Shown here: positions 1 to 64,000 of the stretch, piece after piece
Position numbering within the stretch: the stretch's first letter is position 1
Layout of the letters: every line of letters begins with the position of its first letter
Assembly: GCA_019321725.1 (NCBI GenBank)
Contig: CM033114.1
Span: 13,496,278-13,560,277 of the forward strand
DNA from: Paulownia fortunei
Taxonomy: Eukaryota > Streptophyta > Magnoliopsida > Lamiales > Paulowniaceae
Direction of reading: 5' to 3'
DNA length: 64,000 nucleotides
Notes under the pieces: model-generated
What the model was told of the DNA's origin: nothing
Database searches by the model: none
What the model saw: only the letters and a program-made list of their open reading frames with translations
Translations under genes and position numbers: made by a program

Positions 1-313
1 TTTTCTAGGAGGGTTAACTTTTCTAGGTCTCCTATGAACAAATGAATTATGTTCATGTTTGTGTGCAATCTTGTAATGTATTTTGTGATTCACATTTGAA
101 TAATATTGATGAACATGTGAATAATACAGGTGTGCATGTGAATGATGAAATTTGTGTGTGGAGATTTCATGTCATGAAAGTGAATACAGATCATACTTAG
201 CAGTTGAGTGATCTTTATACCATCTGTGAGATCTTCTAGATCTATTATATGGATAGAGGATTCTCACATGATTTTAAGAGTCTCATGCGCACTCTTAAGC
301 TTATGATTCTTAC
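1..313. other. unassigned AT-rich sequence
   Basis: I see no coding region or repeat boundary here. It adjoins a reverse-strand copia gag remnant and may be more of that element's gag-pol spacer, but no motif confirms this. Confidence 0.3.
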
Positions 314-1250
314 CTATGAACAGTGTGTGCTTTCATGTGATGGAATGAAGAACTTGCATACATTCTTGGAAAACCTCAAATAAATTCTCATGTAGTAAGT
401 CAAAGTAGGAGGAAACTTTATCTCATTGGTTTGTAAAGTGGACTGAGTTGTATTATTTTTCATTAAGCTTATTGATGTTTCTTCCTTTGAGTTGTTTTCG
501 CATGAGGATTTAAACTCTAATACTATTTGTTGTTTGTTGGCTTTTCCTTCAACCACCAAGCTTTTTTTCTTTCCTTTATTCATCAGTGCACTTACTTACA
601 AGACGATATAAGTAGTCTTGAGCAAGTACCCTCATTTCTTGCAGTTGTAACTTAAGTTAGTGAATTATTGGTTATCGTGTTTAATATTACTTAGTTTTGG
701 TGGTTGTCTTTTAAGCATAATTCTTGGGGTTCTTGTTTGAATATTTGGAAAATTTTCAATTGTAAGTCCATTAACTAATCATTATTTATAATAGTAGCCC
801 GTTCAATGTGATTTATGATCACCGACATAGTGGCCTTTTACCCTAATGTGCTAGTTTCCTCCTATGTTTTTCTTTCCATTTCGTATCATACACTTTTAGG
901 TCTGAGAAGAACTCCTAGGGATATATCTTAGAGAGATCATTTGTCTCACTTATTGCGACAATCTTTATATCCCACTCCTTAGGAAGTCCTCAAATCACAC
1001 TTAACACTATTTCTTTCTTGGTGTACTCCGTGCCTAAAGTTGTGAGTTCATTGAGGAGAGTTACAAGTCTCTCATGTATCTCATCCAAGGTTTATCTAGA
1101 CTTCATTTTGAATTTTTTAGACTTTTGTATAGCCAGAGAAGCTTATTCTGTCCCCCACATCGAACATGGTGATCTTTTCTCAATTCTCCATTGTAGTATG
1201 ATATTTCTTGACTTTGCTGAACATGGCCTTCTCAAGAGTTTTTAACAAGA
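314..1250 (-). pseudogene. copia-type gag remnant (UBN2-like domain)
   Basis: Reading the reverse strand from about 1180 down to 860 gives a broken match to the UBN2/gag-polypeptide domain of copia elements: pieces such as DEIHERLVTLLNELTTLG, KKEIVLSVI-stop-GLPKEW and ISETNDLSKIYP are recognisable in the family's usual order. The part from 583 to 314 is an open stretch of 89 codons rich in K, S and N, which fits the region after UBN2. Gag would form the particle shell. Several in-frame stops make it dead. It is a different family from the copia gag at 4823 and lies in the opposite orientation. Confidence 0.6.
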
Positions 1251-1269
1251 TGTATCCAACCATGTTGTT

Positions 1270-1576
1270 GAGGTTGGATTTCTTCTTGTCTATAATGGGA
1301 GAAGGGGAAGGGTTCCTTAAATAGCAAAAGGTTGAAGGGCAAAGATAGATTTAAGAAGTCAAAAGCTAATCCTAATTATAAGTTCCACCAGTGCATGGTA
1401 AGTGCATGCATTGAATGAGGAACTGCAAGAAGTATTTTGCAAGTCATCAAAATGGCTTTGGATGTTCTTTGTTGAAGTTAACCTTTTATTATTGATTCTT
1501 CTTGGGTATTGGATATGAACTATGGTTCTCATCTATGCAATAACTTGCACGTGATGACAAGAACTAAAGAGCTAAG
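1270..1576 (+). pseudogene. copia nucleocapsid-protease remnant
   Basis: The forward strand carries a degraded zinc-knuckle tail (NCKKYFASHQNGFG, near 1422-1465) followed by the start of an aspartic protease, WVLDMNYGSHLCNNLHVMTR (about 1503-1562). The equivalent protease in the better copy at 5680 reads WVLDTGCSSHICND, so the catalytic DTG has become DMN here. The match stops exactly where the LTR at 1577 begins, so this fragment was probably the insertion target. It belongs to the same copia family or a close relative of the element that follows. Confidence 0.65.
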
Positions 1577-3348
1577 TGTTAGAGTAGTGCCCAACAAGCT
1601 AATAAGATTAGCCATTTTTACTATTGTATAAATATTCTTATTTAATCAGTATCAATAAATAAGAAATTCTTCATACTTTATTTAGATTTAGTCCGTAGAC
1701 CATACATAAATATGGAGTATGGTTGTGCATATAATGGTGAACGTTGAATATGCCTCTATGAATTTGGTCTCATAATGTTTCAAATTGAGAATCATTGAGA
1801 TGGAACATTAATAATTCAGTAAGACTTGTATATCGTTGAATGCTCGGAAGGAGAATGTCTTGTTCTTGGACATAAGCGTAGTAACATTGGTGCATGCATG
1901 TAGGTTCTTGTTATAGAACAAGTACGTTGAATACTCCCATCCAAAAATTCTTAATTGGAAACAAAACATTGTCAAATAGGAAATTTCCTCATTAAAATAG
2001 TGTGAAAATTAGTCCTTAAACTTAAAACAATGTATAACCTTGTTCATGGTTTATTGTTCTTGATTACAGGATAATCACAAGAAGAATATTTTGGAATCAA
2101 TATAGTCATATATGGAGGATAATGAGTAACTAAGAAAAGATTTGTCACCTGTCCAGATGAATAGGTAAATCTTTTATGTTTTCCATGGTGCTTAATTTGG
2201 AAATTCTTAGCCAACTTAGGATGAAAATTAAAAAATATTTTTTTAATTTCATCATGGAGTCAAGTTACTAGGAACGCATACATAATTATTGAGTTAGTAA
2301 GATTTCAATTAATAATTCATAATCGGGAGATTAGTTGATGGAAGGATCATACTTGCATGGTAGTCGTAATTAAAAGATTTGCTACTTCACATATATTTAG
2401 TCTTCATGGTGTATTGCTAGACGCAAATCATGATTTGTAATTTTTTAGAATTAAATGGTTAATTTTAAGTGAATTAATTAATTAAATAATTAATTAAATA
2501 ATTTAAATTATTCAAATAAGTTACAAGAGTTTGTGAGACCACTAGCTTATTAGTGAATCGAGGGGTCACATACTAATTTGAACAAGTTCATTTTTTGCCA
2601 TGAAATTAATTCAATATTGAATTGATTAAGTTAATTAACTTATTGGGCTTTAATTTATTAAGGTATTATACTAATTCAATTAATTGATAGTATCAATTAG
2701 TTATATCTTATTAGATTAGAGAGCTCAATTGCAACAAGTAATTTATCAATTTGATCAACTAATTATGTAGGGCCTTTAATTAGTTAATGGGATGGATTAA
2801 TTTAATTTAATTAATTAAATCAATTAAATTAATCCTAATTAATCAATTAGGCCTAGATCCAATAGGTTAGGTTTGACAGGATCAAGACCTAATTATAAAT
2901 TAGATTGTGAATACAAATTCTAATGGTGGAAAGTGAATAATGTCCTTTGAAATAATAATACTATCCAAAGGAGGTGAAGATAGACAAAAAAACGAGCCTT
3001 ATATAGATGGGACTAAGGGGCCTATAAGAGGCCCCCTTAGCATAAGGTTTTTACACTCTAAAAGGGCACACGTTTTTAGCATTTTTAGAAAAAAACTATT
3101 TCCTCATGGAAATATCTACTCAAAACTGTGAGCATCCACCTTTCGCAATCGGCCACTAGCTCTTCCATAATCGGCCCATTTGCTTATCTTGGGCCTAATG
3201 TGTCCTTATAGGCCCTTTGCTTATCTTGTGCCTAGTAGGCCTATCTACACTCCGTTGGGCTAAAATCTGATATTTATGGGCTTACTCAAATTATGCCCAT
3301 CATATAGCCCCCAAACTTTCGGGCGGGCTGATTATAGCAAACCCAATA
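1577..3348 (+). repeat. copia LTR, left arm (forward)
   Basis: It starts TGTTAGAGTAGTG, the start shared by the other copies of this family read in their own orientation (12478, 30689, 45266, 47860 on the reverse strand). It ends CAAACCCAATA just before the primer-binding site. The length, 1772 bp, is shorter than the roughly 2.2 kb of the best copies, because part of the 3' half is missing and a gypsy LTR fragment (about 3165-3302) lies near the end. It contains the AT-rich TTAATTAATT runs typical of this family. Flanking 5 bp on the left is CTAAG; no matching duplication was found. Confidence 0.75.
3165..3302 (-). mobile_element. gypsy LTR fragment inside copia LTR
   Basis: This stretch closely matches 23670-23809, including GCTTATCTTGGGCC, ATTTATGGGCTTACTC and the terminal RC-start TGATGGGCATAATTTG. 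Its edge at 3302 is the same LTR end seen at 23809. The left edge is unclear, and similarity may extend to about 2940. It is a Tat-like gypsy LTR piece placed in the U5 end of the copia LTR. Confidence 0.6.
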
Positions 3349-3349
3349 G

Positions 3350-3362
3350 TAGTATCAGAGCC
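3350..3362 (+). promoter_or_regulatory. primer-binding site, tRNA-iMet type
   Basis: TAGTATCAGAGCC differs by one base from the plant copia primer site TGGTATCAGAGCC and begins one base after the LTR end, as expected. Confidence 0.8.
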
Positions 3363-4822
3363 TCAATTTCGCTTATTCAATGAATTTTGAATTTATGAAT
3401 GCATGTTTTTACATTGTTTAAATTCATTTTAATTATGTAAAATTTGATTTTGTATTGTTTCAATGATTTTTAATTGGAATAATTTTAATTGCTTATTTAA
3501 ATTGCTTAAAAATAAATAAAAAAAACATGACGCACAGGCAACGGGCGCTGGCGCACGCGAGCACCTGACGCATGCCCAACGGGCAGTAGTGATGCTGCTC
3601 GTCGTGTTGTTCCGAGTCTGTTTTTATTTTTTATTTTTTATTTTTAATAATTTCTGAAAAATTATTTTTCAAGCAATTAAAAATTATCCCAAATTAAAAA
3701 TTATGTTTAATAACTTAGTAAATTTACATGTTTTGATAATTGCATATGATGTTAATTATGAACTTGTATGAGATGATTATGAGTCAATGGACCAATGTGA
3801 TTGGTTTTATTGAATGTTTTTGGGTTTTAAAATGGGCCCTACGAGTCTCTTATTCCATCTATGTAAGTTATTTTATTTTCTGTAAAAAGAGTAGAATAGA
3901 TGGTGAGGTTTTTCTTTTTCTTTAGAAGATGAAGGAGAATCAAGAAAGAGGTTCCAAAGAAGGCCCATGTTTGTATGGGATAGTTTTATTCCATTTTATT
4001 ACCCTTAGGCTGACCTTAGGTTCATTTTTCGTTTAAATGGACCGCATAGGACTGGTTCATGATCATCTATTTATTTGTGTATTAGATGCATGCTTAGGAT
4101 TTATTTAATGCTTTTATGCAGCCGCAATGATATTATGATGTGATGCATTAAATAACCAACCTAATTTAAATTATGATGAGGTCTTGGAAAAATTAAACCC
4201 CACTTAATTTACTAAAATTAAGTAAAAGAATTTTTAAAAAATTCGATTTCAAACAAAAATGGACAAGTTAGGTAGGACCTATCATTCCATGTCTACCATC
4301 AAAGATAGAGACATGATGACCGCTACCGCAATTGATCACTGGCCATGAGTCATAGGGTGATCTTGTGTTGGAAAGTTGTGATCTCTACCAAGCATTGAGA
4401 TGCTCGTGGAATGAAATCATCATTATGTTGGCCATGAGTCGTGGAACATCTTGATGCTTTATCTACATGAATGTTTGATGGGTATTGTTCGACATTTAGT
4501 ACCATATGGGCTCATAAGATTGGAGTATATGGAAAAAGGTGAGGCAAAACAAACTTGAGGGTTGTATAGCGATACAATCGTTAAAGGGTTGACTACTGAT
4601 AGAAATATTTCCTGAGCTCATAAAATTGGAGCGTGAAATATTTCAATTGGACCTCAAACTCACTATGAAATTTGATTTCCCGAAATTCCAGTAGGGGTGA
4701 TGGAATTAAAAAAAAATAGTGGGAGACATTTAGTATTAAAGACCTTATATTAAATGAAAATATTTTTCCCATAGTTTACTCATTTTCTGCTTCGTGCATG
4801 TTTTGTAGATTATTCTACTAAA
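3363..4822 (+). other. copia untranslated leader
   Basis: This is the noncoding leader between primer site and gag. Similar sequence occurs on the reverse strand at 9376-10246, 33641-33925 and 45267-46338, and as a forward fragment near 23960-24237. It contains a GC-rich block (about 3530-3610) that varies greatly between copies, then repeated GGCCATGAGTC phrases (about 4340-4440) near the gag start. Confidence 0.7.
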
Positions 4823-5655
4823 ATGGAAAAATATCCACTTGCAACAATCCTTGAACATAATAAGTTAACTGGACCTAACTTTATTGATTGGCTAAGAAAC
4901 CTGAAGATAGTTCTTCAGTTAGAGAAGAGGGCATATGTTCTCGACACTGAGCCTCTTTTGGTTCTATTGGAGGATGTTACTTCAGAGGATTATGCAGATT
5001 ACTTATGTCATATTGATGACAATCTGCAGGCTTGATGCTACATGCTGGCATCGATGTCAAATGAGTTACAGAGGCAGAACAAGGATCAAGATACTCCTTA
5101 TGGGATCCTTGTTCACCTACAAGAGTTGTATGGTAAAAGAACTCGACAGATGAGATATCAGATCTCAAAAGAGCTTTTCAAATGTCATATGACTGAGGGC
5201 TCTTCAGTCCATGATCATGGATTGAAAATGATAGCCCTTATTGAAAGGCAGGCATCCCTTGGAGTCGTTATGGAGAATGAACTCTATACGAACCTTCTGC
5301 TGTAGTCTCTGACTCCATCATTTGACACCTTTGTTGTCAAATTTAACATGCACAACATGGAGACTAGTCTCACTGAGCTTGTGAACATGTTAAAGACAGT
5401 TGAGTCCACCATGAAAAAGGATAAGCCGATTCTGCTTGTTGGATCTCCTTCTAGATCAAAGGCTAAAAAGCTCAAGAAAGGAAAGAAGAAAAGAAAGGGT
5501 TCCTCTAAATCCAACAAGCTGAAGGTAAATGGCGGTGTCAAGAAGGTTTCTTCTCAAGCCAATGACAAGTGCTATTACTGCGACAAACTAGGGCACTGGA
5601 AGAGGAATTGCAACCAGTATCTTGCAAGCTTAAAGAGTTCAGGTATATATTTTGT
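4823..5655 (+). pseudogene. copia Gag with CCHC zinc knuckle
   Basis: Gag forms the virus-like particle and binds element RNA. The start is the ATG at 4823 (MEKYPLATILEHNKLTGPNF), matching the common copia Gag N-terminus with the W-L-R-N-L-K core. One frame runs for about 275 codons, interrupted only by TGA at 5033-5035 and TAG at 5303-5305. A lysine-rich linker precedes the zinc knuckle CYYCDKLGHWKRNC (about 5570-5611), which keeps the C-x2-C-x4-H-x4-C spacing. The protease follows in another frame. This is the best preserved gag in the window, but two stops make it nonfunctional. Confidence 0.85.
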
Positions 5656-6208
5656 TGTGTTAACAATGCTTTTTGGGTATTAGATACTGGTTGTAGCTCA
5701 CATATTTGCAATGATTTGCAGATAATGACAAGTAGGAAGTTGGATGGAGGAGAGACATTTCTTAGAATGGGGAATGGAGCAAGAGTTACTGCATTAGCTA
5801 TAGGGACGGTTAATCTAGCTTTAGAGAATGGTTATGTAATAATTTTAAAAAATTGTCTTTTTTATTCCGGATATTATTAAGAACATTATCTCTATTCCAA
5901 TTTTGGATAGAGAATGTTTTAGATTTACCATTGAGAATAGAAATTGCTCTATTTTCAAACGTTCTGATTTTATCTATTCTGGTTTTTTGACGAATTATTT
6001 ATATATTATTACTCCCTATAACCCCATTTTCATAATTCAACAAAATAAAAGAAAATTAGATAATCATAGTTTCCTGATCCTGTGGCACGCAAGATTAGGA
6101 TATATTTATGAGAAAAAGATTAACAAATTGACATAATTGCTTGATCTAAAAAAAGAGAAAGAACTGCTAACATATAAATTCTGTCTTAAAGGAACTTCAA
6201 TCTTTTAG
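5656..6208 (+). pseudogene. copia protease and GAG-pre-integrase remnant
   Basis: The retropepsin core is WVLDTGCSSHICND (from about 5673), keeping the catalytic DTG, followed by FLRMGNGARVTALAIG. A frameshift near 5878 moves into NIISIPILDRECF and on to the GAG-pre-integrase motif LWHARLGYI (about 6080-6106). Coding similarity then thins out at a C-L-K-G remnant, which normally belongs to the CESCL-G zinc-binding region of integrase, just before the LTR inserted at 6209. The remainder of integrase resumes after that insertion near 8126. Confidence 0.8.
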
Positions 6209-7892
6209 TGTTAGATTAGGATGACGAGACAACAACAAGAATAGGCTTCTCCTTTTTCATGGTCGATTCGGTCTTATTCAACATTTTGACCAACTTAGGA
6301 AGGCAAGTTTCCTTTTAATGCATATTGAAGTTTACCACAAACAGGTCAAATAAGTTAGGCAAGGATTACAAGATGAGATACATATAGAGTTTATTGTCCA
6401 TAACGACTTCAAGGGACTCGAGAGAGATTAGACTTATCATCTTTGTTAAGATCAACTTATATAAATTTTAATTATGAGTAGGTTAGTCTATGATAGACTT
6501 CCAAAACTCTTGAAGTTTTTTTTATTTTAAGTAGGACCTTTGTAAAGGCAACTCTACTAGGTAATTCTCTTAGAAGACTTAGTCTAAAACAAAAAAAAAA
6601 AAAAAGATGTAGAGCTGATAATTAAGTGAAGAAAATTTCAAGACTAGAGTGATAGACATAGTAGGGCTAAAGGTTTCAGCAAAGTAAGGACATAAGCAGT
6701 TAAGAGTGAGAACTTAAGTCACTAAAAAATCAATAGAGACAACTAAATCCGAGTGCTTATCTAATAAACTAACTAAGTTCTAAGAATCAAACGAGTCCAA
6801 GACCAGAGCAATACACTTAGCGAGGCTAAGGGATCTCAACAGAGTAAGGACATGTGTCTCTTCAAATGATCAAGTTACATCTGTAAACCTCGTATTGATA
6901 AATTGCTAAAGTCTAAATCAATATAAAGCATAAATAAGGCATAGGTTGAAAAGAACAATAGACTACAAATAGTGTCAAACTGCAACTGTGCAACAATATG
7001 ACAAAATAGCTAACCAGTGAGATACGAGAAGAATAGGTGTAACGAGCAAAAAATAAGAGAGAATTATAAAAAGAAGTTGAAGTTTTGAGCAAAATATACA
7101 TTACATAGAGAATAAAATGAAAATGATACAACAAAAAGATCTCTCAAGCTCTCTAAAAATAGACTAAGGGTGAAAAGCATTCTGAAACACTTACTAAGCG
7201 AACTTTAATGCACATATCCTTTTGCTAAGTGATACTCTTATCATAAAATCCAAAAAGAGCTATTAGGGTGGACTCAAACTTGTGTAGGAAGAGTTCAAAC
7301 TTAGACCTATATGGGAAGATTCTCTAATTGTACTTGTGTAGGAAGATTGGGTCGAACTTGTATGGGAAGACCAGGTTGCAGTATCCACAATATTCAGAGA
7401 ATGAGAGGTTGAGGAGTATTTAGTTTTAAAAACTATGTTCATCTATTTGAACTAAGTTGTGTACTTGAAAAATAGCTCTAACGGATTCCTCCAAGAAGTC
7501 AGGAATAGAGTGGACATAGAAAGATTACTCTACCTTCCAACCAATATAAATTTGATGTGTCATTTACTTTCCCATTTACATTTCTGTAGTTTTATTTACA
7601 CGTTCATATTATCTAACGTCATTGCACATATTATAAAATTGTTTCCTGAATTCTTTGAGTATTCAAATTTTTATGCTACATAACTCTGTAGTTTATTAAG
7701 TTGTTCTTCAGAGCCTATGCTTACTGGAACAACAAAGTTAGCGACAAAGTCTTTATTTCACTGAATAAATCAGGCAACTACAATTTCAAAGCTCTTAGTA
7801 TAAAGTTCTATTAAAAATTACATTATGAAAGAGTTTGAAATTTTTGATAGGTCGATTCACCCCAAGACTTTTCATGCCACTTGGGACCAACA
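6209..7892 (+). repeat. second-family copia LTR inserted in integrase
   Basis: The block begins TGTTAGATTAGG and ends GGGACCAACA, directly followed by AG and an iMet-type primer site (7895-7908). It separates the two halves of the copia integrase. Its length of 1684 bp and its ending resemble SIRE-type copia LTRs, although the lineage is inference. It contains a 14-base A run (6591-6604). The 5 bp before it are TTTAG; the partner duplication is lost because the far side is truncated. Confidence 0.6.
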
Positions 7893-8125
7893 AGTGGTAT
7901 TAGAGTAGTTTACCTTTGAAAATGTTTGTGTTGTTTCTCAAATATCATGATTTACGTCACATCCATTCTTGTGTTGAACTTATACGCATTTTTTGACATG
8001 AAAAACATTGATAGTATAGTGAGACTTCCTATGTTCTCCATTGAAGAATATGATAGAACATAATAGAAGTAGGACCACTGAAATTTACCAAAGTTAATAC
8101 GTCTGGTGGGAATGAACAGGTTGCC
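7893..8125 (+). pseudogene. leader and possible gag start of the inserted copia
   Basis: The primer site TGGTATTAGAGTAG (7895-7908) is a degraded TGGTATCAGAGCAG. Downstream, near 8010-8050, the forward frame reads IVRLPMFSIEEYDRT, reminiscent of the start of a SIRE-like Gag, but it is short and followed by a deletion back into the host integrase. Only this stub of the second element's internal region remains. Confidence 0.45.
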
Positions 8126-8863
8126 AAGGCCAAAGCTATGTGGAGATGACCAAATCTCCATTTGTTGGACAAGTGGAGCATGCCAAGCATCTATTGGATT
8201 TAATCCATACAAATGTATGTGGGCCACTAAATGTTAGTGCCTGTAGGACGCTGACTTCTCTAGGTATGGTTATGTGTACTTTTTAAGGTACAAGTCTGAA
8301 GTATTTGAAAAGTTCAAATAATTCAGAACCAAAGTAGAGAAACAAACTGGATTAAGTATAAAAACTCTTCGATCTGATTGAAGAGGTGAATACTTAAGCA
8401 CATAATTTTTAGATTATCTGAAAGAGAATGGGATTCTCTCACAGTGGACTCCTCCTGCTACTCCCCAACTCAACGGAGTTGCGGAATGTAAGAATCGAAC
8501 CTTATTGGCATGGTTTGATCTATGATGAGCTTCAGTTCATTGTCTTTTTTATTCTAGGGTTATGCCTTGGAAATGGCGGCATAGCCCAAAACATCATATG
8601 AGATGTGGTGCGGAAAGACACCTTCCTATAAATACCTTAAGGCATGGGGGTGTGCTTCTTATGTGAAGCAACTAGTGGGAGATAAGTTGGATATGAGATC
8701 CAGCTTATGCAAGTTTGTAGGGTATCCAAAGAAGTTTATTGGATACTATTTCTATGATACCATGGAACAAAGGGTGTTTGTTTCGAGGAATGCTACCTTC
8801 CGTGAAAAAGAATTTCTATTACTTAGAAATAACAAAGTCATGGAACTTGAAGAAGTTCAATAA
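8126..8863 (+). pseudogene. copia integrase remnant
   Basis: Integrase joins the cDNA to host DNA. Recognisable in order: MTKSPFVGQVEHAKHLLDLI, a degraded central domain, KTLRSD-stop-RGEYLS (normally RSDRGGEY), then ENGILSQWTPPATPQLNGVA, the catalytic-glutamate block in which the usual VAERRNRTL is VAECKNRTL. After a damaged stretch (8520-8600) an open segment of 86 codons (8603-8863) matches the C-terminal part, including YLKAWGCASYVKQLVGDKLD and FVGYPKKFIGYYFYD. Stops and frameshifts rule out function. Confidence 0.85.
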
Positions 8864-9375
8864 CCACATAACGCCCCAACTGTCACAGTAGATGACATAC
8901 CAACTGATATTGGGCCCTCTAAGGCACAACCTCTTCAAAGATCCAAAAAGATCTCAAGGGTACCTAAGAGGTACAACTTTTGTTAGAGAACAAAGAAGAG
9001 GGACTCTTCTTGGATAATATCCAAGAAGCCATGGAGAGGCGATGTCATACATTGACTCGGAGAAGTGGCAAGAAGCCATGCAATTCGAGATAGACTCCAT
9101 GTACTCTAACAAGTTATGAACCTTGGTTGTCCCCATTGGCTGCAAATGGGCCTAAAAGCAAAAGCTTAGAGTAGATGGAGATAAGTTGGCTAAGTTGGAA
9201 CATTCGATTTGATGAAACAATCAAAATGTTTTATTTTCATAAGAACCTGGATAAACTATATATCTACAAGAAGGTTAGTGGGAGTACCGTTATGTTTGTT
9301 GTGCTCTAAATTAATGACATCCTACTTATTGGGAATAATGTAGGGATGTTGCAATCAACGAGGACTTGGTTGTCT
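8864..9375 (+). pseudogene. copia reverse transcriptase fragments
   Basis: The N-terminal part reads AMSYIDSEKWQEAMQFEIDS (from about 9041), then IGCKWA near 9136. A deletion joins this to WNIRFDETIKMFYFHKNLDK and VYKK-like sequence at about 9199-9290. The catalytic YVDD box has decayed to stop-IND in the segment stop-INDILLIGNN (about 9310-9340). RNase H is missing, because similarity is replaced near 9376 by reverse-strand leader of another copy of the same family. Confidence 0.8.
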
Positions 9376-10232
9376 AATCATGGGCCTATTCTAAGGATAA
9401 TAAAATGAAATAGAACCTATTCTATTACACAATTATATCCCATACAATCATGGGCCTTCATTCGAACCTCCTTCTTGATTCTCCTTTGTCTTCCAAAGAA
9501 AAAGAAAAACCTTACCACCTATTCTACTCTCTTTGCAGAAAAATAAATAATTTACATAGTTGGAATAAGGGGTTCGCTCGCCATATTTTAAAACCCAAAA
9601 ACATTAAATAAAATCAATCACATTTGTCCAATGGCTCAAGATCATCCATACATGCTCATAGTAAACATCATATGTAATTATCAAAATATGAAAATTTACC
9701 AAGTTGTTTAATGTAATTTTTGACATGGGATAATTTTTAATTGCTCAAAAAATAATTTTTCTTTAAAAAATAATTTTACAAAAATTATTAAAATTAACAT
9801 TTAATTTTAAAATTTCATAAAATCAAAATAAAATGGACCCAAAAATGGCATGATGGCTCCCCCATCGCGAGTGCGCGCAGTGTAGTGCTGTAGTGTTGCT
9901 ACACGGCGCAACGTGCTGCTACCCATTACGTACTGCTACGCATGGCGGCAGAAGTTACTGCTGCCCATCGCCTGCTGCTGCATGCTACGGCAGCACACAC
10001 TATTGCCCGTTGTTGGGTGGTGCGCACAACCATTAGGTGTCCCACACTCGACGCAACCATTTTTTCGTGTCCTTTTTTATTTTAATATTTAAATAATTTA
10101 AATATAAAAATTAAATCAAATCCAATCATCAATTGGAATAATCATGCAAAATCAAATTTAGCATGCTAAACATGAATTTAAACATTTTAAATGAAGCTCA
10201 CAAATTCAAAATTTACTTAATAAGTGAAACCT
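9376..10232 (-). other. copia leader, right arm (reverse)
   Basis: The reverse complement matches the leader at 3500-4000, for example ATTTTGATAATTACATATGA against ATGTTTTGATAATTGCATATGA at about 3728. It contains a GC-rich block at about 9850-10030 with many GCTGCT and CTGCTAC repeats, at least twice as long as in the left arm. The junction near 9376 with forward RT sequence marks an inverted join. Confidence 0.7.
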
Positions 10233-10245
10233 GATTTTGATACTA
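10233..10245 (-). promoter_or_regulatory. degraded tRNA-iMet primer-binding site
   Basis: The reverse complement reads TAGTATCAAAATC, a decayed TGGTATCAGAGCC, placed one base from the LTR end at 10247. Confidence 0.65.
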
Positions 10246-10246
10246 T

Positions 10247-12478
10247 TGTTGGATTCGCTATAATCACAAGGGCATGTATAACAAAAAATTTAAAATTTTA
10301 TTAAATATATATTTATCAAATAAATATATCTCCTTGATTCGAAAGTGATTCTGACAATCGTACTTATTTAAATGAATATATAAACAAATATAGTAAATTC
10401 GGATTATACCTTTCAACTACTTCAATTGACGTAGGGAATGAAACAATAAATTATTATATTCCTTCCTTATCAGAACTCACAGAAATCCATGTCCCCTCTA
10501 TCAGCTCTACAATATGAAGAATAACAATGATTAAAAAAATTCGCTAGTATTCTTAAAATTATTTTCTTTTCTAGATCCAAAATAATATTTGCCCTTTAAT
10601 CCAATTGATGGATCAAGAACAACCTTTTAAACACAATAAAGATTAATTCTTTACGTTCTTGAAATTTAGTGAATAGAATATCAAGAAACCTATTGTCTTT
10701 AAAGAACAAGAAAAATAAAAAATTTCGAGAAAACACCTTTTCTTTTCTTGGAGAGAAAAAATAGATGACAAGACAAAATAATTTTCCTAAAAGGCACAAT
10801 GTAATTTTCAGCCCTGCCTATGTATATAGGGGCTGAAAATTCTTTCCCTCTCCAACTCTTGGTGAGTTTGTTAATTTTGAACCACTTCAAAGTTTAATTT
10901 TGGTAGGATTCCAAACAATTATTTTTTTTTCTCTCTCCAATGCATGTGGACTTATTTGAGACTATATTAGTTATCAAGAATAACCTATATATATTCTTGA
11001 TATTGATTTCAACTATTCAAATAATATCAAGATAGATATTAATCAAATATATATCAAATTGTCTCATAAAAATTGGTCATTATATTTAATTATATAAATA
11101 TTATAATTAAATAAATCATATTTATTTTAGTTATCCTCTTCATCTCCTAGTGAGCTTCTTAAGTGATCCGCTTTAATTTTTAGGTTTGAACTTAAAAAAT
11201 TCAAGAATCAATCCAATTAATTTAAACCCACGTTAATCAATCCAATTAATTTATTATAATTTCACTCCAATTAGGCTTCATAATCAAATTAGGTCCAATT
11301 ATTTTGAATAATTTAATTTAATCATTAAATTAAATAAAACCCTCAATTAATTAATTAATCAATATTAACTAATTAATTTTCAACCATTGGAAAAATCTCA
11401 AAATAGAAATTTTGCTTTCCATAAAGATGTGTGACCCTCTTAGCTTCACTACTAAACTAGTAGTGGGTTTACAATATTTGCAACTTATGAATAACATATA
11501 TTCTGATTAATTAATTTAATTAACTAATTCGCTTAGAATTAACTCCTTAATTCTAAGAAAATCACGATCCATGAAAATACCTTGCAAGTAATCATGGCAA
11601 ACTAATCTTAGGTGAAATATCGAGTAAACCTATTTCAGGTATGATTACCATACATGTACGGTCCTTTCGACAGCTAATATCCAAATTGAATCTAGGGCAT
11701 GAATTATAAGTCAAAATCCTAAATAATTCAATAATTGTGATTCTATTTCAAGTTCCAATGATTTCTTTTGAATCAAAATTCATCTTATCATGACTAAGGT
11801 TTCTGAATCATGAACTATAAAAACATAGGAGATTCCCTTGTTAAATAAAAGACAAGTGTCGAATTTTATGTTGGCCACTAACAACCTACATGCACACCAG
11901 TGTAACACCTAACATACCCATTTGTGATTGTTAAACAATCAGAAGATATATCAAAGTGTTATAGGATGCACACAAGGCTACCATCGTGCCTCAAGTCAAA
12001 GAACTAGCCAAATACTATCGTAATATAGAAATTCTTATTTCGATAGGCAAAGCCTCTAGTTAAGAATTTCTTACAAGACATGTTCAGTGTACGTGTTCTC
12101 TAACAAGCACCCACATACATGCACTTACATCTCTGCACTAATTCTAATAGAATACGACATCCTTGTCTTACGAGCATGCATTGTATGTGCGAGTCTTACT
12201 GAGCTATTTGATGTTCTATCGCAAAAAGCCCTTAACTCAGAACTTATTTAAGACCAAAGCTTTAGAGGCATATTTCATGATCGCCATCATATGCACGACC
12301 ATTCTCCGTAGCTAAATTTGGTTTAAGAACTTTATCTAATATGTATAAAGAAAAATGCAAGGCATAAGATAACGAAAATGCTTTTTTATTAATATGATTT
12401 TCAATAAGATTGTCTTTACAAAAGAAAAGAGTACAATACACTTAATCTAATTGGGGAGCTGGACATCCTACTCTATCA
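10247..12478 (-). repeat. copia LTR, right arm (reverse)
   Basis: Read on the reverse strand it starts TGATAGAGTAGGATGTCC (at 12478) and ends GCGAATCCAACA (at 10247), 2232 bp. It matches the LTR at 28468-30689 nearly end to end. A TATA-like CCTATATACATAGG lies at about 10817-10830. It is a 5' LTR, since the primer site lies inside it at lower coordinates. It interrupts the gypsy LTR that continues from 12479. Confidence 0.85.
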
Positions 12479-14099
12479 TTTATGTGATTTAGAATATAAA
12501 GAAAAAATTGTGCTATAACTAATAAATCAAAGTAATAAAAGTACTGAAGATTAGGGATCCGCTCTTGAATTTTGGATAAAGAAATAATTATTTATTCTTT
12601 TTATCTCTTTTAAATGTCACTATTGGATCTATACATAATAAAGGTTTCAATGGAAAAATATTATCAAATAACTCATGCATTAAGGTAATCATGATACTGT
12701 CTTACTATTTGCAAATGATCTCTTAACACCAATACTTATTTATATGATCAAGTATTTATGCACAAGTTTGTCTACAAAAAATTAAGGTTTCACATTAGCA
12801 GTCGGTGGAGTAAAATTACACAATAAGCTAAATGAACCCAAGTATTTGTTGTGCCATTAGTCATAAATAAAAAACTATCACCACAAAATAAGAAAGGTTT
12901 TAATGTCAACACTTATTTATGGGATTAAGTATTTATGCACACTTTTGTCTACAAAAAATCAAGGTTTTATATTAGTAGTCGGTGGAGTAAAACTGCACAA
13001 AGCTAAATGAACCCAAATATTTATAATGTTATTGGTGATACATAAATCAAGAATCACCACAAAATAAGGAGTGTCTCAATTAAAAATTAAAATAATAATA
13101 CAACACACATGAACATTATGCACCTTTATAACCGTTTCTTTTCCTCCATCAAGAATTTCACCCTTTCTTCTTAGCTAAATGAAATTTAAAAGAATAAAAA
13201 TAGAAGAGAAACTAGAGAATACCATTCTATTACTACTAGAAAACTTAGCCTAAAGAAAGACAATAACAAAACTTTATTTCCTCCTCTAAAGGTTTTTATT
13301 TTTCTTGAAAGCCATCTAAGAGCCCTTATTTATAGTAGAAGAGTACCTAAATTGGGATCTCTAAATTCATTCCAAATTCACTCCAAATTAATTTCAAATG
13401 TGCTCTAAATTCAGATATCATTTTTAGATTTGAGTTTTGTCGCACATTCTTCTCCATAAAATCAGCTAGTTTTGAAAAGGTGATTAACATGAAACTGTGT
13501 ATTTCTCTATTAGCTTCATTTTTCAACTTGAATCACCTAATTCCAACTACTACAGAGAAAGTTATGATTGATTTAAGGAAATGTGTAAGTATAAATAGAT
13601 CATTTCCAATGCATACAGTTGGATGGATTTTCCGCTATAATCAATGCTAAATTTTGTTGAGTTTCCAACAATAAAGTTGTAGTTCTATCTCTTGAATTTC
13701 AAATAAAGTAACATTCAGGTCCATAGGAATTTGGAACATAAATTTATGCCCAAAATACAAAAACTGTACAAGTCAGGAAACATGCTTATTTTAAGTCCAA
13801 CAATCACTTGCAAAGTCCAACTGATTTCTTATGTACATTTTCATTTACACATGATGGACTTAGGCAAAAATACCCCTTTTTCTTCTAATTTTGATACTTT
13901 TTTGATCCAATAAAATATTATCACCCAACTTGCTCTCAAAATCTGTTGTCTTCTTTGGGTTTTTTTGGCTCTTTTTATCTCTTTTTTGTTTATTGATTTC
14001 GTAACACAAAATAATAATAAAATTATAACATTAACAAGAATAAAGTAAGGAAAGTATAAAGAATTTGATATAAAAATATATTAAAATATGCACTTATCA
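12479..14099 (-). repeat. 3' LTR of gypsy element (truncated)
   Basis: It aligns with 19452-20990 along its whole length, for example TATTTATGGGATTAAGTATT and GGTCGGTGGAGTAAAA-type phrases. Read on the reverse strand it starts TGATAAGTGCATATTTT. A TATA box in the element's sense (CTATAAATAAG) is at 13325-13335. The distal end is cut off by the copia LTR at 12478. Two similar internal blocks (about 12720-12860 and 12900-13060) show an old internal duplication. Confidence 0.8.
13325..13335 (-). promoter_or_regulatory. TATA box of gypsy 3' LTR
   Basis: CTATAAATAAG on the reverse strand. The same box lies at the equivalent place in the 5' LTR (20230-20240) and the edge copy (63471-63480), so it is conserved through three LTRs. 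Confidence 0.6.
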
Positions 14100-14116
14100 A
14101 ATTCCCCCACACTTAA
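14100..14116 (-). other. polypurine tract of gypsy element
   Basis: On the reverse strand TTAAGTGTGGGGGAATT lies directly against the 3' LTR start TGATAAGTGC. This is the position and composition of a plus-strand priming tract, and the arrangement is common to TR-GAG/Athila-like elements. Confidence 0.75.
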
Positions 14117-15910
14117 CCCTGTCTTGTCCTTGAGCAAGATTAAAACAAAGCTAAACTAATCCACTTTTATAGGAAATCATGATTGCATTTAACATATGCA
14201 ACAAGTCTTTAAACCCCTAGCTGGCCCATAGAGGATGAGTTATAGTCTTGTGAGGGTTTCTAGAGATGATACCCACAAACACCTATGATAACTAACTTCC
14301 AACCATTATTATTAGGAAGCAACAAAATAATGTGGAAATAAAATTAAACAAGTGTTGAATCTAGTACTTAGTCATTCAAAGTCAATACATTTCCACAATA
14401 AGCATACTCAAGTGTGTGTGTGAATAGTTAATGTTAATAGTAACGAAACTATGCATGCTTCAAACAAGTGAAATCCCATAGAACCTTACAAAAACCATCA
14501 CATAATCTCTAATGGAAGAGTTAAACATTATAGGCTCTTCCTTTGGTACAAACCTCTACTACACCGAAGGCACCACACGAAATCAAAAGGTCTTCAACAA
14601 AGGTTATAATGGGGCCAAATGGTTGTGATGTGGTTAAGAAATAACAGGATTAGATGTAACAAAGGTTCTAAAAATTTCATGGAATTAGAGACATAGAGTT
14701 TATAAATAAAGAATTCTCATACTCCACGAATTTCAACACCGGGGCTTATTGTTATTGAATTAGACCTCTCTTCATCATTTTTATTGATTTTGCAGCATCC
14801 CATTTTTAGTTGTAGCCCATAATATTTTTAACACTTTGTGACTTTTATTTTTTGGAAGAGAAACTCCCCCACACTTTTTTTTTATTCCAACCCAAATTTC
14901 TTTTGCAAGCTCACCTTGTCAATGGAATATCTCTTAAGTTCCAAATTACTTTTAGAACAAGAGTAGGATAAGTGTATTTAGGCTAGGTAAGAAAATATGA
15001 TTATCACAGAAAAATATTTATTTATTAAAAGGCTCAAAGTGGCTTACTATACGAGATGTTCTTTTGGAATATCATATGGGGAACAAGTTGATTTAGCTAT
15101 ACTGCTAGAAAGCATAATGCCTTAATCATTTTTAAGTGGTGCTCAATCAGTCATTCACCTTGACAGACAAAATAAAAAGTTCTAACAATCAACCCCTACA
15201 TGTCGAAAATCAAGTGATGATTAAAGCGAGAGCATAAGAACTACCTATTTTGACATGTTTGTCTTCACACTGAATAACACAACTATTTGTGCAAAAAGAT
15301 TTGAGTATAATTATCACAAAAATATATTAACCAAAGAATAATATCAAAGTAAAAAACAACACCCATCATTAATCAAACTACATTATTCGTGCTTAATTTT
15401 AATCATTGAAGTTAGAAGAATATCTACGACTAAAAAAAATTTACAACTCACAAACTTTTGTTAAAAACTTCATGAACTTGCATGTTATGCAAAACAAAAT
15501 AGGAGTACGTCTCAAAAGTGTTAAAGTTACCCTTTACTCTACCACCCTTTTTCATGGACCCCAAAAAAATATGCTAAAACCTTTTAAAAAAAATAAAAAC
15601 TAGAAAAATACACATTGAACACACAAGATATGATATCAACTATCCCCTCACCCAACCTAATCGAGACATTGTCCCCAATATCAAAAATAGATAAGAAAGT
15701 AGAGTTTAGAAGATATCACCTGACATGTGACTTATTGAAAAATAAAGCTGAAACAACACAATATGTACACTATCAGTTGAATAAGGATAAATTTCACAAT
15801 CTAAGAGTTAAATTCATTTTGTGTTTTCAACCATTGTCCTTGTTGGACCAATCCACACGAGCCAAGGCTGCATCAGGTTTTAGCATATATACTAGAAGTT
15901 GATTAATCAG
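14117..15910 (-). other. noncoding 3' region of gypsy element
   Basis: No coding similarity was seen. On the reverse strand there is a second purine-rich GTGTGGGGGAGTTTC near 14863-14877 after an A-run, and GGGGACAATGTCTCGATTAG near 15645-15680, both of a kind commonly seen in the long 3' untranslated regions of these elements. Short forward open frames here (15406-15902) look accidental. Confidence 0.5.
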
Positions 15911-16441
15911 CTAGTCAGGTGTTGGTGCAGAAATGTAGATTTGTCTCGCGGGTGAAATGAAACCTTTTTCCATAACATGATCTATAAAAGAAAGCAATCC
16001 GCTAAAGAAACCATTAGTATTAACAATACTTACAGGTTTCTAGTGAATATTGAGTTGTGCCCAAAAGACAACTTTGAATAATTCCTCTAGTGTACAAAAA
16101 TCATGTAGGGTGATGAATGCATCCGCATTATTTAATATGTTAGGCATTCTGTTCTGAATATGAGATATTTTTAGCTTATCTTCGATGGTCATACCTATGA
16201 TATTCTATACTGTTAAAGGTTTTGAGATAACTCTTAAAACTTTGACTCCTTCTACACGAGCAGAAGTAGCAACACTCCCCACTAACCCCAGACTACCTCC
16301 CCCATACATTGAATGAATTTTTCTTTCTGCTAACGTTCTATCAAGGTTATTGGCTACCCCCATAAACTTACCATTTTTTTCTAGATTAGTTCTACAAAAG
16401 ACACAAATAGAGTTGAACTTGTGAGTGGAAGAGACTTCCAT
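15911..16441 (-). pseudogene. LOG-like: LOG-like cytokinin riboside 5'-monophosphate phosphoribohydrolase, intronless pseudogene
   Basis: LOG enzymes release active cytokinin base from its nucleotide in the cytosol. From the ATG at 16441 the frame reads MEVSSTHKFNSICVFCRTN, then MYGGGSLGLVGSVATSA (family: YGGGSIGLMGLVSQAV), then ADAFITLHDF-CTLEELFKVV, WAQLNIH-stop-KPVSIVNTNGF, LLSFIDHVMEKGFISPA and IYISAPT. That is the whole LOG domain in order. One frame is kept for 177 codons, with in-frame stops at 16205-16207 and in IH-stop-KP. The conserved PGGYGTLEE motif has become HDF-CTLEE, losing one codon and its glycines, so activity would be lost. The family is usually near 210 residues, and the C-terminal tail after SAPT is missing. 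Plant LOG genes normally have several introns and none is present here, which indicates an RNA-derived copy. It lies in sense within a gypsy element. Confidence 0.85.
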
Positions 16442-17319
16442 TTTTGTTTTTTTTGAAAATGAGTTGTGTAAAAATAGAATAAGTACGGTACTATTTATTG
16501 AGGTGTGAACAGGGAATGTATTTGTTGCACGTCTTTTTCTTTCGCTATAAATGTTTAAATAAGGACACAAAGTTTGAAAAAAAATTAACTACTACACATG
16601 AATGTACATGTAATTGTGATTGTGGCTCCTATCTTTCTCTAGTTTTACATCTAGTAACAGCTTAAATGCCCTCTATGAGTTGAGTATATGCTTCCCATCT
16701 AATTTTCTTGTGAACTGGTAAATAGGGTCTTTAATGTCGATTCCCAAGATTATAATGCTCATATTCATCCCGGAAGTGATTCTGCACGATGTACTAATCG
16801 ACATGAATGTATCTCAAGAGTCAATATAATGTCATCTAAAGACAATTTACTCAGTCTATCCATAATGAATTAAATTTTATCTTCTCGATTTTTAGAAACT
16901 ATTTCTAAGGAGCAACACTTTGTGTTACAAGTCCATCGAGCACATTTGTGACAAATTTGCATTTTTTCCCCTTTCATTTTTTTGAATATGTGTTGTTACC
17001 AAAGCCATGCATATATCTAGTAAGCAAGTTTGAAAACACATATGACAACTTACCTGCTACTCTTACCTTTGCTTCAGTTATCCATCGTATATCCTCTGGG
17101 ATGCCCTTATGCATAAGTGTGCTTAATCTTTCAATCTTGGTTTTATAATTTTTTAAAATTGCATTTTTAGGAAGAAAAGAAAATTATTTTTTGAGAGTTA
17201 GAAAAATACCATCCATTTTGAAAAGAACAAGAAAAGAGAATGAGAAAAATATAGAAACTTTGTACAGAGATTTTTGTTTGGGAAACTGATAAGTCCAACT
17301 TCAATAACCACAAAGTATC
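16442..17319 (-). other. spacer between protease and LOG copy
   Basis: No family was recognised. The reverse strand has a TATA-like CAATAAATAG at 16491-16500, about 50 bp before the LOG-like ATG, and A-rich sequence between. Near 16840 a short frame reads MDRLSKLSLDDIILTLEIHS, which looks protein-like but was not identified. It could be additional captured host sequence, including a 5' untranslated region, or decayed element sequence. Confidence 0.4.
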
Positions 17320-17757
17320 ATTATCCACCACTTAACCGGGAAAGGTCCTATATTTAGAGAAACATAAATAGAATGTAGCATAACATTAATTTATGCCCCT
17401 AAATCTAACATACATTTTTCAAATCTAGTCTTACCAATGGTACAAGGGATGGTAAAAGTATTGGGATCCTTACACTTTAGAGGAAGTTTTCTTTCAAGAA
17501 TCGTCGAAACATTCTCCCCCACACTTACCTTTTCATCCCCTCTCTACTTTTATTTGTTAGTACATAGCTCTTTGAGGAACTTAAGCATATTGAGGCACCT
17601 GCTGGATTACATCAAGAAGAGAGATGTTTACCTCCACTTTTAGAAAAGTCTCAAAGATCTCTTTTTCGTGCTCATTTTTCTTAGAATTTGCTAACCTACT
17701 AGGAAAAGGTGGAGGTGTTACATAAGTATGAGAGAGAGGTTTAGGAATGGTTACCGA
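17320..17757 (-). pseudogene. gypsy gag C-terminus and aspartic protease remnant
   Basis: On the reverse strand, PPPFPSRLANSKKNEHEKEI, VEVNISLLDVIQQVPQYA, a frameshift, KFLKELCTNK, VSVGENVSTILERKLPLKCK and then TFTIPCTIGKTRFEKCMLDL lead to GA-stop-INVMLHSIYVSLNIGP. In the family this last part is LDLGASINVMPYSIY, the retropepsin active-site region of TR-GAG/Athila-like elements. The S is now a stop, and the RT that would follow is absent. Confidence 0.8.
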
Positions 17758-18975
17758 CTTTAGATTTTCCTTAGGATGAATAGTCTTGTCAACAACTTTT
17801 CCATTTTGAAGAGTTGTGATTGAATTAGCCTCTCCTTGATTGAATTTTCACCTGAAGAATAAACGTGACACTGAGTGGAAGGAATGTGTTGAGGTTGAGT
17901 AAGAAATTTACCTTTTTCATGAGTACACAAAGAAGTTGTCAGTGTTGAAAGTGTGTTTTTGATCTCATTGATGGCTTGTGAAGTCTGGTTATTGATGTTT
18001 ACTTGTGCATGCATAAATTCTTGCAAAATTTTCACAAAATATTTTGTATGTGAAGTTGGATAAAAAGGAAAGTTTGATAGCTTTTCTGAATGTAGCAGTT
18101 AGGCACGATTATCATCTCGCCTACTAAAATTGAGATGATTACTCCATTGTGGATTGTAAGTTTTACAATATGGAGAATGAAAAGGCTTTTTGAATGTGTT
18201 CATGATATTTGCTTGTGTTGGAATATTTAGGCATTTATTGGTGAAGTGTCCCACAAGTTCACAAATTCTACAAACTTCTTCATCTTGCATAGATCTGATT
18301 TCCTTTACTTTTTTAGTTTCATGACCTCAACTTTTCTTGTTAAACTAGTAATCTTAGCATTTAGATTATCTTCTTGACTAAGTTAATATTTTTTCTTTAT
18401 TACTATTAGCAAGATTAGATCTAATAGAACGTTCAGAATAATTAATATTGTCCCATGATTGAGAGTTTTCTGTCAAATGATCTAGATATTCTAGAAATTC
18501 ATCAAGTTCTTTATCAAAAAACTCATCATTACACATTGTTTCAACAAATTATTTTGTTTCAGGAGTTAAACCTTGATAAAAGAAATTAATTAAGTTTAAT
18601 TTTTCAAAACCATGATGTGGGCATGAATTCAACAAATCTTTAAATCTTTCCCAACATTGAAAGAAAACTTTATTAGAATTTTGAGAAAAATTTTGGATTT
18701 GTATTTTCAAAATATTAGTTTTATGAGTTGGAAAGTTTTTTTTCAAAAATTCAACTTACATTTCTTGTCAAGTGCCAACTAACCTATGTTTTAAAGAGTT
18801 AATCCAAGTTTTTGCTTTATCTTTTATAGAAAAAGGAAAGAATTTGAGCTTAATGATCTCATTTGTACAAGTTTGATATTCAAAAGTGGCACATACTTCA
18901 TCGAATTTTTTTAGATGCAAGTAAGGGTATTCAGAGTCTAAACCATGAAAATTAGGAAGTAAAGGGATCATACCT
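17758..18975 (-). pseudogene. gypsy Gag (retrotrans_gag domain)
   Basis: The N-terminal part starts MIPLLPNFHGLDSEYPYLHL (18971) and continues with FDEVCATFEYQTCTNEIIKL and DKAKTWINSLKHR. Downstream, NSNKVFFQCWERFKDLLNSC and HHGFEKLNLINFFYQGLTPE complete the conserved Gag core. A CCHC-like knuckle CRICELVGHFTNKC (about 18230-18275) is followed by the usual NPQWSNHLNFS. The last segment has the QTSQAINEIKNTLSTLTTSL coiled region (about 17920-17985). Several frameshifts and stops separate the pieces. The order and content match TR-GAG/Athila-like gag. Confidence 0.85.
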
Positions 18976-19296
18976 GACTTGAATCGAAAGTGATTTGCAT
19001 TAAGAGAAAAAATAAAATAAGAAGAAGAAGAATTTCGAGGAGATTACAAGTAATAACACATTATACGCACCTGTTGATTAACATTTTTATTTTCACTCAT
19101 GGTGGAAGTGTGTGGAGGTGACTCAAACAAGTTTCCAACCAAAGTTTTAGAATTATTTCTAACTAAACAACAAGAATTATGATTACGAAACAATATTTAA
19201 AAATCATAAAGAATATGAACATATAACCATAAAGAAAACAAACATACAATAATTACAAACAAAAAATATTTACAAACTTTAATGCTTACCTTGCCT
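18976..19296 (-). other. gypsy element leader
   Basis: Short noncoding, A-rich interval between primer site and gag start; nothing else recognised. Confidence 0.5.
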
Positions 19297-19314
19297 TCCC
19301 CGACAACGGGGCAA
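19297..19314 (-). promoter_or_regulatory. primer-binding site, tRNA-Asp type
   Basis: The reverse complement is TTGCCCCGTTGTCGGGGA, three mismatches from the TGGCGCCGTTGCCGGGGA used by TR-GAG/Athila-like elements. It sits 8 bp inside the inferred LTR end. Confidence 0.75.
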
Positions 19315-19322
19315 CAATAACT

Positions 19323-20990
19323 TACTACAACTTTAATGTTGCAAACTCAAGTACAGGATGTGTCAAGTAATAATTTTTTCGGGAGTCCGGGGTTGATCCA
19401 CAGTAAAGTTGTTTAAAGTTTTTAGGATTATGTTTCTTAATAGATGGGTTTTATGTGGTTTAAAATATAAAGAGGAATCTATTCTATAACTAAGAAATCA
19501 AAGTAATGAAAGTATTGAGGATTAGGAATTCGCTCTTGAGTTTTGGATATTTATTCTTTTTACCTCTTGTATGCATCAAAGTAATCATGATATTGTTTTA
19601 CTGTTTGCAAATTATCTTTTAACACCAATACTTATTTATGGGATCAAGTATTTATGCGCACCTTTGTCTACAACAAATTAAGATTTCACATTAGCAGTCG
19701 GTGGAACAAAATCATACAATAAGCTAAATGAACCCAAGTATTTGTTGTGTCGTTGGTGATATGATCACAAAATAAGAAGGGTTTTAACACCACCACCTAT
19801 TTATATGATTAAGTAATTATGTATACATTTATCTACAATAAATCAAAGTTTCACATTAGCAATCGGTGGAGTAGAACCATACAATAAGATAAATGAACCC
19901 AAGTATTTTTTATTCTATTGGTTATACATAAATTAAGAATCACCACAAAATAAGGGGATTTCAATCAAAAAATAAAATGATAATACAACACACCTGAATA
20001 TTTTGCACTTTTATAGCCATTCATCTTCCTCCATCAAAAGGTTCACCCTTTCTCCTCGACTAAATGAAATTAGAAATGTATAATAAAAGTAGAAAATACT
20101 AAAAATAGAAGATAAACTAGATAATACATTTCTATTACTACTAGAAAACTTAGCCTAAAGAAAGAGAACAATAAAACTTTCTTTCCCCTCTAAGGGTTTT
20201 TATTTTTCTTGATTGTCATCTAAGAGCCCCTATTTATAGTAGAAGAGTGTCTAAATTGGTATCTCCAAATGCCCTCCAAATTAACTTTAAATGTGCTTTA
20301 AATTCACATGTCATTTTCATATCTGAATTTTGTCGCACATGTTTCTCCATGAAATCATCTGATTTTAGATATGTGATCAATATGAAAGTTGTGTATTTAT
20401 CTGTTATCTTTAATTTTCAACTTAAGTCACCTAATTCCAACCATTAGACAGAATGTTATGCTTGATTTAAAGAAATGTATCCGTATAGATAAATCATTTC
20501 CAATGCACACATTTGGATGAATTTTCTGGTATAATCAAAGCTGAATTAGGTTGAGCTTCCAACTGGAAAGTTATAGTTCTATCTCTTCGCTTTTAAATGA
20601 AGTAAGATTTAGGTACATAGGAATTTTGAAAATGGAGTTATACCTAAATTATGAAAATTGTACAAGTTTAGAAATATACTTATTTTGAGCCCAACAATCA
20701 CTCGCAAAGTCCAAATAAGTTCTTGCATATATTTTAATCTACACATGAGCAACTTAGCCAAAAATGGTTGTTTTATTTTATTTTGATACTTCTTTGATCC
20801 AATAAAATATTATCTCATAACTTGCTCATGAAACGTGTTGTCTTCTTCAATTTTATTTTGGCTCTTTTTGCCCATTTTTTTCATTGATTCCCTAACACAA
20901 AATATTAATAAAACTATAATATTAACAAGAATAAAAAAAGAAAAGTGTAAAGAATTTGATACAAAAATATGTGAAAATATGTACTTATCA
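19323..20990 (-). repeat. 5' LTR of gypsy element
   Basis: Read on the reverse strand it starts TGATAAGTACATATTTT (20990) and ends AAAGTTGTAGTA (19323), 1668 bp. The edge copy at 62674 ends GTTGTAGCA, supporting this terminus. TATA box CTATAAATAGG at 20230-20240. Apart from the truncated distal end it matches 12479-14099 throughout with many substitutions, so the insertion is not recent. Confidence 0.8.
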
Positions 20991-21544
20991 CTTGTTATAA
21001 CAACCATTTTTGTTCAAATCGATAGTATTTGTTGGAGTAGTCTACTCGTCATTGTCTTTGTTATCGACTCTCTTTCATCCTTTTCAAGGTGTTAGCATAG
21101 CATAGAGTTAGTTGTAGTGTGGACTTAGTTGATGCTCTTGATCAAGGTATGAAGCATTGATTCTTTGTGATATGATACAGAGCTGGCTGATGTCGTTAGT
21201 CAAGTCTACTAATTAGGATATTGCATTTGTTTAACCCTTTCTTTATCTTCCTCTCGGGGTTGTACCAGTTGTCATTTATCCTTACTTCTATTGTCATCTT
21301 CACTTTACATATTCTTGAAGTTGGAGCCTCCTCTTTCTTGAATGAGTAAAATAATAACTTTTTGTGAAAGATCGTGTGTGAGTAGCTTGGCTGCTAACTT
21401 CCTATTTATTGTGAAGCCTTCTTATCTCTGCTTGATCCTAACTTTAGTAGATGTTTAGATTTCTACAAGGAAATATGGCTGACAATACCTTTTTTACTGC
21501 TCGTATGATAACTATTCTAGGGGATATAGTGAATTCTACTTTAT

Positions 21545-21790
21545 ATGAGTGCACTCTAAGTGGAGGCTTTTGCTTTCGCATCAGATTATGCTCCAAGTGA
21601 GGCACTTGTCACTCCATAGAAGGCGCTTGTCACCAAACATGAAGAGTGCACTGCAAGGGGGCGTTTGTCATTGGACTTCAGGAGTGTGTTCCAAGTGGAG
21701 GCATTTGTTGCTGCACTTGAGAAAGACACCCTTGGGAAAGATGTTTGTCATTGTATTATAAAAGGCATTCTTAGTGGTACGCTTTTTCAC
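21545..21790 (+). repeat. degenerate minisatellite, AAGTGGAGGC units
   Basis: Units such as CTCTAAGTGGAGGCTTTTG, CTCCAAGTGAGGCACTTGTC, CTGCAAGGGGGCGTTTGTC and TTCCAAGTGGAGGCATTTG recur with spacing near 40-60 bp. They are diverged and irregular. Confidence 0.55.
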
Positions 21791-22369
21791 CATGTGAACA
21801 CTTAGGTAGTTTTTGTTGCTGCTTCCACTTTACTCAGATCCTCATCCTCAGGCACTTTTTTTGCTTCTCTCTTGCTTTATTAAAGACCGAGTAGCCCCCT
21901 AGTGCTCACTCCAAGTTTATGTTGGTTGTTTATTAGAGGACATCATTTCTCTGCTTCGACGATAACTACAATGAAATACATGTGAATATCAAATAGCCAT
22001 CGGTATTGAGTAGTGTTGCGGGTTATCTTGTATGGACTAACCTTCTACACTCTTTCAAATTCCACCGCACGTCATCATCAGGACAAAGATATTCATTGTT
22101 GCTTTCGAATACAAGCTTCTCTTCTTCTTTACTATCACTTTGACTTGGTATTTTCATCTCGATCTCTGGAAATGGACATAGCTACCAATTTCCTCTTAGT
22201 TGTTAGCTTTCTTCTTCTGTAGTTCTCCTTATTCGGGCTTTTCTTATCTCGTCTTCTTAGATGTTTGGGAAGAACCTTGGCACTGTTAGGATAAATGATA
22301 CTAAAATCATTATTGCGGAGCTTCTGACTCTTGACACCTTGTAGATGGATACTTTTAAAGTTACTAGGG

Positions 22370-22650
22370 TATGAACTCCCAAGGCTATAAGGATAAACAC
22401 TTTGAACTTCTTATGCCATTGGGTGAGCTTCTGAGGTTGCGATGGTGTGAGTTCCAGATGGTGTGAGCTCCTTAGGTCATGGGGGTGCAGGAGCACGATG
22501 GAATGAATACATAATAGTATAAGAATGCAAGGGCGCATGGCTATAAGGATATGAGGCACAATGGCACAAGGATGCGAGGGCAAGGGGGCGTGAGGACATG
22601 AGGGTGTGAGACTGCAAGGGCACAAGGGTGCAAGTTCTTGGTGCTGCAAA
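22370..22650 (+). repeat. short irregular GC-richer repeats
   Basis: Repeated phrases GATGGTGTGAG, GGGTGCA, ACAAGGATGCGAGGG and ACAAGGGTGCAAG with a spacing of 10-20 bp make this block unlike its AT-rich surroundings. No gene is supported; open frames on the reverse strand (22257-22695) are low-complexity products of it. Confidence 0.5.
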
Positions 22651-22654
22651 GGTG

Positions 22655-22862
22655 GATGCTCTTGGAAGTCGTTGGGCGCTAGCTCCTAACTTCATAAAGC
22701 TTTTTCTCGGTATGATGGATTATCACTCTTACTATCGCACCTGCTAGTCGGGAGGGTTGATGCTCTTGGAAGTTGCTCGGCACTAGCTCCTAACTTCATG
22801 AAGTTCTTTCTCGACATGGTAGATTATCACTCTTGTTGTCACTCCTAGTAGGGCGTCTGTTG
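22655..22862 (+). repeat. tandem duplication, 104-bp unit
   Basis: GATGCTCTTGGAAGT begins at 22655 and again at 22759. Both units go on through GCTCCTAACTTCAT, TTTCTCG and GATTATCACTCTT with scattered differences. Confidence 0.75.
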
Positions 22863-23360
22863 TCTAAGCTAAGGTATCCTCTTAGGTGCTCTGCAATACT
22901 ATCATTCAGTTGACACATGTGTCATGGAGTTCATGGATCATGACTATAGGTGAGTCTTTCACAGCTACTGATCCATTAAGTTGTTGCTAGGCTTTTCCTC
23001 ACGAGGGGAGTTTACAGTATGTTATTTGAATTTTCTTCATTCTTGCTAACTTTTTCCTACTTGCTAAATTCTTGTATGTGTGTCTTCATGTGGGTGAGAC
23101 ACTTTGCTGAAAAATTCTTCTTAAGTTGTGAGGCTTCTCTTACTAGGCTCCTTGCTCGAGGGGCACAGGATTCTACTAGGGCATAAACTTTTGAAATTAT
23201 TGTGGCAGAAGCTCCTAGAAGCTCTTAATAATTCTAGGGTGGAAGCTTATGTGAAAGATTATCTACTTCACTCCCATTAACTACTTTTTCTTGAGGGATA
23301 CCTTCGACACTGGCTTCTTTGGCTTCAGATCTTGTTAATATTCTCAATGTCAAGGTAGGG

Positions 23361-23383
23361 AGTTCCCATAAACAGCGCTAAAA
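23361..23383 (-). promoter_or_regulatory. gypsy primer-binding site region
   Basis: The reverse complement TTTAGCGCTGTTTATGGGAA resembles the TTTGGCGCCGT-TGTGGGAA type primer site of Tat-like gypsy elements and lies just inside the LTR end. Confidence 0.55.
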
Positions 23384-23386
23384 TTA

Positions 23387-23809
23387 TGTGCTCCAACCCC
23401 AAACCTATTTGAATCTTCATTAATTGACTCCTCGTAATTCTTCTTCATCAGGGAATGATCGCAATAGAGGTTCTTGCCTGCAATAAAAATAAATGATTAG
23501 GGATCCCCAGGGTTGTCCCGTGTTAACTTTTGATGCTCAAATCAGTAATAGAGTGAGAAATAATCAATAAAAATTTGATAAAGACTAGAAGCTATAAATA
23601 TTCAATGAAAAAATGGTGTCCTCTGTCCAATGGTATGGAGATGATATTTATAGGTATTTATTATGAGATTTGGGTCTTATGACCTATTTGCTTATCTTGG
23701 GCCTAGTGGGCTTCTATTGGCCCTATGCTTATCTTGGACTAGTGGGTTTATCTGCACTCCATTGTGCTAGAATTTAATATTTATGGGCTTACTCAAATTA
23801 TGCTCATCA
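23387..23809 (-). repeat. short gypsy LTR (about 423 bp)
   Basis: Read on the reverse strand it starts TGATGAGCATAATTTGAG (23809) and ends GGTTGGAGCACA next to the primer site. A TATA-like CCTATAAATATC is at about 23646-23657. The starting 140 bp match 3165-3302. Confidence 0.65.
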
Positions 23810-23959
23810 GAGATCTAAGGCAAATCATTTGAATTGAGGTTTGGATTCAAATTTGTGGAATTCAAGAAATAGAAGACACCTAAGGATTGGGATCATTCAA
23901 GATGTATGGTTGCGATCATTAGGATAGAAAATATTTAATAAACAAGATAATAAAATGAT

Positions 23960-24237
23960 TAGACCTTGCATGATAAAACCTAGCATTTCCTTCACTTGAA
24001 AAATTATTTTTTAAGTAGAAAATCAAAAAATGTGATATCAAGCAAATTTGGACAAAATTATGTCGCACCTAATCATCATTGTTGGTATGCTGATACGCTA
24101 TTACATTTAGTCCATTAGTCACGAGTGGTGGGATGTGCTTAATATAAGCAAGTTGTAACCACTACTAAATATTGTAATGCCTATGGGGTGGACTCGTCTT
24201 TATTGTTGGCCATGTGTCGTGGGATATTTAGATGCTT
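23960..24237 (+). repeat. fragment of copia leader
   Basis: Resembles the leader near 4180-4460, with GACAAAATTATGTCGCACCT, GCCTATGGGGTGGACTCGTC and TTGGCCATGTGTCGTGGGAT matching the GGCCATGAGTCGTGGAAC phrases there. No coding content. Confidence 0.55.
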
Positions 24238-25990
24238 GATAAGTTAGTTTTATACCAATAATTCATGTACCTTTTAATTAATATTTAGTTTGTTTTTAAG
24301 TATTTTTATTACATTTTATGCATTTAGTTTGAAATCTTATAGGTAATGACAATAAGAGAAGAAAATGGAAAGAAATCAAAAACTTGGTAGAAATGTTGAA
24401 AAATTCGAGTTGTGGTGCTATTGATGGCAGTGTTCGTATTTAAAACATAAGTCTCGGCCAAAATTTCATATAAACTTGATTCTTAATCAAATGGAAATCC
24501 AAGAGATATATCTACAACTTTTATGTTTACCAATAAATCCAATTCTTTCAATTTCAATGAGAAATATCGAGTTTAATGGTCAGCACCGGACTAAACTTTT
24601 CTGGTATGACACATCTTGGTATTTCAGGCATAACTCTCTCCACATATGTCATATTTAGTTGATTCAAGTGCCCCTAGAAAGCCATGACACTGAGATATCA
24701 AAAAGATGAATGAAGTCTATGAGGACAGATGCATAGAACCTAGGCGCCAAAACAGAGCGCCTAGGCGCCATCCGAGGCTGCCAAGATAGAATATTCAGCG
24801 CTTAGGCACTGCCTTTCCAACAAAAAAGACGTTGATGCATTTTTTTGGCAACAAGTGGCAATGGATCATGAATTTTGGTATTTTTATAAGATATACACAT
24901 TAGATACACCTATACATCATTACTCATGTGATGCTCTAGTGGATATACTAAATTGGTGGAGAGAAAAAGGAGAAAAAGCCAAGAAAATGGGAAGGATTTT
25001 AGGTTTCTTTTGAAGAAAAGCCAAGAAAAGTGGAAGGATTTTTAGGTTTATTTTGAAGAAAAGCCAAGAAAAGTGGAAGAATTTCAGGGTTTCTTTTGGA
25101 AGACTCTTGGAGAAAGAATCATTGGGGAGAAGTTTAAAAAGGGAAGATCAACATCAACCAAAGAGGGGGAGGATTGGTCCTTGGAACTAAAGGAGGCCAT
25201 TGGGTGCTTGGAGATAAGACCCATTCCATTTTCTACAAATCAAAATAGGTCATTCTTGGAGATAAGGAGCCATTCTTTAAGACAAGAAAAGATTCAACCA
25301 TTCATTCCACTTCACAAATTGGTAAACAATTTCTATGTTCTTCCTTATTTATTTTTTGAAGTTGTATTCATCCATGATGAACTAAACTTTTCTTTCTAGA
25401 AGATGATGTAATCTTATTTGATCTTATGTTTTGAATTCCAAACAATATTAGTTCAAGTTATTCATCTTGTTTGTGTTATCTTGTTTAGTATTGCATCTTG
25501 ATTATTTGGCCACTTATTGAGATTGTTTGATGTATGAGATTCGGCACTCGAGAGAGGGAAGATTATACATAATCATAAGGATAACACAATCTAGAAATCA
25601 TAAAGTTGAGAAGCTTATGAAACCTTTGAAGTTTTGAAGAAGAATTCATTAAACTTTTGTAGAGTTTTATTCTTGAATTTTTATAGAGATATTGAAATTC
25701 ATGTTGGAACTCATAATTAATTTGGCACTCGAGAGAGGGAATTGATGAGCTTAGGAATTCTTAACTTACATGTATTGTTGACTTGAATTAGTATATTTTG
25801 GAAGGAAGAACATAGGTGATAATTAGGTGAATCATTCCTCTATAATTTTTCGCTCATAAGGTGTTTGTTATATTGTTTCTAAAAACTCCACTCTTGTCTT
25901 TGTAGTTTTATCTTACTTTACTTTGTTTTTCAATCATCAATCAATTTTCTAGATAAAATTATGACTATTTGAACTGCAGTACTTAATGTA
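24238..25990 (+). repeat. TGATAAG-type LTR fragment
   Basis: It starts TGATAAGTTAGTTTTATACC where the copia leader similarity ends. It has the make-up of a long gypsy LTR (AT-rich U3, CTCGAGAGAGGGAA phrases at about 25548 and 25727) but no primer site or second end was found; it seems truncated near 25990. A GC-rich GCGCCTAGGCGCC repeat lies at about 24740-24775. The open frame at 25073-25399 is within it and I do not support it as a gene. Confidence 0.45.
24977..25098 (+). repeat. three-copy tandem repeat, 42-43 bp unit
   Basis: Units beginning AGCCAAGAAAA at 24977, 25019 and 25062 share GGAAGGATTTT-AGGTTT and TTTTGAAGAAA. Confidence 0.8.
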
Positions 25991-26426
25991 ATTTTTTATT
26001 ACAATTCATATGGATACTCAACTCAACTCACCGTTGTATTAAAACTTGATACCGTACACTTACGGTTTGCAATATATTTTACGAACAATGCTCCACCTAC
26101 ATGGATATGTGATGAGTCTTGCTTTACATTAAATACCGTTGTAGATGCACATTTATAAGTGATATTTCTTTCTCTTGACAAATTTGAATGAAAATGGACC
26201 ATTAATTTAATTTTCAAGTGAGATCTAACGGTTGAGAGGTTTTATATAAATCTACGGCCATCAAAATTTTATAAGAGATCTATTCATGTTAGAAAAGATT
26301 GACATTTATGGAAGCCGGTATTTCACACAAAAATCAAGTGTTATAAGAAATGTTGCAACCGTGGCGAAACAAAATCTAATTAGTTAATTAATCATTTTAA
26401 TTAATTATAACTATTATGTGCAGGTT
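25991..26426. other. unassigned sequence
   Basis: No repeat boundary, RNA gene or convincing coding signal was seen. A TAATTAATTA-rich stretch ends it. Confidence 0.3.
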
Positions 26427-26641
26427 TCCATAATTCAGGAATATTTGAAATATTTATTTTAAGTTTTTGTAAAGTCACATGTGATAAATGTGGTGAAATT
26501 AAAGATATTCTTGATTGTCTTGATAAGGTAAGTGAAGATTTGCAAAATCTCATGGATAAGGCAACAAATCAAGTAATTAGTATCTTTCAGATATGCAGTA
26601 ATCAATATCATATTTCAAGGGAATTTGGACTAGAATAAATG
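26427..26641 (+). other. candidate orphan exon or gene fragment
   Basis: After an acceptor-like CTATTATGTGCAG the open frame runs to TAA at 26636-26638. It contains FCKVTCDKCGEIKDILDCLD and KVSEDLQNLMDKATNQVISI, with a C-x2-C pair and a charged, helix-like tail, unlike chance AT-rich translation. There is no Met start, and I do not recognise a family. It could be the last exon of a broken gene or a chance frame. Confidence 0.25.
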
Positions 26642-27169
26642 GCTGCATATATACCAAGTCTCAATATTAAAGAAACCAAGTAGATGAATTATATAGTGCT
26701 GCAAAAGTTATTCAAGGGTGAGACAAGTTTACTCTCATACATTCTTCAGGAGAAGAAGGTGAAAGATTTTCTGAGAGATGACTGTATCAGTCATCTGAAG
26801 AAGTTCAGAGTTGGAGGAAATCCAACGATTACTTATATATATTTTTTGGGAGAAGAAGGTAAAGGTTTTCGGGAGAAGACCGCATTAGCCATTTGAAGGA
26901 GTTCAGAGTTAGAGAGATTCTAGCAGTGCTGATAAAAGTCGAGGGAAGTTCGCAGGAACAACTAATTAGTGGAATGCATATGATTGTCTTCATTTAAAGA
27001 GGGAATATTTAAATTAATTTAATTCCATAAATTATATTATGTAAACTGTTACTAATTAGTGGATTATTTCTTTCTTTGGGTGTGGCCTCGTGCATGTTAC
27101 TTGAAGAACATAAAAATCCTAGTGTTACCTTTTTAGTTTATGTTGCGTGTTCTATCTAGATGTATAACA
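26642..27169 (+). repeat. copia-like LTR remnant (R-U5 end)
   Basis: The downstream part has GGGTGTGGCCTCGTGCATG, AAGAACATAAAAATCCTAG and ends TCTAGATGTATAACA, the layout of a copia U5 end. No primer site follows, so it is a solo or broken LTR. Upstream it holds a 100-bp tandem duplication. Confidence 0.45.
26750..26949 (+). repeat. tandem duplication, 100-bp unit
   Basis: GAGAAGAAGGT starts at 26750 and 26850. Both units go on through CATCTGAAGAAGTTCAGAG or its variant. The second is more decayed at its end. Confidence 0.7.
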
Positions 27170-28462
27170 CTTTTCACAACACATAGGATTTAAAGAAAAA
27201 CTAGGCAACAAATTCTGTCAAGATCTAGCTGTTAATATTTTAAGTTTATACAAATAGATGTCTTACAAATGGAATAGCATAATGGAAAACTCGTTAAAAA
27301 TGTTGACAATGTTAGAGTTGACTAACAAAAATATTTAAAAATTAAGTGCAGCTTTTCAACTATTATTTTAACACACGAGAATTTCTCTTTTGCTTTTTTT
27401 GGAAATACAAGGGGATTTCTTTTATATACAATTTACCTTGTAAAAATTACTAAAATACAAATGTTCTTTTGTCCACATCACATTTCAAGAGGACTTGACA
27501 ATCGCACAATAAAAATAAAACTAAAGGGATTTGCAAAGCAAATCACTTATGTGTTGCAATCACCAAGTTAAAATTCCATGCATTTTTTTCTTTCTTGTTT
27601 CTTTTTTTTTTTTGCGAAATAAGCAACCCTAAGTTTAGGAGTACTGCAATAATATATATATACTCTATAAGTTGGAATAAGAGATTTAGAGTTAAAAATT
27701 CAAATGACTCTAATATTGGATAAATCTTTCACAATGATAGGAATACATATCAAAGAAGGTGTTAAATGATTTAAAATCTCTTATAACTTGATCCAAATAA
27801 GTACACTAAATTTGTTATCATGGATCTAAAATTCTTACATCCGAATCTTCAACCCAAATGCAAAAAATAATAATAGAAATATTGATTGCTATAACCTTAT
27901 ATCATGTATTATTCCTCACAAATTGTGATTATATAGTAAAAGTTCGGGTAAATCGCAGTTCACTCCTCAAAATAGTTTACCCCACTTAATAGTTTGCCCC
28001 ACTTAAAAATAGTTTAACCCACTTAATAGTTTACCCCACTTAAATTACACTTATTATACCACTTTGCTCAATTGCAATTTTAGGCCAAGTTTTTACCAAA
28101 AAAACTCTTTGTTAGCCTCCGCTTCCTGTATTACCACTTAAAAGGTAAGCAAAAAGCTTTATGATATTTTTCTATTACTGTTAATGATAAAGTCATGACA
28201 AATTGTGATATTTTTGTTGTAAATAGCGTCAATCATAATGCGATAAATAGAAAAAGTGGTTGTGGATGGCAACAATGGAGAACGAGATTTTTATGTGATT
28301 ATGTAGTGTTTGAAATCCAAACTCCTAAGTGTTGGGACAACAACTAATAATAAAACATTTTTGTGAAATTAGCTTGAAGATGTTGTTGGGGTGTCTAAGT
28401 GCTATAATGAATGCAAATTATTTTCTTAGGGGGGTTGATGGGGAAAAACCTCATTTTACAAT
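27170..28462. other. unassigned AT-rich sequence with one minisatellite
   Basis: No gene is supported. Four 17-bp units close to ATAGTTTACCCCACTTA start at 27972, 27989, 28009 and 28026. A T-run lies near 27600. Confidence 0.4.
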
Positions 28463-28467
28463 TCCAA

Positions 28468-30689
28468 TGTTGGGTTCACTTTATCGCGGGGCGAGCGCAG
28501 CAAAATTTTAAAATAATTAAAACATATATTTAAACGATTTAAATGCTACACCCCCGGTGTACATAATATTTCATAACGATCGCATGTCAACTAATATTTT
28601 ATATACAACTATTGTAAATAAAAGAGAGTGTGTTCTTACCCTTGTAAAATACTTCGATTGATGTAAGGTAGGAGACAATCAATTGCCGGATTGGTGCAAT
28701 CCATCTTGCCAAAGGAGCCTAAATGTTGTCCCTCTAAAGAAGTCCACACAATGAATAAGAACCATCAAATCACTATTGTGCTAGTAATGGTTTAAACCAA
28801 AATAATGGAGTATTATATAAAACACCAATTCTTAATCCAACCACTGGAAATAAAAATTATATTGATAGAATAATTCAAAACAATTTCTTTATTGTTCTAG
28901 GAAGAAGACAAGAAGATGGAGAGAGTATGAAAAATGAATGAGAAACTTTTTCTCCTAATCTTTCTTGCTAATGGCTGATTTTATTTATTTTTTATTTTTT
29001 TTGTTGTGCTACCAAAGGATTTTTCAAAATTCTATATCTATCTTGAAGGAGAGCAAGAAGTAGTCTAGATTCATAATCCAAAACTTCCTTCTCCAAAATA
29101 GGTGGTGGCCTATTTTAGCACATCTACCATGTGCAAAAATTGGCCACTATTATAAGGTTGGTTCAGGATTTTGATTGATCCTCAATCAATACAAAATCTT
29201 CAACCCCTTCCAAAATTAGATGACAATCATCCTTTTGGATATTTGCAAAAAGGTCCTCCATCTTTTAAATCTTCCAAAATGCTTGATGGGCCTGTACTAA
29301 TAGTCTATGAATTAAATATTTGGGTTTGGACTTTTAATTCAATTAATAAGTCTATCAATTAATTCATAATTAATTAATTAGGTCCAAATTCACTTAATTG
29401 ATCAAATCAATTAATTCCATCAAGTTCAATTAAATAATTCAATTATTTAATTAACTTGATTAATTTAATAATTAAATTAATTTAGTCTTTAATTAATTAA
29501 TCAATCCTATCAATTAATTATTTCACTCTGTTAGTCTTCCTAATCAAATTAGGTTCAATTAAATAATTTAATTATTTAATTGAATATTTAGTTCAACATT
29601 TGAATTAAATTAAAGCCATCATTAATTAATCCCTATTAAATAATTATATCCAACCAATTGGATCATTTTACGGTTCAAGAAATGGTTCCCTCCATTAGAG
29701 TGTGTGACCCTAGTGGGCTTTTAATACTTGCAACTTATGAATAAAATTTATTTCAATTAATTAATTTGCTTGGAATTAACTCCTTAATTCCAAGAACCTT
29801 ACTATCCATGAAAATATCTAACAAGTAATCATGACATACTAGTATTAAATGATATAACGAGTAAAATTATTTTTGTTACGAGTGTCATACACGTACGGTC
29901 CTTCCGTCATCTAATCTTCATATTAAATCTAGGGTATGGATTATGAGCCGAAACCCTAATTGATTCAATAACTATGATTCAATTTCAAGTTTCAATGACT
30001 TTTGATAAATTAATATTCATCCTACTTTAGCCAAGATCTTCGAGTTATGAACTATGAAAACACAGGAGATTCACTTATCATTTACAAGTGATGGATTCTC
30101 TATTGGCCACTCATAAACCTCCATGCACACTAGTGCAACATCTAACATATTCCCTTTGTGATTGTCAAGCAATCAGAAGATATATCAAAATATTGCAGGG
30201 TATACATAAGACTACCATGGTGCCTCAAGTTCGAGGACTAGCCGTGTATATCGCAACATTGAAATTCTTATTTTGACAGGCAAAGCCTCCAACTAAGAAT
30301 TTCCTAGGCGCTAGTTTAGTGTACTTGTTCTCTAACAAGCACCCTCATACATGCACTTGTGTCTCTACGTTAATGCCATTGGAATGTGACATCCTTGTCT
30401 TACGAGCATGCATCGTATGCATGAGTCTTACTCGAATATTCGATGTCCCATATCAAAAAGCCTTCGATTCAAAACTCATTTAAGAATAGAGCCTTAGAGA
30501 AATGTTCCACAATCGCTATCATATACGCGACCATGCCCCATAGCTAAATTTGGTCTAGGGGCTTTATTTGATTGTATAAGTGCAATCAAGATAAAGAAGC
30601 GTCTATAAGTTAATATATATCGAAAAAGATTGTCTATTTCAAGAACATAAGAGTGGCCATTAATTGACATGTCGGACACTACTCTAATA
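28468..30689 (-). repeat. 3' LTR of outer copia element
   Basis: 2222 bp. On the reverse strand it starts with a decayed form of TGTTAGAGTAGTGTCCGACA at 30689 and ends CGATAAAGTGAACCCAACA at 28468. It is the most complete copy of this LTR and aligns with 10247-12478. It has dense AATTAATTAATT runs at about 29360-29600. Confidence 0.85.
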
Positions 30690-31885
30690 ATCTCCACTTG
30701 ACCTAGAGCCAAGTACCTAGAATCTTAGGCCCATCTTGTAAAGATATCCTCTGAATACTACTTGTGCTAGGGGTTTGGTCAATGGATCTACTAGATTTTC
30801 TATCAAGCCTATTTTCTCCATTATTGAGTCGTCTATACAAAATGATTACTCTAATCATATGGTATTACCTCATATTGTGCTTGGATCTATGATGAGATCT
30901 TTGCTCTTTTGCTTGCATAACATCCCTATTATTATCATAGTAGACTTTTACTAGAATTCGTGGTCCTTTGTAGTATCTCATGTTGTGATATCCTTAATGG
31001 TGAAATCCATGGTCGTCTCAAGACTAGAACTCCTTCTAGCTAACTGCCACCATTTAGAGCAAATTAGATTCTAGAGATGGATCAAGTTATCTACTTTGGA
31101 CTAAAAGCTAGATGCAACATCATAGCTTTAGTTCTCCTAACCATGTTCCAAGAAGACGTCTTTAATACTTCGCAAGCACTTAAAGACCTTATCTATAGAT
31201 TTTAATGATATGATCATGAAATTGACTGATATCTGTTTGTGACACTTAGAGCAGTCTTGATATCACGTCTATACATAGATTTGCATACTTAAAGTATGGA
31301 AGTCCTCCTTCTCTTTTTCCTTCAAAAGTCTTTATGAGTAGAGTGTTACTAGCCCAATAAATTTTACTATGCTCACACTGATTTTCTTGCACACATATGC
31401 TCCATTCGCATTCCAAAGTAGACTAAATCATTTGATTAACTCAGCGAAACAAATGTACCAACCTCAGGAATTTAGTCAAGTCTAATAATGGACTTTTGAA
31501 GCTTGCAAACCTTATTCTTGCTTCCATCGAACATGAAGGTCTCAGGCTGCTTCTTCTCAATACTTCTATTGATGAAGGTTACCCTCATATCCTTCCATAT
31601 ACTTAGATATGGCCAACAATACACTAATAGACTCCAGCATTGTATCTGGTAAGAGGTTTCCACAATAGTCAACACCTTGACTTTGAGTGAAACCCTTTTA
31701 TTTCAGTTATGCCTTATAAGTCACCACGTCCTCGTGTAATCTAAGCTTCCACTTGCAGACCCATTTGTGGCCAATGGGTACTATACCTTGTGGTGGGTCC
31801 ATCAAAATCCGTACCTTGTTGAAGTACATGGAGTCCATACCAAATGATATTTTGCTAATATTCCCAAATTAATGTTATACATCAA
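30690..31885 (-). pseudogene. copia reverse transcriptase-RNase H remnant
   Basis: On the reverse strand from 31885: ISFGMDSMYFNKVR, then PPQGIVPIGHKWVCKWKLRL, the N-terminal RT block, with many stops further on. RNase H is traceable as KVYYDNNRDVMQAKEQRSHH (about 30905-30965; family VYCDN...AKEPRSH) and RSIDQTPSTS with the alternative frame DPLTKPLAQVVF near 30765-30790. RT and RNase H copy the RNA into cDNA. The YVDD box was not recovered. Confidence 0.8.
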
Positions 31886-32690
31886 TGTTCCCAATCAATA
31901 TTCAAGGGAATCCTTGTGTACTTAGAATTTAGTAATTTATTTGTGTACTATTTCCTTATATGAGAGAATTCATGGTTCTTAAATTTATTCAAGCTCTATG
32001 ATCTAGTCCTTTTCTATCTAATAGAAAGCACATTTCTACAATAAGGTCACATTCCTCAAAACTAACTCTTTAGGTTTGATCAATCATAGAAGCAGTATCC
32101 AATGGATTCCTTTGGATACCCCATAAATTCGTATAAGTTGGATCTTGCATACAACCTATCTCTCATTAACCGTTTTACACAAGCAGACCTCTTCGTACCC
32201 TTAGGTATGAAGAGTTTTTTCTATATCATATCTAATATGATATTTTTGAGCATCGACTTTGGTGACTTTCTTCGTAAGAATGTCAGCGATTATAGGGTAT
32301 AATCCTAGAGTGAAAGAGAGAGCTCAATGAAACTCAACAAGGACTCACATTTTTTAGAATCCTATTCTCCTTTAGATAATCAAAGGACTGATCACCACCT
32401 TAGTATTTATTTCCTCGATCATGTCAATGAATTATAATACTTCTATCGGTTTTATTCTCTATCTCACATTCAGATTCTTTGAACTCTTCAAAGCATTTAG
32501 AGTAATGAAGTAAGAATAGTTCTCTTATGCACTAACATTTAGTGGACTACATACAATTCTTTTGGATCAAATACAAAATGGTGCCTTGCTCCATTTGTCC
32601 TACAAATGGTGATTTTGTCATTCTACCCTTAAGATAAGATTCACAAGTCGACATCACATGCAAGTCCAAGAGGTCAAGCAAACAAGCTAT
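31886..32690 (-). pseudogene. copia integrase remnant
   Basis: From 32690 downward: CESYLKGRMTKSPFVGQMEQ (zinc-binding end), then a degraded core including HYSKCFEEFKESECEIENKT, GGDQSFDYLKENRIL and NVSPC, matching the RSDRGGEYLS-FLDYLKENGI region of the forward copy at about 8370-8440. The rest toward 31886 is too decayed to place; position 31990-32060 shows no motif. Confidence 0.75.
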
Positions 32691-33190
32691 CTTGTGAATT
32701 TTTTCTTCGTGGATATGACCTAATTTAGCATATCACAATTATGTAAAAGTATGATTATCTAAAATTATTTTGTTGATTTTGTTAGACGAAATTTTTACGG
32801 TAGTGTAAAATAATTGCCAAAGTACGAACATAAAGATTCATGGAATATTTCCATCTTTTGATTTTTCAATCAAAACTTTCTCTGATTTAACAAAAATCCC
32901 ACTCTTAAATCTTTAGCACTAAATGCAAATAATTATCACTAACCCAGTTCTATCTAGAGATAAGTGGACCATTCCTTTAGTTGAGGAAGCAACCTTTGCT
33001 TCATTTTCAAGTTTAAGGATTTCCTCTCAGACTCGTTTTTCTTGTCACCCTCTACAACTCTTTGTAGAGATGAAATTATATCCGATATCATATACCCAAG
33101 AAAAATTGTCAACAACTGACTTCAACTAAACGTTTATTTGAAATAGAACTCTTTCTAACTTAAATATTTGAATTAGAACTAATTCAAGAT
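32691..33190 (-). pseudogene. copia protease and GAG-pre-integrase remnant
   Basis: The GAG-pre-integrase part is readable as IILDNHTFT, YAKLGHIHEEKIHKIACLLD (about 32690-32765). Upstream, QKMEIFHESLCSYFGNYF-like sequence fills the linker. The protease DTG was not found, and sequence near 32900-33130 is heavily changed. Confidence 0.6.
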
Positions 33191-33640
33191 GTGAATTAGA
33201 ACTCCTTAATTCATTTAAGCAAGTCGATACTTGCATTTTCTCTTTCCATGCTCCCTTTTACCGCAATGGTAGCATAAACCTATCTTGTTCGGATTAATCC
33301 TCTAGCTTGGCCTATTAATTTTTTGTTTCAATTGAGAACTCTTTCTCAATCCATCTCTTAGACCCTAAGTCTTGGAGTAGGTGAAATGAATAAACAATAT
33401 TGGTCTTTGAAAACCAAAGTCTCCTATAACTCCTTATAGGATGTCCTACAACTCTTTGTAGAATTTGCAGTGGGAGGTACTTTGCACATCTTTTGTGAAA
33501 ATTGTTTCCAAACTATTTGTAGAAACTCTTTTTTATACATTTTAAAACTCTTAAAATTTTAAAAACAATTCTTTAGCTTGAAGAGCAATCCTGAAAGATT
33601 TGGAGCTTAGTATTATTTAGTGTCATCGAGAATAAATCAA
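33191..33640 (-). pseudogene. copia Gag C-terminal remnant with zinc knuckle
   Basis: CYHCGKREHGKRKCKYRLA on the reverse strand at about 33230-33290 keeps C-x2-C-x4-H-x4-C. Upstream gag toward 33640 is lysine-rich and broken. Confidence 0.65.
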
Positions 33641-33925
33641 GTGGATATAGTAGTAATAACTATTCTCCTAAGTGAGACAGAAAATCAATCATCTATTCGG
33701 AAATATATTCATTTATAACAAGGTCTTTAATTATAAATGTCTCCCACTATTTTTTTTAAAATTTCATTACCCCTAATGGTAATTCGGAAAATCATATTTC
33801 CTAGTAGGCTTAAAGTCCAATTAGTATATAATATACTCTAATTTTATGAGCACATATAATACGCTAAAAGGTAGTTAACTCTTTAATGATAATATCTTTA
33901 TACAACCCCCAAGATGTTTTACCTC
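33641..33925 (-). other. leader of outer copia, gag-proximal part
   Basis: The reverse complement matches 4548-4760, for example AATAGTGGGAGACATTTA and CTCATAAAATT-GAG. It ends in the duplication ACCTC (33921-33925), where the solo LTR enters. Confidence 0.75.
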
Positions 33926-33958
33926 ACTTGGATTCGTGTAATCCCTGGGTATGCACAG

Positions 33959-36900
33959 TGTAACACCCCCACTACTACATATAGATATTGATATAACAAC
34001 AATTTTGATAATGTAGCACATGTGTGTACATGTGTAAATATATTTTTTTTTTGTCAACGATAGCAATTTAAAAAAATAGTAAAAGTGTTTTCTTATATAT
34101 AACCCTGTATATGGAAAAATCACTATTTATATAAAAAACACAATACTCATCACAGTCATGCTATTCTCAAACTTATTTACTATTAAATTTTAAGAGTTAT
34201 GTAGGATACGACATCCCAAAGTTATAATACGATAGACTCAAAAATCAAGATAATAGCTTATATTTTCAGAAGTAGTAAGGACATTTTGCATCTTGTAACC
34301 AATTATATATAGACAATAATTTACACAATAATAATGATTGTAAAAATTAGAATATACCTACAACACAACCCAGCAGGTCGTCATCTATGTACAGTGATCC
34401 TCAGAAGCCTGTAGCAGCTTCAACAACCAGCCCAATAAAGCCTCAGAGTCTCAGGCATCACCATGCTTACCTACAATGCATGAACTATGTCAGCTAATGC
34501 TCAATAAGTGAAAATCATACATGCTGAAGGGATAATCTAATATATATGCAATGCATCTCTATGAAATCATGCCAGGAATGAAGTAGACCAAAATAGTTCA
34601 TTCAAAATTATTTTCCACCACTGGGACCATGCCTTACCTACTATGCACCGGGTAGAGCTATGGATAATATCGATAATCACATGGCCATAAACAAATTGAC
34701 ACAGTCCAGGGGCCATCTCCTGGGATCACCAGAGGTCCACCCTCTGTCTTCCCCTGTGATCCTCCAGAAGTCTTCCTACCAACGGCATCAATAAGGGTAC
34801 AATCAAGTGGTCTGTCCTCACATGACCACCAGAGGCACACCCCTTATCAACCCCTATGATCCTCCGAGAAGTAACACTCACGGCGCCCCAAACTATCACA
34901 TAAGCACGCCTCACATACCTCGGTACACTAGTAGTGGCCAACCAAAATATTTATTTCTGTAAATCATGTCTCAAATCATATCATGCATGCAAAAACCTCA
35001 ACTATACTCATATGTCATGCATGCACATGTAAATACTTATAAATAGTATATTCAAAATGAAATGCAAGTCATCTTGCTCTCAACATATTTCAAGAATCAT
35101 AAAACTCTTAAGGTACATACTATACTTGTCATCCAATCAATTTAAATATCATCAACACGTTAGGTATAAATGCTTCAAGACATACTATGTTCATGTATTC
35201 TAGTTGCAAATGGATTTTCACTTACCTTTGATCGGTTGTGTGTTACTTCTAGGTTTTCTTAAGTATTACTGCCCAACCCTAGATGTGAAATAATCTGTAA
35301 AAATACAAGATATCAATTATCATCCTCAATTAACATGTTTATTATACCTAATGTAGTATAAAGCTCTTGAATCTCAATTTAACTAAACAACCTTACCACT
35401 TAGAAACTATAACCGAATACAACCTTCTACGAACCTTTGTTCCACATCTTAAATGTATACTACCCTCACTTAATTGATGTATTATAACTCTTGTAACATC
35501 TCCCTAAATGTTATGGATCAAATGTACCACATCTATGCTAGAACATGTTAATGAACTAAATAGGACAGATTCACAACTTCACATTTTCTTACTGCCACAT
35601 TAATTTGCATGATGATTTTAACACCATTAAACATATTCATTCACTCCCCAATTTCTATCACACCTAGCTAACATAAAAAAAATGTAACATGTCATAGAAT
35701 GGCTAAAATGCATGGATATAGCTTCCCAAGTTCAGCTCCCTTCACAGCATACTAAAATAGATCTTTCCTACCATGACAGTTTTGCGCACTTCATGACATT
35801 AATGGTTTTCCCACCCTTAAGTATATTCAATCACTCCAGAATTTTCACCACACTTAGATAACATATACAAAGAGACAAACAGGCTATATTCTTGCCAAAA
35901 CTAATGGATTTAATTCTGCAAAACCAGTCCCCTTCATATAGGACAGAATCTGAAATTTGATGGAGACAGTTTTGAGCATCTCTTTAATTGTCATGCCATA
36001 TTTTAATTCCCAAACTATCCAAACATAAATACATAATCTAAACTCATATATAAACATGTTCATGATGATAAATATAGAATTTACCCAAGATTTCGTGCAG
36101 ATTTTAAGCTCAATAAACTAGAAATCAACATATACACAGATTCTGCCCCTTAGTGGTTCTACTATGTGTTTGCAACCACAAATCATTCTTTTATGCATAA
36201 TAACCCTATGAATAACCTCTAATATCATCAAGAACAAGATAAGAATCTTAAGAAATCACAAAAACCTCAAATAGTATAAAATTTGATGTCAAAACTGTAT
36301 ATGAACCTCACTTATGTCAGTTTCAACTTCTACTTGTGATTACTACTTCTTTTTGCTTCCTTTACCCTTTTCTATCACTTGAAATCAATTAGGACCAGCT
36401 TAGAGAGATTTTTACATGATTTTGGACCCTAAAATGACTGAAAATGGTTGAGGGTCGTGGGTAAATGGCTAAGAGTGAAAGAAAGCTTGAGGTGGCACTT
36501 GTGGTGATTGCTTAAGCTTGGTAGCAAGCTTGAGGTGGTAAGTTATGGTATAAATCTGACATTTCACCCATCTTTCAAGCCTAGATCAGATGTGTCTTAC
36601 TATACATTAATTTTATTGTATCTTATTTTAATTACCACAAGATACCATAGATAATTCATAAGCTAATTTCCTAGCCGTTCATTTAATTTCTTAACCGATT
36701 GTCACCCGATTCTTAAATAATTGTCCATATTAAAAATTATATAATCTTATACATAAATGAATATTATAATATCACATTTGAATCATATTATCTTATTTCC
36801 AATGTCCTAAATATACAATTTACCGTTATATATTTTTGAAATACCTGGATGAAATCAAATCAAATTGTATAAGCTTACTACTAACAACTTTAACACTTCC

Positions 36901-37153
36901 AAAATTATAATCTATATATCCATCGATACCCAATATTGATCAACTTAATTTTCTTTTTATTTTAATTTAATGTTGATTACTTATATTATGATGATCGACA
37001 ACTAACACCATATGAGATTTTCTAGAAATTTAATGATCAAATGTGATTATAAGGTAAAACGGATCATGTCATGTAGTTTCAATGCAAGCACTTATGAATA
37101 ACATGTAATGTATGAATCATATTGGCCAAGTAGTGTGAGGCTCGTTTATTACA
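33959..37153 (-). repeat. 3' LTR of gypsy element (3195 bp)
   Basis: Direct repeat of 40023-43222 over its full length, with many substitutions but few indels. Open frames inside it (33875-34123, 34658-34941) are not conserved with the partner LTR and are not genes. Confidence 0.9.
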
Positions 37154-37164
37154 TCCTCCCCTCC
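37154..37164 (-). other. polypurine tract of gypsy element
   Basis: On the reverse strand GGAGGGGAGGA directly precedes the LTR start TGTAATAAACG. Upstream the strand reads TTGGGGACAAAATTTTTATA, the usual ending of chromovirus pol genes. Confidence 0.8.
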
Positions 37165-37369
37165 TTATAAAAATTTTGTCCCCAAAATTTAACTTACGAA
37201 AAGATTTTAGATATTTATTTATCATTTTATGCTTCATTTCCCAAGTTGCTTATTATGTTGAATGACTTCTCCTCAGTACTTTAACTAATGAGATATTCTC
37301 ATTTTGAAGCTGCTTTACATCCCTTACTAAGATCTCTATAGGTCTTTCTTCATATCTTCGACCTCAGTT

Positions 37370-38115
37370 TAGTTCCATTGCTTCCTTTTCAGTAGATGAC
37401 ATAGATTCATGATATACTTTCCTAAAATGAACACATAAAACACATTGTGAACTGCAGACATTGATGCAAAAAGGTCGAGTTTATAGGCAATATCCCCAAT
37501 TCTCTCAATAATGCAAACCAAACCATTGTACCTAGGATCAAGTTTGTATGTAACATCCCCAATTTTTTTTATTTTTTTTTCTGCCCAAGCCGTATAATCC
37601 CTTTTATTGGAGACACCTTCAAAAATTTGATCCACTATCATACATTGCAACGATATTCCTCTTTAATCTGCATAACTCTATGATCACCTCTAACTAGTTT
37701 CCATATATTGGCAATTTGTTCGACAACTTCTATTATTTCCCAAATCATATTTAGCCTAAAAGAACACCAAATTCATTTCAATAAAATGATGACCTATATT
37801 TTCTTTCATATAATGCCTCATAGAAAGCTATCCCAAGTAGCCTTATAACTGTAGTTATAAGAAATTCCACCCAAGGAAAAAAAATTCTCAATTGACATCA
37901 ACAATCTAATATACAATCTCTAAGCATATCTTGCAATGTCTATTTTGTTTGTCGTAGATGCCCATTGATGTATGGATGTTCACAATACTAAAATATAATT
38001 TTGTTCCCAATACCTGATGTAAGATCTTCTAGGAAGTGGACAAAGACCTTAAATCTACATCAGAACTAATAGACACTAATAAACCATAAAGTCTAATCGC
38101 TTCCTAGACATTTAT
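37370..38115 (-). pseudogene. gypsy integrase and C-terminal region remnant
   Basis: From 38115 downward: IRLYGLLVSISSDVDLRSLS (family IVRLHGVPVSIISDRDPRF), LHQVLGTKLYFSIVNIHTSM, then a damaged stretch. The C-terminal part is an open segment of 93 codons (37369-37650) with VDQIFEGVSNKRDYTAWAEK, LDPRYNGLVCIIERIGDIAY and MSAVHNVFYVFILGKYIMN, matching the KLAPRYIGPFEI-ERVG-AY and SVHPVFHVSMLRKY motifs near the end of chromovirus pol. The catalytic aspartate context ISDRDP has become ISSDVD. Confidence 0.8.
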
Positions 38116-39158
38116 CCTTTCATAGATTTCCATGAAATACCTAAGGTAAATTGAGAAAGAATGACCATATTCAGTTAACCTATGAACAATAATTCAATTC
38201 CATTATCATATACAAAATTCATGAATGTTTTTCCATTTCCACCAGAAAATAAAATCAAAACTAAATCATTCCAACATATATACTTTTACATTTATCCCTT
38301 TTTTGTGGCAAACCAAATATTAACAATATATCCCATAATAGCTCATCCAGTATCCGATATCTGTACATTTCTTGAGATCACAAACATCATTCATACCACT
38401 AAATAAAATAAATAAGAAGGTACATGATCATCACCTAAAACTTGGTCTTACAATTTCGTATCCCTCATTTTCACATCTATTTCTTATTAAGTGATTATAA
38501 TCACTTATCACAAAAATCTATTTAAGTGTCTTTTCTGCCTTTCATCTTAATGTTGACCTTTCATCGTCCTTATTTTGAGCATTTGAAATTGGATCAATGA
38601 AATTAAGTCTTAACAAAATATTAATAAATAGATAATTCACCATTTACTCTAATTCATCCTCTATACAACCCTCAATTCCCATAATAGTTTATGATGTAAA
38701 ATTTGTATGAATATTAGTCTATTGAGATATTTCATTCTAATGACATTTGTAGTTAGATGGATCATACAATATATTCACTTACTAATAATATACATCATTT
38801 CTTCAAGTTCAACTCCTTTTGAGTATATAGACATTTCAAGTACTTCCGTTTTGTAATGTCACATGTAGTATTACATAAATAATCTATTTAACTCAAAGAG
38901 TGTCGAGTAACTTTTTTTTATATTGCATCAAACATATACCAAAACACAATGAGATACACTACTATACATAATAAATAACTTATATCTAAAGTTGGACCTT
39001 AGTGCCTTGCCCAATACTATAACAATATCACTAAAGGTTCATCGAATTCCAATAGGTGTATATGATAAACTAAAAGAGAGATTGGATTTGTTTTTACAAC
39101 TATATCCCGAATAAAATCAGTTGGTTAGTCAATTGCATGCCCAAAAACTTCTTTTCAA

Positions 39159-39440
39159 CATGTATCAAGAGATCTGAGATCACACAAATGGATTTTTAGT
39201 AAACTTGGTCATTTCTAAAAATTCTAACACAATCCAAAGATCGATAAAACTTTTTCTTACAACTTTATTTCACGGTAACTGTATCACATTATCATTTGAC
39301 ATGTATCAAGAGATCTGAGATCACACAAATGGATTTTTAATAAACTTGGTCATTTCTAAAAATTCTAACACAATCCAAAGATCGATAAAACTTTTTCTTA
39401 CAACTTTATTTCATGGTAACTGTATCAAATTATCATTTGA
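39159..39440 (+). repeat. tandem duplication, 141-bp unit
   Basis: CATGTATCAAGAGATCTGAG starts at 39159 and at 39300. The two units are almost identical, with differences such as TAGTAAAC/TAATAAAC and CACGG/CATGG. It is more similar than the LTRs of the host element, so it is younger. Confidence 0.9.
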
Positions 39441-39694
39441 CAATCTTCTTTATTTTCTACAAATAGTAAACATTTTCCTGCTATGGCCTCCATAAAATTT
39501 CTAAATTTTCTTCACTTACAATTTAAAAATCTTAATAATCCTAAAATAATCCATAATGCATAATTCTCAATAAATCAATCAACACAAAGGTTTATATCAT
39601 AATCCTAGCCAATATAACAAAATTAATCTAGAGCTCTTAAAATCTAATTAGTTGATCTTGAACCTCCAGAAGGAATTAAAATATTATAATTGAC

Positions 39695-39697
<3 letters not shown>

Positions 39698-39741
<44 letters not shown>
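39698..39741 (+). repeat. (TA)n microsatellite
   Basis: About 22 uninterrupted TA units. Confidence 0.95.
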
Positions 39742-39743
<2 letters not shown>

Positions 39744-40006
39744 AGTACCCTATCCAGTCTTATTACATACGTAGTGGATAATAGAGAATATGTAGCTCTA
39801 AAGATAGAATACCAACCATAATTTTTGTACCTGTTACTATTGATGAGTCTGCCTCAACATTATTTTATACAAAATCTTAAAACACATGGCCAATATTACT
39901 CATGAAATACAAAATAAATTATACAACAAATAAAAATTACTGGCATGGTTGTGCTCCACCAGTTTCAGAGATCATGCACATGGACAGTCTACAGAACCTC
40001 AAACCA

Positions 40007-40019
40007 GGCTCTGATACCA
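40007..40019 (-). promoter_or_regulatory. primer-binding site, tRNA-iMet type
   Basis: The reverse complement is TGGTATCAGAGCC, a perfect plant initiator-Met primer site, three bases inside the 5' LTR end at 40023. Confidence 0.9.
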
Positions 40020-40022
40020 CTC

Positions 40023-43000
40023 TGTAACACCCCCACCACTACATATATATATTGATATTAACAATAATTTTGACAAGGTAGCACATGTGTGTACATGTGT
40101 ATATATATAATATTTTTTGTCAACTGTAGCACTTTGAAAAAATAATAAAAGTATTTTCTTACATATAACCCTGTATGTAGAAAAATCACCGTTTATATAA
40201 AAAACACAACACCCATCGCAGTCACGTTATTCTCAAACTTATTTACTATAAAATTTTAAGAGTTATATAGGACACGACATCCCAAAGTTATAATACGATA
40301 TACTCAAAAATCAAGACAATAGTCTATACTTTCAGAAGAAGTAAGCACATTTTGTATCTTGTAACCCTTTATATATAAACAACAATTTACACAATAATAA
40401 TGATTGTAAAAATTAGAATATGCCCACAACACAACCCAGCAAGTCATCGTCCATGTACAGTGATCCTCAGAATCCTGTAGGAGCTTCAACAACCAGCCCA
40501 ATAAAGCCTCAGAGTCTCAGGTATCACCATGCTTACCTACAACGCACGAACTACTTGAGCTAACACTCAGTAAGTAAAAATCATGCATGCTGAAGGGATA
40601 ATCTAACATATTTGTGATGCATCTCTATGAAATCATGTCAAGAATGCAAGCTCCTAGACCAAATAGTTCATTCAAAATCATTTTCCACCACTGGGCCCTT
40701 GGTCTACCAACTATGCACTGGATAGAGCTCTGAACAATATCAACATTCACATGGCCATAAAAAATTTGACATAGTCCTTGGGCTATCTCCTGGGATCACT
40801 AGAGGTCCACCCCCTGTCTTCCCCTATGATCCTTCAGAAGTCTTCCTACCAGCGCCGTCAATAAGGGCATAGTCAAGTGGTCCACCCACTAGTGACCACC
40901 AGAGGCACACCCCCTATCAACCCTTATGATCCTCAGAGAAGTAACACTTGCGGTGCCCCAAAATATCACATAAGCACGCATCGCATGCCTCGGTACACTA
41001 GTAGTGGTCAACCAAAATATTTTATTTCTATAAATCATGTCTCAAATCATATCGTGCATGCAAGAACCTCAACTATACTCATATGTCGTGCATGCATATG
41101 TAAATGTTCATAAACGGTATGTTCAATATGAAATGCAAGTCATCTTGCTCTCAATATGTTTCAAGAATCATAAAACTCTTAAGGTACATACTATAGTTGT
41201 CATCCAATCAATTTAAATATCGTCAACACATTAGGTATAAATGCTTCAAGACATACTATGTTCATGTATTGTGGTTGCAAATAGATTTTCACTTACCTTT
41301 GATCGGTTGTGTGTTACTTCTACATTTTTTAAGTATTACTCCCCAACCCTAGATGTTAAATAATCTGTAAAAATACAAGATATCAATCACCATCCTCAAT
41401 TAACAAGTTTATTATATCTAATGTAGTATAAAGATCTTGAACTCAATTTAACTAAACAAACTTACCACTTAGAAAATATAACCAAATACAACCTTCTACG
41501 AACCTTTGTTCCACATCTTAAATATATACTAACTCACTTAATTGATGTATTATAACTCTTATAACATCTCCCTAAATGTTAGGGATCAAATGCACCACAT
41601 CTATGATGGAACATGTTAATGAACTAAATCCAACAGATTCACAACTTCACATTTTCTTGCTGCCACATTAATTTGCATGATGATATTGACACCCTTAGAC
41701 ATATTCATTCACTCCTTAATTTTTATCACACCTAGATAACATAAAAAAAATTAATCATGTCATAGAATGGATAAAACACACCGATATAGCTTCCCAAGTT
41801 CGGTTCCCTTCACAGCGTATAGAAACAGATTTTTCCTACCATGACAGTTTTGCGCATTTCATGACATTAATCATTTGGGCACCCTTAAGTATATTCAATC
41901 ACTCCCGAATTTTTACCAGACTTAGATAACATATACAAAGAGACAACCAGATCATATTATTTCCAAAACTAATGGATTTAATTCTGTAAAACCAGTCCCC
42001 TTCATATAGGACAGAATCTGAAATTCAATAGAGACAGTTGTGATCATCTCTTTAATTGTCATGCCATATTTTAATTCCCAAGCTATCCAAACCTAAATAC
42101 ATAATCTTAACTCCTATATAAACATGTTCATGATGATAAATATAAAATTCACCCAAGGTTTCTTTCAGATTTTAAGCTCAATAAACTAGAAATCAACATA
42201 TACACAAATTCTGCCCGTCAGTGGTTCTACTATGTGTTTACAACCACAAATCATTATTTTATCCATAATGACCCTATGAATAACCTCTAACATCATCATG
42301 AACAAGATAAGAATCTTAAGAAATTACAAAACCCTCAAATAATATAAAAATTGATGTCAAAACTATATATGAAACTCACATATGCCAGGTTCAGCTTCTA
42401 CTTGTGATTACTATTTCCTTTTGCTTCATTTGCCCTTTTCTATCACTTGGAATCAATTAGGACCAACTTTGAGAGATTTTTACATGATTTTGAACCCTGA
42501 AAATGACTCAAAATGGTTGAGGTTCGTGGGTAAATGGCTAAGAGTGAAAGAAAGGTTGAGGTGGCACTTGAGGTGCTTGCTTAAGCTTGGTAGCAAGCTT
42601 GAGGTGGTAAGTTGTGGTATAAATATGACCTTTCACCCATCTTTCAAGCCTAGATCAGATGTGTCTTACTATACATTAATTTATTGCATCCTATTTTAAT
42701 TACCACAAGATACCATAGATAATTCATAAGCTAATTTTCTAGCCGTTCATTTAATTTCTTACCCGATTGTCACCCAATTCTTAAATAATTGTTCATATTA
42801 AAAATTATATAATCTTATACATAAATGAATATTGTAATATCACCTTTGAATCATATTATCTTATGTTCAATGTCTCAAATATACAATTTACCTATATATA
42901 CTTTTGAAATACCTGAATGAAATCGAATCAAACCGTATAAACTTACTAGTAACAACTTTAACACTTCCAAAATTATAACCTATATATCCCATCGATACCC

Positions 43001-43222
43001 AATATTGATCAACCTCATTTTTTTCTTATTTCAATTTAATGTTGATTACTTATATTATGATGATTGACACCTAACACCATATGAGATTTTCTATAATTTT
43101 AATGATCAAATGTGATTATAAGGTAAAACGGATCATGCCATGTAGTTTCAATGCAAGCACTTATGAATAACATGTAATGCATGAATCATATTGGCCGAGT
43201 AGTGTGAGGCTCATTTATTACA
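40023..43222 (-). repeat. 5' LTR of gypsy element (3200 bp)
   Basis: Partner of 33959-37153 and the same length within 5 bp. It begins TGTAATAAATGAGCC at 43222 and ends GTGGGGGTGTTACA at 40023 on the reverse strand. The open frame 42382-42699 is not maintained in the partner. Confidence 0.9.
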
Positions 43223-43227
43223 CGCAA

Positions 43228-45266
43228 TGGAAAATAAAATTTTTTTATAATAAACATGTCATAACAATTACAGCAATACCCCATATCTGATGCAATTTTA
43301 ATGATCTCGCAATTTCCATTGATTGTAAAAGTAGAATAAAAGTTCTATTTATTCCTTTAAGCACTTCGATTGTAGTAGGGTCTGAATTTTGGTTCACAGG
43401 GATACAAGCGTCTCCTCTCTAAAGTAGTCCACACATTGAGTAGGAACACGGAATCCGAACTCCACTAACAATATGGATTCTTTTACTAACCTAGTTTATG
43501 GAGTGAATATAATACATATTAATTCTTATATTATCTTATAATGTAAAATTAATACTTAGACAAAAGATGAAATTTTTAGTTGAAATTTTTTCTCTTTTTC
43601 TCTATGATGGCCGAAAATCTAGAGTAAAAAATTAATAGGAGTGGTCAAAATACCTAGAGTCCCACTCTTGGTATTTTTGGCTTTCTCTTTAATTGGTTGG
43701 AAGGTTTTTGGTTGATTCCAAATCTCCCACAAATTTCCAATTCTATCTCTTTTATCTTCCAAAAATACTTAGAGACTTCCAAGAATATCAGACTCTTGGG
43801 TTTCCATCTTTTTCAAACAACCCTCGTAGGCCTCATTGAATTGGACTTAGACATTAAAATAAATTCCATAATTAATCCAATTAGTTATCTAAATCCAAAA
43901 TAATTTAATTAATTCTATTTAGCTCACCTAATCAAATTAGGCTTAATTAAATAATCTAATTATTTAATTAAGTAAATTAATTTATAATTAAATTAATTTA
44001 TAATCTACACAATTAATTGATCCAATCAAATAATTATTTCGCTCCAGTTGGGCTTCCTAATCTGATTTGGTCTAACTAAATAATCTAATTATTTAATTAA
44101 TAAATAATTCAACTCCTTGAATTAATTTAAGCCCTATTTATTTCTTATTAATTAATTGGATCCAACTCTTTGGATCAATTTCTAAATTAGAAATGTTACA
44201 TCTCAAATTGTGTGTGACCCTTTAGATTCACAACTAAACTAGTAGTGGGTTTACAATATTTATAATTTATGAATAATAATTATTCCGATTAATTAATCAA
44301 TTAATTAATTCGTTGGAAATTAAATCCTTAATTTCAAGAACCTCACAAGTTATGTTAAACACCTAACAAGTGTATCATGACTTCTAAGTCTTAGGTGAAT
44401 TAGGGAGTGAACCTATTTCAATTAGAAGTGTCATACACGTAAGGTCATTCCATCATCAATCTCCCTATTGAGTATAGGACATGGATTAATAGTCGAAACT
44501 CTAATTGCTCAATAACTATGATTCCATTTCAAGTTTCAATTACTCATGACGAATAGTTAAAAAATCCTCGTCTAACATTTATCCCACCTTGGCCAAGAAC
44601 TTATGAGTTATGAACTATAAAAACATAGGAGATTCACTTGTTCTGTCAGACAAGTGATGGATCCTTTGTTGGCCACTCAGTAATCTCTATACATATCAAT
44701 GCAACATCCAACGTACCCATTTGTGATTATTAGGCAATCAGAATATACATCAAAATAGAACATGGCATGCACAAGGCTACCATGGTACCTTAAGTCCAAT
44801 GACTAATTGTGTACTATTGTAACATAAAAATTCTTATTTTGACAAACAACGTTTCTAATTAAGAATTTTCAATGGGCTATTTCAGTGTACTTGTTCTTTA
44901 ACAAATACCTGCATACATGCACTAACATTACTACGTCGATATTCATGGAGCGAGACATCCTCTTCATGTGAGCATGCATCATATGTGCGAGTCTATGAGT
45001 TTATTCGATGTCTCATCTCAAGAAGCCCTTGACTCGAAATAAATTTAAGACCAAAGCCATTGAGACATATTCCATGTCACCATCAAACGTGTGACCATAC
45101 CCCGTAGCTAAGTTTGGTCTAGAGACTTTATCTAATTACTGTATGTTGTATGCGATTATGAATAAAGAAATTTGCCTAATTTATTAAAATGATTTGAAAA
45201 AGATTATTTTTACAAATACAAGAGTAGACTCCCAATCTAGTTGGCATGTCGGGCACTACTCTAACA
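43228..45266 (-). repeat. main part of copia solo LTR
   Basis: Aligns with the copia LTRs at 28468 and 10247, including AACTAAACTAGTAGTGGG-like sequence and dense AATTAATTAA runs (about 43900-44170). Its missing last 33 bp lie at 33926-33958. Confidence 0.85.
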
Positions 45267-46338
45267 GCCTCTTCTCATATGTCCCAATTTTATGAGTTCA
45301 TTTGGTACTAAGTGTCAAGCAACACCCATCAAACATCCATGTAGATGGAGAATCAAAACATTTCATGACTCATGGACAACGCAATGACGAGTCCATCACA
45401 CGGGCATCACTATGCTTGGTAGAGATTACAGTTTTCCAACACAAGACCACCCACGACTCATGGCTGATGATTGAGTATGATAGCATCGTCATGTCTCTAC
45501 CTTTGATGGTAGGCGTGAATCGATAGGTCCTCCTCAACTTATCCATATTTGCGTAAAATCAAATTTTAAAATTCTTTACTAAATTTCAAAATTGAGTGGG
45601 TTTTTATTTTATCCAAAACCTCATCAATTTTTTGTTCGGTTATTTAATGCATGTCAATTAATTTGATAGCAAGCATATCACATGAAAGCATTACATAAAT
45701 CCTAGCATGCATCTAAAACATACAATAAACTAGGGATGATCATATGCAGTCCCTATGCGACCTATTTGAGCCAAAAATAGGTCTAGGTCAATCTAAGGGT
45801 ATAAAATGGTATAGAAAGTTTGTCTATTACAAAATGTTGTATCCCATACATACTTGGGATAATTAAGACTTTTAAAGAAAAATATTTTTTTATACAATTA
45901 AAATTAACATTTAAATAAAATTAAAAATTGTATTTCATAAATAATACATGTGCACATGGCACTATCTGGGCGTGCGCCCGCAAACTAGGTGCGTGCAGGT
46001 TTGCTTACAGGCGGGCAACAACTTGCCCGCTTTTTGCTCACTTTGTTGTTATTCCTTGGTAGCTTGCTGGGCACCAGCCTGGAGAGGCGCTCACTGGCGT
46101 GCAATCCATATAGGCAGAGCTCTCACATTCCACTCAAGCCAATGCTCAACCCATTCACTCGGTGTCTAGCTCGTAACTAACAGCTTATGCACTTGGTGGT
46201 AGTGTTTTCTATGCACAATTTTATCATAAAAATATTTACCAAATACCCAATCTAAGAAATCAAGCAATATTATAATCCTTTTATATTTAACAATTAAACA
46301 CAAAATAAATACACTTAACAAAAGTCGACGCGAAACTG
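45267..46338 (-). other. leader of outer copia, primer-proximal part
   Basis: The reverse complement matches 3370-4540, with GGCCATGAG-like phrases at about 45360-45470. A GC-rich block at about 45950-46190 takes the place of the GC-rich blocks at 3530 and 9850, but with different sequence. Open frames at 45302-45526 and 45948-46180 are in noncoding leader. Confidence 0.75.
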
Positions 46339-46339
46339 T

Positions 46340-46352
46340 GGTTCTAATACCA
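46340..46352 (-). promoter_or_regulatory. primer-binding site of outer copia
   Basis: The reverse complement TGGTATTAGAACC differs from TGGTATCAGAGCC at two bases and lies one base from the LTR end. Confidence 0.8.
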
Positions 46353-46353
46353 T

Positions 46354-47860
46354 TGTTGGGTTTGCTTTACTATGAGGCGAGCGTAATGGAAATTTTAAAT
46401 AATAAAAACATGCATTTAAACGATTTAAATTCTATGCCCCCAGTGCACATAGGGGTTCATAACAATTGAACGCCATCTATTATTTTATTTACAACTATTG
46501 TAAATAAAAGAGAGTATGTTATCCTTTTAGAACACTTCGATTGATGTAAGGTGAGAGACAACCAATTGTCGGATTGGTTCAATACATCTTGCTTAAGGAG
46601 CCCAAATATTCTCCTTTAAAGAAGTCCACACAATGGATAAAAACCATCGAATCACTATTGTGCTAGTAATGGTGATTCCTTTTCTTAAACCAAAATAATG
46701 GAGTAATATATAAAACACCAATTCTTAATCCAACCAGTGGAAATAAGAATTATGTTGATTGAATAATCAAGAAAAATTTATTGATTGTTCTAGGAAGATG
46801 ACAAGAAGATGGAGAGAGTATGAAAAATGAATAAGAAACTTTTTCTCCTAATCATTTTTGCTAATAGCTTATTTTTTTCTTTTTTTACCAAAGGATTTTT
46901 CAAAATCTTATATCTATCTTGAAAGAGGCCAAGAAGTAGTCTAGATTCATAATCCAAAACTTCCTCCTTCAAAATGAGGCCAAGAAGTAGTTTAGATTCA
47001 TAATCCAAAACTTCATCCTCCAAACTAGGTAGTGGCCAATTTTAGCACATCTATCATGTGCAAAAATCGGCCACTATAGTAAGGTTGGTTGAGGGTTTTG
47101 ATTGATCCTCAATCAATTCAAAATCTTCAACCCCTGCTATACACGTATGGTCCTTCGATCATCTAATCTCCCGATTGGATCTAGGATATGAATTATAAGT
47201 CAAAATCCTAATTGATTCAATAATTATGATTTCATTTCAAGTTTCAATAACTCTTGATGAAACAATATTCATCCTACCTTGGCCAAGGTTTTCGAATTAT
47301 AAACTATGAAAACATAGGAGATTCACTTGTCATTGACAAACGACGGATTCTATGTTGGCAACTCATAAACCTCCATGTACACCAGTGCAACATCCAACAT
47401 ATCCCCTTTGTGATTGTCAAGCAATTAGAAAATATATCAAAATACTGCAGGGTATAAGCCTCGAACTAAGAATTTCCTGCGAGCTAGTTTAGTGAACTTT
47501 TTTTTCTAACAAGCACACGCATATATGCATTTGCGTCTCTATACTAATGCCAATGGAATGCGACATCATCATCTTACGAGCATGTATAGTATGCGTGATT
47601 CTTATTAGACTATTTGATGACCCGTCTCAAAAAGTCCTCTACTTAGAATTCATTTAAGATCAAAAGCTTAGAGATATATTCAATGATCGTCATCATATGC
47701 GCAACCATGCCCCATAGCCAAATATGGTATAGGGACTTTATCTGATTGTTTAAGTGCAATCAAGATAAAGAAGTGCCTATAAGTTAATATATCGAATAAG
47801 ATTGTCCATTTCAAGAATATAAAAACAGCAATTCATTGGCATACCGGACACTACTCTAAC
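46354..47860 (-). repeat. 5' LTR of outer copia (internally deleted)
   Basis: It begins near 47860 with a decayed TGTTAGAGTAGTGTCCGG and ends AAAGCAAACCCAACA at 46354. The length of 1507 bp reflects a deletion of about 0.7 kb near 47133, where AATCTTCAACCCC joins TATACACGTATGGTCC directly; the 3' LTR has intervening sequence there. Confidence 0.85.
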
Positions 47861-47865
47861 TTCTA

Positions 47866-48290
47866 ACCCTCAAAATTAGGATTGGGATCCGCACCTTTTT
47901 ACACAAGTCCCGGCCTGGCCTGGCTTTAGGTCGGGTTCTAACCGAGTGGAGAGCTATCGATTTCGGAGATGGGAAGTAACCTGTGAAGGGCTTAGATAGT
48001 GACACGTGTCTCGTGTCATGTGGATCTCATGTGGTTGCACATTTATAAATAGACCAATTTCAAGTTGTATAAGGTAACTAGTATCCTAAAATCATTTATT
48101 TATCTATTTAGAGTGATCTCACAATCTACAACTAACTTAAAGAAAGATTGGAGGGTTTTGGCTGACGGCCAGTAAGCCTAACATGTGTTCATGTTGTAGG
48201 TTATTCTCGAACTCAAAGTACTTATTAGATCGAGTTCAATTAGACGCAAATAGAGGTATATTAATTCCCAAAACATGGGGTAAAGTGTTT
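47866..48290 (+). repeat. possible LTR promoter fragment
   Basis: GC-richer than its surroundings, with GACACGTGTC (about 48001), a TATA box TTATAAATAGACC (about 48045-48058) and AGATTGGAGGGTTTTGGCTG downstream. This layout resembles the U3-R-U5 of a gypsy LTR. No end or primer site was found. Confidence 0.35.
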
Positions 48291-48349
48291 TTAAGTTATT
48301 TTTAGAAATGTCCTAAAATAAGAAAATTTTGAGGGTGAAATGTTTACTC

Positions 48350-49475
48350 TAAAAGTTAAAACACTAATAGCATGATTAATATGAAGGAATGGAGTGAAAA
48401 TGGAATAAGCATTCCCAAAACCATTATCATTCACATCATTCGTATAATTTAGTGGTAGAATATCAATTCCCATAGAAATCCCCATTCTCAATAGTATGGA
48501 TTAGTCATTTCATTCCTATTCTATGAAATTAACTATTTCCAGTTAGTTAGAAATAAACTTATATTAGTTTTTAACAAAATTATCCTTCTAAACAAAATAA
48601 AATTTTTAGATAAAACTTGATATTCGACCCATCAAGATTTTTATGAACTTAAGCATGAACTCGTTCTCAACTCGAGATCTATCAAGTTGGACTCACTAAA
48701 CCTGTATTATTTTAAAAATATTAAAAAATATTTTATAGAAATAATGTCACCATAAATTTATATATATATGAGAAAATAATGTTATTAATAAAAATTATTT
48801 ATTTATAATTTAATTATTGAAAAATTAAGAATTTCAAACATATTTATTATTTTAATATATATTAGCATAAACTATTTATTAATTATTATAGGAGTATTAT
48901 ATTTGTATTTTAGTATATACGTAACATGCATATTATATATATATATATAAACACATCACATAAATTTATACATAATAAATAAAAATATATGTGTAACATT
49001 TTAACAGGACGTATTTAGATCCTATCCTAGTTCAAAAATTAAAATCCTAGACTTACTCCAAGATTCATTTGTTGATTTTTTATTTTTTACAAAAAAAATT
49101 ATTAGTGTACAATTATCCATATTCAATATATATGTATATATATATATATATATATTATTTAATATTGATTAAAATAATAACAGACTCATTTATGCACAAC
49201 ATATTAAACATAATTTTATTTTAAAAATTTTATACTAAAAGGTATTTTGATTTTTAAAACTATTTTGTTTCATTCCTATTTTTAATTCTAACCACCAATC
49301 ATCAAATTGAAATCAAGAACGAAATGACGATTTCATTTCTTTTGAGTTCTTATACATACCAATTATCTGAATTGTTATACTAATATCACTCATTTTTCAT
49401 CATCATTCCATTTCTAAATTCATTTCATTCCTACATAATTACAATCCCGCATAACAATCACCCCTAAGGGACAAT
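48350..49475. mobile_element. possible decayed MITE-like element
   Basis: The left part (GAAGGAATGGAGTGAAAATGG, about 48382) and the reverse complement of the right part (TAGGAATGAAATGAATTTAG, about 49420-49440, then CGGGATTGTAATTATG) are similar, suggesting imperfect inverted ends of a non-autonomous DNA element with an AT-rich middle. Ends and target duplication are not clear. Confidence 0.3.
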
Positions 49476-52062
49476 ATAGTAATTTTCCATAAAACCTCTC
49501 AACATCAAAACTTTGCCACCTTTTAGTCCACGCATAGACATACTCACCACCTCCTTAACGAACTCCAATCATCCTCTCTTTAAAAGTTAGTTTGTTTGTA
49601 TCTACCTACTAAAGCCAAAAAATAATGTTGCTCTTTTTTTTTTTTTATGATTAGCATATGTTATTCATAATCTAATATGATAAAATATGAGGAAAATTCT
49701 TAGGTGGTTTAGACTCACATGGTGCCAAGATTCTCAAGCAATTAGATCATGTAGGTCATATGTGTAAGATGATTAATTAAAATTTCTCAATATCATGTGA
49801 TTCTGAAATTATGTTTTAGTAAGATATGCTAATTACACACTTGAATATTTTGCAATTCTAACAGCATTATTGTTATGAATGTCAATGAGTAATTGCGGGC
49901 CGCGCTAGATAATGTTGGTCAACAATTATTATAAAGGTTACCATAAAAATAGGTCTAAAATAACATGCTGTGAAAAGGAGGACAAACATACGTACATTAC
50001 CTACCATCCATGAAATTATTTGCATAGCATTATGAGATGCTTCATAATGTCAACTTATAGTAAGGGCAAGTAGTTTGACTTCCTGTGAAAACTGGAAATT
50101 TTCACGCTATTCAAGCTGTTAATTATGAAAATTGATGCTAATCTTTCTAAAAATTATAGATAGGCTCTGCATTATTTACTATTTTTGTTAAGTAATTTTC
50201 AATCTCCCTAAAATTACTGGAATCTTGGTAAAACTTTTACGAATTATTTGTGTTTACCTTTCCTGATGTATTACATCTTGGCAAGGAAGTCCACTGATAT
50301 ATTAAAATTTGGCATCTATCATGTGCAACATAATAAGGGAATTGGACACAAATAAACCAAACTTTTGTCTAACTGCTCACTTTTGATTTTAAAGATTAAA
50401 AATTCATTCAATAGTTCTCCGTCAAATGTTAGTTTTTATCAACTCCGAGGTCCCATTCCCACAAATTAACGAGACTCCATATGCAATTTAACGATGTCAT
50501 TCAGTTGAATAAATTGAAAATAAAGCAATTCCGTTATTAAAAATAAATAGTATAAATATAAGAGAAATGTCAGAGAACTTAATTCATATATAATCATAGT
50601 ATTTTCTAGATATCAAGAAAGTTGATTTTTCAAAAAAGAGTTTTATAAGGAAATTATTGTCATAATGAAGAAGATATATAATGTTGTACTATGATAACAA
50701 GCTACATATAATTAATTAAACTGAGAGATAAAATTTTAAGAGTGTGGATACTGACGTATACAACCAAGGGCAACGAACCCTTACCTAGTCAAAGTAGTCC
50801 TCTCTCTTTTTGTTACAGGACATTAAATATTTTTTCACCAAATAATAAGGATAATGTCACGTTAATATTAGGACATATATTATGCTGATGTATTATAATT
50901 CTCATTATTTGAAATTAATTAATAGCCCCTAAAATAATTCTTATTTTTAAATTATGTAATTGTAGGAGTTGAATTTGTAACAGACCAATATGAACATATT
51001 CTACAACTTAAATTGCTTACGATCCACCAGTTTAACACCTATTCTACACCTTTCGATAGCTTAAATCATGACACAAAATTCACTAATTTAATACCCACTG
51101 TGCACCTTGCGATAGCTTAAATCACGACACAGAACAAATCACTTAATACCAATTTTATTAAGAAAAAATAACTAAGAAAGAAAAGGAGCAAAATGTAACT
51201 TGACAACAAATTTGTACTTGTTAAGTTACTTTTCATAAAACTGCCGTAATCAATGATGAATTCTTTCAAATTAAATTATTATTTCATTTTATGGATGTGA
51301 TAAATTGTTTTCTACCTGTATTTATTTTTCATACAGCATTTTGATCGATAACATGAGGTAAACATCTATCTTATACTTTTTGACTTTCCATTTTCATTTA
51401 GATTTGAAAATTTATCTAACTCAAGTTAGTCGGTTCACTTTTTATAATACTCATACTTTCGAGATCTTCACAGAACAATAATTTTAAGGGATTATTCTTG
51501 AATTAGTCTCTTGAATAACTTAGAAAGGATCAATTAGAGCTTTTATCGTTTAGATATTCATAATTTTGTACTTGTTTATCTTTTATTGAGTCTAACTTTT
51601 GTAAAGTAACAATACTCCTTATTTTATTTTGAATTTTGTTTTGATTCTCTAATATAAAATATTATATCTCGTTATTTAGTGATATGTACCTCAATCCCCA
51701 ACCCTTACAAAAAAAAATGTTAGCGGGGTCACTGGTTTCTCAAAATTTGTGTTAATTAAGCTTTTTAGTAAATGCATGTTGTGTAGTGGTGCTTAAAACT
51801 CAAGCTATTCATCAAGTAATGTGTATTTATTATGCAACGCCTTCACATTTCAATATGAATAACTAATTAAAATAAAGTCTAAGAAAAATTGTTAAGATTT
51901 TCCTAAAATAGACTTTTATATCCAAACAAATACATGAAAATATTTTTGAGTGTAAATTTTCATTACTCCAACTTTTCACTCAAAAAAATCCAACCATTGA
52001 CTTGTACACTAGCCTCATTAAGATTTAATAATTTTTTGACTAAATTGTTAGTGGGATGTATA
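49476..52062. other. unassigned AT-rich sequence
   Basis: No gene is supported. It includes a 56-bp tandem duplication (51031-51142; GATAGCTTAAATCA at 51055 and GATAGCTTAAATCA again at 51111). Possibly low-copy intergenic DNA. Confidence 0.35.
51031..51142 (+). repeat. tandem duplication, 56-bp unit
   Basis: GATAGCTTAAATCATGACAC (51055) is repeated as GATAGCTTAAATCACGACAC (51111), with similar flanks. Confidence 0.75.
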
Positions 52063-52688
52063 GAGCATTTCCAACGTAGCCCAAAATATTGGGCCAATAT
52101 ATTAAATATGGTATAATTTTTTTTTCAAAAGAACGTCAAATGTCACATCAAATTTAGTAAAAATAAATAGTATAATAAGTAATACTATTCATTTACACCA
52201 AATTTGATGCAATACATATATTCATATTTTGCCCTCAAATTTAATCTACTTTAAATTTTAACTCCATTTGTATCTTATATTGTATATTTAATTAATTTAT
52301 AATTTTATTTTATTTATTTAATTTTCATTTAGTTATTATTTTGCAATAACATTTGTAATAATCAATTATAATAATTAATAATTAATTAACATTTCCAATA
52401 AATCTATATAATTAATAAATAATAAGTAAATACATTAAAATATCATTACTTGCATCAAATTCAAAAGTAAAATTTGGTAGAATTAGTAGTAATAAAATAT
52501 CAGTAATTAAATAACTTTATAAATAAGAAATTGGTGATAGTTAAAAAATAAGAAAAGTAAGAATAAAATATTCATTAGGTGTAAAATTTGGTGTAATGGA
52601 TTGGAGATGATTTAGGTCAAATTACACCAATATACCAAATTTGATTTAAAAGTTACACCAAATTTTGTATTGTAAGTTGGAGATGGCC
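52063..52688. mobile_element. MITE (Harbinger/Tourist-like)
   Basis: The left end GAGCATTTCCAACGTA and the reverse complement of the right end GGCCATCTCCAACTTA form terminal inverted repeats. The GCATCTCCAAC type end is common in Tourist-like elements. The 626-bp interior is AT-rich, without coding capacity, and has the phrase ACACCAAATTTGATG in both directions. Flanks are ATA and TTA, so a TTA-type duplication is possible but not exact. Confidence 0.55.
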
Positions 52689-55600
52689 TTACGTTAAGAA
52701 ATTATGAATTTAGCTCTTTCCGTACATTTTTTTCTTTGAATTTTTCAAATTTATTGATGAGATTTAATGTTGATTTTACTTTTTTGTATGTTAAATACTC
52801 AATTATTTGATGTAAACAACAAAGATATTATATTTATATGGAATAATAATATATTAATTAACTAGAAAATATATTTTATTTATTTTTAAGAATATAACAA
52901 AAGAATCCTCAAAATTCTAAAATTAAATTTTTAATTGATACAATTTATCATTTCGGAAGCACCAAATTGATCAATTACACGACAACCATATTTCTAGTGC
53001 AAACTTACTAAAAAATCCATGACTGTCATGCAATTGATTTACATAATATGATCCAAAATTTGAGCAAATTTCACTAAATTTATTTCGCTTACTATTGCAT
53101 TTTTTCCACTTTACACAGCTTGATTGAGCAATATATTCTTTCAAACTCTTCGAGTGTAATAACTGACATAATTTAGGTTAAATCTGAATAAAATTATTTT
53201 AATTCAATAAGTTCATTGATTTTGGGTATATTTAATGGGTTCGAGTCCTGATAAACTCAGTTAAGTGCCAATGTAAAGTACCTGAATTTATGCTTGGAAT
53301 GAAGTTCATTAAGCCCTCTCAAGTATTGTATTCATCTTTGACATATAAAACCTTCAATAATAGGCCAACTTTATTTAGAGTATTTTGATCCTTCACAATT
53401 TTTTGAAAATTTTATTAACGTAGTTTAACTGAATTGATCGATCAATAGAATAACTTAACACTAGGGATGGAATGAATTTATTATATTTCTTTTTAACAAG
53501 GGGGTAAAAACATTTAAACTCAATAGATTGCATTTTTGTATGTTAATGAATTTGTGAGGGGTATTTCTTTTTTTCCTTTTAGGAATAAAAGGTAAGGGTA
53601 ATATGGCTTTGTAAGGGGTATATTTTTTTATTTTTTTATTTTTATGAATAAAAAAGGAAGAAAGAACGATCAGCATAGCAATTATAAGATCTTAGGTGTG
53701 ATTATAGAATTCCAAGTCCTTGTAAAATATACGAATTGAATCACATATGTATACAGCCTCAAGGGCGAGCTCGTTGTCGTAGGCTTACAAAGATACTAAA
53801 TTGAAATTATCTATTGCAGACGTAACTTAATTCGTGGTATTCCATGTAAACTAAGAAAGTTTCAACATACTACATTAAATAACATTTGGTGGTATTATCA
53901 TTTATGGTACGTACCTACTTGGTTTTGTAGCAAATTAATACAATTACTTTTCCTTAAATTTCTTGTAATTATTTTGAAATCACCAAAATAAAAAATTTAG
54001 ATGTTTCTGAACTAAAACTATATAATCCATAATACAAATTAAATCTATAGGGTTTAAACTTTATATCTGAAGGGTAGGTTCATGAATGGGAGATTCGTAA
54101 GGCTCTCGTTTGGTTCCATGGAAAATGAGGGAGAGGGAAAAATATTCGGAAAAAATATTTTCTGGTTGTTTGGTTGTAATAAAATTCCAAGAAAATACTG
54201 AAAAATCTTATTAAGTCTTGGAAATTTTGGAAAATGTTAATTTCTTATAAAAGCAAAATTTTAATTTTTGTTGTAGAATTGATAAACCTAAAATATGATC
54301 AAGATTTTGATGAACAAAAAGTTTTGTATGACTATTTCTTATCCTGAACTATTGAGATAAAAAATTTGGTTGGCTTTTGGAAATTTCTCAAATTATAATA
54401 ATAATTCTGATGGAACAAATAAAAGCAAACAAAATAGTCTTTATTATTTAAAAGTTATTATCTAATACTCAGGATCCGTGTGTGTATTTTTTATCGCTGA
54501 TCAAATTCGACCTAAGCTCAACCTAAAACCTTCACCATATATAGTCTGCACTAAACTAGGCCACAGTCTTGCCGCGTGTTTGGTCAACTAGCTATAACAA
54601 ATGCCCTAAGGACTGTTCAAATGGTATGTTATCTTCTTTCTCTAATTCATTGTTCCAATCTATTTGATCTCCTTGAACTAGATTGCCCTAATTTTGGTCT
54701 CGCAGGGTTATAGTTGGGGGTCAATCCAACAAACCTGACGACCTGTTCTATTTTGGAGTGACTAGGTCTGTCGCACTTGGGATCGAGATAGTTGGGATTG
54801 CTTCACCACAACCTACTACTGTTCGTAGTTAGATCATTATTTTTTGTGATCGGGTCACTAGCATTTGTGGTCAGATCAAATTCATATACAATTTTTTATA
54901 AGTTAGTTTTAAAAAAAAAATAGAAAAGGGTGAAATAAAATTGAAAGGGAGAAATATTAAATTGAATTAAAATTAATTACCCACTAGGACGAAGAGAATG
55001 TATGTTTCAAAAATTAAATTTGTATCTCATCTCAATTTTTTCATATATTATACTAATTAAAATTATTATAGACAAATACTCTATTTATGAGAAAGAATTA
55101 TTAACATACATCAATAATTAATTAAATAATAAGACAAAAGATTAAATAAGGAGCCTAAACAAAATAAAAGGAGTTGTCAAAAAGTTACAAAAAGTAAACT
55201 CTCTATATGCCTAAATCATAAGGCATTAAGGAGAATTTGTGTCTGATGCACGCCAAAATTAGCATGGACCAAGAATCACGAAGTTAGTCACAAGATTTCT
55301 TGACTCTAGTCTGATCACCTTATAAAACAAAAATGTTAAAGGTGTTGGAAATTGCCTAACAAAAAACCCTCCAATACTTAAACCAGCAAGTGATCAGGAG
55401 AAGTAATCGAAAATATAGAATGTTATATCGAAGACATGTAGTGTAGGCAAAGCAAAATTGACAGGTCAGATTTACTTGTTGACAAGGCAAGATACCTAAG
55501 TCTTCAGGGAGTTCGACTCATTTAAGACTCAACCTAAAGTGGAACATCAGGCCTGAGGACTCTTCCAAATCCTTGCAATTGTATTCATTTTGATTCAGGC

Positions 55601-55689
55601 AAATTAAAAGGGCTTGGTAAGCCTGGAAATGCTTTTTAGGATTAATCTTTTCTTAAATAGTTTTTCGGATTAATCTTTTCTTACTCAAG
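52689..55689. other. unassigned AT-rich sequence
   Basis: Nothing recognisable apart from homopolymer-rich stretches (about 53480-53660) and a GC-richer stretch (about 54480-54860) without coding similarity. Confidence 0.35.
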
Positions 55690-56334
55690 AAGGTCTCACA
55701 ACCATTGAGTTGGGAACCCCTATAGAAGGAGAGAAGAGATGAAAAAATACCTTTTCTTCCAACCTTTGTTTGAGCAGGGGTACTTGCTAAGGAATTTAGC
55801 CTCCTCTTAGAAGGTCAGACAAAAAAGACCTGGCATGGAAATAAGAATGGAAAATTTTTACAATAGGCTCTTCTCTAAGGTGGGATAACACCATGGCGAA
55901 ACCTACCATCAGATAGAAGAAGTTAAGGGTTAGCTGATTTAGAGGGATTTTGAAGCTCTTGGAGATGACTACAAAAGTGAGACCTCCATCTATTTGAGCA
56001 GAGTAAAAATAGAGGTAGCTCAGATATGGACAGTTAGGTTGGTCAGGCTATAAGGGAGTGATGATGTTGTAAATAGGTGAATCCCAATATTTCCCCTAAG
56101 GTTTTTTATGAGTTCTAGGATAAGCACTGACTGGTCTAGCTCATATTCTTCTAGAGGGAGGGCTAAGTTATGTCTGATTTCTTGAGGAAGGGAAAAGAAC
56201 TCCTCCGGCTCTGGTTCATCCCTAAGAGTTAGAGGTCGGGAGTTGAAAGGAGTGGAGAAAATCTCTTCTTCTAAACTTTCTAACATTAATACAAGCAATG
56301 GGTTGGAATGGGTAGATTTAGTGCAGGTAGACAT
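55690..56334 (-). pseudogene. transposon-derived ORF (plant putative gypsy-type transposon domain)
   Basis: The reverse strand opens with MSTCTKSTHSNPLLVLMLES (56334) and a Glu-rich segment (LRDEPEPEEFFSLPQEIR), runs 104 codons to a stop, then continues in pieces: QIDGGLTFVVISKSFKIPLN, QLTLNFFYLMVGFAMVLSHL and EEKVFFHLFSPSIGVPNS. The order of a helical acidic start, a GGLTFP-like motif, an N-F-L-V-F region and a W-K-F-F-like end resembles the plant domain Pfam calls a putative gypsy-type transposon protein (PF04195). This is recognition by eye and only moderate. Confidence 0.4.
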
Positions 56335-56799
56335 CTTCTAATCAGAGAATGTTATAATAATTTTCCGACGAAGGTCTCGTGGTAAGAATTTTCCTTTATT
56401 TGAATATATACTTGGGTAGCTCTTAAATGATTGCCTCAACAAAGTAGGGTGGTCAGAAAGTTGCCTGAATTGTTGGAAGTTGTCAAAGAAATATGATTAG
56501 AAGATGCTGAAATATGTAAATGGCAAAAGTAATAGAATGAGAATAGAAATCCCCTTTTATAGAGAATGGGGAAGAATGTGAAAGGGTTGTATCTTGGTTT
56601 GATGAATAATAAACATAGATTAGTTTAGCCAGATAAACACATAAATGGGTAGATCTCATTTGGCAGTTGAAATGAGGACTATTTAATAACTATTATGATG
56701 AGCGCAAGGTTTCACGAAGCCATGATGAGCACAAGGTTTCATGAAGCCATGTGGGAATTGATTTATTATGTCTTTTCGAGGTCATTTCAAATACAGAAT
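56335..56799. other. unassigned sequence
   Basis: It holds a short direct repeat, GAGCACAAGGTTTCATGAAGC at 56730 and its near copy at 56700, and no gene. Confidence 0.4.
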
Positions 56800-56818
56800 C
56801 TAAAAAGTAGGGGTGACC

Positions 56819-57010
56819 ATAGGTCGGGTTAGAACCGAACCCGACCCATAATTGGCCCATGGTCAATGGTTTAAAAACCATTTACCACAAGTTGGTAAGT
56901 CCCTTAACCAACCCTTGAGTTCAAGGGTCGGTTAAGGGTTGGGGTTTGCCCAACCCGTTGAACTACCGGGTCAGACCCTGCGGTTCAATAACCCTAAACC
57001 ACCAGGTTTA
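56819..57010 (+). repeat. hAT subterminal repeat region
   Basis: GGTCGGGTT and AACCCGACC form an inverted pair at 56822-56846. CAACCC, GGGTCGGTTAAGGGTTGGGG and ACCGGGTCAG follow. The right subterminal region (59660-59759) has related TGACCCGGAACC and GACCCTCGAACC. Confidence 0.7.
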
Positions 57011-57393
57011 GCTTTTTCTTTTAATTTTTTTTATGATCAATGATCTAAATTTTTGGACCATTGATCATCAATGGCCACTATTAAGTGATCGTTGTGGCTG
57101 TGCCAGCACAGTTATTTAACTATTCTAGCATGGTCAGATTCTCCCCCTACCCCCATTTGTTTTCTTTTTTTTAAAAAAAAAAGTTTTCTAAATATATAAA
57201 TACCACCCCCCTCCCAAACCCCATTATTTTTTCTCACAACAAACTCTCAAATTCTCTAAACTTTATCAAATCTCAATTCTCTCAAATCTAAAATGCCAAT
57301 TTTATTTTTCCAAGTATTTAAGCTTTTCTTTCATTTATATTGTCAATACTATTTTTTCATATTTTTTTCATCTTCAATTCTATCAATTACCAA

Positions 57394-59402
57394 ATGGTCA
57401 GTTCAAGTTCAAGCAGTAGAGGTAAGGAAAAGATGGCCTCTTCTGATTTTGGTTCAACTCCTAAGCTCAAACATGAATTATAAAGTGGGAATAAGTGATG
57501 ATGAGCAACCTCATATATTTCCAACTAAAAAAGTATAAGTAATGTCAATGTTCGACCTACTCCTACTCTAAAATCTTCTATTTTCACCAAATATTTTGAG
57601 AAGGTGAAACTTCTATCCGGAGAGATACGAGCAAAATGTAAGTATTGTTTTCAATTATATAAATTTCAATTCGGAGACAGTTAGGGATTGTTGACAAGAT
57701 ATATAGAGAAGAAGTATCTGGTTGAATATTAACCATTCTCAAACTCAAATCTCGCAATACTCATCTTCTAGTGGAGGTAACAATACTAACTTATTTAAAT
57801 ATTTCGATATTAATTATAAAGAAACATTAGATAAATTTGTTGTTGTTGAATATCTTTCTTTCAGTTTGGTAATAAATTTAACTTTTGAAGATTTTTGCCA
57901 AAATGCATTAAATCCTGTTGCTAAATGTATTTCGCAAACCACACTCACATGCAAAGAAAAAAGATTATATAGTAAAGGTTAAAAAGATTTAATTAAAGTA
58001 TTTGCTAATGTAAATAATAATTTTTTTTATGTTATGATATTTGAAGTGATTATTGTCAAATTCATTCATATATAAGTATTACTTATCATTGGATTGATGA
58101 TTCTTAGTCAATCCAAAAAAAGGTTACTTGCATATAGAATGTTCGATGAAGGACACACAATAGAAAATATTTCTCAAATAATATTATTAGCATTAGAAAA
58201 ATATAATTTAACTACTAAAGTTTTTTCAATATCATTTGACAATGATAGTTCAAATACTGCTAGTATTAGAGATCTTAAAGTTGTAGCGAGCCATCAGTTG
58301 GTGGTAAAAAAATTCATATTAGATGTATATATCACATTTTATATTTGTGTGTACAAGATGGATTAAGACATTTAGAATTACAACTTAGCCCTATCAAGCA
58401 AGCAATCACTTACTTGTGGTCACATCCACAAGTTATGAAATAATGGGTTAAATTTTGTAAGGTCATTGATATGAGGCCTAAAAGATTTTCACAAGATGTT
58501 TCAACGCATTGGAATTCAACATATTTATTATTACACGAATCTTTTGATGAATTATTATGCATATTTTTTATGCAAAATATTAATAATATGCATTTGTTTC
58601 CAAATCAATGGGCAGTATTTGAAAAAATATATAATATTTAAAAATAAATTAATGATGTCACCTTACAATTATCGGGAGTTTATTACCCAACTGCCTACTT
58701 AGTATTAATTAATTATTATAATATTACAATAATTATAAACGAATACTCTAATGACGAAATTTTAAAATATTATATTGAAGCAATGAAAACTAAATGGGAA
58801 AAATATTTTTTGAGCATTCCAAAAATTAATTTAGTTGTTATTATTTTGGCTTAGGCTTAAATTAAATAGTTTATAGGACATGTTAACAATGCATTATGAT
58901 TCTTTAATTCCTATTTAAAATGACCATTCTCCTAATCCCGTATTAATTGTACATAATGTTTGAATATATTTAAATAATTTTTATAATGAATACAGTTTAA
59001 AGTATGGGGGACAAGTTACTCAATTTGAAATCTAAAATACTAGTAATAGTAGTTTTAGGCTTACTAAGGCACAACTTTTAATAAAAAATAGATAAAATGT
59101 CCAAAATGATTCTCAGGTTCTAGTTAGGAACTTGAGAATTATTTTAATATTATTTTTTAGTTTAATGAAGCAGATGGCGATGGAGAATTCAACATTTTGC
59201 GATGTGGTCGCAAAAAATGCCTGCCAACCAATTTTATCTGTGATGATGAAGGAAGTTCTTGCTTGCCCCATCTCAACAGTTGCTATGGAGCAAGTCTTTA
59301 GCTTGGGAGGTAACATATTGAGCGAAAAAATACTCAACCATATCTCCCGAATCTTTAGAAGCCCAATCATGTCTCGATGAATGGATGAAGGCCAAAAAAT
59401 GA
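57394..59402 (+). pseudogene. hAT transposase
   Basis: This protein would cut and rejoin the element's ends in the nucleus. The start MVSSSSSSRGKEKMASSDF at 57394 is plausible. The BED zinc-finger part (from 57577) reads IFTKYFEKVKLLSGEIRAKC then KYC, with the later His replaced by Tyr (TRYIEK). The core follows: LFKYFDINYKETLDKFVVVE, FRMFDE-type YRMFDEGHTIENISQIIL, FSISFDNDSSNTASI, LWSHPQVMK-stop-WVKFCK, FSQDVSTHWNSTYLLLHESF. Near the end are the dimerisation motif ACPISTVAMEQVFSLGGNIL and, in another frame, SPESLEAQSCLDEWMKAKK and stop at 59400-59402. Order and extent (about 2 kb) match a full transposase, but many stops and shifts make it dead. Confidence 0.85.
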
Positions 59403-59767
59403 TTACAAGATATGCAAAATTTAGATGACGAGCAAGATGACCAAGACACGGAAAGAATAAACGCATCGATGGGAATGTGTGGGAGAGGTAAGAAAGGTAA
59501 AAATGAAATAGAATTACGTAGGCTTTGATTCTTCTACACCTTAAGAGGATATGTAGACAACTTAAATTTAAGTGCAAGCCTTTTTTTGTCTTTTAAAATT
59601 TGTAGAGTTAAATTTTAGTTAACAATATTTTTTCAAACTTCAAATTTAAGAAAAAAAGAAAAAATTGGACCCCGAACTGACCCGGAACCATTGGTTTTTG
59701 AACTGGCATATGCCAATTCCGACCCTCGAACCTGGTTGTTTGAACCGTGGTCAACTCTACTAAAAAC

Positions 59768-60345
59768 ATTATGACTTGTTAGGTTATAGCATTGGCGCGA
59801 TTGTGACACAAGTCTATTCTATCTGAACTTGGACACGTTAGCTCAGTTAGAATATGGGGGACTAGATGATGTGGGTAAAATCTAGCCTAATCAATGTTGG
59901 GTTCGGGGTAGATAACAGGTCTTACTAGATCCATCCCAAACCTACCCTGTATGTTATTTGTTTAAGTCTTAGAATTTTCATTGCACACACTCTCCCACGC
60001 CGCAACTACTCCCTCTCTTTTTTTTCCACCAAAATGTTCTCTCTTTTTTTTTTCCTCCAATGGAACTTTTCTATTATTTCTATATTTTGTACTAGTTTTC
60101 TTTTCTTTCTCCTAGTATTGTCTTCTATCAATATTTCCTTTCACACTCCACTTCTCCAAATTTCATTTTTTTTTGTTTTTTTCATATTTTCTTTTCTTTT
60201 TTATTTCTTGCCTTCCATTTTTCTTACTTTCGATATATGAATGAATTTCTTCATTCTTTTTCTTTCATTTCTTCTCTCTTCTTTGTTTTCAAATTTTCTC
60301 CGTTTTTGTTACTTCTGTTTTCTTTTCCTTCTCTTTATTCAGTCA
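59768..60345. other. unassigned, with pyrimidine-rich tract
   Basis: From about 60005 to 60345 the forward strand is mostly T and C (long TTTTCTTTTC runs). The open frame 60034-60240 is only this low-complexity sequence. The first part contains GTTGGGTTCGGGG and related GC-richer sequence of unknown origin. Confidence 0.4.
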
Positions 60346-61640
60346 TCACCACCATTAGGAGCCAACACAATTTGATGATACCCCTGGGAGACATCCATCA
60401 TACTGAATAGCTCGCACCCCAACATCGAATCCACAAGCTGATTTATCTTTGGCGGGGGGTAATGATCTTTTGGATAAACTTTGTTCAAGTGTCAAAAGTT
60501 AATACACATTCTCTACTTTCCTATTGTCTTTGGGACCATTACTGCATTAGATAAGCACTCAAGGAAATGGATTACCCTGATATCATTCTCTGGCCTCTAA
60601 TAACTTCTAATAACTTCAACATTGAGATAATCTTCACCTGAATGATCTTATCATTCTCTGGCCTAAAGTGCCTCTTTTTTTGCTTGACCAGCCTAATTGT
60701 TGGATCGACATTGAGATAATGCATGGTGACCTGTGGATCTATTTCCACCAAGTCCTGAGCTGACCATGCAAACACATCAGCATTTTTCCTTAGAAACTAT
60801 ATTAGTAGCTCAGCCAACTTTGGTTCACGTTGTGCCCCATCCTCGTAACTTATTCTGGCAGCCTAGGACAACTCAATTATCATTAGCTCTATAATGGGAT
60901 AGATATGAGATGAAAGCTTCCCATCTCGCCTAATAACCTACCCCTGACCTTTGCCATCATTAGGTCTATATGTGTCCATATCATCAACGCGATCTTCATT
61001 TTTTATGGCACCGACGTAGTAATTTCGTGTTAAGTATTTATCTTTTTCCATCTCACCTACTTTATCTCCTATTAGGAACTTCATTTTCATTTGAAATGTA
61101 GATATCATAGCTTGAAACATATTGAGCATAGGTCTGCCCAATATGCCATTACATGATAACGCAACATCCACCACCGAAAATCATATCATCCTGGTCTTCC
61201 TTAATAGCTCAGACCCCAAAGTTAGGGACAAAACTACCTATCCCATGTGCTGAACTACTCCACCAGCAAAACCAAAGGGTGAAGTTTCCTCTGGTTGTAA
61301 GTCCATCAACTTGTATTCTTCATAGAAAAAAATATCAACCGAGCTTCCAGTATAAAAGATCATTCCAGCCACATCATAGTTGGTAATAGTGGTTGTGCCA
61401 ATAAATGCATCATTGTAGAGAATATGTAACCCTCTTAAGTCCTACGGTCCAAACTAGATAACGAGACTCCATATCACCTGATTCACTTATTCCTGATACT
61501 CTTTCTTGCCAAAACTAAGCTACTTTGGCATGAGCTTTTCAAGCTCGATGGGACTTCCCATCAATGGATTCTCCCATAATCATCAGTATCATACCACTCC
61601 TTGGAGGCTGAGCTACTATTTGTCTCTCCTCAAGAGCGGT
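60346..61640 (-). pseudogene. Tat-like gypsy gag-pol fragment (protease to RT)
   Basis: From 61640 downward: GESIDGKSHRA (gag-protease junction), DAFIGTTTITNYDVAGMIFY with TGSSVDIFF (retropepsin, usually V-D-N-G-S-S-A-D-I-L), FGFAGGVVQHMG, CNGILGRPMLNMFQAMISTF (61140-61081), MFAWSAQDLVEIDPQVTMHY (60775), WLSNAVMVPKTIGK, INF, YPKDHYPPPKINQLVDSMLG and CELFSMMDVSQGYHQIVLAP near 60360-60420, the start of RT. This is the usual protease-RT order. Stops separate the parts and the rest of pol is absent. Confidence 0.8.
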
Positions 61641-61762
61641 ATGTTCTGGTCCCTCTTATAGTTTCTCTAGGGTTGTTCACAATCTCTATAAATGAACTTT
61701 TTTATTTGTCCTGCTAAGATCAGTGTCTCTATCTATCCATGAGATTGTTATAGTCATCTATA

Positions 61763-61907
61763 GTGGACTTGCAAAAGGGCTACTACCAAGTCTGCAATGT
61801 TGAGAGGAATGAGCCAAAGATGACGTGTATCACCAGATATGGGTCTTTCGAGTGGTTAGTCATGCCCTTCGATTTGACTAACACTCCTGCCACATTTTAT
61901 GTGCGAT
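61763..61907 (+). pseudogene. gypsy RT fragment
   Basis: The forward frame reads DLQKGYYQVCNVERNEPKMT then CITRYGSFEWLVMPFDLTNT and PATF, matching the conserved RT block TRYG-FEWLVMPFGLTNAPATF. It is a stub of about 48 codons ending where copia LTR-like sequence begins, on the opposite strand to the neighbouring fragment. Confidence 0.8.
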
Positions 61908-61984
61908 AAAAATTGTTTATATAAATTTTGGTTTGATTTAAGAATCAATGTTGCACTCACAAATTCTAGATTAGAAATAAGAAT

Positions 61985-62200
61985 TTAATATCTTCTAATT
62001 GAAATATGAAATTATGGTCTTACTCGTAATTGTTTCACTCAAATTGGGCTTGTTAATCTTATTAGGTCTAATTAAATAATCTAATTATTCAATTAAATAA
62101 TTAATTCAACTCATTGAATTAATTTAAAAACCAATTAATAAAAAATTAATAAAAAAATAATAAATAGGTACCAACATTTTGAGTCATTTTTTAATTTTTG
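61985..62200 (-). repeat. copia LTR fragment
   Basis: TTGGGCTTGTTAATCTTATT, AATAATCTAATTATTCAATT and TTCAACTCATTGAATTAATT parallel 44045-44160 in the solo LTR. Confidence 0.55.
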
Positions 62201-62519
62201 GCCATAATTAAAAATAAAAGTAGGAAATATATTGTTTCTCTCATATAGTCTATTTATTATTTGATCTTGCAATTTTATTTTTTTATTTTAAAAAATAGTA
62301 TTTTAGTTCGTAGTTTTGAAAGGTGTGCATAAATTAGATTATTTATTTATAATATTTGGTATGAATAATTTATTGATTTGAATGGTGTATGTGAACAAAT
62401 ATTTATGATTTTAATTAGAATTATATTAAAAATAAGTAATTTTGTGACTATTTAATTATAATTATATTAGCTAATTTTATTTGTATAAAATTAGGATTTA
62501 GGGTTTTGTGATTTAATGT
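62201..62519. other. unassigned AT-rich sequence
   Basis: No feature seen. Confidence 0.3.
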
Positions 62520-62673
62520 TTAGCTCTGCGCCTCAACAGACAGACTCGATGCTCTGTGCCTCGACCGGCTCAGCGCCTCAACTAGTAGACTCGATAGTTT
62601 TGAGCCCCAACTAGCTTCCTTGCAGTATGCATCTGCCGACTGTCTTCGCCAACACTACACCTCGACTGGCAGC
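62520..62673 (+). repeat. GC-rich CTCAAC/GCGCCTC repeats
   Basis: GCGCCTCAACAGACAGACTCG, GTGCCTCGACCGGCTCAG and GCGCCTCAACTAGTAGACTCG recur with spacing near 40 bp, GC-rich against an AT-rich background. This could be the GC-rich block of a retrotransposon leader. Confidence 0.4.
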
Positions 62674-64000
62674 TGCTACAACTTTAAGGTTGCAAACCTA
62701 AGTGCAGGTTGTAGTAAGTAATAAATTTCTCGTGAGTCCGAGGTCGATCCACAGGGAAGTTGTTTGAAGAATTCAAGTTTATATTTCTAAAAAGATGGAG
62801 TTTATGTGAATCAAAATATATGAACAATTAATGTATGATGTAACTAAAGAAAAACCGAAGTAATAAAAGTACTAAGGATTAGGGATCCACTCTTGAGTTT
62901 TGGATAGAGAAATGGTTATTTATTCTTTTTACCTCTATTAATTGTCACAATTGGAATCCATACATAATGAAGGTTCCAATGGAATATATTATCAAGTAAC
63001 TCATGCAATAAGGTAATCATGATATTGTCTTACTATTGCAAATTATCTCTTAACGCCAACACTTCGTCAACAACAAATCAAGGTTTCACATTAGCAGTCG
63101 GTGGGGTAAAACCGTACAATAAGCTAAATAAATCCAAGTATTTGTTGTGCCATTGGAGATACATAAATCAAGAATCACCACAAAACAAGTAGGGTTTAGA
63201 TCAAAAATAAAAATAATAATACAACATACTTAAATAATTTCTACACTTATAACCATTTCTCTTCCTCCATCAAGAGATTCACCCTTTTTCCTCAACAAAA
63301 TGAAATTTAGAAAGATATAATAAAAGTAACAAAGACTAAAAATATAAGAGAAACTAGAGAATGCATTTCTATTACTACTAGAAAACTTACAATACTAGAA
63401 AACATACAAACTAGATAACTTAGCCTAAAGAAACCCTCTACCCCCTCCTCTTACAAGCTGAATACATGGCCTATTTATAGTACTTGGAGTAAGCTAGAGG
63501 CCAAACAAATAATGGAGGGGTTAATCAAGTGGTATGCTAGTTGCCAAGAGTTGGTAAGTTGTTACACAAATTTCTCATCTACTGAATTGAATTATATTTT
63601 TCGATCAGATACAGCCAGATGTTGAAGATATGTAAAGAATCAAAATTGTAGATCTTTCAGCTCTGATATATTTTCATATATCTTTTGTCAAATTTGGCGA
63701 TCCAATGAAGGAGATATGGTCAAATTACCGAGTCATGTCCAAGAGCCGCCCTGTAACATCAGCAGCAACTTGCAGCCTATGGTTTTACTATTTCAACACA
63801 TTTTCACACCATCTTGTATTCAACAAAATTGTTTATTTACTCTTGGGTATAACATATCCAAATTTCAGACAAAATAAATTTGGGCTCAAGATATATAACC
63901 GAATTGGTAAAATAAGTCAATACTGGGCTGAACTCTGATCCGAATTTTGGTGATCCATTTTGTGCAACTACTTGGATGAATTTTCTGCTATCATCAACAC
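62674..64000 (-). repeat. third copy of the gypsy LTR, cut by window edge
   Basis: It starts TGCTACAACTTTAAGGTTGC and follows the LTR at 19323 through CGATCCACAG, AGTAATAAAAGTACTAAGGA, GCAGTCGGTGGGGTAAAACC and the TATA box region (63471-63480). It diverges in part after about 63400 and continues past 64000. Whether an element lies beyond cannot be seen. Confidence 0.75.

Follow-up and report, generated by a model that had tools for sequence, protein, structure and literature searches.

How a gene of the cytokinin-activating LOG family came to stand inside a gypsy retrotransposon of Paulownia fortunei, and whether it is a recent acquisition or an old part of the element, is the question raised by this locus, which we analysed in a window of 64,000 nucleotides (the whole stretch of DNA under study). 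The reading that we consider probable is that of a gypsy lineage with two old accessory genes, one of them like a carlavirus nucleic-acid-binding protein (NABP-like) and the other LOG, carried between integrase and the 3′ LTR, with LOG kept by selection; what the product of LOG does for the element is something that we infer.

The reverse strand holds a LOG domain with the motifs named in the original prediction. With its stops read as X, the frame matches Pfam PF03641 at 4.3e-19 (69.4 bits, curated cut-off 27), scores 103.1 bits on TIGR00730 (cut-off 96.35) and has Arabidopsis At2g37210 as its PDB match (6.1e-40), while a protein search returned a LOG as best match, namely the 217-aa P. fortunei protein P0001 (6e-89, 73% over the whole query). 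The PF03641, At2g37210 and Paulownia matches together argue that the frame is not a product of chance; P0001, P0149 and P0141 all score above it on PF03641 and TIGR00730. The domain had been placed at 15911-16441, where a minus-strand frame does lie, but the full frame runs from 16441 to 15794 and stops at the same point as the 217-aa relatives do. It had also been called almost complete, a description that does not survive, as the frame is interrupted by four premature stops (TAG at 16207, 16042 and 15913; TGA at 15829) and the active-site PGG of the PGGxGTxxE motif is broken, with HDFC where relatives have PGGFG. The residues of P0001 at the four stop positions are Gln, Gln, Gln and Arg, which points to C-to-T changes in CAG and CGA codons, and such changes, as in methylated transposons, are the likely source of the stops. 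The catalytic Arg99 and Glu122 (CgLOG numbering) are both retained. Judged from its stops and its broken PGG, the window copy of LOG is dead, a pseudogene. It is intronless, as foreseen, forming a single stretch that lacks two codons and is not frameshifted. We dropped the frameshift count as a sign of selection, since the LTR pair of the element itself has only 10-13 gaps per about 1350-1520 compared columns, a rate at which a frameshift-free LOG with two lost codons is unsurprising.

Table 1. Features of the LOG-bearing element, in positions of the window.
Feature	Position	Strand	Evidence or remark
5′ LTR	19315..20990	minus	LTR alignment and repeats; TGATAAG start at 20990; putative inner end, placed from the primer-binding site
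Primer-binding site	19297..19314	minus	15 of 18 bases complementary to what we take to be the 3′ end of tRNA-Asp
gag remnant	17760..19100	minus	several stops; matched by the gag of 8 of 10 other copies at 80-88% DNA identity
Capsid piece of gag	18549-18755	minus	PF03732, 8.9e-11
Protease remnant	17335..17600	minus	DNA match of 84-86% to copies c2 and c5; named by a motif that is presumably that of a protease
NABP-like (Carla_C4) ORF remnant	16679..17219	minus	tblastn 7.9e-35
LOG frame	15794..16441	minus	215 codons and stop; 4 premature stops; frameshift-free
C-terminal tail codons of LOG	15797..15826	minus	KHKMNLTLRL, Leu-x-Leu-x-Leu; end of the LOG frame
Non-coding 3′ part	14115..15793	minus	matched at 80-84% nearly end to end by 7 of the 10 other copies, over shorter stretches by the other 3
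Purine-rich tract	14100..14114	minus	adjoins the 3′ LTR; from the sequence, role presumed
3′ LTR	12479..14099	minus	LTR alignment; outer end worn away or lost

The element around LOG reads from right to left, on the minus strand (Table 1), and its LTRs align at about 84% over 12479-14099 and 19450-20990 (K2P 0.19). LOG lies between them in sense with gag and beyond the protease, so that the predicted placement within a gypsy element holds. The Ty3/gypsy features that this copy retains are the LTRs, the primer site, gag and part of the protease, and only these; the protease piece has no Pfam match of its own, and reverse transcriptase and integrase, which together with RNase H are present in another copy (L016), were unmatched in the five pieces of the window read through from protease to 3′ LTR. 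When a short piece of gag was searched against proteins, three short matches came back. In both window LTRs a segment of about 170 bp is tandemly duplicated (12723-13000 and 19619-19884).

That a retrotransposon might have amplified LOG is borne out by a search of the 509-Mb P. fortunei genome. The DNA of the window LOG matched at all 40 scored places, its own included (the best 40 of 2190 first-look candidates), and a 49-aa LOG piece at all 150 (the best 150 of 2057 candidates), the two lists together giving at least 183 distinct LOG places on 39 contigs. No stop falls within the matched stretch at 147 of the 150 best-scored places, a figure biased toward good copies because places were ranked by score. 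The 40 copies nearest to that of the window, itself included, are mostly decayed: nine have a single full-length match, at least five carry an intact LOG by a strict test (no stops, no gaps), and a few more are stop-free up to residue 210. A stop-free LOG frame is also present at L053 (G000:C12:16721063-16722195), with just 72% identity to P0001; it represents another subfamily or a kept gene.

To place LOG within the element we read the flanks of the ten next-best LOG copies (c1-c10). The spacer and LOG are present in all ten, and in eight (c1-c7 and c10) LTR, leader and gag precede LOG in sense, so that further LOG-bearing members of this LTR family do exist, as had been proposed; gag is absent from c8 and c9. 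An LTR follows LOG in eight of the ten, with none there in c4 and c8. The gap from the gag match to the spacer measures 3.7-4 kb in six of the eight gag-bearing copies, and about 1.1 kb in c2 and c5, where the protease stretch is present, which indicates that pol was lost more than once or that pol varies. What may fill the longer gap is seen in L016, the one copy read for domain order, in which ten scanned ORFs give gag (6.4e-26), an aspartic protease (Asp_protease_2, 2.3e-6), RVT_1 (2.8e-24), RT_RNaseH (1.2e-37), Integrase_H2C2 (6.2e-14) with rve (1.3e-11), then a 214-codon ORF that matches Carla_C4 and, last, the PF03641 LOG domain (8.8e-37). Among these ten ORFs there was no second RNase H, a feature of Tat elements. 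The family thus has the LTRs, primer site, gag and protease-RT-RNaseH-integrase series of Ty3/gypsy, with the domain order taken from L016 alone. Given pol upstream of LOG in L016 and the 3.7-4 kb gap elsewhere, the window copy has, most simply, lost its pol. LTR pairs could be compared in eight of the ten copies: identity within the pair is 96-97% in c1 and c3, 89% in c7 and 80-86% over 205 to 1760 columns in the remaining ones, and c4 and c8 have none. The high identity in c1 and c3 indicates that some insertions are much younger than that of the window.

The second accessory gene lies immediately upstream. In L016 the 214-codon zinc-finger ORF, which gives 185 aa when counted from the first Met, matches Carla_C4 (PF01623, the cysteine-rich nucleic-acid-binding protein of carlaviruses) at 1.3e-5 to 1.6e-5 with 25.2 bits against a cut-off of 20.9, a match that is modest and short (about 35 positions); it scores under the cut-off of Viral_NABP, as the window remnant does under that of Carla_C4. 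When the genome was searched with the Carla_C4 family all 150 scored places (the best 150 of 485 candidates) were above the cut-off, and none of 14 control genomes, which may include no plant, gave a match above it. Of the 150 places, at least 46 lie within 3 kb of one of the LOG matches listed (0.3 expected), with the LOG downstream and on the same strand in every one of the 46 and at 0.88-0.94 kb in 37 of them, and the remaining 104 have no LOG neighbour among those listed matches. Where the top NABP-like loci were read directly, LOG sequence followed downstream in eight of eight, with the first 38 residues only in L084. P0046, a protein of the Populus-like group, carries a piece of the NABP-like ORF fused to LOG, and the score of this piece in the window is 72, where 500 shuffles reach 42 at most; the fusion suggests that the two genes were probably paired before the groups split. 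A neighbour of this kind suggests exchange between an RNA virus and an LTR element, in either direction. The idea that LOG is spliced from an upstream exon, raised by a donor-like CAGGTAAGT near 17054 and by P0046 with its fused upstream piece, was rejected, since that piece belongs to the NABP-like ORF of L016; P0046 is more simply read as a deletion fusion than as a splice product.

The age of the association can be judged from the relatives of the window LOG. From 228 proteins, less three gag proteins, 225 database rows remained, of which 126 form one group with the window LOG (support 81 in a quick tree of 227 rows with the tail and three pocket columns removed) and 99 fall outside. In a careful tree of 61 rows the clade has support of 99/92 without the tail and the three pocket columns and 100/99 with all columns; the careful trees held 24 clade representatives of the 126 (86% clustering, at least 170 aa), together with 28 plant LOGs, three Xanthoceras proteins and five bacterial ones that we chose. 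The 126-row group, including 11 untailed rows, is the same whether or not the tail and pocket columns enter the tree. Its rows include Paulownia, Orobanche, Reevesia and Populus. With all columns the window, Paulownia and Orobanche rows cluster at 100/93, and in the reduced-column careful tree the window falls inside a four-row set at 97/82; five Reevesia representatives cluster at 100/100. Such host-wise clusters fit descent with the hosts. Rosids and asterids separated over a hundred million years ago, and the presence of rows from both in the clade argues that the capture of LOG is old, its age being left loose by the long branch below the clade. Across the clade P0001 shares 53-64% protein identity with other members at near-constant length. 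Among the best 120 of 7457 matches (8000 candidates scored), Reevesia has 28, Populus seven, Paulownia four and Xanthoceras three, the gene tags of the 28 Reevesia rows being spread over 14 chromosomes; these copy numbers and this scatter fit a transposon. That the Orobanche, Reevesia and Populus LOGs, known as proteins, also reside in elements is suggested by copy number, by a report on Citrus and Populus (PMC9289625) and by P0046. Sister to the clade stand Xanthoceras P0124, P0125 and P0126, which have two LOG units per chain, an ordinary pocket and no tail, and which possibly lie near the donor. In the Paulownia genome itself, an ordinary LOG piece finds matches of 65-92% at 17 of the 150 places scored, and these are candidates for host LOGs; their open frames are short (49-99 aa), as of exons, which would make spliced RNA the source of the element's LOG. 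Searches farther afield gave sequence-pattern matches in IMG/VR with no relative confirmed, and three bacterial LOGs at 41-48% among GTDB genomes, which are not informative. Populus rows P0145, P0198 and P0219, members of the element clade, are named as the host gene LOGL10 in public records, so that some relatives of the element are filed there as a host gene.

Outside the decayed window copy, the clade proteins keep the catalytic machinery of LOG and differ around the substrate. Residue roles follow PMC4979012, in CgLOG numbering. Among the 126 rows the PGGxGTxxE motif keeps its first Gly in 120, its second in 124, Thr in 123 and the last Glu in 121, and the catalytic pair is retained, Arg99 in 116 and Glu122 in 121. 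Lys100 occurs in none, its place being taken by Met, Leu or Ile in 125, whereas all 99 other rows have it, and Glu125, likewise present in 99 of 99 others, has become His or Gln in 121, with no Glu tabulated; His97 is retained in 33. The cytokinin-specific prenyl pocket (His97, Lys100, Glu125) is therefore not that of the clade, and on the NCBIfam equivalog NF058542 P0001 scores 116, far under the cut-off of 300. A C-terminal LxLxL tail ends 115 of the 120 clade rows of at least 205 aa as against 0 of 99 other rows, a contrast favoured by profile A2, the source of most rows, which held the tail columns; the query of the first protein search stopped short of the tail. Of the 119 rows of at least 212 aa, every one has Leu at -1 and 117 have it at positions -3, -5 and -7, with Lys at -10 in 115. 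LxLxL EAR motifs bind TOPLESS and repress, as shown for RABBIT EARS (PMC10942257), and the clade tail is like such a TOPLESS-docking motif. An AlphaFold2 model of P0001 (pLDDT 90) has the LOG fold, with 2a33 as the best Foldseek match (rmsd 0.8), and its last 17 residues are modelled at about 60, as would be expected of a docking tail.

Selection on LOG was gauged from dN/dS. The window LOG against L048 gives 0.51 (95% 0.33-0.82) and ten further old copies give 0.44-0.66, the 95% range reaching 1 in four of these eleven (L018, L042, L058 and L046), which we picked for bootstrapping from 39 copies compared. Near-1 values among the 39 comparisons come from two diverged copies, L041 (0.92) and L054 (0.98); a ratio of 0.81 comes from L053 when it is compared with the window copy, and the young copies, with few changes, spread from 0.24 to 2.14. 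Subtracting half the LTR distance, as the neutral decay of the window copy, brings the ratio to about 0.26 by rough arithmetic, (0.143-0.095)/(0.278-0.095). We regard purifying selection on the LOG lineage as supported, not proved, by these comparisons.

These observations bear unequally on the other ways in which the locus might be explained. In the original prediction a non-autonomous element had recently taken up a spliced LOG mRNA, and the intronless LOG of the window, its sense orientation and the absence of pol from the pieces scanned are in keeping with this. An intronless LOG carried by a gypsy element is the part that stands; recency and non-autonomy fall, since L016 has pol upstream of LOG, the clade takes in Populus, Reevesia and Orobanche rows, rosid and asterid alike, and the NABP-like ORF and LOG hold their order and spacing. 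On the sequences compared, the recent-event form of transduction is already refuted, and we hold the proposal to be very improbable. A separate LINE-type retrocopy of LOG, inserted in this single element, would equally be intronless, but it is hardly credible, as the flanks of LOG compared in the window lack a poly(A) run and any exact direct repeat of at least 10 bp, and the same upstream piece precedes LOG in all ten other copies, which refutes it. No best match outside LOG, no intron, no poly(A) or target repeat and no LOG private to one copy was seen.

Two further readings accept an old capture and concern what LOG is for. If it were an unused passenger, its conserved features inherited and unselected, the decay of many copies and the few intact ones among the nearest 40 would be accounted for, as would dN/dS values that lie moderately below 1, reach it within error in some old copies and come near it in L041 and L054; we think this improbable in view of the steady length, the catalytic pair and the tail that P0001 and its relatives hold across rosids and asterids at 53% identity or more, and of the mostly stop-free best-scored places, score-ranked as these are. 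LOG might instead have been kept for classical cytokinin activation, releasing cytokinins from iP- and tZ-riboside monophosphates, with the tail a folding or dimer feature and no EAR motif. The LOG fold and the retained Arg99 and Glu122 agree with such a role, which is possible though doubtful, since Lys100 is replaced throughout the clade and Glu125 nearly so, and since the tail is modelled at low confidence, as though disordered.

We therefore return to a gypsy lineage with two old accessory genes and propose the following model, each step of which is conditional. LOG would have been captured from a spliced host mRNA prior to the rosid-asterid split and retained since because its product helps the element. 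The product may still act as a LOG-fold phosphoribohydrolase, freeing a base from an AMP-like nucleotide, with a substrate preference presumably altered at the N6 side. A basic, disordered, EAR-like tail could take it to TOPLESS in the nucleus, and dividing cells might thereby be brought to a hormone or nucleotide state that favours the element, as with viral accessory proteins. In its fullest version, a two-gene cassette for host manipulation inherited from before the rosid-asterid split, in which a carlavirus-like NABP would be joined by a neofunctionalised LOG that docks on TOPLESS and acts on a non-classical N6-modified AMP, the model is tentative and, we think, rather unlikely to be right in every part. 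The tail and pocket changes do point to what the element might gain: corepressor docking, a new substrate, or both.

The presence of LOG in LTR elements is not new, contrary to what had been supposed. YgdH, a LOG-family domain, is reported in Citrus gypsy consensus sequences and, with a filter off, in those of Populus (PMC9289625, citing Steinbauerova 2011). As here, the domain lies in gypsy elements, found in that case by their reverse transcriptase; the report as it bears on YgdH gives presence only, to which Paulownia adds the partner gene, the tail and the pocket, and its main text, when searched by term, mentions neither carlavirus nor nucleic-acid binding. In the literature searched, outside which most subscription papers lie, the NABP-like partner, leucine tail and pocket change were not found in print, which is weak evidence of their novelty. 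The element's LOG shares with plant LOGs (Arabidopsis LOG3, 2a33) the fold, the catalytic Arg and Glu and, in most relatives, PGGxGTxxE; host LOGs differ in having introns (peanut LOG genes mostly have 7 exons; PMC13257298), in keeping the pocket Lys and Glu and in lacking the leucine tail. Athila/Tat (OTA) gypsy elements (PMC6317226) have in common with it the gypsy order, additional ORFs that lie in sense between pol and the 3′ LTR, and a tRNA-Asp-like primer site, but the domains described for those ORFs (plant mobile domain, Transposase_28, Athila ORF-1) are unlike those found here. Maize Bs1 and other transducing LTR elements likewise hold host gene sequence; in Bs1 this is described as segments without full-length frames (PMC13317346), whereas the LOG element has a whole enzyme frame across plant orders. 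The ALKBH5-like domain of orchid gypsy elements is likewise an acquired enzyme domain with a bearing on N6-modified adenine, and differs in enzyme family, plants and RNA substrate (PMC9289625). As to carlavirus NABP (PF01623), the ORF of other copies is above the curated cut-off, but it spans 185 aa from the first Met and sits within an LTR element. A whole host-derived enzyme long retained is seldom known for plant retrotransposons, and if LOG is active, one genome carries a mobile hormone-pathway gene at no fewer than 183 places, in many of them decayed.

Elsewhere in the window, an LTR piece of the same family as the LOG element lies near the right edge (62676-63389), and a LOG place on the minus strand (C10:13562523) follows 2.2 kb past the window end; a second LOG element probably starts there. 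Copia remnants with zinc-knuckle and retroviral SH3-like domain matches occupy 5306-8863, and a two-copy 97-nt and a three-copy 42-nt repeat are found at 22651-22851 and 24974-25100.
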